Positions 1 through 49,840 of a stretch of 49,840 nucleotides of DNA are shown piece by piece (position 1 is the stretch's first letter; the number at the start of each line of letters is the position of its first letter). The position numbers and the translations under genes were made by a program. The DNA lies in IMG/VR virus record IMGVR_UViG_3300048839_001180, positions 1-49,840 of that record; one strand, given 5' to 3'. The notes beneath the pieces were generated by a model. That model was not told the DNA's origin. It saw only the letters and a list, made by a program, of their open reading frames with translations, and did no database searches. Source of the DNA: a virus.

Positions 1-127
1 TCTTTCTTGATCTTACGATTATCATGATCGATATATCAGTATGCAGTTATGAAGAATTGAGAGCGATGCATGCAGCAATGCTCAAGGATGTCGTTGGATA
101 TTCAGATAATGGAATCGAAGATGAATG
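1..127. repeat. Terminal direct repeat, left copy
   Basis: Bases 1-127 are identical to the last 127 bases of the window (49714-49840). The repeat cuts through the first gene (24-203), as expected for an arbitrary break in a circle and not for a biological terminal repeat. 127 is a common maximum k-mer in assemblers, so this is most simply an assembly overlap. It implies a unique circular or circularly permuted sequence of about 49,713 bp. Confidence 0.9.
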
Positions 128-203
128 CCCATGGCCGTTCCATCTATTGGTCCGGGCCATGGAGATGGTTGAGTATGAGATGGCTCTCATCTCACCACGC
201 TAA
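24..203 (+). CDS. Small acidic protein of unknown function
   Basis: A 59-residue protein beginning MIDISVCSYEELRAM and ending MALISPR; I do not recognise a family. It starts at the ATG inside the recurring GATTATCATG leader element, whose first half lies at the other end of the window (49704-49713). The gene is therefore complete only when the molecule is closed. The next gene starts 28 bases downstream with a copy of the same leader. Its start context and position at the head of the rightward block suggest an early gene. Its first 104 bases recur at 49737-49840. Confidence 0.6.
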   Translation: MIDISVCSYEELRAMHAAMLKDVVGYSDNGIEDECPWPFHLLVRAMEMVEYEMALISPR

Positions 204-234
204 TTAATTCTTTTTAGTTTAGGTGATTAACATG
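199..234 (+). promoter_or_regulatory. Recurring 36-base leader element, copy 2
   Basis: This is one of four related leaders that end in a start codon. It contains ATTAATTCTTTTT followed by AGGTGATTAACATG. AGGTGAT matches the Shine-Dalgarno sequence expected from archaeal 16S rRNA ends. The T-rich half could be a transcript end or a promoter part. The other copies are at 49704-49713 joined to 1-26, 916-951 and 2480-2514. Confidence 0.55.
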
Positions 235-450
235 AGCAAAACAGACGACGCACTAATTGACATAATGAACTACGAACTGACCGAATGGGACGCACGGCTC
301 GCAATGTATTGGGAGCACTACGACGCGGGTGGTAAGTTCGACTACATACCAGTGGATGAGTATGAACGACTGGTCGCACAAGTGGACCGGGCAAGAGAGT
401 GGATTCAAGTGAATGGAATGCCCGCCGAGTTCAAGGGCCTCAACCCCTGA
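232..450 (+). CDS. Hypothetical protein, 72 residues
   Basis: An acidic, tryptophan- and tyrosine-containing protein (MSKTDDALIDIMNYELTEW...) of no recognised family. A GTG at 223 is in frame, but it lies inside the Shine-Dalgarno element AGGTGATTAACATG, so the ATG at 232 is the better start. A seven-T run directly follows the stop codon. An open frame exists on the opposite strand (253-597), but this gene has the better start signal and protein-like composition. Confidence 0.65.
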   Translation: MSKTDDALIDIMNYELTEWDARLAMYWEHYDAGGKFDYIPVDEYERLVAQVDRAREWIQVNGMPAEFKGLNP

Positions 451-452
451 TC

Positions 453-459
453 TTTTTTT
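453..459 (+). terminator. Oligo-T transcript end
   Basis: Seven T residues lie three bases after the stop codon of the preceding gene and before a 490-base noncoding stretch. No hairpin precedes them. Oligo-T tracts of this kind are the usual archaeal termination signal. Confidence 0.5.
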
Positions 460-948
460 ATGATCCAGGTCGAGTATCTCCTTCTCTTCCTTTGAGAAGG
501 TGGCGCAGCATCTCCACTCGTGCACCGGGCACCAGTAACACCAATTGATTATATCGTATGCCCCAATGTATCTCCGTGTGGCACCCCTATAATACATGTA
601 TGATAATCATCATACCTGCCGCACATACATTTATCATGATCATTGATCATAATGTACTAGTACTCATTCTTGCTGTGTTGTGATAGTGATCTGTGTGTGA
701 TATAGTGTGGTTGTACCAACCACTATTGATATATTATAATCATCGGCGCAATGATCACATGATCTAATCATTATAATCAATTATTATCATTATTAATCAT
801 CATTTAATGGATTGTACATTATTGTACATTGATGTATATGGTTTCCAGTGGAAACACACGTATATGTAGCATATACCCGGTGTTACTTTTAGTCAATGTA
901 TCGTTACTGAATCATACCGATTAATTCTTTTTTATTATTGTGATTAGC
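460..948. other. AT-rich noncoding region with palindromes; candidate replication origin or control region
   Basis: No convincing gene lies in this stretch. From about 600 it is very AT-rich and packed with palindromes: ATGATCAT at 636-643, GTACTAGTAC inside 644-664, a GGTTG-TAC-CAACC hairpin at 708-722, tandem copies of ATTGTACATT at 811-830 and a perfect GTTTCC-AGT-GGAAAC hairpin at 841-855. The element TGATCATAATGTACTAGTACT (644-664) has a near-copy at 9045-9066 in the other large noncoding gap. Since the virus encodes its own MCM helicase, an origin is a reasonable guess; a cluster of operators is the alternative. Bases 460-597 are less AT-rich and hold only a doubtful minus-strand open frame. 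Confidence 0.4.
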
Positions 949-951
949 ATG
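916..951 (+). promoter_or_regulatory. Recurring 36-base leader element, copy 3
   Basis: This copy starts ACCGATTAATTCTTTTTT and ends GTGATTAGCATG. It closely matches the copy at 2480-2514 and sits immediately before the SLOG-family gene. GTGATT is a partial Shine-Dalgarno match four to five bases before the ATG at 949. Confidence 0.55.
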
Positions 952-1320
952 AAAGTGATAATAGCAGGTAGTAGAAACTACCATGATTACACCGCCTTAA
1001 GCGTGGTGTTAGACCGTAACTTGACGGATGGGGACGAGATTGTGTCTGGATGTGCTAAAGGTGTAGACACCATGGCAATTAATTACGCCATGATACACCG
1101 GATACCCCTCCACAAATACCCGGCAAACTGGGTCAAATACGGGTTCAATGCAGGACCTATACGTAACAGGGAGATGGCATTATTCGCTGACCGGCTTATC
1201 GCATTCTACAATGGAGAATCGCCAGGAACCAAGAACATGATACAAACCATGTTAAAACTCGGGAAACCCGTAACAATCATTGACATCAACACAGACGCAT
1301 CACAACCCAGCAAGGAGTAA
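949..1320 (+). CDS. SLOG-fold protein, YspA/DUF2493-like
   Basis: A 123-residue single-domain protein with the signatures of the DUF2493 branch of the SLOG (Rossmann-like, nucleotide-ligand binding) superfamily. It has N-terminal KVIIAGSRNYHD, then SGCAKGVDTMAINYA, then YPANW...AGPIRNREM, and near the end ADRLIAFYNGESPGT. These are the usual ligand-loop motifs of the family. Family members are thought to bind nucleotide-derived ligands, but the ligand here is unknown. The GTG at 940 lies in the ribosome binding element, so the ATG at 949 is chosen. A second, divergent SLOG-like domain occurs inside the tape measure protein of this virus, and a Tad2 homologue is also present. Interference with nucleotide signalling is therefore a fair but unproven idea. 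Confidence 0.85.
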   Translation: MKVIIAGSRNYHDYTALSVVLDRNLTDGDEIVSGCAKGVDTMAINYAMIHRIPLHKYPANWVKYGFNAGPIRNREMALFADRLIAFYNGESPGTKNMIQTMLKLGKPVTIIDINTDASQPSKE

Positions 1321-1325
1321 ACACC

Positions 1326-1469
1326 ATGTATAACATCATTTACAAACCTACACACGATTCTGATAGCCTTCGTGTAAGCATGAAAGCAAAGCACGACTGG
1401 ATATCAGTAATAGATACGCTCGAAGAACAAGGTAGCCTAATAATGGCTATAGGATGGACAGCACAATGA
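1326..1469 (+). CDS. Hypothetical protein, 47 residues
   Basis: A short protein, MYNIIYKPTHDSDSLRV to the C-terminal GWTAQ, with no recognised family. It begins five bases after the SLOG gene and ends in an ATGA overlap with the next gene, which is the packing seen throughout this operon. The existence of the gene rests on that packing. Confidence 0.5.
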   Translation: MYNIIYKPTHDSDSLRVSMKAKHDWISVIDTLEEQGSLIMAIGWTAQ

Positions 1470-1633
1470 AATTTAATAGAATGAAATCAACCGATATCTT
1501 AACCCATATCGGGAATGGAACACTCACAGAACAGCAGAAAGAACAAGCATGGGCCGTATTGTCTAACCGTGCCCATACTGACAACATAACAGGTGCTATT
1601 AGCAATAATGGGCCCAAAGAGAGGAACAAATAA
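1466..1633 (+). CDS. Hypothetical protein, 55 residues
   Basis: A basic, asparagine-rich protein (MKFNRMKSTDILTHIG...) with no recognised family. Its ATG overlaps the preceding stop as ATGA, and the next gene begins one base after its stop. Translational coupling is likely. Confidence 0.5.
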   Translation: MKFNRMKSTDILTHIGNGTLTEQQKEQAWAVLSNRAHTDNITGAISNNGPKERNK

Positions 1634-1634
1634 C

Positions 1635-1805
1635 ATGAATAGACCATGTCTAACACCAATGTCTTGCAAAAACTGCATAGATATGAATAAAAAATGCTTA
1701 CCAAAATCAGCAAATGAAATTAAATGCAGTGCATGGGCTCCAGCAGTAAATGAAGACTGCATAAATTGCAACGAACATAAAAAATGCAACTACTACAACA
1801 GATGA
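1635..1805 (+). CDS. Small cysteine-rich protein, probably zinc-binding
   Basis: In 56 residues there are eight cysteines, arranged as C-x4-C-x2-C-x6-C in the first half and C-x2-C-x5-C near the end (SCKNC, DCINC, KKCNYY). This suggests one or two structural zinc sites. No family is recognised. Start codons further upstream overlap the previous gene, and the ATG one base after that gene's stop is preferred. It is one of many small cysteine proteins in the rightward block. Confidence 0.55.
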   Translation: MNRPCLTPMSCKNCIDMNKKCLPKSANEIKCSAWAPAVNEDCINCNEHKKCNYYNR

Positions 1806-1833
1806 AAAAACCTACCACTATGGAGAAAATAAA

Positions 1834-2046
1834 ATGACAACACAAACCAACTGCACATTAGGTGGAACTATACCCCTCCCAGGATATGCAAACATCAAAA
1901 TCGAAGTATCAGCCGAAGGATACATGAAAACCAAAGAATATCTTCGCATTGTACTGCTGCAAATGTGCAATAACCAACAAACAGCAACCGCCATTGCAAC
2001 ATGGTGGTTTGGAATATTCAATGAAAACATCCAGGACCAAATATGA
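1834..2046 (+). CDS. Hypothetical protein, 70 residues
   Basis: An uncharged-rich N-terminal half (MTTQTNCTLGGTIPLPG) is followed by a helical segment and a WWFG motif. No family is recognised. GGAG at 1821-1824 lies ten bases before the ATG. The stop overlaps the start of the next gene as ATGA. Confidence 0.55.
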   Translation: MTTQTNCTLGGTIPLPGYANIKIEVSAEGYMKTKEYLRIVLLQMCNNQQTATAIATWWFGIFNENIQDQI

Positions 2047-2177
2047 GACTTGATGAAATGTTCGAAACATATGCAATAATGCATGAAAGTGGAATTGAAG
2101 ACGAATACAATCAACCAGAGGAAATCGCGTGGTTAGACCGAAAAGCGTGGGACATTTCACCAAACGTGCACCTGTAA
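2043..2177 (+). CDS. Hypothetical protein, 44 residues
   Basis: A short acidic protein beginning MRLDEMFETYAIMHE. It overlaps the previous gene as ATGA and the next as TAATG, so it is a link in a chain of coupled small genes. No family is recognised. Confidence 0.45.
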   Translation: MRLDEMFETYAIMHESGIEDEYNQPEEIAWLDRKAWDISPNVHL

Positions 2178-2317
2178 TGTGTGCATACTGCCATAAACAA
2201 ACCAATTTTGAAACAAAAATCCTTGCATACGAAGGAACAACACTTGAAAGATTATGGCACTGTAAATCTTGCGGAATGAACAGATGGATACCCGATTGCA
2301 TAAGCGGAAGATGGTAA
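2177..2317 (+). CDS. Small zinc-ribbon protein
   Basis: A 46-residue protein with two CxxC knuckles, CAYC at residues 2-5 and CKSC at about 29-32, which form a classical zinc ribbon. A longer GTG-started frame is possible from 2129, but it overlaps the upstream gene heavily. The TAATG junction at 2175-2179 gives a compact start right at the first knuckle. The partner and role are unknown; it may bind nucleic acid or protein. Confidence 0.55.
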   Translation: MCAYCHKQTNFETKILAYEGTTLERLWHCKSCGMNRWIPDCISGRW

Positions 2318-2318
2318 A

Positions 2319-2456
2319 ATGAATTGGATGAAATCACCAAGCGATGACCGATGGGACAGATTCACCGAAGCAGCATGGATAGTAACTGATCACAACCGAG
2401 TACCAATGGGAGGTGTTAATGATGAAACCAATGAAGTATCAGAAATGGGTTTGTAA
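2319..2456 (+). CDS. Hypothetical protein, 45 residues
   Basis: It begins MNWMKSPSDDRWDRF and ends EVSEMGL, and it starts one base after the preceding stop. The central segment resembles a short antiparallel hairpin (AAWIVTDHNRVPMGG). No family is recognised. Confidence 0.45.
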   Translation: MNWMKSPSDDRWDRFTEAAWIVTDHNRVPMGGVNDETNEVSEMGL

Positions 2457-2479
2457 CAATTGACGAATAACCGAGGCCC

Positions 2480-2514
2480 ACCGATTAATTCTTTCTTTTT
2501 TAGCGATTATCATG
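2480..2514 (+). promoter_or_regulatory. Recurring leader element, copy 4
   Basis: ACCGATTAATTCTTTCTTTTT followed by AGCGATTATCATG. The Shine-Dalgarno part is poor here, yet GATTATCATG is kept. This suggests that the conserved block does more than bind the ribosome. It heads the unit that begins with the DUF2637-like membrane protein. Confidence 0.5.
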
Positions 2515-2955
2515 AAAATAGAGTTTAAAATGGCTCTAATAGGAACAATAACCATGTCTTTCATATGCATGGCTGTTTCCTATGGAGCAATGTATGAAGT
2601 TGCAATGATGCACCGTATAGCGGTTGCGGAGCTATTCCCGTTAGTAGTCGATGGAACAATGTGTCTATCAATGTTCATTCGTGTCTATTTCAGTAAAATA
2701 GGTAAACCAACCCAAGCACCCCTGCTGATTATGGGCTTCTTCACGCTCACGAGCATCATCGTTAATGCTGTGGCAGCACGGGACGCACTTGAAATGTATA
2801 TCTACTCAATTGCACCTATTGGAGTATTTGCCTGCACTGAACTGTCTGCAATGATCATTGAAAAACAACCAGTAGTAAGGAGAAAACGAAATGCAACTCC
2901 CAGAAGGCCAAAACAAGGACCATTACAAACAAATAAACCAGAAATTCTCGGATGA
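2512..2955 (+). CDS. DUF2637-like four-helix membrane protein
   Basis: A 147-residue protein with four hydrophobic segments at about residues 8-28, 38-58, 70-90 and 97-117, and a basic cytoplasmic tail (VVRRKRNATPRRPK). The pattern SYGAMYEVAMMH followed by ELFPLVVDGTM resembles DUF2637, a membrane family known mainly from actinobacterial plasmids and phages near transfer or replication genes. Its biochemical role is unknown. The tail may contact nucleic acid or protein, which is inference. Its 3' end overlaps the next gene by 65 bases. Confidence 0.6.
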   Translation: MKIEFKMALIGTITMSFICMAVSYGAMYEVAMMHRIAVAELFPLVVDGTMCLSMFIRVYFSKIGKPTQAPLLIMGFFTLTSIIVNAVAARDALEMYIYSIAPIGVFACTELSAMIIEKQPVVRRKRNATPRRPKQGPLQTNKPEILG

Positions 2956-3115
2956 TTGTGAAACATTCATCGAAGCACTCAACCGATTTTGCATAAACAA
3001 TCTTTGTAATTCATGTGTTTTAAACGCAAAATACGAAGAAGAGTGTGAATCAGCACAAATCCGAGCACTAATGACAAAAATAACTTACAAAATAAAAAAA
3101 TTAAACGAGGAATAA
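2891..3115 (+). CDS. Hypothetical protein, 74 residues
   Basis: A hydrophilic helical protein with four cysteines (DDCETF, FCINNLCNSC, EECES). Its start lies inside the membrane-protein gene but is preceded by AAGGAG with an 8-base spacer. The last codons and stop are followed in the same frame, one codon later, by the ATG of the next gene. Confidence 0.5.
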   Translation: MQLPEGQNKDHYKQINQKFSDDCETFIEALNRFCINNLCNSCVLNAKYEEECESAQIRALMTKITYKIKKLNEE

Positions 3116-3118
3116 AAA

Positions 3119-3526
3119 ATGGAACCAATCGCACCAATCAGACCAGAAACCAACAACAAAGAAGCAAAACACGAATTAACCATCGCAATGTCACTTGCAA
3201 TTGCAAGCATTGTAAAAATGAAAGACATTCGCATTACAAAATGTGAAGTTGAAGGATATCGCAAAAAAGAAGCGGTCATCCACATCGAATTTGCACCAGA
3301 TGCAGACGCATGGGAAGAATACGAAAAACTTGAAGAAATCTACAACAAAGAAAAAGCAGAATGGGAAACGGTTGAAGCAATGGAAAAATATGGCATCACC
3401 CGCGAAGAATACAAACAAGCAGAAGAAAATTGGGACAATCATCGAAGAGAAACATCATACAACAGTCCCGACAGACAGCCATTTGAATATTTCTTAAAAC
3501 AGATTTCTGGATATATGGAGGCCTGA
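3119..3526 (+). CDS. Hypothetical acidic helical protein, 135 residues
   Basis: The N-terminal 60 residues predict a mixed alpha/beta fold (SLAIASIVKM, EAVIHIEFAPDAD). The rest is a charged coiled-coil-like helix rich in E, K and W (WEEYEKLEEIYNKEKAEW). No family is recognised. It lies directly before the DUF932 gene and ends five bases before it. Confidence 0.6.
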   Translation: MEPIAPIRPETNNKEAKHELTIAMSLAIASIVKMKDIRITKCEVEGYRKKEAVIHIEFAPDADAWEEYEKLEEIYNKEKAEWETVEAMEKYGITREEYKQAEENWDNHRRETSYNSPDRQPFEYFLKQISGYMEA

Positions 3527-3531
3527 TTAAC

Positions 3532-4443
3532 ATGACATTCACAAACAATGCAGTATACAAACCCGAAAAAGATTTCATCCCCATGGATGACCTCCTTGAA
3601 ACTCCCCATTTTAACAACCTGACCAGTGCTCGAAAAGAAGAACTGTTCAGAGAATCGTCATATGAAGGATTCCCAAGTTCAAAACGATCTAAATACGATT
3701 CAATTATCGTAAACAACCAGGAAGTATCTTGCGTATCAAGCAAGTATGAACTAATACAACATCAAGACGCATTTGTTAGCGTAATCAATGCCTTGAATAA
3801 AGCAGGTGTAGTCATGCAAGGTCGTGTAAACGATTTCAAAACATCTGCATGGTTAGACATGACTTTTGAAAACCTCAAAATATCTGACCCTGCAGGAGGA
3901 CAAGATATCAATCTTGGATACTCAGTTCGCAATTCCTACAACAAAGAAACCGGTCTTAACATCTTCCCATTTGCTGTTCGTGGAATCTGTAGCAATGGTA
4001 TGATATTCAAGGATACTCCTGACCTTAAACTGGATATCTTATCAGTTCGCCATATGGGAGATGTTTTAGAAAAGGTTGCAACTAAAATCAAAGACATGTT
4101 GCAATCAACCCTCCAAGCAAAGAACACATATTTGGATATCTTCAACAAGGCTTCACAAGAGACGTTCAGATTCTCATGTGAAGATGAACTGACCATGACC
4201 ATTGCCAGTTATGGAATAAGCGAAAAGCGGGTCCATGAAATGCTTGAGAGAGGAAATTTCAATCTTGATAACACGTCAAGATACGAAATCTACAATTGCC
4301 TGACTGAATATGCAACGTGGTCAAATCTAACACCTGGGCTTTACGAAAGTATCCAAGGAGCAGCAGAACGATGCATTGGCGAATCTTACGAAAAAACTAT
4401 TGGAAGGATTACTGAACAAGCAATAGCATTAGAGGCAAAGTAA
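3532..4443 (+). CDS. DUF932 family protein
   Basis: A 303-residue protein with the layout of DUF932 (phage/plasmid-encoded) proteins: an N-terminal segment with SSKYELIQHQDAFVSVI, a central beta-rich part with NSYNKETGLNIFPFAVRGICSNGM in two adjoining pieces (residues about 137-160), and a helical C-terminal half. The RxxCSNGM signature is typical. Members are common on phages and plasmids, and their molecular function is not established. The start follows GGAGGCCTGATTAACATG. A further small gene begins one base after the stop. Confidence 0.7.
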   Translation: MTFTNNAVYKPEKDFIPMDDLLETPHFNNLTSARKEELFRESSYEGFPSSKRSKYDSIIVNNQEVSCVSSKYELIQHQDAFVSVINALNKAGVVMQGRVNDFKTSAWLDMTFENLKISDPAGGQDINLGYSVRNSYNKETGLNIFPFAVRGICSNGMIFKDTPDLKLDILSVRHMGDVLEKVATKIKDMLQSTLQAKNTYLDIFNKASQETFRFSCEDELTMTIASYGISEKRVHEMLERGNFNLDNTSRYEIYNCLTEYATWSNLTPGLYESIQGAAERCIGESYEKTIGRITEQAIALEAK

Positions 4444-4444
4444 A

Positions 4445-4591
4445 ATGAAATTTACTGAACGCGAATTCACAATGATAATGATTGGATTAGACCGTTGGAA
4501 ATACGAATTAAATCCACAACACCGAAGATATACAGAAGTTGAAAATTTTGAACAAAAATTACACAATAACAAACAGGAGTTAGTAGAATAA
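4445..4591 (+). CDS. Hypothetical protein, 48 residues
   Basis: A short helical protein (MKFTEREFTMIMIGLDRW...) with no recognised family. It begins one base after the DUF932 stop and its own stop shares a base with the next start (TAATG), so the three genes are probably co-translated. Confidence 0.5.
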   Translation: MKFTEREFTMIMIGLDRWKYELNPQHRRYTEVENFEQKLHNNKQELVE

Positions 4592-5199
4592 TGAAAGAAT
4601 TGACACCCCTCACACTTTGGACACAACACCCAATGTCTAAAGGCGGAAAAATGAGCGGTATGTGGTCATGGGGGAATACCTCACCACTGTCAAACGATTT
4701 TTGTATGCATGAATGTTCATTTGGAAAACATTGCTACGCCAAACGGTATTGCATGATTCGTCCAAACGTCAACAAAGCATACACCCGCAACTACGAGATT
4801 CTGTCTAAACCAATGCGAGAATCACTTCTCTCATGGGCACCACACGGGTCTCATAGAATTCAGGCATTCGGTGAACTTATCAATGACAACCATTGGAGAA
4901 ATTGTGTGTTACTTGCAACATTAAACCAACATGCAAAATTCACCATATGGACCAAACGATGGGACATCATTGAAAAGTCTACCTGGAGAATACCAGAAAA
5001 CCTCCAAGTAATTGCTTCTGGTGCATATCTCAGCAATGATCTAATCCCGGGGTATCCAACCTTTTTAGTGAGCAAAGAAGAACCAGAAGGTAAATACTGG
5101 AAATGTGAAGGTCGATGCATCGAGTGCCAATACTGTTATGGGTGGAGTCGTTGCGCCGGGCTCGACGTGGACAAACCAATATGGGAGACGCCGCGTTAA
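4591..5199 (+). CDS. Gp88-like cysteine protein
   Basis: A 202-residue protein with an N-terminal SKGGKMSGMWSWGNTSPLS segment followed by a cysteine cluster (FCMHECSFGKHCYAKRYC, residues about 39-56). A second cluster lies near the C terminus (CEGRCIECQYCYGWSRC, about 173-189). The lead-in sequence and C-x3-C-x5-CYA motif resemble the phage 'gene product 88' family, whose function is unknown. Eight or more conserved-type cysteines suggest a zinc or iron-sulfur site. The central part (LLATLNQHAKFTIWTKRW) resembles a TIM-barrel strand-helix repeat, as in radical SAM relatives, but no CxxxCxxC S-adenosylmethionine loop is clear. Confidence 0.5.
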   Translation: MKELTPLTLWTQHPMSKGGKMSGMWSWGNTSPLSNDFCMHECSFGKHCYAKRYCMIRPNVNKAYTRNYEILSKPMRESLLSWAPHGSHRIQAFGELINDNHWRNCVLLATLNQHAKFTIWTKRWDIIEKSTWRIPENLQVIASGAYLSNDLIPGYPTFLVSKEEPEGKYWKCEGRCIECQYCYGWSRCAGLDVDKPIWETPR

Positions 5200-5288
5200 T
5201 TGATATAATTGGAATAGTAATGACAACACTGCGATGGATTACAGCATTTGTAATCCTGTGGATAGTTGCCCGGATATTCTGGGCATGA
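5181..5288 (+). CDS. Tiny single-pass membrane protein
   Basis: A 35-residue peptide with one hydrophobic helix at about residues 17-35 (WITAFVILWIVARIFWA). It overlaps the preceding gene by 19 bases. A second in-frame ATG at 5220 would give 22 residues. It is short, and its reality is judged only from the transmembrane pattern and operon position. Confidence 0.35.
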   Translation: MGDAALIDIIGIVMTTLRWITAFVILWIVARIFWA

Positions 5289-5293
5289 ACACA

Positions 5294-5299
5294 TTTTTT
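5294..5299 (+). terminator. T6 tract between operon segments
   Basis: Six Ts followed by AAG lie six bases after a stop codon and 36 bases before the next ATG. This spacing repeats at many gene junctions of the genome, so the element may end one transcript and/or help to start the next. Confidence 0.4.
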
Positions 5300-5334
5300 A
5301 AGTTGTAACTCAAACAAAACAAGGCAGGTATAAC

Positions 5335-5826
5335 ATGGCAAAGGCAATACTCCAATCAGTGGGCGAGGATACTATCGCCTTCAATGACCAGTGTTACTGG
5401 GTAGCAGAAAACGTAAAGAGATTTCTCAACTCATTCCAACCAGGAAGCGAAGTTGATGTAACAGTCAAAGATGTCGATGGACAACCAATGGTAACATTCC
5501 TGAAGAAAGCAGGATTCCCATCACAACCATCAGCACCCCGTCCAGCATATAATGCACCTCAAACAGGATTTGGAGGAAGATCGTTCCCACCAAATGCTCC
5601 CAAACCAACACCAGCACCATCAAGTGGAGGAATGGACGCAAATGCACTATACACACTTGCAAGTGTAATAGCAGTCGCATACAATGTAAACGCTGACGAA
5701 ATCCGAGCAATGGTGGCTACACTAAAAAGACCACCAACTCCACCTCCTGCACCAGTACCAAAACCTGCAGTTATTGTGCCCCCACCAATGGCGCAACCAC
5801 CGCAGATGCCCGAAGAATACCAGTAA
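5335..5826 (+). CDS. Proline-rich protein, possible single-stranded DNA-binding protein
   Basis: In this 163-residue protein, residues 1-58 are beta-rich (ILQSVGEDTIAFNDQCYWV...VDVTVKDVDGQPMVTFLKK). Then come a proline-rich linker, a short helical segment (about 103-127) and a final proline-rich tail ending PPQMPEEYQ. A small beta-barrel followed by a disordered linker and acidic tip is the plan of many single-stranded DNA-binding proteins. The location just upstream of the MCM helicase fits. No family is positively recognised, so this is inference. The start is preceded by GGCAGGTATAAC. Confidence 0.45.
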   Translation: MAKAILQSVGEDTIAFNDQCYWVAENVKRFLNSFQPGSEVDVTVKDVDGQPMVTFLKKAGFPSQPSAPRPAYNAPQTGFGGRSFPPNAPKPTPAPSSGGMDANALYTLASVIAVAYNVNADEIRAMVATLKRPPTPPPAPVPKPAVIVPPPMAQPPQMPEEYQ

Positions 5827-5859
5827 GTCGGTGTACCTTACCCGAGATATACCGATTTA

Positions 5860-5876
5860 TTTTTTTTATTTTTTTT
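5860..5876 (+). terminator. Double oligo-T transcript end
   Basis: Eight Ts, two spacer bases and another T-run follow ATACCGATTTA, 33 bases after the stop of the proline-rich protein. It is the strongest T-tract in the genome and separates that unit from the MCM unit. The upstream ACCGATT is shared with the recurring leader elements. Confidence 0.6.
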
Positions 5877-5949
5877 GAGTCTTCGGGGGGTGTATATCCC
5901 TGTTCAGACCGGGTATGGTATTTCCCTGTAAATACCGGATGTGAAACAA

Positions 5950-6090
5950 ATGAGTTTTGTATGTGACAACTGCATGTTTGCATATGATGACGACGAAATG
6001 TCCGAAGAATGGAACGTGTGTAAATCTTGTTTTGAAGATGCAGAAGAAGACGACGAAACAACAATGCTGGTAGCATTAGACATCATTTAA
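5950..6090 (+). CDS. Small acidic zinc-knuckle protein
   Basis: A 46-residue protein with CDNC at residues 5-8 and CKSC at 24-27, followed by a very acidic tail (EDAEEDDE). A GTG nine bases upstream is in frame. It is the first gene of the MCM unit and is separated from MCM by 14 bases with a GAGGT ribosome binding site. A DNA-mimic or helicase-associated role is possible but not shown. Confidence 0.5.
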   Translation: MSFVCDNCMFAYDDDEMSEEWNVCKSCFEDAEEDDETTMLVALDII

Positions 6091-6104
6091 GAGGTAAAAA
6101 CACT

Positions 6105-8057
6105 ATGGCGAATTTAGTTTGGTTATGGAAAGAAAACTTGAGTAAGGAACATAAACCACAGATTGAACTATTGAAGGTTTCTTACCCAAAAAAGAAAACG
6201 CTTACAATCAACATTAACGCAACGTCAGAGGAGTTGTTCAATGAGATAGTAAAAGATCCATTACTTGCAGAAAACGCCCTTTACAGTGCCTTGATGGAAG
6301 GCAGAATGATACCTGGATGGAATGGGTCAAAACATTCTATCAATCTCCGGTTCATTGGGTTCCCCAACCGAATATCGGTAAAGGATCTGAACTCATCATA
6401 TCTTGAAAAGTTTACAAGCCTGCGTGTGATAGTGAGAAAAGTCACGACTGTAAAGCCAAGACTGGTCCATGCAGCGTTCAAATGCAATGCATGTAAAGAC
6501 AAGACAGTGTATGTCCCTGTCGAAGAAGAGGAAGTCATTCCACCACATGACAAATGTCTATGTGGCGGGAAATCGTGGCGATTCATGCTCAAACAGTCCA
6601 TCAAGAAAGATTTCCAAATCATTCATGTGCAAGACCCGCCTGAGGATGGGAGTGGAACTAAACCAGAAATCCTGACGGTGAAACTGTTAGACGATTTGAC
6701 CGGGCAAGTTCAGCCAGGGAATATCATTGTCATCAATGGCGTGTTCAGAGGGCATCAAAAGAAAAATGGTGCAACTCTTGATACCTATATGGATGCAAAG
6801 TCTGTTGAAGTAAAGAACAAAGATTTCAGTAAAATTGAAATTACGCCAGAGGAAGTGACAGAATTTGAAGCATTTGCAAAAGACCCAGCAATCTTTGATA
6901 ATTTATGGCAATCTATCGGTGGAGTGGTCAAAGGGTACGAAGCAGTCAAGCAAGCGATGTTACTGCAGTTGCTTGGAGGGGTCGAGAAAACTACCGACGA
7001 TGGTGACCGCTTTAGAGCAGATTTCCATATCCTGTTATGCGGAGATCCTTCCGTTGCAAAATCAAAGTTACTTAAATCCGCCTTTAACATGTGCCCCAGA
7101 GGTATTTACGCATCTGGCAAGGCTACATCTGCTGCTGGACTTACAGCGGCGGCCACAAAAGGCACCGATGGAGCATGGGAAATTGAGGCTGGTGCTGCCG
7201 TATTAGCCGATAAAGGAAATTTGTTCCTGGATGAACTCGACAAAATTGATAAGGATGCGGTCAGCGCGTTACACGAGATTGCCGAAGAACAAGTCTTACA
7301 CATCAACAAAGCAGGCATTAATGCAGACTTATCTACAAAATGTGCAATCCTTGCTGCAGCAAACCCGAAACGGTCCAGATTCGACAAGTTTCAAGACCTT
7401 GGAAGTCAGGTTACATTTGCTCCGTCGTTACTCTCCAGGTTCGGACTCATTTTTTTACTCACTGATGAACCCGATGCAAAAAACGACAGGGCAATTGCAA
7501 AACATATTATCAACGCCCATCGAGGTAAAACCGCTGAAAAGAAAATCCCAATTGAAAAAGTAAGAAAATTCATTGCTCATGCAAAACAGTCGTGCACCCC
7601 CGAAATCTCCGACGAAGCAGCACAGATGTATGAAGACTATTACGCAAAAATCAGAGGAAAAGCACAGTCAGCAATCCCCATTACCCCCAGACAAATTGAA
7701 GACATTATTCGGATGTCTGAGGCTTCCGCCAAGACACGGTTATCTGAATCTGTGCAACCAATTGATGTCAACCGAGCAATTTGGATTTATGAAGAAGCCA
7801 TGCGGTTCACCGGAACGGACCCGAAAACCGGGGAATTAGATACGGATAAAGCATCTGGGTTATTCTCGTTTACTAACCGGGATGGAATGACTAAAATCAA
7901 AGAATTGCGTATGAAGGAATTTACTGATACCGGGAAATGGCCGGACAAGTCACGATTGACTGACATGGCTATCTACGATGCAGGAATCGAAAACACAGAA
8001 GCAGTATCCCTGGTGAATGCCCTATGGAAGGAGATGAATTTAAGTGGCAGATATTAA
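6105..8057 (+). CDS. mcm: MCM-family replicative helicase
   Basis: This 650-residue protein would unwind DNA at the viral replication fork as a hexameric AAA+ ATPase. The N-terminal part carries a zinc-binding site (C127, C130, C151, C153) and OB-fold strands. The AAA+ core has Walker A GDPSVAKS (residues 313-320), Walker B LFLDELD (373-379), sensor 1 AAN (418-420) and the arginine-finger motif SLLSRF (441-446). Archaeal and eukaryotic MCMs usually have IDEFDKM and SRFD; here they are LDELDKI and SRFG. The C terminus (about 590-650) is winged-helix-like. This divergence argues for a long-established viral copy rather than a recent host acquisition. Regulation may come from the noncoding palindrome regions. 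It overlaps the next gene by 14 bases. Confidence 0.95.
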   Translation: MANLVWLWKENLSKEHKPQIELLKVSYPKKKTLTININATSEELFNEIVKDPLLAENALYSALMEGRMIPGWNGSKHSINLRFIGFPNRISVKDLNSSYLEKFTSLRVIVRKVTTVKPRLVHAAFKCNACKDKTVYVPVEEEEVIPPHDKCLCGGKSWRFMLKQSIKKDFQIIHVQDPPEDGSGTKPEILTVKLLDDLTGQVQPGNIIVINGVFRGHQKKNGATLDTYMDAKSVEVKNKDFSKIEITPEEVTEFEAFAKDPAIFDNLWQSIGGVVKGYEAVKQAMLLQLLGGVEKTTDDGDRFRADFHILLCGDPSVAKSKLLKSAFNMCPRGIYASGKATSAAGLTAAATKGTDGAWEIEAGAAVLADKGNLFLDELDKIDKDAVSALHEIAEEQVLHINKAGINADLSTKCAILAAANPKRSRFDKFQDLGSQVTFAPSLLSRFGLIFLLTDEPDAKNDRAIAKHIINAHRGKTAEKKIPIEKVRKFIAHAKQSCTPEISDEAAQMYEDYYAKIRGKAQSAIPITPRQIEDIIRMSEASAKTRLSESVQPIDVNRAIWIYEEAMRFTGTDPKTGELDTDKASGLFSFTNRDGMTKIKELRMKEFTDTGKWPDKSRLTDMAIYDAGIENTEAVSLVNALWKEMNLSGRY

Positions 8058-8346
8058 ACCAACAGCATTCAATTGCTTTAAGTCTGGGTGCGGCTTTCTG
8101 GTGGAGGTTACAAAGTTCCAGCGAATATATCATTGTTGCGAGAAATGTGGGTTAGTAATCAACACCCTCATTTCATGCCCGCTTGTGGACCCGTATCCTG
8201 ACCTTGTGAAAAAGAAAATTCATAAGAGTCAGACTAAAAAACAAATGAAACGAGAGATTCATAAAAGCGAAATGTTACGAGATGCAAGAAATTTCAGATC
8301 TTATAACGAGAACATCATCAACCTACTAAAGGAGTATAAAAAATGA
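8044..8346 (+). CDS. Zinc-binding basic protein, 100 residues
   Basis: The N-terminal half has cysteine pairs CFKSGC (residues 10-15) and CCEKC (31-35). The C-terminal half is very basic and helical (KKKIHKSQTKKQMKREIHK). A zinc ribbon plus basic helix suggests nucleic-acid binding. The GTG start is supported by GGAG 11 bases upstream and by the 14-base overlap with mcm. No family is recognised. Confidence 0.55.
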   Translation: MADIKPTAFNCFKSGCGFLVEVTKFQRIYHCCEKCGLVINTLISCPLVDPYPDLVKKKIHKSQTKKQMKREIHKSEMLRDARNFRSYNENIINLLKEYKK

Positions 8347-8564
8347 CTGACGCAAGAATGCAAATAAAAGACAATGAATGGAAATGCCCGGTGTGTGATA
8401 CCGCAATGGGGATAAAATCGGATTTTGGAGGAATTCTAATAAAGGAAGACCATATTTTAACCCCGCTTATTTGTCCAAACTGTGGAATGGAATGTTGGAT
8501 AAAATCTATCCCAGTTTCAATTGTAGTATTCAAAGACTTTGAACACAGGTTAAAAAATGACTGA
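8343..8564 (+). CDS. Zinc-ribbon protein, 73 residues
   Basis: Two CxxC knuckles (CPVC at about 15-18 and CPNC at 44-47) are separated by a beta-hairpin-like stretch, giving a typical zinc ribbon. It starts in an ATGA overlap with the preceding gene. Role unknown. Confidence 0.55.
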   Translation: MTDARMQIKDNEWKCPVCDTAMGIKSDFGGILIKEDHILTPLICPNCGMECWIKSIPVSIVVFKDFEHRLKND

Positions 8565-8694
8565 AACAACAATCGCAATGTGTTTAAAAATGGCATGCAG
8601 ATTCAACACGGGAGGAGAATGCCAATTTAAATCGGTAATTATCAGCGAAACCGGAGAATGTGAAATGTATGAAATCATGGAGAAAAAAGAATGA
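8557..8694 (+). CDS. Small cysteine protein, 45 residues
   Basis: Four cysteines (CLKMAC, GECQF, GECEM) could bind one zinc ion. It overlaps the preceding gene by eight bases and the next as ATGA. No family is recognised. Confidence 0.45.
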   Translation: MTETTIAMCLKMACRFNTGGECQFKSVIISETGECEMYEIMEKKE

Positions 8695-9008
8695 CTGAAG
8701 CACAAACACCATTTGAAATCATAATGGACAAGAATTTAGAACCACGAATACGGACAGGGCATATACATTGCCCAATATGCAACGGAAAAATGCGGTTTGT
8801 GGATATAAACGAAGAATTTGAACGAGGAGACGAATTTGGGAGAAGCACCTACAATTTTGAATTCGCGCAATTTCTAAAACTGGTTCACCGAGTAAACATT
8901 TACGGATTAGAATGCGAGAAATGCAGAGCAACAATCCCAAAATTCACGATCACAAATTACCCGGTAATCGTGTATAATGGTGAACCACACGACCGTGCTA
9001 CAGTGTAG
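8691..9008 (+). CDS. Zinc-ribbon protein, 105 residues
   Basis: CPIC at residues 27-30 and CEKC at about 75-78 form a split zinc ribbon with an acidic, aromatic insert between them. The stop is TAG, a codon used by only about seven genes here. It is the last gene of the mcm unit and is followed by a 240-base noncoding stretch. Confidence 0.55.
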   Translation: MTEAQTPFEIIMDKNLEPRIRTGHIHCPICNGKMRFVDINEEFERGDEFGRSTYNFEFAQFLKLVHRVNIYGLECEKCRATIPKFTITNYPVIVYNGEPHDRATV

Positions 9009-9248
9009 CATGCTATTGATTGTCACGCCAAGTTAATATAATAATGATCATAATAGTACATGTACTCCCTTCCCCCGGCATAAAGCCGGGTAAAGAGAGT
9101 CTCTCCCAACTATCCACAAAAAAGCGATCAAGCGGCAAAGCCGCTAAATGATCATTATTATGATCATTATGATCAGTACATTGTCCACTTGCGATTTTGC
9201 ACTTTTTGACTAAAATACGCCCAAATTAAACCCCGATTGGAGTTTTGG
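9009..9248. other. Noncoding region with hairpins and shared palindromes
   Basis: No gene is seen. The stretch has a perfect CCCGGC-ATAAA-GCCGGG hairpin (9074-9090), an AGAGAGTCTCTC palindrome just after it, and an AGCGGC-AAA-GCCGCT hairpin (9131-9145) flanked by GATCA/TGATC arms. It also has several TGATCAT units (9045-9050 and 9148-9175). TGATCATAATAGTACATGTACT at 9045-9066 nearly repeats 644-664. It may act as a terminator for the mcm unit, an origin, or a protein-binding region. The next gene's Shine-Dalgarno sequence GGAG is at 9239-9242. Confidence 0.45.
9074..9090 (+). terminator. GC-rich hairpin downstream of the mcm unit
   Basis: A perfect six-base-pair GC stem with a five-base loop lies 66 bases after the TAG stop. 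It has no T-run behind it, so it may be an RNA-stabilising or protein-binding structure rather than a terminator. Confidence 0.3.
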
Positions 9249-9605
9249 ATGAATTATGCAGAGAAAATGAAATTCTGTTCGATTTGCGAGGAGTTAATTG
9301 AACACCCCGTGGATGGTATGGTATGCGAACAAACCGGGCAACCGCTTTTTTTGATGGACAATTGTCCAATGGCCGATGATTCTGTGAGAACCGATTTAGA
9401 CCCATGCTATTATTGGTTTCCCAGACGAGGCTTGACAACACACTTTTGTAGAAAATGCCAGTTTAACCATGGTAAGTCATGCATTACCCCGTTTGGGCAG
9501 TTCAGAAGAGAAGACATGGCGCGATGCCCGCTGCCCAGGGTAAATGAAGACGGATCTCGAAGACAGCCCCGTGACACGTATCAGGTTATGCGTGAAGTAA
9601 GATGA
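9249..9605 (+). CDS. Cysteine-rich protein, 118 residues
   Basis: Several zinc-site candidates are visible: CSIC at residues 10-13, a MVCEQTGQ segment, DNCPMAD, and CRKC at about 66-69 with a further C after GKS. The start at 9249 is chosen over an in-frame TTG at 9237 because GGAG (9239-9242) lies six bases before it. It ends as an ATGA overlap with the next gene. No family is recognised. Confidence 0.5.
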   Translation: MNYAEKMKFCSICEELIEHPVDGMVCEQTGQPLFLMDNCPMADDSVRTDLDPCYYWFPRRGLTTHFCRKCQFNHGKSCITPFGQFRREDMARCPLPRVNEDGSRRQPRDTYQVMREVR

Positions 9606-9844
9606 CACAAGATTGGAATGCCCGAAACCAGTGTAAGTCTTGTAAGTATGGAAGATACATGAAATATTATCCGGAGGTTGGATATCAGTTGGTAAAATGC
9701 GGATTAAATAACGAAATAAAAGTTGTGTTTGAACCATGTGAGAATTTTGTAAGTTCTCTCATAACTCTTCCAAATGGGAAAAAGGTTCATCGACATATCC
9801 CTGTATTGACCCCCGAAATCAAAACTCTTGCAGATTGTTGGTAA
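9602..9844 (+). CDS. Small cysteine protein, 80 residues
   Basis: CKSC at residues 11-14 and later single cysteines (LVKCGL, FEPCENF) suggest a zinc site of the C-x2-C...C...C type. The second half is beta-rich. Coupled to its neighbour by ATGA. Unknown function. Confidence 0.5.
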   Translation: MTQDWNARNQCKSCKYGRYMKYYPEVGYQLVKCGLNNEIKVVFEPCENFVSSLITLPNGKKVHRHIPVLTPEIKTLADCW

Positions 9845-9846
9845 TT

Positions 9847-10164
9847 ATGAAATCTGATAAAGTAAATAACACGGAATATCCATGGGAAGAAGTAGAAATT
9901 GTTAAAACGCCAGTGTGGAAATCTGCGAAATGCATAATTTCAGCCGTTTCTGATAATTGCACCATTCGGTTGATGGAATGTATAAGAAACGAACCAGAGG
10001 TATGCATGGCCGAATATTTCATTGAAAAGCAACATACAGACATATCTGGAAGTATTCGTGAAGACGACATATTTGGGCCATATCACAGCCACGAATTAAA
10101 ACATTTTATGATTGCAATGAACAAAGTGTATCAAAAATGGGAACAGGCAAAATTTAATCGGTGA
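9847..10164 (+). CDS. Hypothetical protein, 105 residues
   Basis: A mixed alpha/beta acidic protein (YPWEEVEIVKTPVWK..., HSHELKHFMIAMNKV) of no recognised family. The ATG two bases after the preceding stop is preferred over an in-frame TTG at 9835. The next gene begins after a GGTGA ribosome binding site that contains this gene's stop codon. Confidence 0.5.
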   Translation: MKSDKVNNTEYPWEEVEIVKTPVWKSAKCIISAVSDNCTIRLMECIRNEPEVCMAEYFIEKQHTDISGSIREDDIFGPYHSHELKHFMIAMNKVYQKWEQAKFNR

Positions 10165-10169
10165 ATATT

Positions 10170-10544
10170 ATGGGAATTACAAAATCTGATGAATTAAAAG
10201 ATATGATGGCTGTAAACACTGCAGCCAGGAACCAAAGACTGAAAATTGAAGACTCGTTAAAACTTGATCCGTTCATTGACCACCTGTATTCTGAACAACA
10301 ATTTGAACATCTGATTTTCATTGAGTGCAGACGCACCAATATGTTGCTTGAAGAACTGATAGGATTGCTATCAGACGCATGCAGTGAGGCCGAGAATCCC
10401 AAGAAGGGTGCAAAGCCTATACCAAGTATGAAATCATTTCTAAAAGAGATTGTAGACACCTCTACAGAATTGTCCCCATATGAGCAACAAATAGACGTTG
10501 CATCTCCTGCACCGAAGAAAACTACCCGGGCACGGAGGAAATAA
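10170..10544 (+). CDS. Hypothetical helical protein, 124 residues
   Basis: It is predicted mostly helical, with a lysine/arginine-rich tail (PKKTTRARRK) that could contact nucleic acid. An in-frame GTG at 10161 exists, but GGTGA at 10160-10164 is the ribosome binding site for the ATG at 10170. No family is recognised. Confidence 0.5.
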   Translation: MGITKSDELKDMMAVNTAARNQRLKIEDSLKLDPFIDHLYSEQQFEHLIFIECRRTNMLLEELIGLLSDACSEAENPKKGAKPIPSMKSFLKEIVDTSTELSPYEQQIDVASPAPKKTTRARRK

Positions 10545-10545
10545 G

Positions 10546-10869
10546 TTGCCTTATCCCGTTATCCTCTATGTGAATGGAGGTGACGAAAAATGTTCGCGGA
10601 AATTGAAAAAATATCTGAAAAAGAACGGGTATCTGTTTTCAGTACAACGAATCGATTCTACAGAATCGCAAATTGCGTTGAAATACCATGGTCATGCAAA
10701 TGCAACAGCGCCGGTATTACAGATGGGAACTGCAGTGTTTCGAGATGGGTCGCTATTCAATCATGAAACCTATAAACTATCGCCAATCGTGAAAAAATGG
10801 TTAAAAGTGTATGGAATCAGAGAATTTGAAGTAGAACAGAGAAAAGAAAACAATTTTGCGTTAGTGTAA
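10546..10869 (+). CDS. Glutaredoxin/thioredoxin-fold-like protein
   Basis: A 107-residue protein starting with TTG one base after the previous stop, with GGAGG (10534-10538) ahead. The order beta-strand YPVILYVNGGDEKCSRKL, helix, beta-strand FSVQRID, helix, then ATAPVLQMG resembles glutaredoxins. The C-x-x-C position reads CSRK (only the first cysteine kept) and TAPV fits the cis-proline loop. It could be a monothiol redox or glutathione-like protein, or a non-catalytic thioredoxin fold. Confidence 0.5.
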   Translation: MPYPVILYVNGGDEKCSRKLKKYLKKNGYLFSVQRIDSTESQIALKYHGHANATAPVLQMGTAVFRDGSLFNHETYKLSPIVKKWLKVYGIREFEVEQRKENNFALV

Positions 10870-10874
10870 GAAAA

Positions 10875-11117
10875 ATGGATGAATATTCAATCACGTTAAC
10901 CGGGATGATAAACGGATGGAAAACAAAAATGAAAATGCCCCCCGTTCTTTCCAACGGAGGTCCAAGACCAGCGATTACAGATAAAAGGATGCCAATTGGA
11001 ACCCGGATTATCATTACTGTGCATGGGTCAGCAGAAGAAATTGAAGCAGTCCGGGCAGGTGTTGATGCCGGACTAATGCCTGAAATCTGGGGGTCAAAAG
11101 ATGGGAAATTTTCTTGA
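10875..11117 (+). CDS. Hypothetical protein, 80 residues
   Basis: A small alpha/beta protein. The central PIGTRIIITVHGSAEEIEA looks like a strand followed by a helix that covers a ferredoxin-like sheet. It starts five bases after the preceding stop with no strong ribosome binding site. No family is recognised. Confidence 0.45.
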   Translation: MDEYSITLTGMINGWKTKMKMPPVLSNGGPRPAITDKRMPIGTRIIITVHGSAEEIEAVRAGVDAGLMPEIWGSKDGKFS

Positions 11118-11141
11118 ACTGGAACAACAGATGAATAACCT

Positions 11142-11363
11142 ATGAGCACAGTGCATGTGAGATTTGAAATGGTAGAGGTTGCCTCTGATGATGGTCAGCC
11201 AACTACCGGATACAGAGCATATGCTGCTGACATTGGATTATCGGCAGAAGGGACCGATTTAACTACTGTCATCAGCACAACAAAAACTGCGATAGACACC
11301 TATCTCGGGAAGACTACTGCACCAATCTGGATGAAAGGCGAGATTCGCTTTTCTTCAGAATAA
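11142..11363 (+). CDS. HicB-like antitoxin-fold protein, short paralogue
   Basis: In this 73-residue protein, YRAYAADIGLSAEGTDLTT followed by a helix (VISTTKTAIDTYLG) matches the partial RNase H fold of HicB antitoxins, with the usual small-residue, E-G-T-D turn before the helix. The next gene carries a second copy. No HicA-type toxin (small double-stranded-RNA-binding protein with an active histidine) is seen nearby. It may therefore be an orphan, used as a regulator or decoy antitoxin. This is inference. Confidence 0.5.
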   Translation: MSTVHVRFEMVEVASDDGQPTTGYRAYAADIGLSAEGTDLTTVISTTKTAIDTYLGKTTAPIWMKGEIRFSSE

Positions 11364-11364
11364 C

Positions 11365-11370
11365 TTTTTT
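11365..11370 (+). terminator. T6 tract with TATA-like continuation
   Basis: CTTTTTTATATC lies immediately after a TAA stop and about 25-30 bases before the next ATG, which has its own GGAGGT. It could end the upstream RNA and also serve as a TATA box for the next gene. Confidence 0.4.
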
Positions 11371-11394
11371 ATATCTACGGAGGTATTGATAAAC

Positions 11395-11985
11395 ATGGAC
11401 ATTACGTTCACGGTGGAAAGCACTAATGGAAAAATCTGGACTGCCGTATGTGCAGACCCGGTATTATCGGTAGAGGGAACTGACATCATTTCTGTCTGCA
11501 AAGATATGGCAGCATCAATTGAGGAATGGTTTATTGACACGTTTAACACCAAGAAACGAGTTATTGTCGAAGTCCCGGTAATCAAAGCAAAAATCAAAGC
11601 ATCCGTATCAGTCCGGTCTGAAAAGACACTGGATGAGTTTGAAAACGGCACTGCAGAAATTAAAGAATATGAGACTGAAAAGATTGAGAGACCTCTTCCA
11701 AGACCTCCACAACCAGCAATACCAGAACGAGTCGTAGATGGGCCATGTGCATATATCAGCGATGGTAAAGGCATCATGCCGGTTGGAATGTGCGAAGCTC
11801 ATTCAGACGACCCAAGTGACACCCCTGGGATCCGGGTTGATGATGATGGAACATGTCTTGGGGAATTTGCGAAGTGTCAGTATTACAAACCTGGTGGAAG
11901 ACGGGTAATCCAATCGCCAGAAGAAGAATCATATGACAGCCCGGACCCAATTGAAAGTTATGAGGATGAATGGCCGAGCGAGTAA
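11395..11985 (+). CDS. HicB-like domain protein with cysteine-containing tail
   Basis: In this 196-residue protein, residues 1-45 repeat the fold of the preceding gene (AVCADPVLSVEGTDIISV followed by a helix). A longer helix-linker follows, then a proline-rich hinge (PLPRPPQPAIPE) and a C-terminal region with four cysteines (GPCAYI, MCEAH, TCLGEF, KCQYY) that may bind zinc. The start at 11395 has GGAGGT ten bases before it; an in-frame TTG at 11386 is too close to that site. The two tandem HicB-like genes probably arose by duplication. Confidence 0.55.
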   Translation: MDITFTVESTNGKIWTAVCADPVLSVEGTDIISVCKDMAASIEEWFIDTFNTKKRVIVEVPVIKAKIKASVSVRSEKTLDEFENGTAEIKEYETEKIERPLPRPPQPAIPERVVDGPCAYISDGKGIMPVGMCEAHSDDPSDTPGIRVDDDGTCLGEFAKCQYYKPGGRRVIQSPEEESYDSPDPIESYEDEWPSE

Positions 11986-12113
11986 TCTCGCTTAATGATG
12001 CCATCAATATTTTGAGGCACGGATACAAATCGCAGGACGCACGAAAAGGGTGGAGACAACGGAGAACCAATGGGAGTCGCAAGAGTAAAGAATGTAGTTC
12101 AGATAGAGATTGA
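11970..12113 (+). CDS. Possible small basic protein
   Basis: A 47-residue frame, MAERVISLNDAINILRHG followed by a strongly basic tail (RKGWRQRRTNGSRKSK). It fills the gap between two clear genes but overlaps the next one by 44 bases. Only the first half looks protein-like, so it is uncertain. Confidence 0.35.
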   Translation: MAERVISLNDAINILRHGYKSQDARKGWRQRRTNGSRKSKECSSDRD

Positions 12114-12573
12114 TGGAAACCCATTCAGTTCACGAATGGAAGGATATTATTACACTCTTTTGAAAGACCAGGTGAAGAATGGAGAAATCAAATCGTTTAA
12201 GATGCAGGTTTCCTATGAACTACAACCACAGTTCAGAAAATGTTCCCGGCACGGGTGTGGGTTTGTATGGGAGAAACCGGTATCGGATCCAGTTAATGAG
12301 AAGAGATATTCAGACGTGCGTGAGTGCCCCCACTGCGGGTCGCTATTGATGCTTGTCCGTGAGATGACCTACATATCGGATTTTGATATAATTGACAATA
12401 GCGGGGCTGTGCATGTGGTTGACGTGAAGTCAAGCAAGTATTTCCAGACTGATATCTTCAAGTTGAAAAAGAAAATCTTTGAATACAAATATCCCGACAA
12501 GATTCTGGAAATGGTATTTCCGAAACTTCCAAAAGGTTGGGGAAAAGAATACGTGGTAGCAAAATGTTTATGA
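12070..12573 (+). CDS. DUF1064-like nuclease with inserted zinc ribbon
   Basis: A 167-residue protein resembling the phage DUF1064 family, which is related to PD-(D/E)XK / Holliday-junction-type nucleases. The N-terminal FSSRMEGYYYTLLKDQVKNG and YELQPQF segments fit. The core has YISDFDIIDNSG followed by VVDVKSS, giving the D...D-x-K catalytic pattern, then LKKKIFEYKYPDK. Between the helix and the core is an insert with CSRHGC (about 57-62) and CPHC (about 80-83), a zinc ribbon unusual for the family. It may process replication or recombination intermediates. Confidence 0.7.
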   Translation: MGVARVKNVVQIEIDGNPFSSRMEGYYYTLLKDQVKNGEIKSFKMQVSYELQPQFRKCSRHGCGFVWEKPVSDPVNEKRYSDVRECPHCGSLLMLVREMTYISDFDIIDNSGAVHVVDVKSSKYFQTDIFKLKKKIFEYKYPDKILEMVFPKLPKGWGKEYVVAKCL

Positions 12574-12722
12574 GAATTGTATTCCTTATTGCAGGAATAT
12601 TATCGATAATCGGGTTTTGGTGGTTTGAAAAAACTCGCACAATACCAGTATGGGGAATTCCTCAAAGTGCATGTGCGGTATCTGCAATATCATGTTTTTG
12701 GCTTATGGTGTTGTTACCATGA
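12564..12722 (+). CDS. Two-helix membrane protein, 52 residues
   Basis: Two hydrophobic segments, FMRIVFLIAGILSIIGFWW at the start and ACAVSAISCFWLMVLL at the end, are joined by a short charged loop. It overlaps the nuclease gene by ten bases and the next gene as ATGA. It is the first of three consecutive small membrane proteins, which could form a membrane or lysis cluster. Confidence 0.5.
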   Translation: MFMRIVFLIAGILSIIGFWWFEKTRTIPVWGIPQSACAVSAISCFWLMVLLP

Positions 12723-12871
12723 CACAAATTGACCCGTATATTATCGCTGGTGTTGTGATAGTGATGATGGGTGGGATGTGCTATATCCTGGTCAAAAACA
12801 TATATCGACACCGTACGCAAGAACCGAATGTTGACCAATTTATTGATAGTATAATCCCGAAAATGAAATGA
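12719..12871 (+). CDS. Single-pass membrane protein, 50 residues
   Basis: A hydrophobic helix at residues 6-24 (PYIIAGVVIVMMGGMCYIL) is followed by a charged tail. ATGA overlaps on both sides place it firmly in the operon. Function unknown. Confidence 0.5.
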   Translation: MTQIDPYIIAGVVIVMMGGMCYILVKNIYRHRTQEPNVDQFIDSIIPKMK

Positions 12872-13176
12872 TAGACTTATTCACTGTAATTTTTACGTTA
12901 CTCATGGTTGCACTTTTTTGGTTCGTATACACGGCAATAAACCAGATTGAACAAGAAAATAAACGAGTTAAAATTCCGGCTGACATTGCAAACGACATTG
13001 TCGGAGAACGACCATATTGCCCCGACTGTCTTTCGCACGATTTACGATTGGTAGACCCGAACAGCAATTTGGTGTGGTTAAAAGGGCTGATACCAGAAAT
13101 CGATTATTATGAATGTCTAAAATGTGGGAGAATATTTTCAGACGAAGAATGGATGGATGCAAAAAGATATGATTAA
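12868..13176 (+). CDS. Membrane-anchored zinc-ribbon protein
   Basis: A 102-residue protein with an N-terminal hydrophobic helix (about 4-26, FTVIFTLLMVALFWFVY), a charged stalk and a zinc ribbon formed by CPDC (51-54) and CLKC (83-86). It is the last gene of the rightward block and overlaps by four bases the end of the leftward tail module at 13173. It could tether a nucleic acid or protein to the membrane. Confidence 0.6.
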   Translation: MIDLFTVIFTLLMVALFWFVYTAINQIEQENKRVKIPADIANDIVGERPYCPDCLSHDLRLVDPNSNLVWLKGLIPEIDYYECLKCGRIFSDEEWMDAKRYD

Positions 13177-16100
13177 CCAAAATGAAATTGCGGTGATATC
13201 CGGGTTCCATCTGGGTATCCATTAACGAACTCTAACTGTTGCCACTTTTCTGCAACGTATTCTGCATAATTCGGGTCAAGAACCCAACCTTTTTTGAGTT
13301 TCTGAATGTGGTCATTTGACAAATCATACCATGTTACCCCGGATACGGGGGTATTTACATGTACGTATTGAGTAGCCCAGTTTACAATTTTTTCCCAATA
13401 TTGTTTTAATGGGGTTTTTGTTAATTTCCATGTACAATCAAATTTTTTGGTTTCTGGAGTAATAACATACAATCGCTTCCCGTAATTAGGATCCCATACC
13501 AGGTCAAGATTCCAGTTCCCTTGGTCATATGTATATGATGCATGTAAAAGTGGCATAGGAGTAAGCATACCGACTTTGTCAGAGCATTTGACAGATGACC
13601 CAAATGACCCGAAATTAATGTCACGAACAACACGGTCACAAATATCAAATTTCACTTGTGCTAAATATTGAAGAAATTGGTCATATGCTTGTTGAGCTGC
13701 TGCATCGCCTCCTTCAGCTGCAGATTTTACAGTGTCTACTGCAGTTACAAATCCGGAAGTGTATCGAACAACTTTCTCGCCTTTTACAGGGGCATAATCC
13801 CCTGGCATTGGAAAATATGATGGGTCGATATAACTTGATTTTGGTCCATAATGATCAGGGTTCAACCCTTGTTCAGATGCAGGAGCAACCCACTGTTTCA
13901 TTGAATGCCATCTATACGGCCATGGTGCCGTTTTTGTTTGTGGGTACTTGCCACGCAACGATTCAAATGAATCCCATGTAACCCCGGAAAATGTAAACAT
14001 TTCGTATTTAAAATTGTAAAACGGGGTTATGACCATACTTTCATTGGGGTGCCTGGAAACCATAGTGGGGAGACATCCGGAGATTGCACATCGTTCATAA
14101 TAATCGCCAGTTTGTGGGTTCACATATGGGGAAGATGCAGGTTTTATCATGGCGTCCCATCCCATGTCACTACCATCAACCCCTTTTTGTAATGGTATTC
14201 GTTGATAATATACGGTTCCTACTCCGGAAAACCCTAAGAACGAAGTTTCGTATTTTGCAGCACCGACATCAAACGCATGGGGGTAATATACCCGCATTGC
14301 TTCTGCAGCATTGAACCCCGTAGGATTGTCTCCATACGCATTTCCAATCTGGAAAAATCCGGTTCTGTCAAGATGGATTTGAGACGGGTAGTTACTGGAT
14401 CCGTTTCTCCATGATTCTTCATATTCCCACCACGATTGAGGATCAAAAGATTCCATGTTTGCAAGAGACGGTTGTGCACTTCCGGTTGCCCCGTAATAGT
14501 TTCTGGTAAATAGATCGCATTGCGCAAACAACAAATCCATTTCCATAATTAATTCTCGACCAGAATCAGAACCGGAGGTGTAATACCATTCCGACCTCCA
14601 TGCCCGGATATTCCATGGCATTTGTGTTAACGAAGTTCCAGAAGTGTCAAGCACAGGTCGGGGATTCGCGGATGAGTAATCAATTTTAATTGAGCATTTT
14701 GATAATGTTCTGTTACTAAGAGCAGAGAACCAGTATTTCCGGAGTTTTGTAGTTGGAGAATCCCATGATGCAGTAACAATTGCCCGGTCTCCTCCAATCG
14801 TATAATTCCAAGCAGATTTGTAACTTACTTTGTTTGAACCCGACGTTTTCCCTTTATACGCAGTACAATCGAGATCATATTTCCATAATGTGCATGTTCC
14901 ATATCCACCAGGGGTATGGGGTCCGATTCTTCCTACGTCTATCCCGGTAGCAGGTTTAACATACCCAGCAGGCATTTCAGAATCTAACCGCTGGTAAAAA
15001 TACATGTATTCGTTAAATGCAAACCCAAGTCCTTCCCAATGTGCAGATGGATAAAAATTTAGTCGGTCAAGCCCAAACCACGTCCCACAGGCAGCATATA
15101 CGTTCCCGAATTCGTCTATATCGAGTTTTAATGGGGGATTAACAATCGTGCTTTTACACGGACCCCGAATGTTTGATTCAACATAATATTTCCCTTTGAA
15201 TCCGACAGTTCCGGGAATAAATGGTAAATAATCCCAGGTTTTAAAATTCGTAGATTTGTTAAAACAAACAAGAAACATTCTTGCCCGTGGTAATCCACAG
15301 CGATACATTCGGTCTACTTGTTCTGCATATGTTCCAGAATGAGGAGGTACATATTGTCTGAAAAAATACCCGGGGTCATACCCTGGGTATGCAGTAGGAT
15401 TTGCGGAGCTTCCATATGGATATGCATCATCATATCCCATTCCAATCCGGCATTCATACCCCATATATGACGAGTTTTTAACTTCATTTGAATAGATATC
15501 CGCCCAATGCCACCCAATTTGCAGAAGGCACCACAAGTTACCCTTTGCATCGAGTTTAAGATCCCTCACCGCTATGTTTGCAGGGTCAGCGGGGCCTGCC
15601 ATATTCTTCCAGGGAAGTAATGTAGTAACTTCTGATTCTGTCTTAACACCAGCATATACCGGACCAAGAGGCCCACAATATGATGCAGGTCGAATATAAC
15701 TTGATGCATCGTCTCTGCTCCCGCTAACATACTTCACAACTCTGGTTGTAGTTGAAAGAGGGATATCCATATAGTCGGGAGACGAGGGTGTTACCAAGGC
15801 CTCATAATTCTTGTATCGGTCATAGAAGTATGGGTTTACCCATACCGGACCCGAAAGGTTTCTCTCGTATGTGTCAGTGCGTTCTGATGAAATGTTTATG
15901 ATAATCTTTGCAATTACAGGTTCGAGATCAATTGATTGTTTAACAGTGTTATCAACCCCGAGATTAAGAAGATAAATGGCAGAATCAATGATTCGGTCTT
16001 TCCAATCCCCGTATTGTGGTTCCCATAAATATGTGTGATAAAATGCTTGTTTTGATGTCCAAAAATCAAGGCCACACAATTCCCGGGATGGAAGAACGGT

Positions 16101-16271
16101 GTTAGGATTCATCCCTCCATTAACCCCAATAAATGCCCCGATGCGGGCAAGCCCGGATTGGATTGCGAATTTGTTAAGTCCGATTGTTGTAACCCCGGTT
16201 CTGGTCCCAATTTCCGGAGCACCTGATTCAATTCCAAACCGTTTATTGTTATTGAATTTGTCAGAAAACAT
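13173..16271 (-). CDS. Large tail-end protein, probable receptor-binding or baseplate component
   Basis: A 1032-residue protein, very rich in Y, W, G, P and S, without transmembrane segments, coiled coils or a recognised domain. It is the last gene of the virion module, directly after the hub protein. Its ATG shares a base with the hub stop (TAATG), so the upstream in-frame ATG at 16292 is rejected. Tail-end position, size and aromatic/glycine-rich beta composition fit a tip, baseplate or host-recognition protein. The assignment is positional. Confidence 0.55.
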   Translation of the reverse strand: MFSDKFNNNKRFGIESGAPEIGTRTGVTTIGLNKFAIQSGLARIGAFIGVNGGMNPNTVLPSRELCGLDFWTSKQAFYHTYLWEPQYGDWKDRIIDSAIYLLNLGVDNTVKQSIDLEPVIAKIIINISSERTDTYERNLSGPVWVNPYFYDRYKNYEALVTPSSPDYMDIPLSTTTRVVKYVSGSRDDASSYIRPASYCGPLGPVYAGVKTESEVTTLLPWKNMAGPADPANIAVRDLKLDAKGNLWCLLQIGWHWADIYSNEVKNSSYMGYECRIGMGYDDAYPYGSSANPTAYPGYDPGYFFRQYVPPHSGTYAEQVDRMYRCGLPRARMFLVCFNKSTNFKTWDYLPFIPGTVGFKGKYYVESNIRGPCKSTIVNPPLKLDIDEFGNVYAACGTWFGLDRLNFYPSAHWEGLGFAFNEYMYFYQRLDSEMPAGYVKPATGIDVGRIGPHTPGGYGTCTLWKYDLDCTAYKGKTSGSNKVSYKSAWNYTIGGDRAIVTASWDSPTTKLRKYWFSALSNRTLSKCSIKIDYSSANPRPVLDTSGTSLTQMPWNIRAWRSEWYYTSGSDSGRELIMEMDLLFAQCDLFTRNYYGATGSAQPSLANMESFDPQSWWEYEESWRNGSSNYPSQIHLDRTGFFQIGNAYGDNPTGFNAAEAMRVYYPHAFDVGAAKYETSFLGFSGVGTVYYQRIPLQKGVDGSDMGWDAMIKPASSPYVNPQTGDYYERCAISGCLPTMVSRHPNESMVITPFYNFKYEMFTFSGVTWDSFESLRGKYPQTKTAPWPYRWHSMKQWVAPASEQGLNPDHYGPKSSYIDPSYFPMPGDYAPVKGEKVVRYTSGFVTAVDTVKSAAEGGDAAAQQAYDQFLQYLAQVKFDICDRVVRDINFGSFGSSVKCSDKVGMLTPMPLLHASYTYDQGNWNLDLVWDPNYGKRLYVITPETKKFDCTWKLTKTPLKQYWEKIVNWATQYVHVNTPVSGVTWYDLSNDHIQKLKKGWVLDPNYAEYVAEKWQQLEFVNGYPDGTRISPQFHFG

Positions 16272-18532
16272 TATCGAACCATCCTGACCCATTGAGTTGA
16301 CCCTGTTTTCAAATCTACAACTTTTGCAGCAATCCCGGTTTCTGATTCTGCAACAATCTTACTTGGATCCTGGTTTCTATGGCGTTGGCTGGTGACGTCC
16401 ATAGTGTCTTGAATATAGTCTGTAATGTTTTGAAACCCAATGTTTCCAGCACCAAACGAGATTTCTGCTAATCCCCGTTGAGACTTTGAAACTTTCTGAA
16501 TAATGAATTTCTGTTTGTATTTCACCCATTTTGGGGATGTGCTTTCTGGCGATGCTACTGATACCCAATCTTCTGATTCGGGGTCTTCTGACGCTACGTC
16601 AAACCATTGTGTAGGCCACCATACACCTTCGGTGTGGTCATACCTACCTTTGAGAGCACATTCGACCTCTATGACATCCCCAGGGAAGGCTGATGCAGGA
16701 ATAACCCATTGGTCGTAACTGTTCAGTGTGCATTTGCCTACTACAGGAAGTGCAGATAGTCTAAGTCTCCCTTCGGCAACTTTGTCAAGCCCATCAATGT
16801 CGGCAACACCCTTTACTGACACTCTGGTAGGAAGATACCCGTATTTGTGGATTGCAGAGTCCCGGGCATATAAGTCGTATGTATCTGCAGTATTGCCATA
16901 TTCGTCAGTATCATAATAATACAAATTTGGAAACACAATTGCACCTTTATGGTGCTGATATTTTGACGTCCATTCGATTTCAGGGCGTGTCAATCCTTTG
17001 GGGCAAATTGTAGCAAAATCTGCGTCAGTTTTTACATGCGGGCATCGAATTGCCGGGCATGTTGAATCTGGAGTAATTAGCAAGGGGCATCTACCCTTTA
17101 CACCCGTCCAATCCGATTCTTCGTCTGCTGGATATGCATCTGATTTTCCACTTGCAAGAAGATCGCAATAATTAACCAATCCTCCAGATCCACCAACTAA
17201 TATGCATACACGACCTTGGGTATATTCTGCATGGTTCCGTGTTCCACAATGTTTGCATGCTGCAATTGCACATGTTGGAACACCTCTTACCATACCAGAA
17301 ATTGAAAACCCACCGCTGGTACCAACGCAATCAGAATAAAAAATGCGCTCGCTTCCAATCCAAAAAAAACCGTCATTGGTAGGTAAATTTTTTTCATGTG
17401 TGAGATATGACGAAGATGAAATTTCACATGATGTAATAAGGACATCATCGTATATTCCACGGAGTTCCGGCTCTGTGCCATATGGCGATAATACAAACGG
17501 CGACAAATTTAACGGCACCCCTGAATCGTCACACACAAGTGATGCAACAATTACACCAGTCGGGTCATATTCTGATATGGGGCGAAGATATGATGGAAAA
17601 TCGTCTTCAGTTAAATCTTTGGTTTCATATGATGCTACCCAAAGTTGTGGAAGAAACCAAATTGAATCAATTTTCATTGCAGTTGATCCCATAACTACAA
17701 TGTCGTCTGGTTCAAGTTGATCATCAGTATAATCAGTTTCAGATGCCGGGAAATACCAGAAATATTTTGATTCTAAAGTCATATCTGGTTTCTTCATGGT
17801 AGTGTCACGAATACTTATTGCACGGGGTGCGTTATGCCAATCGCCGATTTCAGCGTCCATTACGGTTTGTTCGGTGCCTTGTTCGGATTCTGCACCCATG
17901 ACTACAATCGAAGTGGCAACCTTCCCATAATCAACCGTAAGGGATAACGAGGAGATGTTTTGTCTTTCAACAGCATGAAACACATCTCGACCTTCAAAGT
18001 TGTCTCTATAGTATGCCTTGATATGTTTGGTGATAACGTCACCTATAGCAGTAGAGTAGATTGTAAACTCCAGCCCCAGCAAATCAAAAATGGTCGACAA
18101 ATGGCTGATGTATGATCCGTTACGTAAAATGTATGATATGAACCGGGGATTCGTGTCAAATTCGACTGGGTATTCAAATTCCCAATCTTCAAGTAATAGA
18201 TATGTTTTGATGATCTTTATTGCATCATGTTGCCGGAATTCCTGGTATACGGTGACACCGGTATTTCTAAGCTCGCGTGCCCATGATTCAGCAACAATAT
18301 CTATAGTTAGGCGTTCACCCGAATTTTTAGATTCGGTTATTACTCCGTAAAAGTCTGCATCTGGGATGTTTAGTGGAGTGCCTTCTTTAAACTCGTCTTG
18401 TTGCCCTTCATACGAGCATACAATAACGGCTTTAAAAATGTCTATGCGTTGAGCATTGTATTCAAAAGAGAACGACTTGAAAATAGTGCCTTCTGGTTCA
18501 GCACGCGATGGAAGGTCTGGAATTGTAGGCAT
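16271..18532 (-). CDS. Tail hub protein (baseplate hub / late-control-D-like) with cysteine cluster
   Basis: In this 753-residue protein the N-terminal 300 residues resemble tail hub proteins: DADFYGVITESKNSGERLTI, then ARELRNTGVTVYQEF and helix AIKIIKTYLLLEDW, then a beta-rich domain. Residues about 400-515 carry an unusual cluster of cysteines (CAIAACKHCG, RVCILV, NYCDLL, RCPLL, TCPAIRCPHV, ICPKG), which could bind metal, as does the tip protein of phage lambda (known to hold an iron-sulfur cluster). The C-terminal region is beta-rich. The gene starts in the same frame as its upstream neighbour, separated by a TAG and two codons. It would cap the tail tube below the tape measure. Confidence 0.7.
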   Translation of the reverse strand: MPTIPDLPSRAEPEGTIFKSFSFEYNAQRIDIFKAVIVCSYEGQQDEFKEGTPLNIPDADFYGVITESKNSGERLTIDIVAESWARELRNTGVTVYQEFRQHDAIKIIKTYLLLEDWEFEYPVEFDTNPRFISYILRNGSYISHLSTIFDLLGLEFTIYSTAIGDVITKHIKAYYRDNFEGRDVFHAVERQNISSLSLTVDYGKVATSIVVMGAESEQGTEQTVMDAEIGDWHNAPRAISIRDTTMKKPDMTLESKYFWYFPASETDYTDDQLEPDDIVVMGSTAMKIDSIWFLPQLWVASYETKDLTEDDFPSYLRPISEYDPTGVIVASLVCDDSGVPLNLSPFVLSPYGTEPELRGIYDDVLITSCEISSSSYLTHEKNLPTNDGFFWIGSERIFYSDCVGTSGGFSISGMVRGVPTCAIAACKHCGTRNHAEYTQGRVCILVGGSGGLVNYCDLLASGKSDAYPADEESDWTGVKGRCPLLITPDSTCPAIRCPHVKTDADFATICPKGLTRPEIEWTSKYQHHKGAIVFPNLYYYDTDEYGNTADTYDLYARDSAIHKYGYLPTRVSVKGVADIDGLDKVAEGRLRLSALPVVGKCTLNSYDQWVIPASAFPGDVIEVECALKGRYDHTEGVWWPTQWFDVASEDPESEDWVSVASPESTSPKWVKYKQKFIIQKVSKSQRGLAEISFGAGNIGFQNITDYIQDTMDVTSQRHRNQDPSKIVAESETGIAAKVVDLKTGSTQWVRMVR

Positions 18533-18538
18533 GGTAAT

Positions 18539-19090
18539 CTATGTACCATATTGCCCCTTTCCTGAACAAATAGATAGCCCTAACCTCACAGAAATGATGT
18601 TGCCTTGCCCACCGACAATATTTGCAGAGTATCCAGTTAACCAGACAAAATATGCACGGTTTGAAAGTAAGAACACATATGGTGCAGTCTGGTAAGTTTC
18701 ATGGACATATTTTTTCTCGGTTCTTAAATCTTCAAGAACTTTGTCACGTCCGTTCAAACCGTCAAACCATACCCCTGCAATAGTAATGGTTGCCGAATCG
18801 ACAAACCCAATGTCTGCTGCTGCCAGAGGAAGTTCAAACGGTAACGGGACTGATATCCCTTGACCTGAAAACGATTTGTCTACTGACTGGATACCGCCAC
18901 GGTATGCGTCGTTTGTTCCGCCAGGCTCAGTAATATCGATAACAACAAACGTCCCGGTAAACCCGTCTATTGTGACTTGTGCAAACTCTGACCAGTTAAC
19001 ACCGGCTGCAGGAATGAACCCAAGTCCGACAACCCCTTCTTTTGATGCCGGGATAATAGAACCCGTGAAATTATATGAGTAGTATGTCAT
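18539..19090 (-). CDS. Probable distal tail (Dit-like) protein
   Basis: A 183-residue beta-rich protein lying between the tape measure and the hub, the usual place of a distal tail protein. No sequence family is recognised. The ATG two bases after the tape-measure stop is preferred over an in-frame start inside that gene. The stop is TAG, followed by ATT ACC and then the ATG of the hub gene, all in one frame. Readthrough would make a Dit-hub fusion of about 940 residues. Confidence 0.55.
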   Translation of the reverse strand: MTYYSYNFTGSIIPASKEGVVGLGFIPAAGVNWSEFAQVTIDGFTGTFVVIDITEPGGTNDAYRGGIQSVDKSFSGQGISVPLPFELPLAAADIGFVDSATITIAGVWFDGLNGRDKVLEDLRTEKKYVHETYQTAPYVFLLSNRAYFVWLTGYSANIVGGQGNIISVRLGLSICSGKGQYGT

Positions 19091-19092
19091 TG

Positions 19093-22000
19093 TTACCCTG
19101 TCCTTTGTGCACCCGACTGGTTTCCAAGTTGTGCCATCCACATGGAGAATTTCTGGAATAAGTCATAGTCGCTATCTCCTTTGATTTCAAACGTGTTCTG
19201 ATTTATGGTTGGTTGTTTCAGTTTCTCGTTGATTGATTTTAGTTCTGCAAGTGTTGCTTTCTGGTCGATTTCAGTTGTAGGGACTGTTAGTTTTTTGATT
19301 TCAAAATCTTGTAACGCATTATATGTGCCTTTATATGATTCTCCAAACAGCCCATACTTTCCCTCAATTGGGCGGTTTACAATTTCTGATGATTTAATTG
19401 ATTCTCCAATAACTCCTTGTGGACCGTTGCCAGTTATGAGCGACCAGATTCCGCCAGTGCCCCCAATCAGGTCTGACAGGGCTGCCATTGCAAGCCCTTT
19501 AGGACCACCCATACCATAAGAAATTGCGGTTGATGTACCGACCCGGATCCCGGTTTCAAGCATGTCGTTATTTTTAATCATGCCCCCGACATACGGAAGG
19601 TTTGATGGTGATAATGTGCCTTCTCCGCTTACAACGGCTTCTCCAATATGTTTCCCAAATTCTGGGGCAACAAATCCACCAAGGGCTTTTGAGACTGTTG
19701 GGCCAAAATATTTTTCAATCAGGTTAAACCCAACTTGCCCGGCTCCACCAAGTGCTGCGCTTTTTGCAATTTCTACAGGGTCGTCGGATTCAAACGCTCC
19801 TAATACTCCTCCCAGAGCAGTCATCCCTGGAACGCCTTCAAGTATTGGGAACGACTTTATCAGACCTTTGAACACGCCTTTGATAGAATCAAATACGCCT
19901 TTTATTCCCTCGAATATCTTACCAGTAACTTCGTATACAGGTTTCAACCGTTCTGCAATTCCTTTTACAAAATCAACTGCATTTTGCATATGCAGTTTAA
20001 AGCGGTCAAACACGTCAAACACCGGCTTTAATTTTTCAAGCATTCGTTGATACAGTTCTGCGGCTTTTTCAGCCAATCTGTCCCAAATACTTTTCTCACC
20101 TTTATCTCCTTTTACGTCTGCCGTTTTTGGTGCATCTGGTGTTTTAAATCGTTCTTTCAACCAATCAAATGCGCCACGGATACCTTCTCCGATTCCCCGA
20201 AGAGTTCCTTCTGCAATTGGGCCAAACCCTTGAGTCCATGCATAAATCCCAAGTATTGCTGCACCAATTGGGACTAAAGGTCCAAGCCCACCAACGATAC
20301 CTACAAGTTGTGCAGCGGCCATTGTCCGGAGTGCACCAAATCCGCCAGACATTATTGCAGATACCCCGGCATTTGCACGGGTTATCGCATTTGTAACCAT
20401 TGAGAACCCTTTACCAGCAAGTGCTCCTGCTGCAAGTGCAGGTGCAAGTGGTGCCATCAATGCTCCTGCTGTCTTTGAGACTGCACCCAGGGTAGCGAGA
20501 GCAGCGGATCCTGCTTCAGATGATACAACACCCGAATATGCTGATGTGAGACCTCCTATGAGTCCTGTGGCGCCTCCTACAATACCACCATCGGCATACC
20601 CTTTTATGCCAATTTGTTTTAGCATTTTATGAGAAAGGATAACCTCTCCCGGCATTGCGGCAATCAATTCCGAATCTTTATTACCAAATCCTGGAATTAC
20701 ACCGCCATTTGCATAATATGGAATCCCGTCAAGTTCTCCTTTAGGAGACGGGCGTGGCATTTCTGGCCGAGCCTTTCCAAGCATTCCACCGGGGATCCAA
20801 TTTGGAGGTTTATATTCTCCAACTATTTTAGTATCTCCAAATGGTTCGGTGTGAAGCCCGTGCTCGGTTCCATACCAATCTGGAGTCCCTAATGCATCCC
20901 CGCGTAACATTCTATCACTACGACGCATCCTCCCACGCCGAGCAAAAATAGGGGGGTCTCCTGCACCTGGTGGAACCCACCCTGCATTCCCAAATGTGAA
21001 ATTCGGAGCATTGACAATGGTTCTTGCTGCACTAATGACAATATCTTTTGCAGTTTTCATTCCATGCCCGGCAGTTCCAGGGCCTCCGGGGATCCATCCC
21101 GGATGAGTGCCAGGTCTCCAATCGGGTCCAGTAGTTAATCCGGTTTCTCCGTATGGAACAACGGCATATCCCGGGTCAGTGTTTAATTTTAAATTTTTGA
21201 TTTCATCCGGCATCGGGTAGAGTTTTTCAAGAATTCCCAATACCGAATTTGCGAATTTGTCAATCGCAATGCACGTTTTATCAATAACAACCGGAAGACC
21301 GCCAATGAGTTTAAACCATTTATACGTGTCATACCCAATTTTTGCAAGTGCAACCGCACCAATTCCAAGGATTACTGGAAATCCCCGTATAATGTTTCCA
21401 ATGGTTACTAACCCGCCTACAACAGGTTTGATAAGCGGGACTAATGGCATCAGGAACATGTCGCCGATATACCCGATTCCTTTTCCAATAGAATCGTGCA
21501 TCTGGGCATACGTTTTAGAAGTCTGTCCAAAGATACGCATTACGTGGTTTGCAATAAGCAGGGATGTGGTTGCCCCACGGATGGACCGGTAATATTGTTG
21601 CCTGGCATGGTCTTCTTTCTCAAGAAGGGTCCAATATCCTTTAGGAGCAAGATTCTCCCAATCCATTTCGTCTGCTTGAACTTTATCAACCCTCTGCTTA
21701 TAGTCACCCATTAACCGGTATTTCTTAGCAGGTAACCCGGCAATCGGGCCTTTTTCTATAGCGTTCTGCCATCCTTTGGGGTGTGGAGGATTATACAGGA
21801 ATTGGTCTTTGAACACTTTTTCCCAATCTACGCCTCCTCCACCACTTGGCATCCCACCACTACTGCGTCCACGTCTTGGAGCACCACCAGATCCGGATCC
21901 CCCTGATCCAATTGATGCGGCAAGGTTACTGAACCATGCATCAAACCGCGACAGCGTGGCGTCACAGAGGTTTACTACTGGTTTCCCCCCTTCTATATGG

Positions 22001-25000
22001 ACACCATCGGATCTTCCATTCTGGAGGGCTTCAGATGCGGCTGAACGAACATCTGGAGACCCTTGTCCAGGGAACTCTGGCATGAGTATTTTTGATAACG
22101 CAAAATCTTCTTCTGGTGTAAGATGTTCTCTTCCTTCCCGATAGTTTGGATACGGTGGTAACTTTGGGTCTCCCCCGGTTGGGGCCGTTCCTGATATTTG
22201 TTGCCCGAACTTGTCCCAAATCTCATCTGGTGTTAATGGTAATGCAGGCGGTTTCACTGACGCCGGGGTTGCGGGTGGCAATCCTTTATATCGCTTAATA
22301 TATGCAATTGCAGACGGATCTGCAGTCTCTTTTATTTTAGGTGAACCAAAACTTCCGAATTCGGATATTGTTTTATAATTAGATTTTACCCACCCAAATA
22401 GCGATTTTAAATCGTCGGATTCACCAAGTTCTCCAGATTTAACCATATCAACAAGATTGTTAATTTGTTCTCCAAAAAACCTTGAACTTCCAATAAGCAT
22501 TCCGTTGTTTTGTTTTACAACATTCTCAATATATTGAGCATTAATTTCAACGCCTTTTAGATATTCTTGGTTAGATAGTCCATCAAGCGTCATTGGCGGG
22601 TATTGTGTGTTTCCAACTAATTTGGACCTTCCAAGTGCTGTAGGTGGCTGTCTTGCACGCTCTACTATTGCATCAACATTCCAAGGAGGGAGTAGTGGAG
22701 ATAAATCCGGCTGCGAATTTAATTCCCCTTTATGCAACCTGTCATAAAATGACATTGCCCTGGTATTGAAATCAGCGATTGCACTTTGTATTCCATTACT
22801 ATCCATCATTGTTGGGGTTCCAACTCTCCCCGTAGTTCGAGATACAGACAAGATTTGTGCAAGGTCAGGAACATCTTTGAAAAACGATGCATATGCCCCA
22901 AGTTGCAATCGGTGTGCTGGATCTACCTTTTTGTAACCGCTTTCGCCTTTTGTTTTTAAATCGATTAATGTTGGGGTTCCTTGAATTGTGCCTAACAAAT
23001 CAAGGGTTCCAGAAAATCCACGGTCTAAATCAACAAACCGCTCTTCTAATGAATGCGCTTCAAATCCAAGACCCTCTAACGCATTAAGTAAACTCCGAGT
23101 TCCAAGTTCAATCATGTCTTTTAAATCGGACTCCAGTTTTCCTCCAGTTGCCTTTGGATTTACATCTACTGCGGTATTTCTCCAATCGGTTTCTTCTGAA
23201 AATCTATCAATCGTGTCTTTACTCATACCTTGCTTCTTTGCAAGTTCGAGCGCTACACGCCGATGAATTTCGGTGCCTGTGGCAGAATGCCAGGGATGCA
23301 TATACGGTTTTGCTTTTTCAAACCCAGATTGTGCATCTTTGTCACCAAATCTGATAATAGATGAAACCGAGGGTAAAACATGCCCTTCTTTTGTTTTATA
23401 GAAATGATCATCTTCTTGAGGTTCATTGGTAACATTAATCACCCCTTTCGCTGGAGTAAATGTTCCTTTCTCAAGCATACGTAGGTTTTTATTAGACACG
23501 ACGTCAAAGCCTCCGGGGCCGGCTACCAGAAGTTCTGGGCCGTCCTCACCTACAATTACGGGGGCATCAGATTTAACCGTTGGTGCAATGCGAACGCCAG
23601 TTTGTCCGAGTGTTCCCTTGGCGAGAAATCGAATGTCGTCTGGGTTGTTGATGTTTCCCCGATTGTATAAATCGCGTGAGAGCCCCATCATTTCAAGAGC
23701 AGAATACATAACTTCGGGAATCATTCGTGGAGACGCACTACGATACCCAATAAGGTCAAGCCGGGTAAGAAAATCATCTGCATTCTCCCGAAGGTCCGGA
23801 GTAATCTTTAACGATGTGAAATCCCCACTTCCAGAGATTGCAATCTGTTTATACATTCCACCAAGAAGCGCAGTCCGGATATCTGCAAAACTAAACGATG
23901 GTTCCCCGCTTGGATGGTTGTGGATACCTACTGATGCAGGAAGGTCTGCTCTTTGAAGTTGAGTAAGAAAGGCTTCGCCTTCTTCGCCTACGCTAAACTG
24001 CCCGCGAAGTTGTCCTGGTTGAAAAATACCCATATGTTCGACATCTTTACCCATAATGGACTTAGCGTATAATGCACGAATCTTCTGTGATGCCGGGGTA
24101 TCCCTCTTTTCTGGATCCTGATTAAGAAACTCACGAATATCTTCAATCTTCATATCATGGAGAATGTCGTTCCGCCATTCGTCGTCAATAGACTTGTCCT
24201 GAATGAGCCGTGTTATTGCAGACTTATTACTAAAATCAAGGAACTTCAACTTATCAAGTTGCGACATCGCCATTGCTGTAGTCCGGGTCCATGCCGGGGG
24301 TTTATATGCATCCAGACTGATGTTATCCATTCCCGACAAATGCCGGTTGAAGTATTCCATAAACGTAAGTTTGTTCTTCAACCCTTCATCCGGATCAAAC
24401 TGTTGTTTCGTAGGATGCCATACAAGTTTGATTGGCTTTTTCGTGGACTCTGCTACATCACGAAGTTCTTGTAACCTGGCAAAACTGGAGGTGGTAAGAT
24501 AGGTCTCATCGAAGAACGCAACAATTCTATCAGACACACTTGCAACATCAGAGAAAGCAAGGTCTATCTCTTTAGGTTCTCCTTTCTCATCATGGAATAC
24601 TTTCCCATCTACCCCTCTCTTAAACTGTTTGTTCGCTTTGAATTTGTGCTGAAACGCATCATTCCAATACCCCCAATTTGCAGCCTGGTATGCAGCACCA
24701 ATTGACGGGCGTTCCCCTTCCTCGTTTGGAATTGCGGCTTTACCGATGTTTCCAAGAGAAGTCACCATAATGTCGTTGGGGTTCCAATGCTTCCGCATAT
24801 ACTTGTTCATGAACGCAGAATCGTCCCATGACTCTGATCCGATAACGCCAACACGTTCAGTATCTTTTAGTTTGAGTTCACCTTCTACAATACGAGCAGC
24901 AATGTTAGTAATTGCGTGGTCAATCGTCCCACCAAACACCGAGTCTTCGGTATTATAGAACCGGTTGTAAAATTTCTGAACCGATTTGATTAATCCGCGA

Positions 25001-26451
25001 CCATACTCATTTTCAAGAGCACCTTCAATAAGGTCGGTATATTTCCCGGTTTTAGACCATAGTCTGAACGGTTTAATTTCGTTTGTATCGTCAGTAACAT
25101 CCCGGGTATCCCGTGAGAATTCGCTCCCATAATTATCGATTAAAAACTTAACCTGGTCGCTTGCAGCGCCCATTCTCCGGTCTGCTACTGCACGTTCAAG
25201 TTCCATGATTGCTTTTGCATGTGCAATCTTGGCTTCGACTTTTATTCCAAGCCCAGTCTTCTCATTGAACAACGGAACATCTTTCAACGATAATGGAACA
25301 TGGGCTTCATGCAGTTTAGCACCAAACCGCCCATACTTGTCGGTATAATCGTCGAGTTGGTTCTCATACCGGATATACCATTCTTCCATCTCATCGAGAT
25401 AATATTGGGTAAGTTTACTCTTCCCTTGTGCATCTGTTGACGAATATGCAAGTGGCTCAATATGAGTGCTTTTGAACAATGGCGATTCATATGCCTTTGA
25501 AGGTCTGCCATGAACATCAATTGAAGACGGTGCAGACTTTACATGAATCCCAAGATCTGCTCCCATCAGGGTCCCAATCATGTCCATTGGGGTAGCCTTT
25601 CCAGACGTTTTCTCAATTGTCCCTGGTTTTCCAGGGGCAATCATTGGAATCAAATCTGCAACATCGTGTTTAACTGCTGTAAACTTCGGATTACTTGATT
25701 TTTGAACCGGGGGTTTGCTTGTAATCTTTTTCCATTTTCGTTCCTGAATTTCGTATAACAGTTCGGAAACTTCATCCCACTTTGCTTGAATCCCTTTTAC
25801 ATCAAGTGTTGCTGCAGAATCCCACGTATCTCCATCTACACCGGCATACTCACTGGTGCCGGTAGTCTGTTCATACATATCAGAAGTTCTGATATCCTTG
25901 GCTCTCGATACAAGAGCACTCGTAATAGTGCCACGCTTGTTACCGGTCTTATAAACAGACTTCACTGTAGCGGGTTGCCGCATCTTTTGCTTTCTAAAGC
26001 GCAGACCGCTACCATAATTGCGTTGAACACCTTTCCTACGCTTTGATATCTTTACAATCTCATCCAGTATTTCTGATGCCTCTGTGATTGTCTGGTGGCA
26101 TTGTATAGACTTGGCATCATACCCGAGATTATGTAATGCAACTTTTATGATTGGGATTTCGGCTTTGTTCGGATTGTTATGGATATCGATAATGCGGTCA
26201 ACATCCATAATCGCACCTTCAACCTGTTCAAGCGTAAGGTTTGACAATCGAACATGCTTTTCCTTCTCAATCGTTGCTGCAACTGCCTGCTGGATAATCT
26301 GGTAATTATCCCGCCCAATATACGCATCGTTCTGCAGAATCTTCTTAAATTTAAGAACATCAACTTTTTGCCCAGACGTGAGTTTTGAAAATGGGGCGTC
26401 ATATAATTTCTTTGCAATTTCGTCCGGTGATGGAATGTTTATTCGCCCCAT
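19093..26451 (-). CDS. Giant tape measure protein carrying SLOG-, JAMM- and PD-(D/E)XK-like domains
   Basis: A 2452-residue protein. The C-terminal 950 residues are a tape measure: hydrophobic stretches near 1655-1705 and 2000-2080, the motif GGVIPGFGNKDSELIAAMPG (about 1912-1935), YADGGIVGG, and repeated amphipathic helices. The N-terminal 1500 residues carry extra domains. About 532-690 is SLOG-like (RVGVIGSESWDD, SDRIVAFFDETYL). About 815-900 is JAMM-like (H844-x-H846-P, S854, D857 in HNHPSGEPSFSFAD). About 1020-1235 is a RecB/Cas4-type PD-(D/E)XK nuclease (GTEIHRR with H1063, E1136, D1151 in GTLDLLG, D1164-x-K1166, then LQLGAYA). A VGEDGPELLVAG motif typical of tape measures lies at about 964-976. 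The start is taken as the ATG at 26451; a TTG at 26460 is in frame. During tail assembly it sets tail length; the extra domains could enter the cell with it. Confidence 0.85.
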   Translation of the reverse strand: MGRINIPSPDEIAKKLYDAPFSKLTSGQKVDVLKFKKILQNDAYIGRDNYQIIQQAVAATIEKEKHVRLSNLTLEQVEGAIMDVDRIIDIHNNPNKAEIPIIKVALHNLGYDAKSIQCHQTITEASEILDEIVKISKRRKGVQRNYGSGLRFRKQKMRQPATVKSVYKTGNKRGTITSALVSRAKDIRTSDMYEQTTGTSEYAGVDGDTWDSAATLDVKGIQAKWDEVSELLYEIQERKWKKITSKPPVQKSSNPKFTAVKHDVADLIPMIAPGKPGTIEKTSGKATPMDMIGTLMGADLGIHVKSAPSSIDVHGRPSKAYESPLFKSTHIEPLAYSSTDAQGKSKLTQYYLDEMEEWYIRYENQLDDYTDKYGRFGAKLHEAHVPLSLKDVPLFNEKTGLGIKVEAKIAHAKAIMELERAVADRRMGAASDQVKFLIDNYGSEFSRDTRDVTDDTNEIKPFRLWSKTGKYTDLIEGALENEYGRGLIKSVQKFYNRFYNTEDSVFGGTIDHAITNIAARIVEGELKLKDTERVGVIGSESWDDSAFMNKYMRKHWNPNDIMVTSLGNIGKAAIPNEEGERPSIGAAYQAANWGYWNDAFQHKFKANKQFKRGVDGKVFHDEKGEPKEIDLAFSDVASVSDRIVAFFDETYLTTSSFARLQELRDVAESTKKPIKLVWHPTKQQFDPDEGLKNKLTFMEYFNRHLSGMDNISLDAYKPPAWTRTTAMAMSQLDKLKFLDFSNKSAITRLIQDKSIDDEWRNDILHDMKIEDIREFLNQDPEKRDTPASQKIRALYAKSIMGKDVEHMGIFQPGQLRGQFSVGEEGEAFLTQLQRADLPASVGIHNHPSGEPSFSFADIRTALLGGMYKQIAISGSGDFTSLKITPDLRENADDFLTRLDLIGYRSASPRMIPEVMYSALEMMGLSRDLYNRGNINNPDDIRFLAKGTLGQTGVRIAPTVKSDAPVIVGEDGPELLVAGPGGFDVVSNKNLRMLEKGTFTPAKGVINVTNEPQEDDHFYKTKEGHVLPSVSSIIRFGDKDAQSGFEKAKPYMHPWHSATGTEIHRRVALELAKKQGMSKDTIDRFSEETDWRNTAVDVNPKATGGKLESDLKDMIELGTRSLLNALEGLGFEAHSLEERFVDLDRGFSGTLDLLGTIQGTPTLIDLKTKGESGYKKVDPAHRLQLGAYASFFKDVPDLAQILSVSRTTGRVGTPTMMDSNGIQSAIADFNTRAMSFYDRLHKGELNSQPDLSPLLPPWNVDAIVERARQPPTALGRSKLVGNTQYPPMTLDGLSNQEYLKGVEINAQYIENVVKQNNGMLIGSSRFFGEQINNLVDMVKSGELGESDDLKSLFGWVKSNYKTISEFGSFGSPKIKETADPSAIAYIKRYKGLPPATPASVKPPALPLTPDEIWDKFGQQISGTAPTGGDPKLPPYPNYREGREHLTPEEDFALSKILMPEFPGQGSPDVRSAASEALQNGRSDGVHIEGGKPVVNLCDATLSRFDAWFSNLAASIGSGGSGSGGAPRRGRSSGGMPSGGGGVDWEKVFKDQFLYNPPHPKGWQNAIEKGPIAGLPAKKYRLMGDYKQRVDKVQADEMDWENLAPKGYWTLLEKEDHARQQYYRSIRGATTSLLIANHVMRIFGQTSKTYAQMHDSIGKGIGYIGDMFLMPLVPLIKPVVGGLVTIGNIIRGFPVILGIGAVALAKIGYDTYKWFKLIGGLPVVIDKTCIAIDKFANSVLGILEKLYPMPDEIKNLKLNTDPGYAVVPYGETGLTTGPDWRPGTHPGWIPGGPGTAGHGMKTAKDIVISAARTIVNAPNFTFGNAGWVPPGAGDPPIFARRGRMRRSDRMLRGDALGTPDWYGTEHGLHTEPFGDTKIVGEYKPPNWIPGGMLGKARPEMPRPSPKGELDGIPYYANGGVIPGFGNKDSELIAAMPGEVILSHKMLKQIGIKGYADGGIVGGATGLIGGLTSAYSGVVSSEAGSAALATLGAVSKTAGALMAPLAPALAAGALAGKGFSMVTNAITRANAGVSAIMSGGFGALRTMAAAQLVGIVGGLGPLVPIGAAILGIYAWTQGFGPIAEGTLRGIGEGIRGAFDWLKERFKTPDAPKTADVKGDKGEKSIWDRLAEKAAELYQRMLEKLKPVFDVFDRFKLHMQNAVDFVKGIAERLKPVYEVTGKIFEGIKGVFDSIKGVFKGLIKSFPILEGVPGMTALGGVLGAFESDDPVEIAKSAALGGAGQVGFNLIEKYFGPTVSKALGGFVAPEFGKHIGEAVVSGEGTLSPSNLPYVGGMIKNNDMLETGIRVGTSTAISYGMGGPKGLAMAALSDLIGGTGGIWSLITGNGPQGVIGESIKSSEIVNRPIEGKYGLFGESYKGTYNALQDFEIKKLTVPTTEIDQKATLAELKSINEKLKQPTINQNTFEIKGDSDYDLFQKFSMWMAQLGNQSGAQRTG

Positions 26452-26463
26452 ATCAATCAACTC

Positions 26464-26664
26464 TTAATGATGTTCTCGTTGTTCTGCAATCTCGCGATTT
26501 TGTTCTGCTACCGATTCACTAATGAAAATGTCTTCTTCCATACTCGCAGGCCATTGACCAGACGGCGTTTTCTGGAACTTCTGACATTTCATAAACAGAA
26601 ATTTCCCTGCATTACTTTTTGCGAAAGTCGCCAATCTTCTCTTCGCTCTTCTCAATACCCGCAT
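26464..26664 (-). CDS. Frameshift extension of tail assembly chaperone (T part)
   Basis: This open frame overlaps the end of the chaperone gene and ends 12 bases before the tape measure ATG. Its first ATG has no ribosome binding site. Reading CGC AAA AAG TAA (26623-26612) with a +1 or -2 slip on the A-run gives about 50 extra residues from SNAGKFLFMK to the C-terminal AEQREHH. A short chaperone plus a frameshifted extension just before the tape measure is a conserved arrangement in tailed phages (lambda G and GT). The shift direction here differs from the common -1. Confidence 0.6.
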   Translation of the reverse strand: MRVLRRAKRRLATFAKSNAGKFLFMKCQKFQKTPSGQWPASMEEDIFISESVAEQNREIAEQREHH

Positions 26665-27016
26665 ACATTGAGTTCAGAACACCCCAGAACTTCCCGGTAT
26701 GAGTATCGTAATATTCCCAGAATTCCGGGGTATTGAACGGGGATTCAAGACACAGTTTTGCAGCAATCTCGTATCCTTCGGACTCAATGTCAGAAAAGTC
26801 AACCGGCTTATCTTTCCCACGCTTCTTGTTACGTTCGTACATATACCGGACTTCCCGGGGGAATGCCGATACCACTTTTATCGGAACACCAGCAAGGTCA
26901 AACGTCTGGTTCCGGTCTTTCTCGTTTTCGAGAATCTTCTGAACAAGTTCGTTAGAATCGAGTTCTTTTGACTCAAATGATTTGAGCCTCTGCATAAGGT
27001 CTTTAGATTCAGCCAT
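26612..27016 (-). CDS. Tail assembly chaperone (G-like)
   Basis: A 134-residue charged helical protein (MAESKDLMQRLKSFESKEL...) between the major tail protein and the tape measure, where tail assembly chaperones are always found. The middle (PREVRYMYERNKK) and the helical C terminus fit. An ATG at 27025 is also possible. A T7ATATT stretch 30 bases upstream could be both terminator and TATA box. The end of the gene carries the A-run discussed under the frameshift extension. Confidence 0.65.
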   Translation of the reverse strand: MAESKDLMQRLKSFESKELDSNELVQKILENEKDRNQTFDLAGVPIKVVSAFPREVRYMYERNKKRGKDKPVDFSDIESEGYEIAAKLCLESPFNTPEFWEYYDTHTGKFWGVLNSMYAGIEKSEEKIGDFRKK

Positions 27017-27046
27017 TTTTACCATCAAATCAATTGACGGCAATAT

Positions 27047-27053
27047 AAAAAAA
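27047..27053 (-). terminator. T7 tract after the major tail protein gene
   Basis: On the minus strand CCTTTTTTTATATTG follows the tail-protein stop by 11 bases and precedes the chaperone start by about 30. It is a likely transcript end, which may attenuate between abundant tail protein and scarce chaperone/tape measure. TTTATATT could also be a TATA box. Confidence 0.5.
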
Positions 27054-27064
27054 GGATCCGGGAA

Positions 27065-27613
27065 TTATGTTACCAGTGTCCAGGTAATACCGTCTGTTGA
27101 CGTGTATGTGTCTTTTGACACCACCTTTCCAGTTCCGGACAGATTACGGCTGATGAACTCGTTCTCTTTCATTTCCCATGGAACAGATTCGAAGTATACA
27201 TCAGATGCAGTAATCACAACTTTCCTACGTGCATCAGTATCAATCATTTCAGACGTGATGTTGAACAGTGCAACCTTGTTCTTCCATGCTGAATCGTTGA
27301 TGTTTGCTTCAGTGATTGGAGATGCCCCAGAAATGTGCCCAAGCAGGACACCCTGCATCACAATATCAGAGTCCGGATCCCACATGGCGACTTCCATCGA
27401 CACGTCAACCACAAGACTGTGTTTTGCAACTGCAGCACGGGTAACACGTTCCATACCAAACAGCGTTACATGTTCGAATTTCGGAGTAATCGATACTCCT
27501 TTAATTGCAGCAACTTTGACTTCAGGGAACGTCCCGTCATCAGAAGCCACTGTGAGACTCATGGTCCCATAGTTCGCGAAGAATGCTCTTCGCCCTTCAT
27601 ATGCATCTGCCAT
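27065..27613 (-). CDS. Major tail (tube) protein
   Basis: A 182-residue beta-rich protein (VKVAAIKGVSITPKFEHV, VDVSMEVAMWDPD, VVITASDVYFESVPWE). It lies directly before the chaperone and tape measure, with its own TATA-like sequence upstream (27655-27665) and a T-run after the stop, as expected of an abundant structural protein. Absence of a sheath gene points to a long non-contractile (siphovirus-like) tail. Confidence 0.7.
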   Translation of the reverse strand: MADAYEGRRAFFANYGTMSLTVASDDGTFPEVKVAAIKGVSITPKFEHVTLFGMERVTRAAVAKHSLVVDVSMEVAMWDPDSDIVMQGVLLGHISGASPITEANINDSAWKNKVALFNITSEMIDTDARRKVVITASDVYFESVPWEMKENEFISRNLSGTGKVVSKDTYTSTDGITWTLVT

Positions 27614-27648
27614 AAGTTGATCAACCCTTGACTTTTACTCAAAGGTTT

Positions 27649-27665
27649 AAAAAAGATATAAATTT
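27649..27665 (-). promoter_or_regulatory. TATA-like box and T-run upstream of the major tail protein gene
   Basis: On the minus strand AAATTTATATCTTTTTTAAACC lies 36-52 bases before the ATG at 27613. TTTATATC is a good archaeal TATA box and would start RNA about 15-20 bases before the gene. The T6 directly behind it could end the upstream transcript. The sequence shows both signals but does not tell which is used. Confidence 0.5.
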
Positions 27666-27675
27666 AAGCGAGATT

Positions 27676-28239
27676 TCACAAAATACCGGTAACTTTTATC
27701 CGCATTGTCCAGTACTGGATCACATAATTCGTGCCTGCAATATGCCACCCTACATCAAGTGTAGTGGTCTGGATTCCGCCTGGCAAGGCATACATCTGTT
27801 TGTCTTGCAACAAAATGTCCCAGAAGTTCCATGCGTAATCCCGGACTTCCCGTAACGGTTTCCTCACATCACTAAACTTGTAATATGCAATCGCAGTAAT
27901 GGGAAACATGCTTAACCCGAGTGGGTCTCCGATGTATGGGTCAGTCCGGTAAATCTGGTCTTTAGATATTTTTTGTGACTCTGGATATAGCGGGATAATA
28001 TGAAGACACGGAAACTCTTCAAACTCCCCAGCAATTGCCGGGTCTTCCCACCACTCTTTGATGTATGCAATGTTTCCAAGTAACGGAGAATGGTCCGTTA
28101 CAAGTTGTATCAGACCGTCTACAATGCGGTTAAAATTCGATGCATGTCTAAGAACATGTGTTCCATGGGGTGATACCGGGGATGCAACTGCAACCCCTTG
28201 AGCAATGTCTGGTGACGCTTCAACGCGCGGAAGTGCCAT
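27676..28239 (-). CDS. Tail completion / neck protein
   Basis: A 187-residue protein with an N-terminal region, a helix (NFNRIVDGLIQLV) and a beta-rich C-terminal part (FPCLHIIPLYPES, VIQYWTMRIKVTG). Position between the connector and the major tail protein, size and fold outline match tail terminator proteins (gpU/gp17-like), which cap the tube and join it to the head. No family signature is certain. Confidence 0.5.
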   Translation of the reverse strand: MALPRVEASPDIAQGVAVASPVSPHGTHVLRHASNFNRIVDGLIQLVTDHSPLLGNIAYIKEWWEDPAIAGEFEEFPCLHIIPLYPESQKISKDQIYRTDPYIGDPLGLSMFPITAIAYYKFSDVRKPLREVRDYAWNFWDILLQDKQMYALPGGIQTTTLDVGWHIAGTNYVIQYWTMRIKVTGIL

Positions 28240-28243
28240 TGAA

Positions 28244-28978
28244 TCAGACCCCTTGAGACGGGAGTAGCCGCCGGTAGCGGTTTAGTTCAAGAACAATATC
28301 TTCCGGAATGTAATATTGATCTTTGTGCTGCTGTTTGTTGATATCGAACATTTCCATATAGTCTTTGGTTCCGACATTCCGGAACGTTCCTGCCTGTTGG
28401 AACTTTAGTTTCTCTTCGAGATTGATCCGGATGATTCGAAGAACAATCTGTTGAATTTCCCGGAACTGCGGAGACCCGAATGGGAACCCGGCAGTGTATG
28501 TAAACCGGATGTTACCGCGACCTTGCATTGGAACCATGTTCATGTAGATATGAGTCAGTTCGTCCTGAGTTACAGAATACCAGTCTCCACCTTCAGACCC
28601 CACCTTTACCAGGTCGGTCCATTCGTCTATCCATGCGTTTGGTTTGATAGCGACACTGGCAACTTCGATGCATGGTTCAGTAAGAACATATTCCGGAGTA
28701 GTTGTCACATTCACCCCAGGCCCTCCCGGGGTCATCCATGACATGTAATCATTCATATAATCCATTTCACCCGGGGACGACCGGTATTCAATGGATGTGT
28801 GTTCATCAAATGCCGGGACACCACAATATCGGTTGACCATCTGTTCAATCCGGGGGATGAGGTCATTAGAACAGTAATCAGTCCATTGAGACGCGGTCAT
28901 AACAAGACCGCCTTGTTTCAAGTCAGAAGCGCCAACCCCTGTAAACGCTTCGACATCTAAAATAGATACGTATGGCAT
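28244..28978 (-). CDS. Head-tail connector protein
   Basis: A 244-residue protein resembling head-tail adaptor proteins: a start YVSILDVEAFTG, a helix with DLIPRIEQMVNRYCG, a central beta insert (PCIEVASVAIKPN, NIRFTYTAGFP) and helix FREIQQIVLRIIRINLEEK. The ATG is one base after the upstream stop; an in-frame GTG at 28996 overlaps it. It should sit under the portal ring. Confidence 0.65.
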   Translation of the reverse strand: MPYVSILDVEAFTGVGASDLKQGGLVMTASQWTDYCSNDLIPRIEQMVNRYCGVPAFDEHTSIEYRSSPGEMDYMNDYMSWMTPGGPGVNVTTTPEYVLTEPCIEVASVAIKPNAWIDEWTDLVKVGSEGGDWYSVTQDELTHIYMNMVPMQGRGNIRFTYTAGFPFGSPQFREIQQIVLRIIRINLEEKLKFQQAGTFRNVGTKDYMEMFDINKQQHKDQYYIPEDIVLELNRYRRLLPSQGV

Positions 28979-28979
28979 A

Positions 28980-29423
28980 TTATGATATTGTGCCACCTTT
29001 CAAGATAAAAGCGAGTATTATTACCGCAAGAGCGATTCCAATGCCTTGAATGATAGACCATATCCGGTCATGCCATTTGGTTTCCCCCATGGCTTTTGCC
29101 TGTGCGAGTTTTAAAAGAGTGACTTCAGATGTTAATGTTGCAATTATTGATTCCTTTAAACACACATGCTGGCAATTATCAAGTTCTAAATCCCGGATCC
29201 GTCTTCCACTATCCTCCATAAAATGTGTGAATTGCCGATGTAGTTCTTCTGCCCGTGCGTTTGATTCTTGCAGCGATGCGTCGATATTTATTAAAGACCC
29301 GTTTATTGTTGCCATTTCAATTTGGATTTTTGTCAACATTTCCTGAGACGTGCAAATGTGCGGGCCTCGTAAATCTTCGGCATTCCCAATTATCACAGTT
29401 CGAGAATCGTAGTCAACTGGCAT
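28980..29423 (-). CDS. Coiled-coil protein with C-terminal membrane anchor
   Basis: In this 147-residue protein, helices at about 30-110 form a coiled coil, followed by one hydrophobic helix (about 123-142, SIIQGIGIALAVIILAFIL). The plan resembles phage XhlA-type or spanin-like proteins that act at the membrane, possibly in lysis or genome entry. The position inside the virion module would also suit a virion membrane-interacting protein. No family is proven. Confidence 0.5.
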   Translation of the reverse strand: MPVDYDSRTVIIGNAEDLRGPHICTSQEMLTKIQIEMATINGSLINIDASLQESNARAEELHRQFTHFMEDSGRRIRDLELDNCQHVCLKESIIATLTSEVTLLKLAQAKAMGETKWHDRIWSIIQGIGIALAVIILAFILKGGTIS

Positions 29424-29469
29424 AACAATCTCCCGGAAAAATCATACCAGAACAATAGATGCAAAAGGT

Positions 29470-29475
29470 AAAAAA
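29470..29475 (-). terminator. T6 tract between operon segments
   Basis: On the minus strand AACCATCTTTTTTACC lies 11 bases after the stop of the upstream gene (29487) and 47 bases before the next ATG. It is one of several similar tracts that divide the leftward module. Confidence 0.4.
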
Positions 29476-29486
29476 GATGGTTATAA

Positions 29487-29939
29487 TTAATCCGAATCGG
29501 TTTTCGGGTTATATTTCACTACAGGCGACTTACCAGTTAACCGAAGAGTAAACTCCGATTTACCTTGCCACCCCACATGTTTCAGGTCGGGTTTTCCCCA
29601 AAACAGCACAATGCTGTGGTCTGCCGGGAACTTCTGGTTCTCCTGCCCGATGATGCGCATTGGAAGGTCAAATGCATATGATTCGTATCTACCGATAGAC
29701 GGGTTTAGATATGTTGCCCCTTCTTTCTTGTTATCAAACGGTGCAACTTCAATTCCATCAACAGCCATACCAAACCGAACTTCCCCCGGGGTTTCAACAC
29801 TGACTGCCACGAAAATCTTACCTGCAGTAGTTGCAGAGATTTCCTGGATAGATGTTTCAACAATTGCCTGGGGCCGCAATGCAGCCCCTTCTTCAGTCAT
29901 TGAGATTCCAGCGAAACTACACGATCCTTGTTTTGCCAT
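29487..29939 (-). CDS. Hypothetical beta-rich protein, probable virion component
   Basis: A 150-residue, beta-sheet-rich protein (QEISATTAGKIFVAVSVETPG, HSIVLFWGKPDL). It reads like a jelly-roll or immunoglobulin-type decoration domain, but no family is recognised. It lies between a small membrane protein and the coiled-coil anchor protein. Confidence 0.5.
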   Translation of the reverse strand: MAKQGSCSFAGISMTEEGAALRPQAIVETSIQEISATTAGKIFVAVSVETPGEVRFGMAVDGIEVAPFDNKKEGATYLNPSIGRYESYAFDLPMRIIGQENQKFPADHSIVLFWGKPDLKHVGWQGKSEFTLRLTGKSPVVKYNPKTDSD

Positions 29940-29940
29940 A

Positions 29941-30240
29941 TTATATTCCTCGATTTTTTACAATTCTCACAAGAGTTTTCAACGTTCTTTCTATAACAGC
30001 CACCAAGGCACCGTAAGACAAGAATTGCACTTCAAACGATGTCTGTGTAAGGTCCATGTTCGTTAAGACCATGAAGACCCCTACAATTGCACCGGTTACT
30101 GCAGTAGCAATCAGTGGGTATGGGTCGATGTCTTTCCAAGTAGTCGGCAGCGTCGGGTCTGCTACTTTGTTGACATACCAATATAGCGAGTATAGAATAC
30201 CCGCTCCAATGGCAGTCAGTAATGGTTCAAACTCTATCAT
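29941..30240 (-). CDS. Small multi-pass membrane protein, holin candidate
   Basis: A 99-residue protein with hydrophobic segments at about 6-24, 42-61 and 72-87 and a basic C terminus (VRIVKNRGI). Size and layout fit phage holins. It stands next to a protein with a signal peptide and two genes from another membrane-anchored protein. Lysis of archaeal hosts is poorly known, so this is a positional guess. Confidence 0.5.
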   Translation of the reverse strand: MIEFEPLLTAIGAGILYSLYWYVNKVADPTLPTTWKDIDPYPLIATAVTGAIVGVFMVLTNMDLTQTSFEVQFLSYGALVAVIERTLKTLVRIVKNRGI

Positions 30241-30923
30241 GATAAGTTCCCTGTCATATTAGTGGTAAGATTCTTTGAATCTTCCCTAATCTTCGAAATG
30301 TGATTGTCAACGAAATCATCAAACCGGAACTCCGGTCTAACAATAATTGAATCGGTTTCATTTGTAAATACCGCAAGCCTATCGGATGTAGTCGTCGTAT
30401 ACGAATACTGGTCAGCAATATACCCGTAAACTTCGTCAGTATTCTCAAACAGCGCAACTGCAGTATCAACATCACGGAAATACATGCCAGTCCCACCAAT
30501 TACGGCACGTTGTCCCATTGACACGTTTGCATCGTTTACAAACTTCGCAGTATCAATTTCAGCAGATTCAAGCATACCAGAATGGGAAATTGCTACGCTT
30601 TGCCCGGGAGTGCTATCGCCCATTGACACGGTATCTTCAAAAATCATCCCGTCGTTAACTTCCACATACCCGGTCTGGGTATACCGGTTGTTCACTGTTC
30701 CATCAAGAACGTCAGATGTCTGATACCGGATGTCACCGGGAGCAGTCAACATTCTACTTTTTGAACCGCCTTCGTTATACTCACCGTTTACTTCGGACCC
30801 CCATTCGTTTACAACATGTCGCATCACTGATGCTGACCCTTGAATCGTAACCGTATTTTCAGTAATCGCTGCAAATCCAGGGGTTATCAAAAACAAAATG
30901 AACAAAATTGTCAACAGTTTCAT
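30237..30923 (-). CDS. Secreted protein with signal peptide
   Basis: A 228-residue protein starting MKLLTILFILFLITPGFA, a clear signal peptide, followed by a beta-rich, serine/threonine- and asparagine-rich chain with several N-x-S/T sites (NDT, NVS, NET, NLT, NMT, NLS). It overlaps its neighbours by four bases on each side (ATGA). It probably acts outside the cell, as a surface, superinfection-exclusion or release protein. No family is recognised. Confidence 0.55.
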   Translation of the reverse strand: MKLLTILFILFLITPGFAAITENTVTIQGSASVMRHVVNEWGSEVNGEYNEGGSKSRMLTAPGDIRYQTSDVLDGTVNNRYTQTGYVEVNDGMIFEDTVSMGDSTPGQSVAISHSGMLESAEIDTAKFVNDANVSMGQRAVIGGTGMYFRDVDTAVALFENTDEVYGYIADQYSYTTTTSDRLAVFTNETDSIIVRPEFRFDDFVDNHISKIREDSKNLTTNMTGNLS

Positions 30924-31060
30924 TTCTTGGAACCCATTAACACGCACCGGATCTGTTCATACTTCCGGTTTGCCCATCGTCTGACAGAAGACAGTTCAGT
31001 TTCAGCACGGTCTTCTGCATCAAGCCGGTCATCAAGACGGCTTTCGTCAAATCCTACCAT
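30920..31060 (-). CDS. Small charged protein, 46 residues
   Basis: A highly charged helical peptide (MVGFDESRLDDRLDAEDRA...), coupled to the next gene by ATGA. A TTTTTTAACC tract lies 26-31 bases upstream of its ATG. Function unknown. Confidence 0.45.
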   Translation of the reverse strand: MVGFDESRLDDRLDAEDRAETELSSVRRWANRKYEQIRCVLMGSKK

Positions 31061-31085
31061 ACACCCATTTTTGGTGTATAAGGTT

Positions 31086-31091
31086 AAAAAA
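31086..31091 (-). terminator. T6 tract downstream of the capsid-associated gene
   Basis: On the minus strand CCACCTTTTTTAACC lies six bases after the stop codon at 31097. It is likely to end the capsid transcript. It is also 26-31 bases before the ATG at 31060, a distance suitable for a promoter box. Confidence 0.45.
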
Positions 31092-31096
31092 GGTGG

Positions 31097-31654
31097 TTAT
31101 ACAGGAGTCGGATAATCAGACCCATATATTCTGTTCGGATTCACAGCACTCCATACTCTGTTAGATGCAGTACTCATGTTGAGACCGTCACGGAATGCAG
31201 GAACACCACGATACAGAATCTTAACGTCACCAGTAGAACTTTTGGTGAGTTTTAGACAGTTCTGGATATATCCTGAACCTGCATCATGGGATGCCACAAC
31301 AGTGCCAAGTGCCGCCCTTACAACTGTAAGAGCCCCGGTATCTGCAGTGTTATCGGTATCACCCTTAACATGCATCAGTTCATGCTCGACTTTGATGAAA
31401 TAATCACCTTCAAGTCTTGGAATTCCAGACCCACCAGAATACGTAATGGTAGTGTCGTCTTCCTCAATTGATGCAACCGTGAGTAGTCCATGTGCATATG
31501 TCTCTGCCCCGCCGTCGTCGGTATATGCGTTGACAACCAGGATCATTGGGTCAGGGAATAAAAGGTAGTCGTTTTGAGCAGCCTTGCTCGCAACTACGTA
31601 ATTCTCTGGATATCCAACAATCTGGCAGAAGTTAGCACCAGTTATCTCTGACAT
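31097..31654 (-). CDS. Capsid-associated protein, possible decoration protein
   Basis: A 185-residue beta-rich protein directly after the major capsid gene (two bases between). Features include ILVVNAYTDDGGAETYAHGL, HELMHVKGDTDN and ALTVVRAALGTV. The last two resemble a repeated motif in phage stabilising or connector proteins. The close coupling suggests a head decoration protein; sequence alone does not settle this. Confidence 0.5.
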   Translation of the reverse strand: MSEITGANFCQIVGYPENYVVASKAAQNDYLLFPDPMILVVNAYTDDGGAETYAHGLLTVASIEEDDTTITYSGGSGIPRLEGDYFIKVEHELMHVKGDTDNTADTGALTVVRAALGTVVASHDAGSGYIQNCLKLTKSSTGDVKILYRGVPAFRDGLNMSTASNRVWSAVNPNRIYGSDYPTPV

Positions 31655-31656
31655 TT

Positions 31657-33021
31657 TTACACTCTCCCTTTGATGGTAATTCCAAAGAGACCGCCATGCA
31701 GTGAGTCAACGTTACCATCACTCACACCAGACTTGTCAATCAGGGTCTCTGCAGAACTGATAACAAACTTGTCACTGGTATTGATGTTTGCAAGTTGTTC
31801 ATACGTATCCTGCCACAGGGTTCTCCGAGCAAGCAGACGAGTATCCGCAAGCATGATACACCCGTTATCGCCTGGCTGCATTGATAGGAATGGGTGTGGA
31901 ACCAGTGGAAGTGCACCTTCGTTCGGGAACACCAGGTCAATCTTGGAAACACCAGGAACAAGTGTCTTGACAGGTTCTCCGATATACCGGATAAAGTCGG
32001 TCATACCTCTACGGATCAGACCAAAAGTCTTGTAGTCACAAAGTGCCAGGTTTGGCCGCATTCCGTAAAGAACCATCTTGGAATACACTTCATCGAGATA
32101 GAAGTTGATATCCGTAAAGGTCTTGATTCCGCCAACTTCTGACCCGTCAATCCAAGTCTTGTCTTTTAGAACCCCGGTTCCCGCATTTGACTTGATAATC
32201 TGAGAAAGCCCAGCGTATTCAAGTGGGCCTGCAGTCTCGAAATAGTTCTTCACACTCTGCAGATTTCTGGTGACACCAAGCATAGACCTTTCACGTAATG
32301 CACGCAGAGCGTCCTGTGCCATGTCAACACGGATTGCACGAAGGTCTCTTGCTGGAATCTGGGTAAGACCTGCTAACTGTGCGGCCTTGGTCAGACGACC
32401 AACGGTATACATGTACCTAATCCGGTCAAACCGGTTGTAGGCTTTCATGTTCGTTTCGGTCAGTTTCGGGTCTTCGTCTCCGAAGTATGCACTGGTGATG
32501 TCGTATGGACCAATGACATCCCATGCAGCCCACTTGCCTTTATTTGCCTCAACCGGAATAAGGGACTGGAATGGGTATGGTCGTTTATACAGATAGGTGA
32601 CTTGTTCATCTGCAATCACATGCATCAGGTTACTTTCAGTTGTGTCTGCCTTCTTGATAACTGCGTCAATATATTGACGAGTCATCTTATCCATCTCTTC
32701 TTTGTAAGACTTCCGGAGATGGGCCATTTCATCCTTGTCCATGAAGGAATCACAATAGATAGCCTTCTTGACAAACATGTCCTGAATAGGAGGCAGCATT
32801 GGCATCAGCGCAATCTGTTTACCGTCACCTTTTGCTTTCTTAAACGCATTCTGTTGAATCTGGATCTGCTGAATGCCAACCGGGCTTCCGTCCGGAATCC
32901 CTGCCCATAATGCTTCACCAACAAGTCCGGCCTGTTCAAACAACCCAGACATCCCATACCCGCCAAACGCGGCTTTGGAAATGACATCGCCGTCTACTGA
33001 CGCACCAACCTTGAACGCCAT
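31657..33021 (-). CDS. Major capsid protein, HK97-fold candidate
   Basis: A 454-residue protein placed directly after the protease/scaffold gene, as in HK97-type heads. A helical N-terminal part (to about 130) is followed by mixed alpha/beta segments. The central and C-terminal part has NLALCDYKTFGLI and PFLSMQPGDNGCIMLAD. The start at 33021 is preceded by GGGAGGCAACTAAC; an in-frame start at 33060 is less likely. The fold is inferred from size and context, not from a recognised signature. Confidence 0.75.
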   Translation of the reverse strand: MAFKVGASVDGDVISKAAFGGYGMSGLFEQAGLVGEALWAGIPDGSPVGIQQIQIQQNAFKKAKGDGKQIALMPMLPPIQDMFVKKAIYCDSFMDKDEMAHLRKSYKEEMDKMTRQYIDAVIKKADTTESNLMHVIADEQVTYLYKRPYPFQSLIPVEANKGKWAAWDVIGPYDITSAYFGDEDPKLTETNMKAYNRFDRIRYMYTVGRLTKAAQLAGLTQIPARDLRAIRVDMAQDALRALRERSMLGVTRNLQSVKNYFETAGPLEYAGLSQIIKSNAGTGVLKDKTWIDGSEVGGIKTFTDINFYLDEVYSKMVLYGMRPNLALCDYKTFGLIRRGMTDFIRYIGEPVKTLVPGVSKIDLVFPNEGALPLVPHPFLSMQPGDNGCIMLADTRLLARRTLWQDTYEQLANINTSDKFVISSAETLIDKSGVSDGNVDSLHGGLFGITIKGRV

Positions 33022-33075
33022 GTTAGTTGCCTCCCATGCCGTGCAGACTATGCTGTGCAAGTCTTAATGCCATAT

Positions 33076-34206
33076 TTACTCATCTCCTAATGCGTCAAGG
33101 TTCGCAAGGAACGGGTTCTTGTAACTTGCCATTTCAGTTCCATCCATGCTAAGAATCACGGTGTTCCCACCTTTCTCAATCGTCTGATGCCCAAATGCAG
33201 TCATCTGTTTTTCAAACTCGGTGAATTTTGCATCATACGCTTTCTTGATGTCTGCAACTGCGAGATCGATTTTAGCCTTAACAATGAGGTCAAGGGTAGA
33301 CTCGAGATTCGCCTTGGTAATATATTCATCTGACACGGTTGCTGCGGCAAAATCGGTTGCTGCAGAAGTGTCATCACTTTTCTTGAGAAACTCGAGAATC
33401 CCGGTGATACCGGTCTTTAGTTCGGCCATATCGCCCTTAATAAGGGTTACATCCTGGATTACCGGGTCCAGTTCAGATTTTGTTACTGCATCTGCAATAA
33501 CTTCCGATTCTGGATTACCAGCAGTCTGGCTGACCTGATCAGGTTTTTCTGCCATGATTAAATCAGGGAATCCAGCCTTAATAAGCGCAATGGTGTTTTG
33601 CTCAAACTCATCACAAAGATTCTCTGAAAACGACTTTGCAATTTTTATATAAGAATTGGGGTTTATCGCGTTCTCACCAACCAGGGAGAACGACCATAAC
33701 CGGATAGACTTTGTTACGCACGGACTTACCCGCTGATGCGGCATAAGTTTACATTCAGGAGATGCAGACGTTCTAACCCCGTAAATTGATATCTTGTTGT
33801 AATGACCTTTCTCAATCTTGTCCCAAATATCATCACAGTCCCCGTCTTCCGGAATATACCCTTTAAAATACGTGTCACCTGGTTTTGCATTAACATCAAA
33901 CTCACGATGGTTCGGGTCAAGCACTGGGTCTCCGGCTTTCAATACCCGGCACGTAGTAACCGCACCGGCAGGTCGTTCTGAATGGTCAACGTGTAAAAAA
34001 GGGAGTTTCATGAAGGCTGGTATTGCAGCCTCCATTGCTTCTGAAAGTATCAGTTCGTTCTCTCTATCCGGTATTGGGGAGTTCGCAATCCCAGATATCA
34101 TCCTCCGGCCCAAAGATTTGACCTTGCCCGTCAAAAGCAACGGATTGTGGGATGGGGAGAGGCTCTTTTGGATATTCTCCAGGTCTATGCCAGAGTCTTG
34201 GATCAT
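33076..34206 (-). CDS. Prohead protease fused to scaffold region
   Basis: In this 376-residue protein, residues about 25-190 resemble HK97-type prohead serine proteases: GKVKSLGRRMISGIANSPIPD, FLHVDH with catalytic histidine candidate H72, ISIYGVR with serine candidate S140, and WSFSLVGENAINPN near 190. Residues about 230-340 are an acidic helical region with coiled-coil character (PVIQDVTLIKGDMAELKTG), typical of a scaffold fused to its protease. It would shape the procapsid and then cut it free. The annotated start overlaps the upstream gene by 143 bases, and no good ribosome binding site is seen, so the true start may be downstream. Confidence 0.75.
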   Translation of the reverse strand: MIQDSGIDLENIQKSLSPSHNPLLLTGKVKSLGRRMISGIANSPIPDRENELILSEAMEAAIPAFMKLPFLHVDHSERPAGAVTTCRVLKAGDPVLDPNHREFDVNAKPGDTYFKGYIPEDGDCDDIWDKIEKGHYNKISIYGVRTSASPECKLMPHQRVSPCVTKSIRLWSFSLVGENAINPNSYIKIAKSFSENLCDEFEQNTIALIKAGFPDLIMAEKPDQVSQTAGNPESEVIADAVTKSELDPVIQDVTLIKGDMAELKTGITGILEFLKKSDDTSAATDFAAATVSDEYITKANLESTLDLIVKAKIDLAVADIKKAYDAKFTEFEKQMTAFGHQTIEKGGNTVILSMDGTEMASYKNPFLANLDALGDE

Positions 34207-34726
34207 AATACATATCCAGGGTTAATGGAAAATAACACCTTGGGTAAATATGCTTCCCAATCTCCCACATGAACCACCCTATCCGGTCCCGTGTATACGG
34301 ATTGCCCTGATAGAGCGCCACTATTGCTTTCAGTAAATTGATCCACCCTTTATCATAGGGGTCATCAAGATCCGACCACTGCGTGGCTATAGAGAGAGCC
34401 TCAAGCAAAACCATCATGTTGTTATCATGGCTCAACTCCATACACTCTTCGTAAGTCTGATGGTTAGCATACGACCCGGCATATTTCTCAAATACCGGGG
34501 CATCAATCTTCATGTCAGCAAACAGTTTCAGAATATCTATCTGCGACAAAAACGCCGGGTTTACCGGCATATCTTCCGGAGTCTTTACCGGAAGTGTATG
34601 ATACAGATGCCGATACTTCCGGGAATCTTCAAACATCTGATGTGCACTAATTACCGGAGCATCTCTTGCTGGTTGTGGACGTTGTCTTCTTGCACCGCCT
34701 TTCGGGGGTTTCGCACCTTTACTCAT
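34064..34726 (-). CDS. Hypothetical protein, 220 residues
   Basis: A basic, proline-rich start (MSKGAKPPKGGARRQRPQPA) is followed by a helical acidic body. No family is recognised. Its ATG immediately follows the TAG stop of the Tad2 gene in the same frame, so readthrough would fuse the two. Its own stop is also TAG. It overlaps the protease gene by 143 bases. It might be a head protein or part of a Tad2-linked pair. Confidence 0.5.
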   Translation of the reverse strand: MSKGAKPPKGGARRQRPQPARDAPVISAHQMFEDSRKYRHLYHTLPVKTPEDMPVNPAFLSQIDILKLFADMKIDAPVFEKYAGSYANHQTYEECMELSHDNNMMVLLEALSIATQWSDLDDPYDKGWINLLKAIVALYQGNPYTRDRIGWFMWEIGKHIYPRCYFPLTLDMYYDPRLWHRPGEYPKEPLPIPQSVAFDGQGQIFGPEDDIWDCELPNTG

Positions 34727-34951
34727 CTATTCACATCTCCAGTCTTCTGCCATTATATCAGTCTGGCTTGCAACCCACGGGCACCGGAAACCTCCAAGGG
34801 AATACGGGTATTCAATATACAAATATGGGAGAGTCATTTTAGAATTAGAATCCGGATATTGGCATTTAACACGCATTCCAACGCCATTCCAACCATCCCT
34901 GTAAATCGGGGTGCCCCGTTTTACAATTTCAAGAGCTTCTGAAAAATCCAT
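34727..34951 (-). CDS. tad2: Tad2 family protein (DUF2829), predicted anti-Thoeris sponge
   Basis: A 74-residue protein with the DUF2829/Tad2 signatures: MDFSEALEIVKRG at the start, GWNGVGM (residues about 20-26), LPYLYIEYP, and WVASQTDIMAEDW at the end. Known Tad2 proteins of bacteriophages bind and sequester glycocyclic ADP-ribose signals made by Thoeris TIR enzymes, and so block defence. Placement inside the head gene module of an archaeal virus is unusual. It shares a base with the upstream stop (TAATG). Its stop is TAG, followed without a gap by the next gene's ATG in frame. Whether the host has Thoeris is not known. Confidence 0.85.
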   Translation of the reverse strand: MDFSEALEIVKRGTPIYRDGWNGVGMRVKCQYPDSNSKMTLPYLYIEYPYSLGGFRCPWVASQTDIMAEDWRCE

Positions 34952-35619
34952 TATCCTTGACCTCCCATTGTAACATTATCCATCAAACCAACGCCACAAT
35001 TGCCGTACCATTTCTTAGGGTTCATTTCATCAGCATACACAAACTTGTAATGGTTATATTTGACCCAATTCAAACAGTAATCAATAGAGAACTGGTAAAA
35101 TTCGTCAGTCTCGTATTTCCGCACAATATAGTCAAGGAACTTCTTATACACGTCATGGTTCCGTTCACGCCCGTCAAATGCGTCCCACCACCCTACAATG
35201 AATTTCAAGTATTCTAAATTCTGGCCGTTAAGTTGAGATATCTTACCTTTCTGCGAATCTTTCAGAATCTTAAACAAGATTCCATTAAACCGGGTATAAT
35301 ATGCAGGGTCTTGTTTAGCAAGACTTGCAACGTATCTGACCAGGTTCTCGTATACCATTCCTTCTGCTAACGGAACTTTAAGAGTTTTAGAATACACAAT
35401 GTAGTCTTGTGCAAGATGATACACAAACGGATAGTTCGGGAAATCGCCCGCTTCGGGTTCACACCATTCGGGTTTGACAACAACAGTCGTAAGTTTTGAC
35501 CAATCAACTGTGTCAGACGAAAACAAGTTGCAAATTCCAAACAGAATCGATTTCTTGTTTAGCATGTGATACAGGTAACTTGCCGCGTTTTTCACCCACC
35601 GGGTAGACAATTTTACCAT
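34951..35619 (-). CDS. Hypothetical protein, 222 residues
   Basis: A helical, tyrosine- and tryptophan-rich protein (KFIVGWWDAFDGRERN, YCLNWVKYNHYKFVY) with no recognised family. There is no ribosome binding site, but a CTTTTTTATT tract about 28 bases before the ATG could act as TATA box for a leaderless RNA. It is coupled to Tad2 by TAATG. Confidence 0.5.
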   Translation of the reverse strand: MVKLSTRWVKNAASYLYHMLNKKSILFGICNLFSSDTVDWSKLTTVVVKPEWCEPEAGDFPNYPFVYHLAQDYIVYSKTLKVPLAEGMVYENLVRYVASLAKQDPAYYTRFNGILFKILKDSQKGKISQLNGQNLEYLKFIVGWWDAFDGRERNHDVYKKFLDYIVRKYETDEFYQFSIDYCLNWVKYNHYKFVYADEMNPKKWYGNCGVGLMDNVTMGGQG

Positions 35620-35644
35620 ACTTATGCATTAAAGCCAAGAGAAT

Positions 35645-35650
35645 AAAAAA
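35645..35650 (-). terminator. T6 tract between the fibre segment and the Tad2 segment
   Basis: On the minus strand CCCTACTTTTTTATTC lies six bases after the stop codon of the 72-residue gene. It separates the portal/fibre segment from the Tad2/capsid segment and may also provide a TATA-like box for the gene starting at 35619. Confidence 0.45.
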
Positions 35651-35656
35651 GTAGGG

Positions 35657-35875
35657 TTATGTCGTAATATATGTCTTCAAATCTGCAAGTGTAACTTTTC
35701 GATTCTCGCTTGCGGTTACAACATATATGAGCACCTCATCAGTATCAGACAAAGACGATTCGGGGGATGCAACATGAATTCCAATGTTCTCATCAATGCT
35801 GATGACCCCATTCTCATCTATGGAGAACCCATCTCCTAGTCGCCCGATTGCAGTTTTGTGCGTAATTGCTGCCAT
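35657..35875 (-). CDS. Small fibre-associated protein, 72 residues
   Basis: A short beta-rich protein (IGRLGDGFSIDENGVISID...), whose repeated I-D-E-N turns suggest a small trimeric or decoration-type fold. It ends the fibre/adhesin gene group and begins one base after the preceding gene's stop. Unknown family. Confidence 0.5.
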   Translation of the reverse strand: MAAITHKTAIGRLGDGFSIDENGVISIDENIGIHVASPESSLSDTDEVLIYVVTASENRKVTLADLKTYITT

Positions 35876-35876
35876 T

Positions 35877-36728
35877 TTAATACCTCATGATTAATATTTC
35901 TGGTATATGATATTGGAGAATAACTACTCCCGATCCACCACCGCCATAATCATAAGTTCCAGGAACATAATACCCAGCAGCACCACCACCTCCACCTAAT
36001 CCATTCGTACCAGAAACCCCACGAGCAATATTTTTAAATGGGCCCTTTGCCGATCCTCCCCCACCAAGTCCGCCAACTCCCATATCGGCAGAGGACGCAT
36101 CAGATGCCCCTCCACCACCAGCATAATAAATCAATTCTCCAGTTATATCAGATTGCAACCCATTACCACCAGTTTTAATTACTCCAGCGGCACCTGCTCC
36201 ACCACCACCGCCACCAGCATATGGAGACGTAGTTTTTGGTGGCCCGCCATTATTTCCTTGTCCTATAGTACCAGACCCCCCTGCCCCGCCATTTACTGGC
36301 GACCCGCCACCACCAGATCCTCCAGACCCTCCAACCCGGTGTCCGGTAGCAACGTTCGCGCCGTGCCCGCCACCATATGCAATTAAATCATTAAAATACG
36401 AGTTCCCTCCATCGTATCCATCTCCTGACATATAAGTTGCACCACATCCTCCAAGTCCTACACCAATCGCATATTCAACTCCTGGAATAACAGACACAAC
36501 AATATCAATCATACCGCCTGCTCCTCCACCACCATTTGCATTACTTCCAGAACTTTCTTCACTTGCTCCACCCCCACCACCAACAAGTAAACACCGTATA
36601 CTTTCAACACCATCAGGACATATCCAAGTCGTAGAAACCGATTCCTTTGATGAAGTCCTGTGTATATCAGTAGTAAATTTCTTCACTATCTTATTATCAA
36701 ATTCAATGGTTTCAATTATCACAGCCAT
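35877..36728 (-). CDS. Glycine-rich adhesin-like tail protein, second paralogue
   Basis: In this 283-residue protein the N-terminal 50 residues (IETIEFDNKIVKKFTTD, TTWICPDGVESIRCLLVG) match its neighbour. Next come glycine-rich loops (GGGGGAS, GGGGAGGM, GGSGGSGGGG) of the kind that form polyglycine sandwiches in phage tail adhesins. The TTWICPDGV segment resembles the glycine-rich domain found in many phage tail proteins. It probably binds the host surface. Its ATG directly follows the neighbour's TAG in frame. The two may be alternative or fused adhesins. Confidence 0.65.
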   Translation of the reverse strand: MAVIIETIEFDNKIVKKFTTDIHRTSSKESVSTTWICPDGVESIRCLLVGGGGGASEESSGSNANGGGGAGGMIDIVVSVIPGVEYAIGVGLGGCGATYMSGDGYDGGNSYFNDLIAYGGGHGANVATGHRVGGSGGSGGGGSPVNGGAGGSGTIGQGNNGGPPKTTSPYAGGGGGGAGAAGVIKTGGNGLQSDITGELIYYAGGGGASDASSADMGVGGLGGGGSAKGPFKNIARGVSGTNGLGGGGGAAGYYVPGTYDYGGGGSGVVILQYHIPEILIMRY

Positions 36729-37658
36729 CTAAATCACTCCATGTTTTACATTCTGAACAAGCAAATTTCCAGATCCAGTGATAATTGCATGGGCAGATTT
36801 TAGTAATATTTTTGAAGTGGTATACCGAAGAATGACAATCCCCGAACCACCAGATGCTCCGTATGCATTATATCCACTCAAATACATCCAGCCACCCCCG
36901 CCCCCAGACCCGGTATTGGGGGCCCCCGGTGTTGCTGGATACGAATATGTTGGTTGCGAATCATAGTAATATCCTCCTCTTCCTCCATTTACATTATTGC
37001 TGCCACCAGCACCCGGCGCTCCATTATTAATTCTAGAACTCCCTCCACCACCAGTTGCATAGATTACACTTATTCCTGTTATATCAGATTGCAACCCATT
37101 ACCACCAGTTTTAATTACTCCAGCAGAACCAGCCCCACCACCACCAGCCCCATATTCGACTGGCCCCGGATATGGCCCTCCGTTATTACCATATCCTATT
37201 AATGTCCCCGAATTTTGTTGTAATGCCAACCCTACTGCATTAACATATGATGCTGCTCCACCACCAGACCCGCCATCGCCAGGGTTTGAGTATTGATATC
37301 CTGCTCCTTTTCCGCCACCGATTGCAATATGCTCGCCAAATTCGGAATTTGCACCAGAGTACCAAAGGTATGAATCTAAAACAATTTTTCCACCAGCACC
37401 AATTTTTATTATGTATTCTGTCCCTGGAATTACAGAAATGTCTCCGTGTAACACGCCGCCAGCACCCCCACCCCCACAACGGCTTTGCATTCCTCCGGCC
37501 CCGCCACCGGCAACAATTAAACATGTAATATTAGTAATACCAGGTGGGCATATCCATGTAATAGAATCTTGTTCTTGTGATGCACTCGGTTCCAAATCAG
37601 TTGTAAATTTCTTTACTGTTGTATCATCAAATTGAATCGTCTCAATAGTCACAACCAT
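36729..37658 (-). CDS. Glycine-rich adhesin-like tail protein, first paralogue
   Basis: A 309-residue protein with the same plan as the next gene: IETIQFDDTTVKKFTTD, ITWICPPGITNITCLIVAGG, then loops such as GGGGAGGVLHG, GGGSGGGAASY and GSGGGGGW. Both share a YxNPGTEY-like VIPGTEYIIKIG motif. The duplication probably gives wider or switchable receptor binding. The stop is TAG and is followed without a gap by the second paralogue in the same frame. The junction GGAGTGATTTAGATG also looks like a ribosome binding site. Confidence 0.65.
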   Translation of the reverse strand: MVVTIETIQFDDTTVKKFTTDLEPSASQEQDSITWICPPGITNITCLIVAGGGAGGMQSRCGGGGAGGVLHGDISVIPGTEYIIKIGAGGKIVLDSYLWYSGANSEFGEHIAIGGGKGAGYQYSNPGDGGSGGGAASYVNAVGLALQQNSGTLIGYGNNGGPYPGPVEYGAGGGGAGSAGVIKTGGNGLQSDITGISVIYATGGGGSSRINNGAPGAGGSNNVNGGRGGYYYDSQPTYSYPATPGAPNTGSGGGGGWMYLSGYNAYGASGGSGIVILRYTTSKILLKSAHAIITGSGNLLVQNVKHGVI

Positions 37659-37663
37659 TCATA

Positions 37664-40600
37664 TCACTCCGCATCCAGTGTCAGCACGCCACATGGTCGA
37701 GTTACAACCCATTTACTTCCACCAATATACACAAGAGTGACACTATCATACCCACTTGTTGATGACAACGTCCCATTTGCAACCGATGAATCAAACCCCA
37801 TTTGTATTGTACAATCTCCTGACGCAGTCACAACCCATACATCACCTTTACCAACAATATCTATCGATTCTCCATTTACTGTTGGTATTGGTAAAGTATA
37901 TGCAACACTTACCGCTTCATACACTGGTGTAATTGTAGCAAACTCAAGTGCATCACCGGCTTCATTAACTACAGGCACTTGGCCAACAGTCCCTAATGTT
38001 GCAGGACAATCAGTCAAATCAGTAAACGATGCAACAGTAGATACATTTGTCAAATTACTTCCATCAACTGCTGGAAGTTTACCTTCTGCATCCAACTGAA
38101 CAAGATTACTTGCTGCAGTTCCAACAGTTAATCCATCTTTCAACTTTTTATTCGTTGAATCCCATTGTGGCACTTTATTATCAGTAGTTGTCTCTGGTCC
38201 GGTAACATCACCATCGCCACCACTTGCAACGCTGATAACACCATCAGTGATATCAATACCACTACCAATCTTCACTCCACCAAGGATAACATCTGTTGCA
38301 ACTGGAAGTTCATATGGATCAGGCAAAGACGCAACATCAAGTTTAGCATTTAATGCCTCCTGCAAGTCGGTCTGGTCTGCAATACTGCCACCAATCGACC
38401 CCCACATCCCTCCACCAGGATTCCAATCGATCCAATCAGTTGCAACACGTTTCAAGTATTTCTGCTGGTTATAATCATAACAAACCGCACCTACCATTAC
38501 ATCGTCAAAATACCAGGCACTTGACGATAACCACGTCGCGATTGCATTCCCATGCCCTTCAAACTCGCTCCCTGCTGTCGGTGCAGACGCTACAATAAAC
38601 CGATCTTCCCAATCATATATCCCCGGGGGTTCCGGTTCAATTGATTTCACCGGGAGTTGCCACGACGCACCGCCAAGACCCGGTGGTCCACGAGGTCCAA
38701 CCGGCCCAATTTGACCAGCCGGTCCAGCCGGTCCTGCAGCACCAGTTGCACCAGTGGGCCCTGTTGCCCCTTGTATACCCTGAACACCCTGAAGCCCTTG
38801 GGGGCCTACAATTGGACCCACATTAACCCAAACAGAATCAGCAGACCATACATAACAATCTCCACTATCCTCGCAATACCATCCGTCATTTAAATCACCA
38901 ACAGCAGGCAAATCTTCAGATGCCGGGACCGACCCTTGCATGTTTATTGAAGTTCCAGGAGACCCTGGCACACCTTGTGGGCCTTCAACACCTTGGATAC
39001 CTTGTTCTCCAGCAGGGCCGGTTGCACCAGGAGCACCGTCTGCTCCATCCGCACCATCAATTCCGTCCCTGCCATCGGTTCCAGCAGGACCTCTTACAAT
39101 TGCCGTTCTGTCATTCCATTCCGGTGTTACTGCATCATATTGCTGGAACCCAGTTCCAACTGCAATAAACATCCCATCTACAAGTTCATCCGGATATGCA
39201 ACAAAATACGCATCTCGTTCTGTATCATCTGCAAACTGGTGGGCTGGATCAATTACAATCGTCCCACTTGCCGGGGTATTTACAAACTTACCCAAATCGT
39301 AATCAAACGCTAATGTGTCTCCACTTGCAGGAGATGCAACCAAAAAATCATCTAATGTTGCAAACCCGTGGGTGTGTGCAGTAAGGGCAAACCCTTCCTT
39401 TGCAACCCCGTCAAGATACGACGCATTCAAATTGTCTATCGTATCACTAACAGATATTGCAAACCCGTTTGTAAACGTATGAATCGCGGTTATCTCCCGG
39501 TTATTCGAAATATGAACATACTGGGTGTGGTCATCAACAGCAAGGTTTTGCAATGCAGAATGAGACACCGCCCCTGGCATCTGAACCCATAGCGTTCCAT
39601 TATACGCATATGCATAATTATCATCTTTGTTTGCAAGACACCACCCGGCATCAGGAACCTCGTATCCCCAATGATCCACTACATATGTCGCTATCTCATC
39701 TTCATGCCCTACAAACACCCCTGACGTTCCGCTGTGGGCAACCAAGTAACGTTCTCCATCACTCGGAGATTCTGGTGGAGATGTAACAATCGATTCTATT
39801 GGCTGTTGCCATACAACACCACCAATCAATCCACCCACATAATCAACCGTAACTGCATCCGACCCGGCTACCGGTTCCCCAACATTAATTATCCGATTAT
39901 TTCCGGCATTTAGAATACCAGAAAGGGTTCCCCCGGATAACGGCAAATATTGTGAATGAGTATGTGGATACCCATCAATATTGTAAGTTTGCCCCACAGG
40001 GATGTTAATCTTAGATGGGAACACTCCATATGGAAGCCGGATAAGCCCGTCTTTATAGACTTTAAGCACAGTCATCACTGTTGACGACCCTCGGGGCTTT
40101 ACTGCAATAACAACCCTTGGGTCTTCGGATCCATCACCCAAATCACCGTCGCTGCCGCCACCACAAATTAACAGCCCCCCTCCAAACAACGCCGCATTCT
40201 GGTTCTTAAACAAATTTGTAACAAACCCAATATTTGTAGGGCTGGGTGTAGAGTTTGCGCTATAAACATGTCCATTTAAGTCCAGTATTCCAGCATATGT
40301 CGATAAATTCAAATCACCGTATACTTTGCATTTATATTCGCCAGACCTGGCAGAATGCGGGGTCTTTACAAACAACCCGTCCGGAACATACGCTCCATAT
40401 CCAGCGTTCCGCAGATATGTACCCTCGTTATCATGCCATGCAGTCAGACAATGCTGGTTAGGATCAAGTGGTATAATACTCCCACTTGCAGTCTTTACCC
40501 ATCCTGCATTCATCCGAAGATATGGAATCCCATCTATCGGAGCCTCACTAATTCCACCAGACCCAATATTTCGCCATACCGAGTCCGGGGAGTTATATAC

Positions 40601-41236
40601 CATAACTTCGCCAAGTTCTTCGTTATAACACGCCCAGCCGTCACCAGGAGTCAGAAACTCCCATCGGCCTTCATCGTCATACCAAACCGCAATTTCGTCC
40701 GAATGTCCAATGAAGTCGCCAACAGCGCCTTCGTCCACAATATATCGTGCTCTGTCGTATGCTGGTGTAGGAGATGCAATCTCAATCGAAATTACCGGGT
40801 CTTGCCATGACAATCCTTGTACAAACTGGTCAACATAAAACTTGGTTGCTGGTTCGTGTGACTCTACTGGGGTTTGCAAATTGACAATCTTGTTGCCCTG
40901 AACGTCCACAGTCCCATCGTCACCAATAATTATAGATGTGTCGGTTATCAGTTTCCCGGTGATATCATCAAACACCACAATTGACCGGTCTGTAGACGAA
41001 TTAGGACCGGTAACGTCTCCCGTTCCCGTTCCTGTTACTGGTTTATTGATATATTTCCCCGTTGCCGGGTCATACCCAATATAATCACCAGTTGTAGGAG
41101 ATGCCACAGCAACATCAGTTAAATCTACAAGAGATGCCACCATTGACATCCCCGATGCAACTATCACAAGCGGGTTCGCTTCGGTTCCAACCGGGACTCC
41201 GGTCCCATCAATCAAGATTGCAGTTCGTTCTGCCAT
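37664..41236 (-). CDS. Long tail fibre with collagen-like and DUF2793-like repeats
   Basis: A 1190-residue fibre. The N-terminal segment AERTAILIDGTGVPVGTEAN may attach it to the virion. Three similar domains at about 144-224, 475-552 and 859-937 contain P-x-x-S-I...GH-x-x-x-I-A...W, as in the DUF2793 phage family. Two collagen-like Gly-X-Y stretches lie at about 714-762 and 805-855 (GADGADGAPGATGPAG, GPTGATGAAGPAGPAG). The C-terminal part is beta-rich and likely trimeric. It would reach out to the host surface. The start follows AGGTGATGAATA. The gene sits between portal and protease genes, not at the tail end. Confidence 0.75.
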   Translation of the reverse strand: MAERTAILIDGTGVPVGTEANPLVIVASGMSMVASLVDLTDVAVASPTTGDYIGYDPATGKYINKPVTGTGTGDVTGPNSSTDRSIVVFDDITGKLITDTSIIIGDDGTVDVQGNKIVNLQTPVESHEPATKFYVDQFVQGLSWQDPVISIEIASPTPAYDRARYIVDEGAVGDFIGHSDEIAVWYDDEGRWEFLTPGDGWACYNEELGEVMVYNSPDSVWRNIGSGGISEAPIDGIPYLRMNAGWVKTASGSIIPLDPNQHCLTAWHDNEGTYLRNAGYGAYVPDGLFVKTPHSARSGEYKCKVYGDLNLSTYAGILDLNGHVYSANSTPSPTNIGFVTNLFKNQNAALFGGGLLICGGGSDGDLGDGSEDPRVVIAVKPRGSSTVMTVLKVYKDGLIRLPYGVFPSKINIPVGQTYNIDGYPHTHSQYLPLSGGTLSGILNAGNNRIINVGEPVAGSDAVTVDYVGGLIGGVVWQQPIESIVTSPPESPSDGERYLVAHSGTSGVFVGHEDEIATYVVDHWGYEVPDAGWCLANKDDNYAYAYNGTLWVQMPGAVSHSALQNLAVDDHTQYVHISNNREITAIHTFTNGFAISVSDTIDNLNASYLDGVAKEGFALTAHTHGFATLDDFLVASPASGDTLAFDYDLGKFVNTPASGTIVIDPAHQFADDTERDAYFVAYPDELVDGMFIAVGTGFQQYDAVTPEWNDRTAIVRGPAGTDGRDGIDGADGADGAPGATGPAGEQGIQGVEGPQGVPGSPGTSINMQGSVPASEDLPAVGDLNDGWYCEDSGDCYVWSADSVWVNVGPIVGPQGLQGVQGIQGATGPTGATGAAGPAGPAGQIGPVGPRGPPGLGGASWQLPVKSIEPEPPGIYDWEDRFIVASAPTAGSEFEGHGNAIATWLSSSAWYFDDVMVGAVCYDYNQQKYLKRVATDWIDWNPGGGMWGSIGGSIADQTDLQEALNAKLDVASLPDPYELPVATDVILGGVKIGSGIDITDGVISVASGGDGDVTGPETTTDNKVPQWDSTNKKLKDGLTVGTAASNLVQLDAEGKLPAVDGSNLTNVSTVASFTDLTDCPATLGTVGQVPVVNEAGDALEFATITPVYEAVSVAYTLPIPTVNGESIDIVGKGDVWVVTASGDCTIQMGFDSSVANGTLSSTSGYDSVTLVYIGGSKWVVTRPCGVLTLDAE

Positions 41237-41334
41237 TATTCATCACCTGGAGATGCTACTACCGCATATAACGGGTTTCCGACAACTCCAACCCGGTTTC
41301 CGTCAGAATCGATCAAAATCGTTTCGGCTTCCAT
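41236..41334 (-). CDS. 32-residue protein resembling the fibre N terminus
   Basis: MEAETILIDSDGNRVGVVGN followed by PLYAVVASPGDE. Its ILID-x-x-G-x-x-VG-x-x-x-NPL-x-x-VAS pattern matches the first 30 residues of the downstream fibre, so the two share an origin. AGGAG lies six bases before the ATG, and it is joined to the fibre by TAATG. It may occupy or regulate the fibre attachment site. Confidence 0.5.
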   Translation of the reverse strand: MEAETILIDSDGNRVGVVGNPLYAVVASPGDE

Positions 41335-41335
41335 A

Positions 41336-43135
41336 TCACTGTTCTCCTAAAAATAACATTAAATCAAAATCTTCAATTGCCTTTGCAACCACACCGTCCC
41401 ACACTTCAGGGTTTCTCATCATTGCCCGATTATGTTTTGTCAATTCTCTCACTTCCTTTGTAATATCCCGGGCTGCTTCAGTAGAACACCCCTTACGGTT
41501 AGTCGTAACCGAAGGTCCAGCAGGAACAATCGTGATTTCTGCACCGTCGTCACCAATAAGTTTGATTTCAGTAGTTGCCTTCTTAATTCCAGCAGACCGC
41601 TCTTCTTTATCACCAAACTTAATTTTCTGTTGACTTCCACGATTTCGGTCTGGTTTACCCTGGTCAGTCTTTTTACCACGATTTGGTTCTGACGGTTTAC
41701 CGCCTTCAAGTTGCTGCGACTGGTTCAAATCCATCACAGAAATTTCGTCAAACTCTACAACATCATGTTCTTTCGTAAGTCCAGCCAATCTCGCAGCATC
41801 TTTGTTCTTTATACCCATTTCAAACATTGTTTTAGCAGCCTGAGACTGTGCAAGTTTTGTCTCGGCGACTTTCATTGTGTCATCAAGATCCTGTTCAATT
41901 TCAAACTTAAACCGCATCCCTTTCTTATATCCGTCAACATACGGCAACACATCACGGGTAAACACAACTTCCAGATATTTCATTATGGGGTATAGCATCT
42001 TTGATTTGGTAATGTTACGAGACACGTAAGCAGTAGCTCTGTTCGCTGACTCACCCACAAACTCCTGGGGCTGGAATCCCCACATTGACCATACTAACTG
42101 AGCCATAAATTTCTGGCCTTCAAGCCATTCCATATCATGCAGTTTATGTGATAATGTCTCCACTTCTTCGTCTTTAACCAAGTGAAGAGTAGACCCAAAC
42201 TTTAACGGCCCTTGATTATTCTGCCTTAAATCGGCAAGTCGTTGCATCAACTGTTTTCTATCAGTAACTTGAGGGTGTTTATAGACAAGAGACGGAACGA
42301 CACCATTCTGGAACGTCTTTCCTGCAGCGCGTGTAGAATCAATCAAATACTGAATAGGCGCTTTAAGAGCCGAAAGCCAGTCTGTCCCATAAATTGTGTC
42401 ATTACGAGGATACATAGACATGTAAGCAAGTTCGTTCGGGTTAAACGAGACATATACTCCCGTTCGTGACCGTTGCCAATATCTCTTGACATGACCATGC
42501 GAATAGTACCCAATCTGTTTTGCGGCTGGCAAATGACCAAGATTGATTCCAACTGGAACCCTGTCAATTTCTTTCCAGAATTCCGTTCCAAGAAACGAAT
42601 CGAATGTAACACATCTACCACGCCTATCAAAGGTCTTAACAAGACACCCGGCATCATACCGGGTTATATCAGGAAGCGATTTCTTAATTACATCGCCAAA
42701 CGTTACTTGAGGCCCAGGATAGTCAAGAAACTCGTCCATGTCAGGGCAGTGCTCGTTATTCTTGTCATATACCCCAAACTCAAGTGCTGCCGTATAATCG
42801 CAGATTGACTTCTCACATATTGCATAATACGGGGTAGTTGCAAGCACATCGTTGGCCGCTTTTGAAAAATATGGTCTGGCAATCCCAAGTGTATTGTAAT
42901 AATTCGATATTGGATGTATAGCACGTTCCCATTCAGAAAACTCTTCCCAATTCCGTGCATCTTTGATATCAGGCTCGTAATTTGTAGATATCGAAGACGG
43001 GATGGGTAATGTAAACCCTTCCCGGGCAGCAAACGCCTTTAGAAGGATATTGGTAAGTTGTTCTGATGGGAGTTTATCAAGGGTGCTATATACCTTTTCA
43101 TCTTTTCTCGTTGACGTAATTTGCGAACCCCCCAT
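41336..43135 (-). CDS. Portal protein
   Basis: A 599-residue protein. It would form the dodecameric ring through which DNA enters and leaves the head. Support is its place directly after the large terminase and the typical portal pattern in the second half: LVWSMWGFQPQEFVG (about 355-369), then helices ending in YPIMKYLEVVFTRDVLPYV, and a charged C-terminal tail. The start is preceded by GAGGTAAACA. A T-run between terminase and portal genes suggests separate regulation. Confidence 0.8.
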   Translation of the reverse strand: MGGSQITSTRKDEKVYSTLDKLPSEQLTNILLKAFAAREGFTLPIPSSISTNYEPDIKDARNWEEFSEWERAIHPISNYYNTLGIARPYFSKAANDVLATTPYYAICEKSICDYTAALEFGVYDKNNEHCPDMDEFLDYPGPQVTFGDVIKKSLPDITRYDAGCLVKTFDRRGRCVTFDSFLGTEFWKEIDRVPVGINLGHLPAAKQIGYYSHGHVKRYWQRSRTGVYVSFNPNELAYMSMYPRNDTIYGTDWLSALKAPIQYLIDSTRAAGKTFQNGVVPSLVYKHPQVTDRKQLMQRLADLRQNNQGPLKFGSTLHLVKDEEVETLSHKLHDMEWLEGQKFMAQLVWSMWGFQPQEFVGESANRATAYVSRNITKSKMLYPIMKYLEVVFTRDVLPYVDGYKKGMRFKFEIEQDLDDTMKVAETKLAQSQAAKTMFEMGIKNKDAARLAGLTKEHDVVEFDEISVMDLNQSQQLEGGKPSEPNRGKKTDQGKPDRNRGSQQKIKFGDKEERSAGIKKATTEIKLIGDDGAEITIVPAGPSVTTNRKGCSTEAARDITKEVRELTKHNRAMMRNPEVWDGVVAKAIEDFDLMLFLGEQ

Positions 43136-43169
43136 TGTTTACCTCTTAATAAGAGACACGCGAATTAAT

Positions 43170-43175
43170 AAAAAA
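43170..43175 (-). terminator. T6 tract between terminase and portal genes
   Basis: On the minus strand AACCTTTTTTATTAATTC lies 22 bases after the terminase stop and 35 bases before the portal ATG. It contains ATTAATTC next to the T-run, in reverse order to the plus-strand leader elements. Confidence 0.4.
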
Positions 43176-43197
43176 GGTTGTGCAGATTTAACACAAT

Positions 43198-44589
43198 TTA
43201 AATTTCTATAAAGCCACCCCGGGGTTTAATAGGATAGTCGTCATCTCCCCAACCATACAAATCGTCTACCGGAGACCCGTCTTCAGATGTGCACAACGAA
43301 TCAGTATTCCAATCAAACACGTCGTCTCCTATGTCAACATCCCGCTCTTCTGCAAGTTTGTCATATTCTTCCTGAGTAAGATCCGATTCAAAACCACCCA
43401 TGCATAATGCAACACCGCCATTCATACCGTAGTTGCAAAGCATCAAAGAACACACACAATCATCAAAGAACCCTTTAGGAGCACCATACTTGATGTTTCC
43501 TGCGTCTGTGTGGACATATGTGAAAGATTCCAACTCTTCCCGCAGAACCGGAATTGGTGGCATATAGATGTTACAATTGTGAAACGCGATTGCTAACCGG
43601 TTTACCAATTGTTTCTTACTATCGTTTGTGAAATGATAACTTACGATATTTACCCCGTCTTCTTCCAAATCTTCCTGAACTGCGTCTCCTACGCCAGTAG
43701 TGTCCAAAAATACCGGGGGATTATAATATTTTTTGTATGCAGCCTTTATTCTTGATCTGATGAAAGACCAAGACGTTTTGTTGAATCGTTCGAAGTAGAC
43801 AACTTCTTTAGTTGCTGGATTTCCAACGGTGATAACGGTAAAGTCCTGATGCCGTCCAAGGTCGCATCCCATAACGTATATTGTCCCCGGAACAGGTTCA
43901 TCCAGAATATTACTTCTGGTACAGGCGTCAAGGTTCTTGAAAACGGTTCCGCCGTCTGACAAGAAAATTGCAAGGATTTCCTGTTCGAATTCGAGTTCTG
44001 ACAAGTCTTGAACAATTTCTTCAAGTTCACTACGTTCCAGAAACGGGTTATCATACGACGAAAACGTGAACGATTCCCAACTTGGATGATATTTTGATCC
44101 ACCTTTAACACCTTTTTGATATAATCGGTAATACCAATTCTTTCCTCTTGGGGTCGTGCAAAACAACGCCCACCCCATTTTATCCATTAATGCAGGTCGA
44201 ATTACTTTAAACCATGCGTCAGGGTGAATCATTGCCGCTTCATCAAGGACAACCCCGTCAAGACCTTCTCCTCGAAGGTTATCATACTTATCAGCAGACT
44301 TTGCCCATATCGTAGCCCCGTTTTTGAGCTCAATACACAACTTACCCAGATATGTCTGCTTGATATACTTTTTTGGAAGAAGTTTAACAACCATCCTCCA
44401 CATAATATCAGTTTGGGGGAAGGTAGGAGACACAATCCAATATATACCCACGGGGTTCGCCAACGCGGATATTATGATTTTGGCAGCGCCAAACCACGAT
44501 TTCCCGAAGCGGCGTCCGCAATTTAAAGTTATAAAGCGGGCTTTTGATGAATACACCTTCATCTGGTTTTCGTGTAATCCAATTTCCAC
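43198..44589 (-). CDS. terL: Terminase large subunit
   Basis: A 463-residue protein. It cuts and packages viral DNA using ATP. The ATPase half has Walker A GRRFGKS (residues 25-31) and Walker B VVLDEAA with D116-E117, then a coupling motif TTPRG. The nuclease half has acidic residues D243 in GCDLGRHQDF, D296 in LDTTGVGDAV and D376-D377 in FFDDCVCSL, the RNase H-type triad. The GTG start at 44589 follows GAGGTGTAAC; an in-frame start further upstream lacks support. The identical assembly termini suggest circular permutation, in line with headful packaging. Confidence 0.92.
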   Translation of the reverse strand: MEIGLHENQMKVYSSKARFITLNCGRRFGKSWFGAAKIIISALANPVGIYWIVSPTFPQTDIMWRMVVKLLPKKYIKQTYLGKLCIELKNGATIWAKSADKYDNLRGEGLDGVVLDEAAMIHPDAWFKVIRPALMDKMGWALFCTTPRGKNWYYRLYQKGVKGGSKYHPSWESFTFSSYDNPFLERSELEEIVQDLSELEFEQEILAIFLSDGGTVFKNLDACTRSNILDEPVPGTIYVMGCDLGRHQDFTVITVGNPATKEVVYFERFNKTSWSFIRSRIKAAYKKYYNPPVFLDTTGVGDAVQEDLEEDGVNIVSYHFTNDSKKQLVNRLAIAFHNCNIYMPPIPVLREELESFTYVHTDAGNIKYGAPKGFFDDCVCSLMLCNYGMNGGVALCMGGFESDLTQEEYDKLAEERDVDIGDDVFDWNTDSLCTSEDGSPVDDLYGWGDDDYPIKPRGGFIEI

Positions 44590-44613
44590 GTTACACCTCA
44601 ACCGCAATCAATA

Positions 44614-45207
44614 TCATTCCGCTGGTTGCTCCGCTGGTTTAATCCCCCGTAAATCAACAATAATCTCACGTTTTTTTGACGGGAACTCCGGAAATTTTAT
44701 AGGACTTGCAACCAAATCGACAACATTTGAATTGAATAGCGATTCCGGGTTCTTATCAAGTTCTTTTTCTATCTTTCTTACAATTGCTTCATCCGGATCT
44801 TTTGCCTTTGCTTTTTTGCTGACTACAACTTCTATCTTCTGGGGAACCTCATCTTCTTCAGGTTCAACCTTCTTTGAAGCCGGAGTTGTAACTTTAAACG
44901 ACCTGTCAATCTTCAGAATCGTGTCAATGTATGTAATCATGTCAGCCGGGCTGGTTTTCAGGTTTAACCCGTTAGCAAGATTAAATAACAGTTCCCGCGC
45001 TTCAGCCTGCAACCCGTCACGCCCACGAAGGTAAAGATTCACAAATCTTCTGCGCTTATCCTCTGGTAACATGCGTAACGAGCATGAAGCCAGGTCCGAG
45101 CCAGACCTGTCACATACCGGGCAAACGGCATAATACTCACATTTTGATGAACAATACGGGATTTTTGACAGTTGCCGGTCTACTTGTGTATAAAAATCAA
45201 TGTCCAT
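44614..45207 (-). CDS. Probable terminase small subunit with cysteine cluster
   Basis: A 197-residue protein just upstream of the large terminase. The N-terminal part carries cysteines in CSSKC, CPVC and ASC (residues about 19-42), which suggest zinc binding. Helices at 45-95 and a long charged tail (KKVEPEEDEVPQKIE) follow. Small terminase subunits recognise packaging DNA. The function is inferred from position; sequence families are too variable to recognise. Confidence 0.55.
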   Translation of the reverse strand: MDIDFYTQVDRQLSKIPYCSSKCEYYAVCPVCDRSGSDLASCSLRMLPEDKRRRFVNLYLRGRDGLQAEARELLFNLANGLNLKTSPADMITYIDTILKIDRSFKVTTPASKKVEPEEDEVPQKIEVVVSKKAKAKDPDEAIVRKIEKELDKNPESLFNSNVVDLVASPIKFPEFPSKKREIIVDLRGIKPAEQPAE

Positions 45208-45272
45208 AATATTCTGGTATTTGTTACGTTTTTACCCCATATATTTTATACTACAACTCAAAATCAGTAATT
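45208..45272. promoter_or_regulatory. Divergent promoter between terminase and histone genes
   Basis: ATATATTTTATA at 45239-45250 is a good TATA box for the histone gene, giving RNA that starts a few bases before or at the ATG (45273), that is, a nearly leaderless message. The same AT stretch on the other strand (AAATATATGGGG) could drive the terminase operon with a short leader. Confidence 0.55.
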
Positions 45273-45506
45273 ATGGGTAAAAAGACCAGTGAACTACCAG
45301 TAGCAGCAGTCAGACGACTTGCTAACGTGAAACCAGACATCAAAATCCAGTCTGATGCGATTCAATACGTAATCGCAGACGCAGAAAATTATATTCAGGG
45401 CATTTTCAAAGCAGCCCTGCCATTCATGGAACACCGTGGGGGAACCATGATCATGAAAAAAGACATTGAAGCATACATGGCTTCACTTTCTCCCTACACC
45501 AAATAA
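45273..45506 (+). CDS. Archaeal histone
   Basis: A 77-residue protein with a single histone fold. SELPVAAVRRLANV forms the first helix and loop, SDAIQYVIADAENYIQGIFKAA (about 27-48) the long central helix, then the loop (HRGGTMI) and the third helix KKDIEAYMASL. The N-terminal ELPVA-x-V-x-R pattern is typical of euryarchaeal histones such as HMfB. The D of the usual R-D clamp is present (D64), while the arginine position appears to be glycine. It would bind DNA as a dimer, compacting the viral genome or altering host chromatin. It is the only plus-strand gene in the right half. Confidence 0.85.
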   Translation: MGKKTSELPVAAVRRLANVKPDIKIQSDAIQYVIADAENYIQGIFKAALPFMEHRGGTMIMKKDIEAYMASLSPYTK

Positions 45507-45794
45507 CAAATTTTATATCGTTATACCTCATTTTTGTATATGTCGTGGTGAAATGACGCCTTACACACACCTCGAAGGCAGACATCGTGACAACCCTCGT
45601 GTAAAACCTTCTTCGGGCAGAACCGGGCATTGATTTGTGTTGTCATACACTCCATTTAGGACGCATTCTTCGTAACTCACTCATCCCGCTTCCCTTTGCA
45701 TGGGGGAAGCACCAATAACTCCGCACGCGGGGCACCTTTGGGGAAACGGTGCCCCACCCCATCCTTCTTCTGAATTATTAAAACTTAAAAAAAG
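45507..45794. other. Structured noncoding region, possible RNA gene
   Basis: No convincing gene lies here. TATA-like TTTTATATC follows the histone stop. Two strong hairpins are visible: GCTTCCC/GGGAAGC (45688-45710) and GGGGCACC/GGTGCCCC (45729-45755). The region is GC-richer than other gaps, ends near CTTAAAAAAAG and does not look like a tRNA. A 26-residue frame (45553-45633) with GGTGAA before its ATG exists but may be chance. It could be a small RNA, a packaging site near the terminase genes or a bidirectional terminator. Confidence 0.4.
45729..45755. terminator. Strong GC hairpin, possible bidirectional terminator
   Basis: Eight perfect GC-rich pairs (GGGGCACC with GGTGCCCC) have an 11-base loop. 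It lies between the convergent ends of the histone gene and the accessory leftward operon. No T-run directly follows. Confidence 0.35.
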
Positions 45795-45995
45795 TTATTC
45801 CAGATCATCACGATATGTAAATTCGTGGATCTTCCCCTCAAGGCACCGAAAATCGCAGAAAGTTTCGTTTTCGATGTTGATATCGATCTCTTCATTAAAA
45901 TTGATTATCGATGCCTTCAGTTGCGTTACATGCAATCTTCCAGTAGTTCTCCAAGTCATCTTTCCACAATATCCACATACCTGCTCATCTACCAT
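45795..45995 (-). CDS. Zinc-finger protein, 66 residues
   Basis: CGYC at residues 7-10 and FCDFRC at about 47-52 give a four-cysteine site of the treble-clef kind (similar in outline to FCS fingers). It is the last gene of the leftward accessory operon. Role unknown. Confidence 0.55.
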   Translation of the reverse strand: MVDEQVCGYCGKMTWRTTGRLHVTQLKASIINFNEEIDINIENETFCDFRCLEGKIHEFTYRDDLE

Positions 45996-45997
45996 TT

Positions 45998-46867
45998 TTA
46001 GTCCTCCTTGATATATTCTTCAAACCTAAACTTGAACTCTCGAATCTGCGCTTCCTGGCTAAACCACTCGTCGTAAAACACTGCGCATGCCTTTTGAGCC
46101 TCTACCAACCCATCTTGATTGCGCAATCCTTCATGAAACTCAAGGATTGTCTTCTCAATATCGGCAATGTCAAACACAACCGGAAACGGGAACCCACCAA
46201 CCAATTCTTCAAAATCATTAATTCCACCCACCTGAACCGGGAATTTCCCGCCACTTTCAACATACACCGGGATTCTCCCGTATGCTAACGTTTCATAGAA
46301 CCGGAGCGACCAGTTGGCGTTCCCACGAGCACATAACTGGTATTGGTTCGCCAACATGTTGTTTTTGAACAGCGGTGCATTTTTCTTATAATCAGCCCGG
46401 GTATCGTTCCAAAACCCGGCAGAATCTCCGTCTGGCTTGGTGTGGATATGAAAGTCTACGCAAATGTCGTCAGACCACATTAATCGCTCTAACGCTTTAT
46501 ACCGGGGCTCAAACCCAGCATGAATCGCCCCGCCGCCATTAGGGGTTCCAAAACCCGGGCATCGGCCTACAAACCCCACTGATGGAACTTCTGTGTATTC
46601 TGACGGGGACATTTGCACAAAATTCGAAAACTCCTGTTGTAACCACATCCAAGACCCGGGAGACTCAGATGACGTTAAAAACTGAAATCCAACAAATCCC
46701 GGAATCGGGAATGCAAAGTCAGATGAAATAAACACAAATTCATACTTGTTCAGGTCATCAATTGGAACCTTTGGTGGATGGGTTTCATAAATGTCCGCCA
46801 GGTAATGATACCCCAGAACTTCCGGGTAACAACTGCAATGACTCTTCACAAACTCAAATAGCCCCAT
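45998..46867 (-). CDS. Exostosin-like glycosyltransferase
   Basis: A 289-residue protein whose C-terminal half matches exostosin/GT47-type enzymes: NQYQLCARGNANWSLRFYET (about 176-195) followed by LAYGRIPVYVESGG, the family's conserved 'R-x-x-E-x-L-x-x-G-x-I-P-V' nucleotide-sugar site. The N-terminal half has a Rossmann-like outline (YEFVFISSDFAFPI, VGFVGRCPG). It probably transfers a sugar to a viral or host surface glycan or protein. It is the largest gene of the accessory block. Confidence 0.7.
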   Translation of the reverse strand: MGLFEFVKSHCSCYPEVLGYHYLADIYETHPPKVPIDDLNKYEFVFISSDFAFPIPGFVGFQFLTSSESPGSWMWLQQEFSNFVQMSPSEYTEVPSVGFVGRCPGFGTPNGGGAIHAGFEPRYKALERLMWSDDICVDFHIHTKPDGDSAGFWNDTRADYKKNAPLFKNNMLANQYQLCARGNANWSLRFYETLAYGRIPVYVESGGKFPVQVGGINDFEELVGGFPFPVVFDIADIEKTILEFHEGLRNQDGLVEAQKACAVFYDEWFSQEAQIREFKFRFEEYIKED

Positions 46868-46868
46868 T

Positions 46869-47114
46869 TTAACAATTCCTCCACAATAACACGAAAAACG
46901 GTTTTTTTATCGCCGCATTAAATTGGCGAGACCCTTTCGGATACCCGCGATGAAACAAGTGCCGACACGTCAAACATTTGTAATGTGGGCGAGGTTTCTT
47001 CAAGTCCGGGTCTTCCCCCGCAATCCAATGAACACATTCCCGTCCACACTTCGGGCATTTCATCCCGGGAACTTCCATACCTTCCCGGGGAACACCGTCA
47101 CACGGCCAACTCAT
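46869..47114 (-). CDS. Zinc-ribbon protein, 81 residues
   Basis: CPKCGREC at residues about 20-27 and CLTC at 48-51 form a zinc ribbon ending in an HLFHRGYPKGSRQ motif. The arrangement resembles InsA/IS1-type or TFIIS-like ribbons and could bind DNA. The ATG is taken at the ATGA overlap with the preceding gene; a longer in-frame start lies inside it. Confidence 0.55.
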   Translation of the reverse strand: MSWPCDGVPREGMEVPGMKCPKCGRECVHWIAGEDPDLKKPRPHYKCLTCRHLFHRGYPKGSRQFNAAIKKPFFVLLWRNC

Positions 47115-47437
47115 TTTGTCACGTCTGTGCGATGCCGGTCCTTTAACTCCTGCTGCTTCCCTGCATTCCATCCTGCCACATCTGCCAGGTATCCCGTTAC
47201 CCGTGATACTTGTGAAACATCATGACACTTGCAAATCGGGCACATCGGCTCCCCGCACAACTCGCAATACGCTAATCCTTCAACAATATCGTGGCCACAC
47301 TCAATTGTGTCGTTTGGACACATCTCAACCAGTTGAGACGCAGAATTGCATTGCGGGCAATTTCCAAACACCAAAGATCCTTCTGGCAATACAATCATAC
47401 ATTTCAGGCATTTATACCGGGTAACTATTCCAGCCAT
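47111..47437 (-). CDS. Stand-alone NrdD C-terminal glycyl-radical domain with zinc ribbons
   Basis: A 108-residue protein whose last 60 residues match the C terminus of anaerobic (class III) ribonucleoside-triphosphate reductase: zinc site C58, C61, C66, C69, then SRVTGYL with candidate radical glycine G82, then GWNAGKQQELKDR. The whole catalytic barrel (normally 500 residues or more) is missing, and neither it nor an NrdG activase is found elsewhere in the window. The N-terminal half has its own CxxC pairs (10/13, 27/30). By analogy with GrcA/YfiD, it may replace a damaged radical domain of the host enzyme or regulate it. That is inference. Confidence 0.75.
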   Translation of the reverse strand: MAGIVTRYKCLKCMIVLPEGSLVFGNCPQCNSASQLVEMCPNDTIECGHDIVEGLAYCELCGEPMCPICKCHDVSQVSRVTGYLADVAGWNAGKQQELKDRHRTDVTK

Positions 47438-47730
47438 GGGACCGACCTCAATTTGCTTGGTTCGTCATACATACAACAGTGCCACTTGCATTCGTCACCT
47501 AACACATACTGTGGCACTCTAAACCGCACAACAGGTTTCGAAACGCTTATAGCATCAAGAGAATCAGTAACGCCCGGGATGCTGCTGTTTGGTGACTCTG
47601 ACACCTCACCTTCTGTCACTACGTGGTTGACGTAATATTTACACCGTCTAACGCCACAATCTGTTCTGTCAGCAGTTTTATGGTAAACAGGGCACCAAGG
47701 ACCGGGATTTACCCCCGGCAAGTCACTCAT
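47425..47730 (-). CDS. Cysteine-containing protein, 101 residues
   Basis: Cysteines occur at the start (PWCPVYH, DCGVRRCKYY) and near the end (DECKWHCCMYDE), so metal binding is possible. It overlaps the NrdD-like gene by 13 bases and the preceding gene by eight. The stop is TAG. No family is recognised. Confidence 0.5.
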   Translation of the reverse strand: MSDLPGVNPGPWCPVYHKTADRTDCGVRRCKYYVNHVVTEGEVSESPNSSIPGVTDSLDAISVSKPVVRFRVPQYVLGDECKWHCCMYDEPSKLRSVPWLE

Positions 47731-48034
47731 CTTTCTCACCTGCAAGTTTTGTCAAGTGGGTCTTAATAACCGCAATCTCCCATTTAATCGTCTTAATATA
47801 CGCATCATATATCCCACGGCGCGTGACGTATCCAGTAACCCCAGGATCCAGTCCTGTAATCACTTGCGTGTATATCGATTTCATCCGGACCAAATCAGCC
47901 AAGTGAACCCCCAAATCCATGTCGCCAAGCGAATCCAGATATTCTGTCGCAGATAACGAGTTCACAAGTTCTGTCATCGCTACAATCCGACCAAGGCGAC
48001 TGTCCTCACATGTCTCTTCCCACGAATCACTCAT
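47723..48034 (-). CDS. Hypothetical helical protein, 103 residues
   Basis: A mainly helical protein (RIVAMTELVNSLSATEYL..., YIKTIKWEIAVIKTHL). It starts within an ATGAGTGA overlap with the preceding gene; a TTG two codons upstream is less likely. Unknown function. Confidence 0.5.
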   Translation of the reverse strand: MSDSWEETCEDSRLGRIVAMTELVNSLSATEYLDSLGDMDLGVHLADLVRMKSIYTQVITGLDPGVTGYVTRRGIYDAYIKTIKWEIAVIKTHLTKLAGEKDE

Positions 48035-48386
48035 TGTCAAGTGCCTCCATTCCCATCCGGATGTCTATCCGTCTCTGAAGACGGTATCCTTCAAGTTTCA
48101 ATTTTTCAATGTTTTTTTGTGCATTTACATAATTTTTAGACAGTTCATTAACATGGGCAATCAGTCGCCGATTTTCAGACATTAATCGGGAGACCTTTGC
48201 ATCCGACTCTTCAAGTTGAGTAATCAGTTTTGACCGGGAAAACACAGCCTGGTTCCGGAACTCTTCGTAATTGTTCCGAGTGGCAGACAAATCTTCCCAA
48301 ACCTCGTTATATCGCTGCATCCACCGATCTGCCTCTTCATACCCCTTACACACCAAATCCAGTAGTCGCTGAATCTCATCTGTCAT
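48027..48386 (-). CDS. Coiled-coil protein, 119 residues
   Basis: Almost the whole chain is a charged helix with heptad-like leucines (LITQLEESDAKVSRLMSENR...). GGAGAT eight bases before the ATG at 48386 decides the start. An ATG at 48395 is in frame, and both lie in the same frame as the upstream gene behind a TAG. It may be a partner or scaffold protein. Confidence 0.5.
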   Translation of the reverse strand: MTDEIQRLLDLVCKGYEEADRWMQRYNEVWEDLSATRNNYEEFRNQAVFSRSKLITQLEESDAKVSRLMSENRRLIAHVNELSKNYVNAQKNIEKLKLEGYRLQRRIDIRMGMEALDNE

Positions 48387-48398
48387 TTTTCCCATCTC

Positions 48399-48896
48399 CT
48401 AATTTTTCTTAGGTCCTTCATATCCAGACCATGCATGTTGCGGTCCAGGACTGAATTTGCCCAACCGCGTGCATCCACACCGATTAGAGTCCCAGGCAGC
48501 GCACATTATCCCGGATTCACGGAACGTGGTCCCCCATACATCGTCATCAGTATGAAATTCTTCTAGAACGCCAGCAGACCCATTCATACACCCAATATTC
48601 GCGTTAAATGGGCACCGAAGCGCGGTAATGTTTCGGGGTTTTGAATCGGCAATGGCTCCGGAATCATATGGGTATTTCAACGCCTTTTTACATGCCTTCA
48701 ACGATACCAGAACCTCTTCAAACTCACGCAGCAATCCCCAGGAGGTCTTATCAAGCATACCCTCAATTCTGTCGTCCATGTCAAGGTTATCATTCGCCCA
48801 ACTCCACGATTTGCATTGCTCGCGTAACAACGCCCATAATTCCGGATACGCGTCCTGACTTTCTTCTTCCTTATCGCTAAATTTTGTGACAACCAT
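48399..48896 (-). CDS. Cysteine- and tryptophan-rich protein, 165 residues
   Basis: The N-terminal half is helical (WALLREQCKSWSWANDNL). The C-terminal half has cysteines in RCPFNANIGCMNG, MCAAWDSNRCGC, which may bind metal. The TAG stop forms part of TAGGAGATGG, the ribosome binding site of the next gene, and is in frame with it. No family is recognised. Confidence 0.5.
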   Translation of the reverse strand: MVVTKFSDKEEESQDAYPELWALLREQCKSWSWANDNLDMDDRIEGMLDKTSWGLLREFEEVLVSLKACKKALKYPYDSGAIADSKPRNITALRCPFNANIGCMNGSAGVLEEFHTDDDVWGTTFRESGIMCAAWDSNRCGCTRLGKFSPGPQHAWSGYEGPKKN

Positions 48897-48897
48897 A

Positions 48898-49101
48898 TTA
48901 TTCGTCCTCCTCTGCCGTGGACCGGCGAGACGAGAATTCGGTATACCGGTTCAACATCGCGGTGGTTTGGATAGGGCACTTCTCTGGAAACCCGTCTATC
49001 TCGTTCCCACTGAAGTCATGCACTACCGGACATCCAGAATACCGGTGGATTGGGCATTCGTCGCATGTATCAAATTTTACCGTTACTTTCTTAATAGACA
49101 T
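48898..49101 (-). CDS. Small cysteine protein, 67 residues
   Basis: CDEC (13-16), GCPVVH and KCPIQT give a four-cysteine pattern. The tail is acidic and serine-rich. Starts three bases after the preceding gene. Unknown function. Confidence 0.5.
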   Translation of the reverse strand: MSIKKVTVKFDTCDECPIHRYSGCPVVHDFSGNEIDGFPEKCPIQTTAMLNRYTEFSSRRSTAEEDE

Positions 49102-49104
49102 AAT

Positions 49105-49362
49105 TTACACCACATTTGATTCAACTACAATGTCCCGACCAGTAATTTTCAGTTCAATAACCTGGGAATGATTAGGCACAAAAGTCTTGAGCTCAGCAAT
49201 AACACGCCTCTGTTCTTCAACCTTTGATTGTAATTCAATAATTTTTTCACGTTGGGCTTCAATCGTGGCATGTTGAGCGATTAAACGAGACTGCATTTCA
49301 TTCATCTCATTTTTGACAATATCAAGCGAGTTTCTGATTATCTGTTCTACCACACTCGACAT
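49105..49362 (-). CDS. Coiled-coil protein, 85 residues
   Basis: A long amphipathic helix (about 5-60, EQIIRNSLDIVKNEMNEMQ...) is followed by a short beta segment (QVIELKITGRDIVVE). The ATG directly follows the TAA of the RHH gene in the same frame. Function unknown. Confidence 0.5.
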   Translation of the reverse strand: MSSVVEQIIRNSLDIVKNEMNEMQSRLIAQHATIEAQREKIIELQSKVEEQRRVIAELKTFVPNHSQVIELKITGRDIVVESNVV

Positions 49363-49497
49363 TTACTGCCTCTCTACGTTACACATCATCTCTGCGTGCT
49401 CATCCAAAATACGTTCAATAAACGCACCCCAGGACTCTCGTTTGTTCATCAAAGCCCTACACCTCTCAACTGTGTCTTCTGGCAGATTCACCTGCAT
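49363..49497 (-). CDS. Ribbon-helix-helix transcription regulator
   Basis: A 44-residue protein with the RHH plan: beta-strand MQVNLPEDTV, helix 1 ERCRALMNKR, turn ESW, helix 2 GAFIERILDEHAEMM. Such dimers bind DNA with the N-terminal strand. It is the first gene of the leftward accessory operon. The ATG lies close to the expected RNA start, so the message may be leaderless. Paired direct repeats around its TATA box suggest self-repression. Confidence 0.65.
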   Translation of the reverse strand: MQVNLPEDTVERCRALMNKRESWGAFIERILDEHAEMMCNVERQ

Positions 49498-49545
49498 ACA
49501 TACATATTGTATTCTATTGTATATATTTGTATTCTTTTGTAATAA
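49498..49545 (-). promoter_or_regulatory. Promoter and probable operator of the leftward accessory operon
   Basis: On the minus strand AAATATATACA (49528-49518) is a TATA box placed about 25 bases before the RHH start codon. Two direct repeats, TTGTATTCTATTGTA (49507-49521) and TTGTATTCTTTTGTA (49527-49541), are exactly 20 bases apart, about two helical turns, and surround the TATA box. This is a typical layout for an RHH repressor operator. Confidence 0.6.
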
Positions 49546-49713
49546 CTCTGAAAATAATTTTTAAAATTTTTCTGCTGAAATTTTAAAATGAAATTTTTCT
49601 GCGTGGGGTACAGTGGATGATGCAGGACTTGGCTAGATGCTTTGTGCAAGTTGATCCTTGTCACACTAATTGGCCAGATGGCGGTGAAGCATGACCACAC
49701 AATACCGATTGGT
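49546..49713. other. Divergent control region
   Basis: The stretch holds a second pair of repeats, AAATTTTTCTGC at 49564-49575 and 49591-49602 (27 bases apart), perhaps an operator or upstream promoter element. A frame of 25 residues (49617-49694) is too short to call. At 49704 the first part of the leader element of the gene at 24-203 begins. Confidence 0.45.
49704..49713 (+). promoter_or_regulatory. Recurring leader element, copy 1 (first part)
   Basis: ACCGATTGGT continues across the circle junction into TCTTTCTTG...CGATTATCATG at 1-26, giving a 36-base copy of the leader found at 199-234, 916-951 and 2480-2514. Confidence 0.5.
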
Positions 49714-49840
49714 TCTTTCTTGATCTTACGATTATCATGATCGATATATCAGTATGCAGTTATGAAGAATTGAGAGCGATGCATGCAGCAATGCTCAAGG
49801 ATGTCGTTGGATATTCAGATAATGGAATCGAAGATGAATG
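49714..49840. repeat. Terminal direct repeat, right copy
   Basis: Exact copy of bases 1-127. It contains a truncated second copy of the gene at 24-203, which should not be counted as a separate gene. Confidence 0.9.

Follow-up and report, generated by a model that had tools for sequence, protein, structure and literature searches.

A probable tape measure protein of an archaeal virus bears a predicted PD-(D/E)XK nuclease within a polyvalent-like multidomain module

Introduction

Can the tail ruler of an archaeal virus also carry enzymes, and might it bring them into the host cell? The question is raised by a very long gene of IMGVR_UViG_3300048839_001180, an entire linear IMG/VR virus contig of 49,840 bases, the whole of which was analysed here. 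The original prediction had read the gene product as a tape measure protein (TMP) and placed within its first 1,500 residues a SLOG-like segment, a JAMM metal site and a full set of PD-(D/E)XK nuclease residues; the corresponding activities would enter the cell with the TMP and act early against host DNA, competitors or immune signals. Bacterial phages carry virion proteins into the cell. To our knowledge, little is known about how archaeal tailed viruses survive their first minutes against restriction and CRISPR.

The virus and its tape measure protein

Terminase, portal and prohead-protease-like genes on the contig point to a head-tailed virus, and all 16 records matching its MCM helicase, among the 50,697 phage records searched, belong to archaeal viruses. 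The helicase and the head-tailed gene set together give good support to the assignment to an archaeal virus. Two scans of cellular genomes found no match, so the host can be placed no more closely than among the archaea. The closest named phages of the terminase (43198–44607, minus strand) are Thermus phage P23-45, Tunturiibacter phage Tunturi_4 and Halorubrum phage Hardycor1 (about 31–36%). The contig also encodes a tail fibre of 1,190 residues (37664–41236, minus strand) with collagen-like repeats and a domain duplicated about 330 residues apart, seen as two stretches in several PHROG hits; two glycine-rich paralogous proteins side by side, adjoining the fibre gene (35877–37658, minus strand); and a protein with a weak exostosin (GT47) match, possibly a virus-borne glycosyltransferase (46001–46867, minus strand).

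The features that define the TMP and its upstream neighbour are the following:

19093..26460, minus strand: TMP open reading frame, uninterrupted; 2,455 residues from a TTG start, 2,452 from the ATG at 26,451
24961..26460, minus strand: N-terminal region (residues 1–500), unannotated; its opening motif A-x2-LY-x2-PF-x2-L-x4-K is common to the related virus described below
23524..23559, minus strand: motif VIVGEDGPELLV (residues 968–979), also present in a conventional 646-residue TMP of another virus
19096..21900, minus strand: predicted C-terminal ruler part (residues 1521–2455), with hydrophobic segments at about 1668–1709 and 2047–2074 according to hydropathy
26464..27043, minus strand: G/GT-type tail assembly chaperone; the open reading frame 26612–27043 overlaps the frame 26464–26664, with the junction GGCGACTTTCGCAAAAAGTAAT

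Residues are numbered from the TTG start, that is, three higher than in the original prediction, which counted from the ATG; in that count its residues (H844-x-H846, S854, D857, H1063, E1136, D1151 and D1164-x-K1166) proved exact.

The 2,455-residue protein is very probably a siphovirus-type TMP, as judged from the TMP-family matches of its C-terminus, the chaperone upstream, a TMP motif and the tail genes downstream. The top matches of the last 935 residues are four TMP PHROG families, with E-values of only 2.7e-4 to 0.04. The motif VGEDGPELL at residue 970 recurs in the conventional 646-residue TMP, which lies on an unrelated virus contig. The gene order runs from the major tail protein through a frameshift-type chaperone pair and the very long TMP gene to the distal tail genes, and the C-terminal part holds two strongly hydrophobic stretches, as expected for a membrane channel-former. 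These features, together with the helicase, bear out the reading of the gene as the TMP of an archaeal virus. In the chaperone, both frames and the junction are conserved in the related virus, where the overlap nucleotides are identical despite differing chaperone proteins; a programmed +1 or -2 frameshift is probably used.

Domain arrangement and its conservation in a related virus

Four further features lie between the unannotated N-terminal region and the ruler part:

24409..24861, minus strand: SLOG/Rossmann-like segment (residues 534–684), proposed from hhalign and from a structure model searched with Foldseek; present in both viruses
23638..24240, minus strand: JAMM-bearing segment (residues 741–941), with sub-threshold RadC and Prok-JAB matches; gapped in the related virus
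23881..23922, minus strand: JAMM metal-site motif HNHPSGEPSFSFAD (residues 847–860), with H-x-H-P-x(6-9)-S-x2-D complete
22726..23415, minus strand: predicted PD-(D/E)XK nuclease (residues 1016–1245), with H1066, E1139, D1154, D1167-x-K1169, Q1186 and Y1190

A terminase scan recovered three related contigs. Two of them, G001 (3300009082_000040) and G002 (3300027792_000046), seemingly represent one virus, whose terminase is 70% identical to that of the virus studied here; their ends flank the TMP gene, which is absent from both. The third, IMGVR_UViG_3300042808_000082 (48,289 bases), encodes a TMP of 2,096 residues in a single frame, in which alignment places the same nuclease and SLOG-like segment in frame. 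Identity between the two proteins is 24% over residues 1–500, 36% in the SLOG-like segment, 53% in the VGExGPELLV linker, 30% in the nuclease, 19% over residues 1246–1494 and 47–51% in the C-terminal ruler. Because an independent contig has the same in-frame order, the fusion is old and real rather than the product of a sequencing error or chance joining of genes, and the enzyme-bearing architecture of the TMP is almost certainly genuine.

The JAMM segment follows a different pattern, with 194 of its 201 residues opposite a gap in the TMP of the relative; as read from this alignment, the segment is either an optional insert or has been lost from the relative. The set of three domains proposed for this TMP stands, with the JAMM domain as a probable member, but is not conserved as a set. 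This type of TMP is known from two viruses only, and the JAMM domain is not common to both. Only the one relative emerged when viral contigs were scanned with the part spanning SLOG, JAMM and nuclease, with the TMP and nuclease alignments, and with DNA patterns for the JAMM motif and the C-terminus, and the more distant terminase relatives (G004–G009) gave no matching TMP. A further candidate (L055) was rejected, as it has an ordinary TMP with only the VGEDGPELL motif in common. The whole TMPs of both viruses found no match by tblastn against the 50,697 phage records.

The nuclease domain

The domain with the strongest evidence is the nuclease. It matches Pfam PF12705 (PDDEXK_1) with an E-value of 2e-5 when the whole protein is searched and 1e-6 with the segment, its scores of 25.1–29.3 bits being above the gathering score of 22 bits, and the exonuclease family PHROG 298 (E-values of 8.4e-13 and 1.6e-14), which the relative matches independently (9.8e-11). 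Five stand-alone phage exonucleases, aligned with one another, matched the domain in hhalign with a probability of 97.5% (P 7e-12), against 0.2% for a control with an unrelated alignment, and the active-site columns GxxH, E, D, D/E-x-K and Q-x3-Y align with those of the stand-alone enzymes. When the residues of the protein were shuffled 20,000 times, the PD-(D/E)XK pattern arose in 0.005% of the trials. The full PD-(D/E)XK set first noticed in this TMP is therefore upheld by the Pfam score, by PHROG 298 and by hhalign, and a nuclease domain of the phage exonuclease/Cas4 type can be firmly predicted. Cas4 proper was rejected, with a score of 11.5 bits for the cas4 equivalog TIGR00372 against a cut-off of 65 and, in place of the four cysteines of the Cas4 iron-sulphur cluster, zero cysteines in residues 1016–1245.

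All seven motif residues (H1066, E1139, D1154, D1167, K1169, Q1186 and Y1190) are kept in the relative, an outcome expected by chance about once in 5,000 at 30% identity. Their survival in so divergent a domain suggests selection for catalysis, and the nuclease is very likely to be catalytically competent. The nuclease structure predicted with AlphaFold2 was poor (mean pLDDT 36) and gave no useful fold match in the PDB, and PDB sequence searches with the nuclease, JAMM and SLOG segments found no match.

The SLOG-like and JAMM segments

The SLOG-like segment found no match in Pfam, PHROG or NCBIfam. A profile of the two viral sequences aligned with a nine-member alignment of YAcAr SLOG proteins over the full domain length (hhalign 93.8%, P 1.7e-7), with control pairs at 0.1–0.3%. 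In the structure model that contains the segment (mean pLDDT 50), the predicted SLOG core reaches 70–86, and the best PDB matches of this medium-confidence model by Foldseek, with modest E-values of 0.006–0.08, include 2pmb, YtoQ and YgdH, which we take to be SLOG-type or closely related nucleotide-binding folds. The segment shares with YAcAr/YspA SLOG proteins the Rossmann-like order of strands and helices, the G-x-x-GS start and the D-x-(I/V)-AF strand, and in all likelihood it adopts a SLOG fold, judging from profile and model alike. However, the SGxARGxD, W..GK.AG..RN and S-x-GT motifs of those proteins are missing from the TMP version, in which the YAcAr phosphate-binding motifs (SGxARGxD, AGxxRN and S-x-GT) are altered. 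The proposed fold thus holds up, but nucleotide sensing becomes a weak reading because the phosphate-binding motifs are lost. The same virus encodes a second, canonical SLOG protein, a stand-alone member of the YAcAr family (940–1317, plus strand; PF10686, E-value 1.6e-12).

The JAMM motif is intact, and its pattern arose in 0.08% of 20,000 residue shuffles of the protein, but all the profile scores fall below their curated cut-offs: 16.3 bits against 22.1 for RadC (E-values of 0.0097–0.012) and 15.4 against 25 for Prok-JAB (0.017–0.023). By hhalign, the segment reached 84.7% (P 6.6e-6) against a RadC alignment, a match confined to the motif (22 columns). This weak score is no disproof, since the established JAMM-type protein gpK of lambda scores lower still (44.9%); with Prok-JAB, gpK also falls short of the cut-off (23.3 against 25). 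E808 is a candidate for the upstream catalytic glutamate, in a part of the model where the pLDDT is mostly below 50. A true JAB/JAMM fold is likely, at a lower grade than the SLOG fold, and the domain is probably of the metalloprotease type and restricted to this virus. Across the profile and structure searches, the nuclease and the SLOG-like segment found support, while the JAMM segment stayed sub-threshold and the nuclease model was unusable.

A possible route into the host cell and its alternatives

In the proposed mechanism, the N-terminal ~1,500 residues would form an enzyme module rather than a ruler, comprising the SLOG-like segment, the optional JAMM domain and the PD-(D/E)XK nuclease of the Cas4/lambda-exonuclease type, and the C-terminal ~935 residues would act as the ruler and membrane-active part. 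At the helix rise of 1.5 Å per residue, the whole protein would correspond to a tail near 370 nm and the C-terminal part to about 140 nm, an ordinary siphovirus length, so the N-terminal 1,500 residues are probably not part of the ruler. As in other siphoviruses, the N-terminus would be expected where the tail joins the head, close to the leading end of the DNA. In 80alpha, the neck shows residues 1–37 of the TMP together with DNA and the tail completion protein, and three TMP C-termini lie at the baseplate (PMC11661146); for JBD30, a model has been proposed in which the TMP exits the tail and builds a DNA channel (PMC11445458). By analogy, the enzyme module would be the last part of the TMP to come out of the tail, with the genome following directly behind, and once refolded inside the host it would act on DNA during the opening minutes of infection. 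There, the nuclease would most likely trim DNA ends, belonging either to host DNA or to the incoming viral genome, the latter in preparation for recombination or circularisation. That it processes the end of the incoming viral DNA is no less probable than the originally proposed attack, whether aimed at host DNA, at competitors or at immune signals.

The main weakness of this model is the fit in the tail tube. Folded domains of 15–25 kDa on each chain of a trimeric TMP are hard to fit, and several of them on three chains would exceed a 4-nm tube, so the domains would be unfolded, stacked or elsewhere in the virion; the module may also be processed off. Moreover, such a position would expose the end of the viral DNA to the nuclease unless the enzyme were kept inactive. 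With these points weighed, delivery of the module into the cell, argued from other phages, is only just on the probable side, and the complete model, in which the module enters with the genome and acts early on DNA, is evenly balanced.

Processing is the core of the foremost alternative, according to which the N-terminal module is cleaved before or during tail assembly and its enzymes work free in the cell late in infection, in replication, recombination or packaging, without virion delivery. The relatives in PHROG 298 carry annotations as exonucleases that take part in phage DNA metabolism, the C-terminal 935 residues would be enough for a normal tail, the JAMM domain could in principle be a protease, and TMPs are frequently observed as fragments, according to the 80alpha paper (PMC11661146). 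Nevertheless, no cleavage site was identified, a late structural gene offers poor timing for a replication enzyme that is needed at the early or middle stage, and the lack of the JAMM segment in the relative speaks against a general role of this domain in processing; this explanation is rather unlikely. Less likely still, the domains could be structural remnants that lack catalysis and serve only to fill space or to contact DNA within the neck of the tail. The altered phosphate-binding motifs of the SLOG-like segment and the dispensable JAMM segment would agree with such a role, which is countered by the seven of seven nuclease motif residues kept at 30% identity (about 1 in 5,000 by chance). 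Lastly, an artefact, with separate genes joined by a sequencing or assembly error or with chance pattern matches, is highly improbable: G001 and G002 end beside the TMP gene and the region assembles poorly, but the same in-frame order in an independent 48-kb contig refutes a false joining for the nuclease and SLOG parts, and a chance pattern match is ruled out for the nuclease by its profile scores and by shuffling.

Comparison with known systems

The enzyme-bearing TMP most closely recalls the polyvalent proteins. Several predicted enzymatic domains lie within one large protein of an invasive element, a trait of that class; the hub domains MuF, zincin-like MPTase, ArdC-N and ART gave no Pfam match in it. 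Like the polyvalent proteins, which are predicted to be delivered with DNA, it is one large polypeptide with enzymatic domains of the nucleic-acid or conflict type, RadC/JAB included (PMC5512222); for the TMP, delivery is likewise proposed, from TMP biology. Here, in contrast, the module is fused to the TMP of an archaeal virus and includes a domain of the Cas4/exonuclease type. The main text of Iyer et al. 2017 mentions neither tape measures nor SLOG, assigns RadC to the polyvalent proteins of conjugative elements only, and describes archaea as poor in polyvalent proteins, with examples longer than 1,000 residues almost all bacterial (PMC5512222).

Other comparisons concern the single domains. 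The stand-alone exonucleases of PHROG 298/PF12705 share with the TMP domain the framework Y..G..PSV..I, G..H, E, GT-x-D, D-x-K and Q..AY, but they are separate genes of about 230–250 residues, whereas the domain here lies within a late structural protein. Enzymatic domains in TMPs are known from muralytic TMPs and from pb2 of T5, the TMP said to contain a zinc carboxypeptidase (PMC11445458); these serve passage through the cell envelope, unlike the predicted DNA nuclease and SLOG-like segment described here. Similarly, gpK of lambda (JAMM plus NlpC/P60) has the H-x-H-P...S-x-x-D motif in a tail gene, but that gene stands by itself downstream of the TMP gene and joins the motif to a peptidase, whereas the JAMM site here is inside the TMP. 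In the literature searched, mostly outside subscription journals, no precedent was found for a TMP with a nuclease, toxin or SLOG domain, nor for the combination of the three domains, in line with the novelty first claimed for it.

Significance

A polyvalent-like module that contains a conserved exonuclease and is carried by the tape measure of an archaeal virus represents a real and unusual virion-borne multidomain effector architecture, as predicted from its domains. The nuclease is a compact domain of about 230 residues, whose activity and virion location are directly testable. If the proposed mechanism is true, the tail ruler itself could be a delivery vehicle for DNA-acting enzymes.
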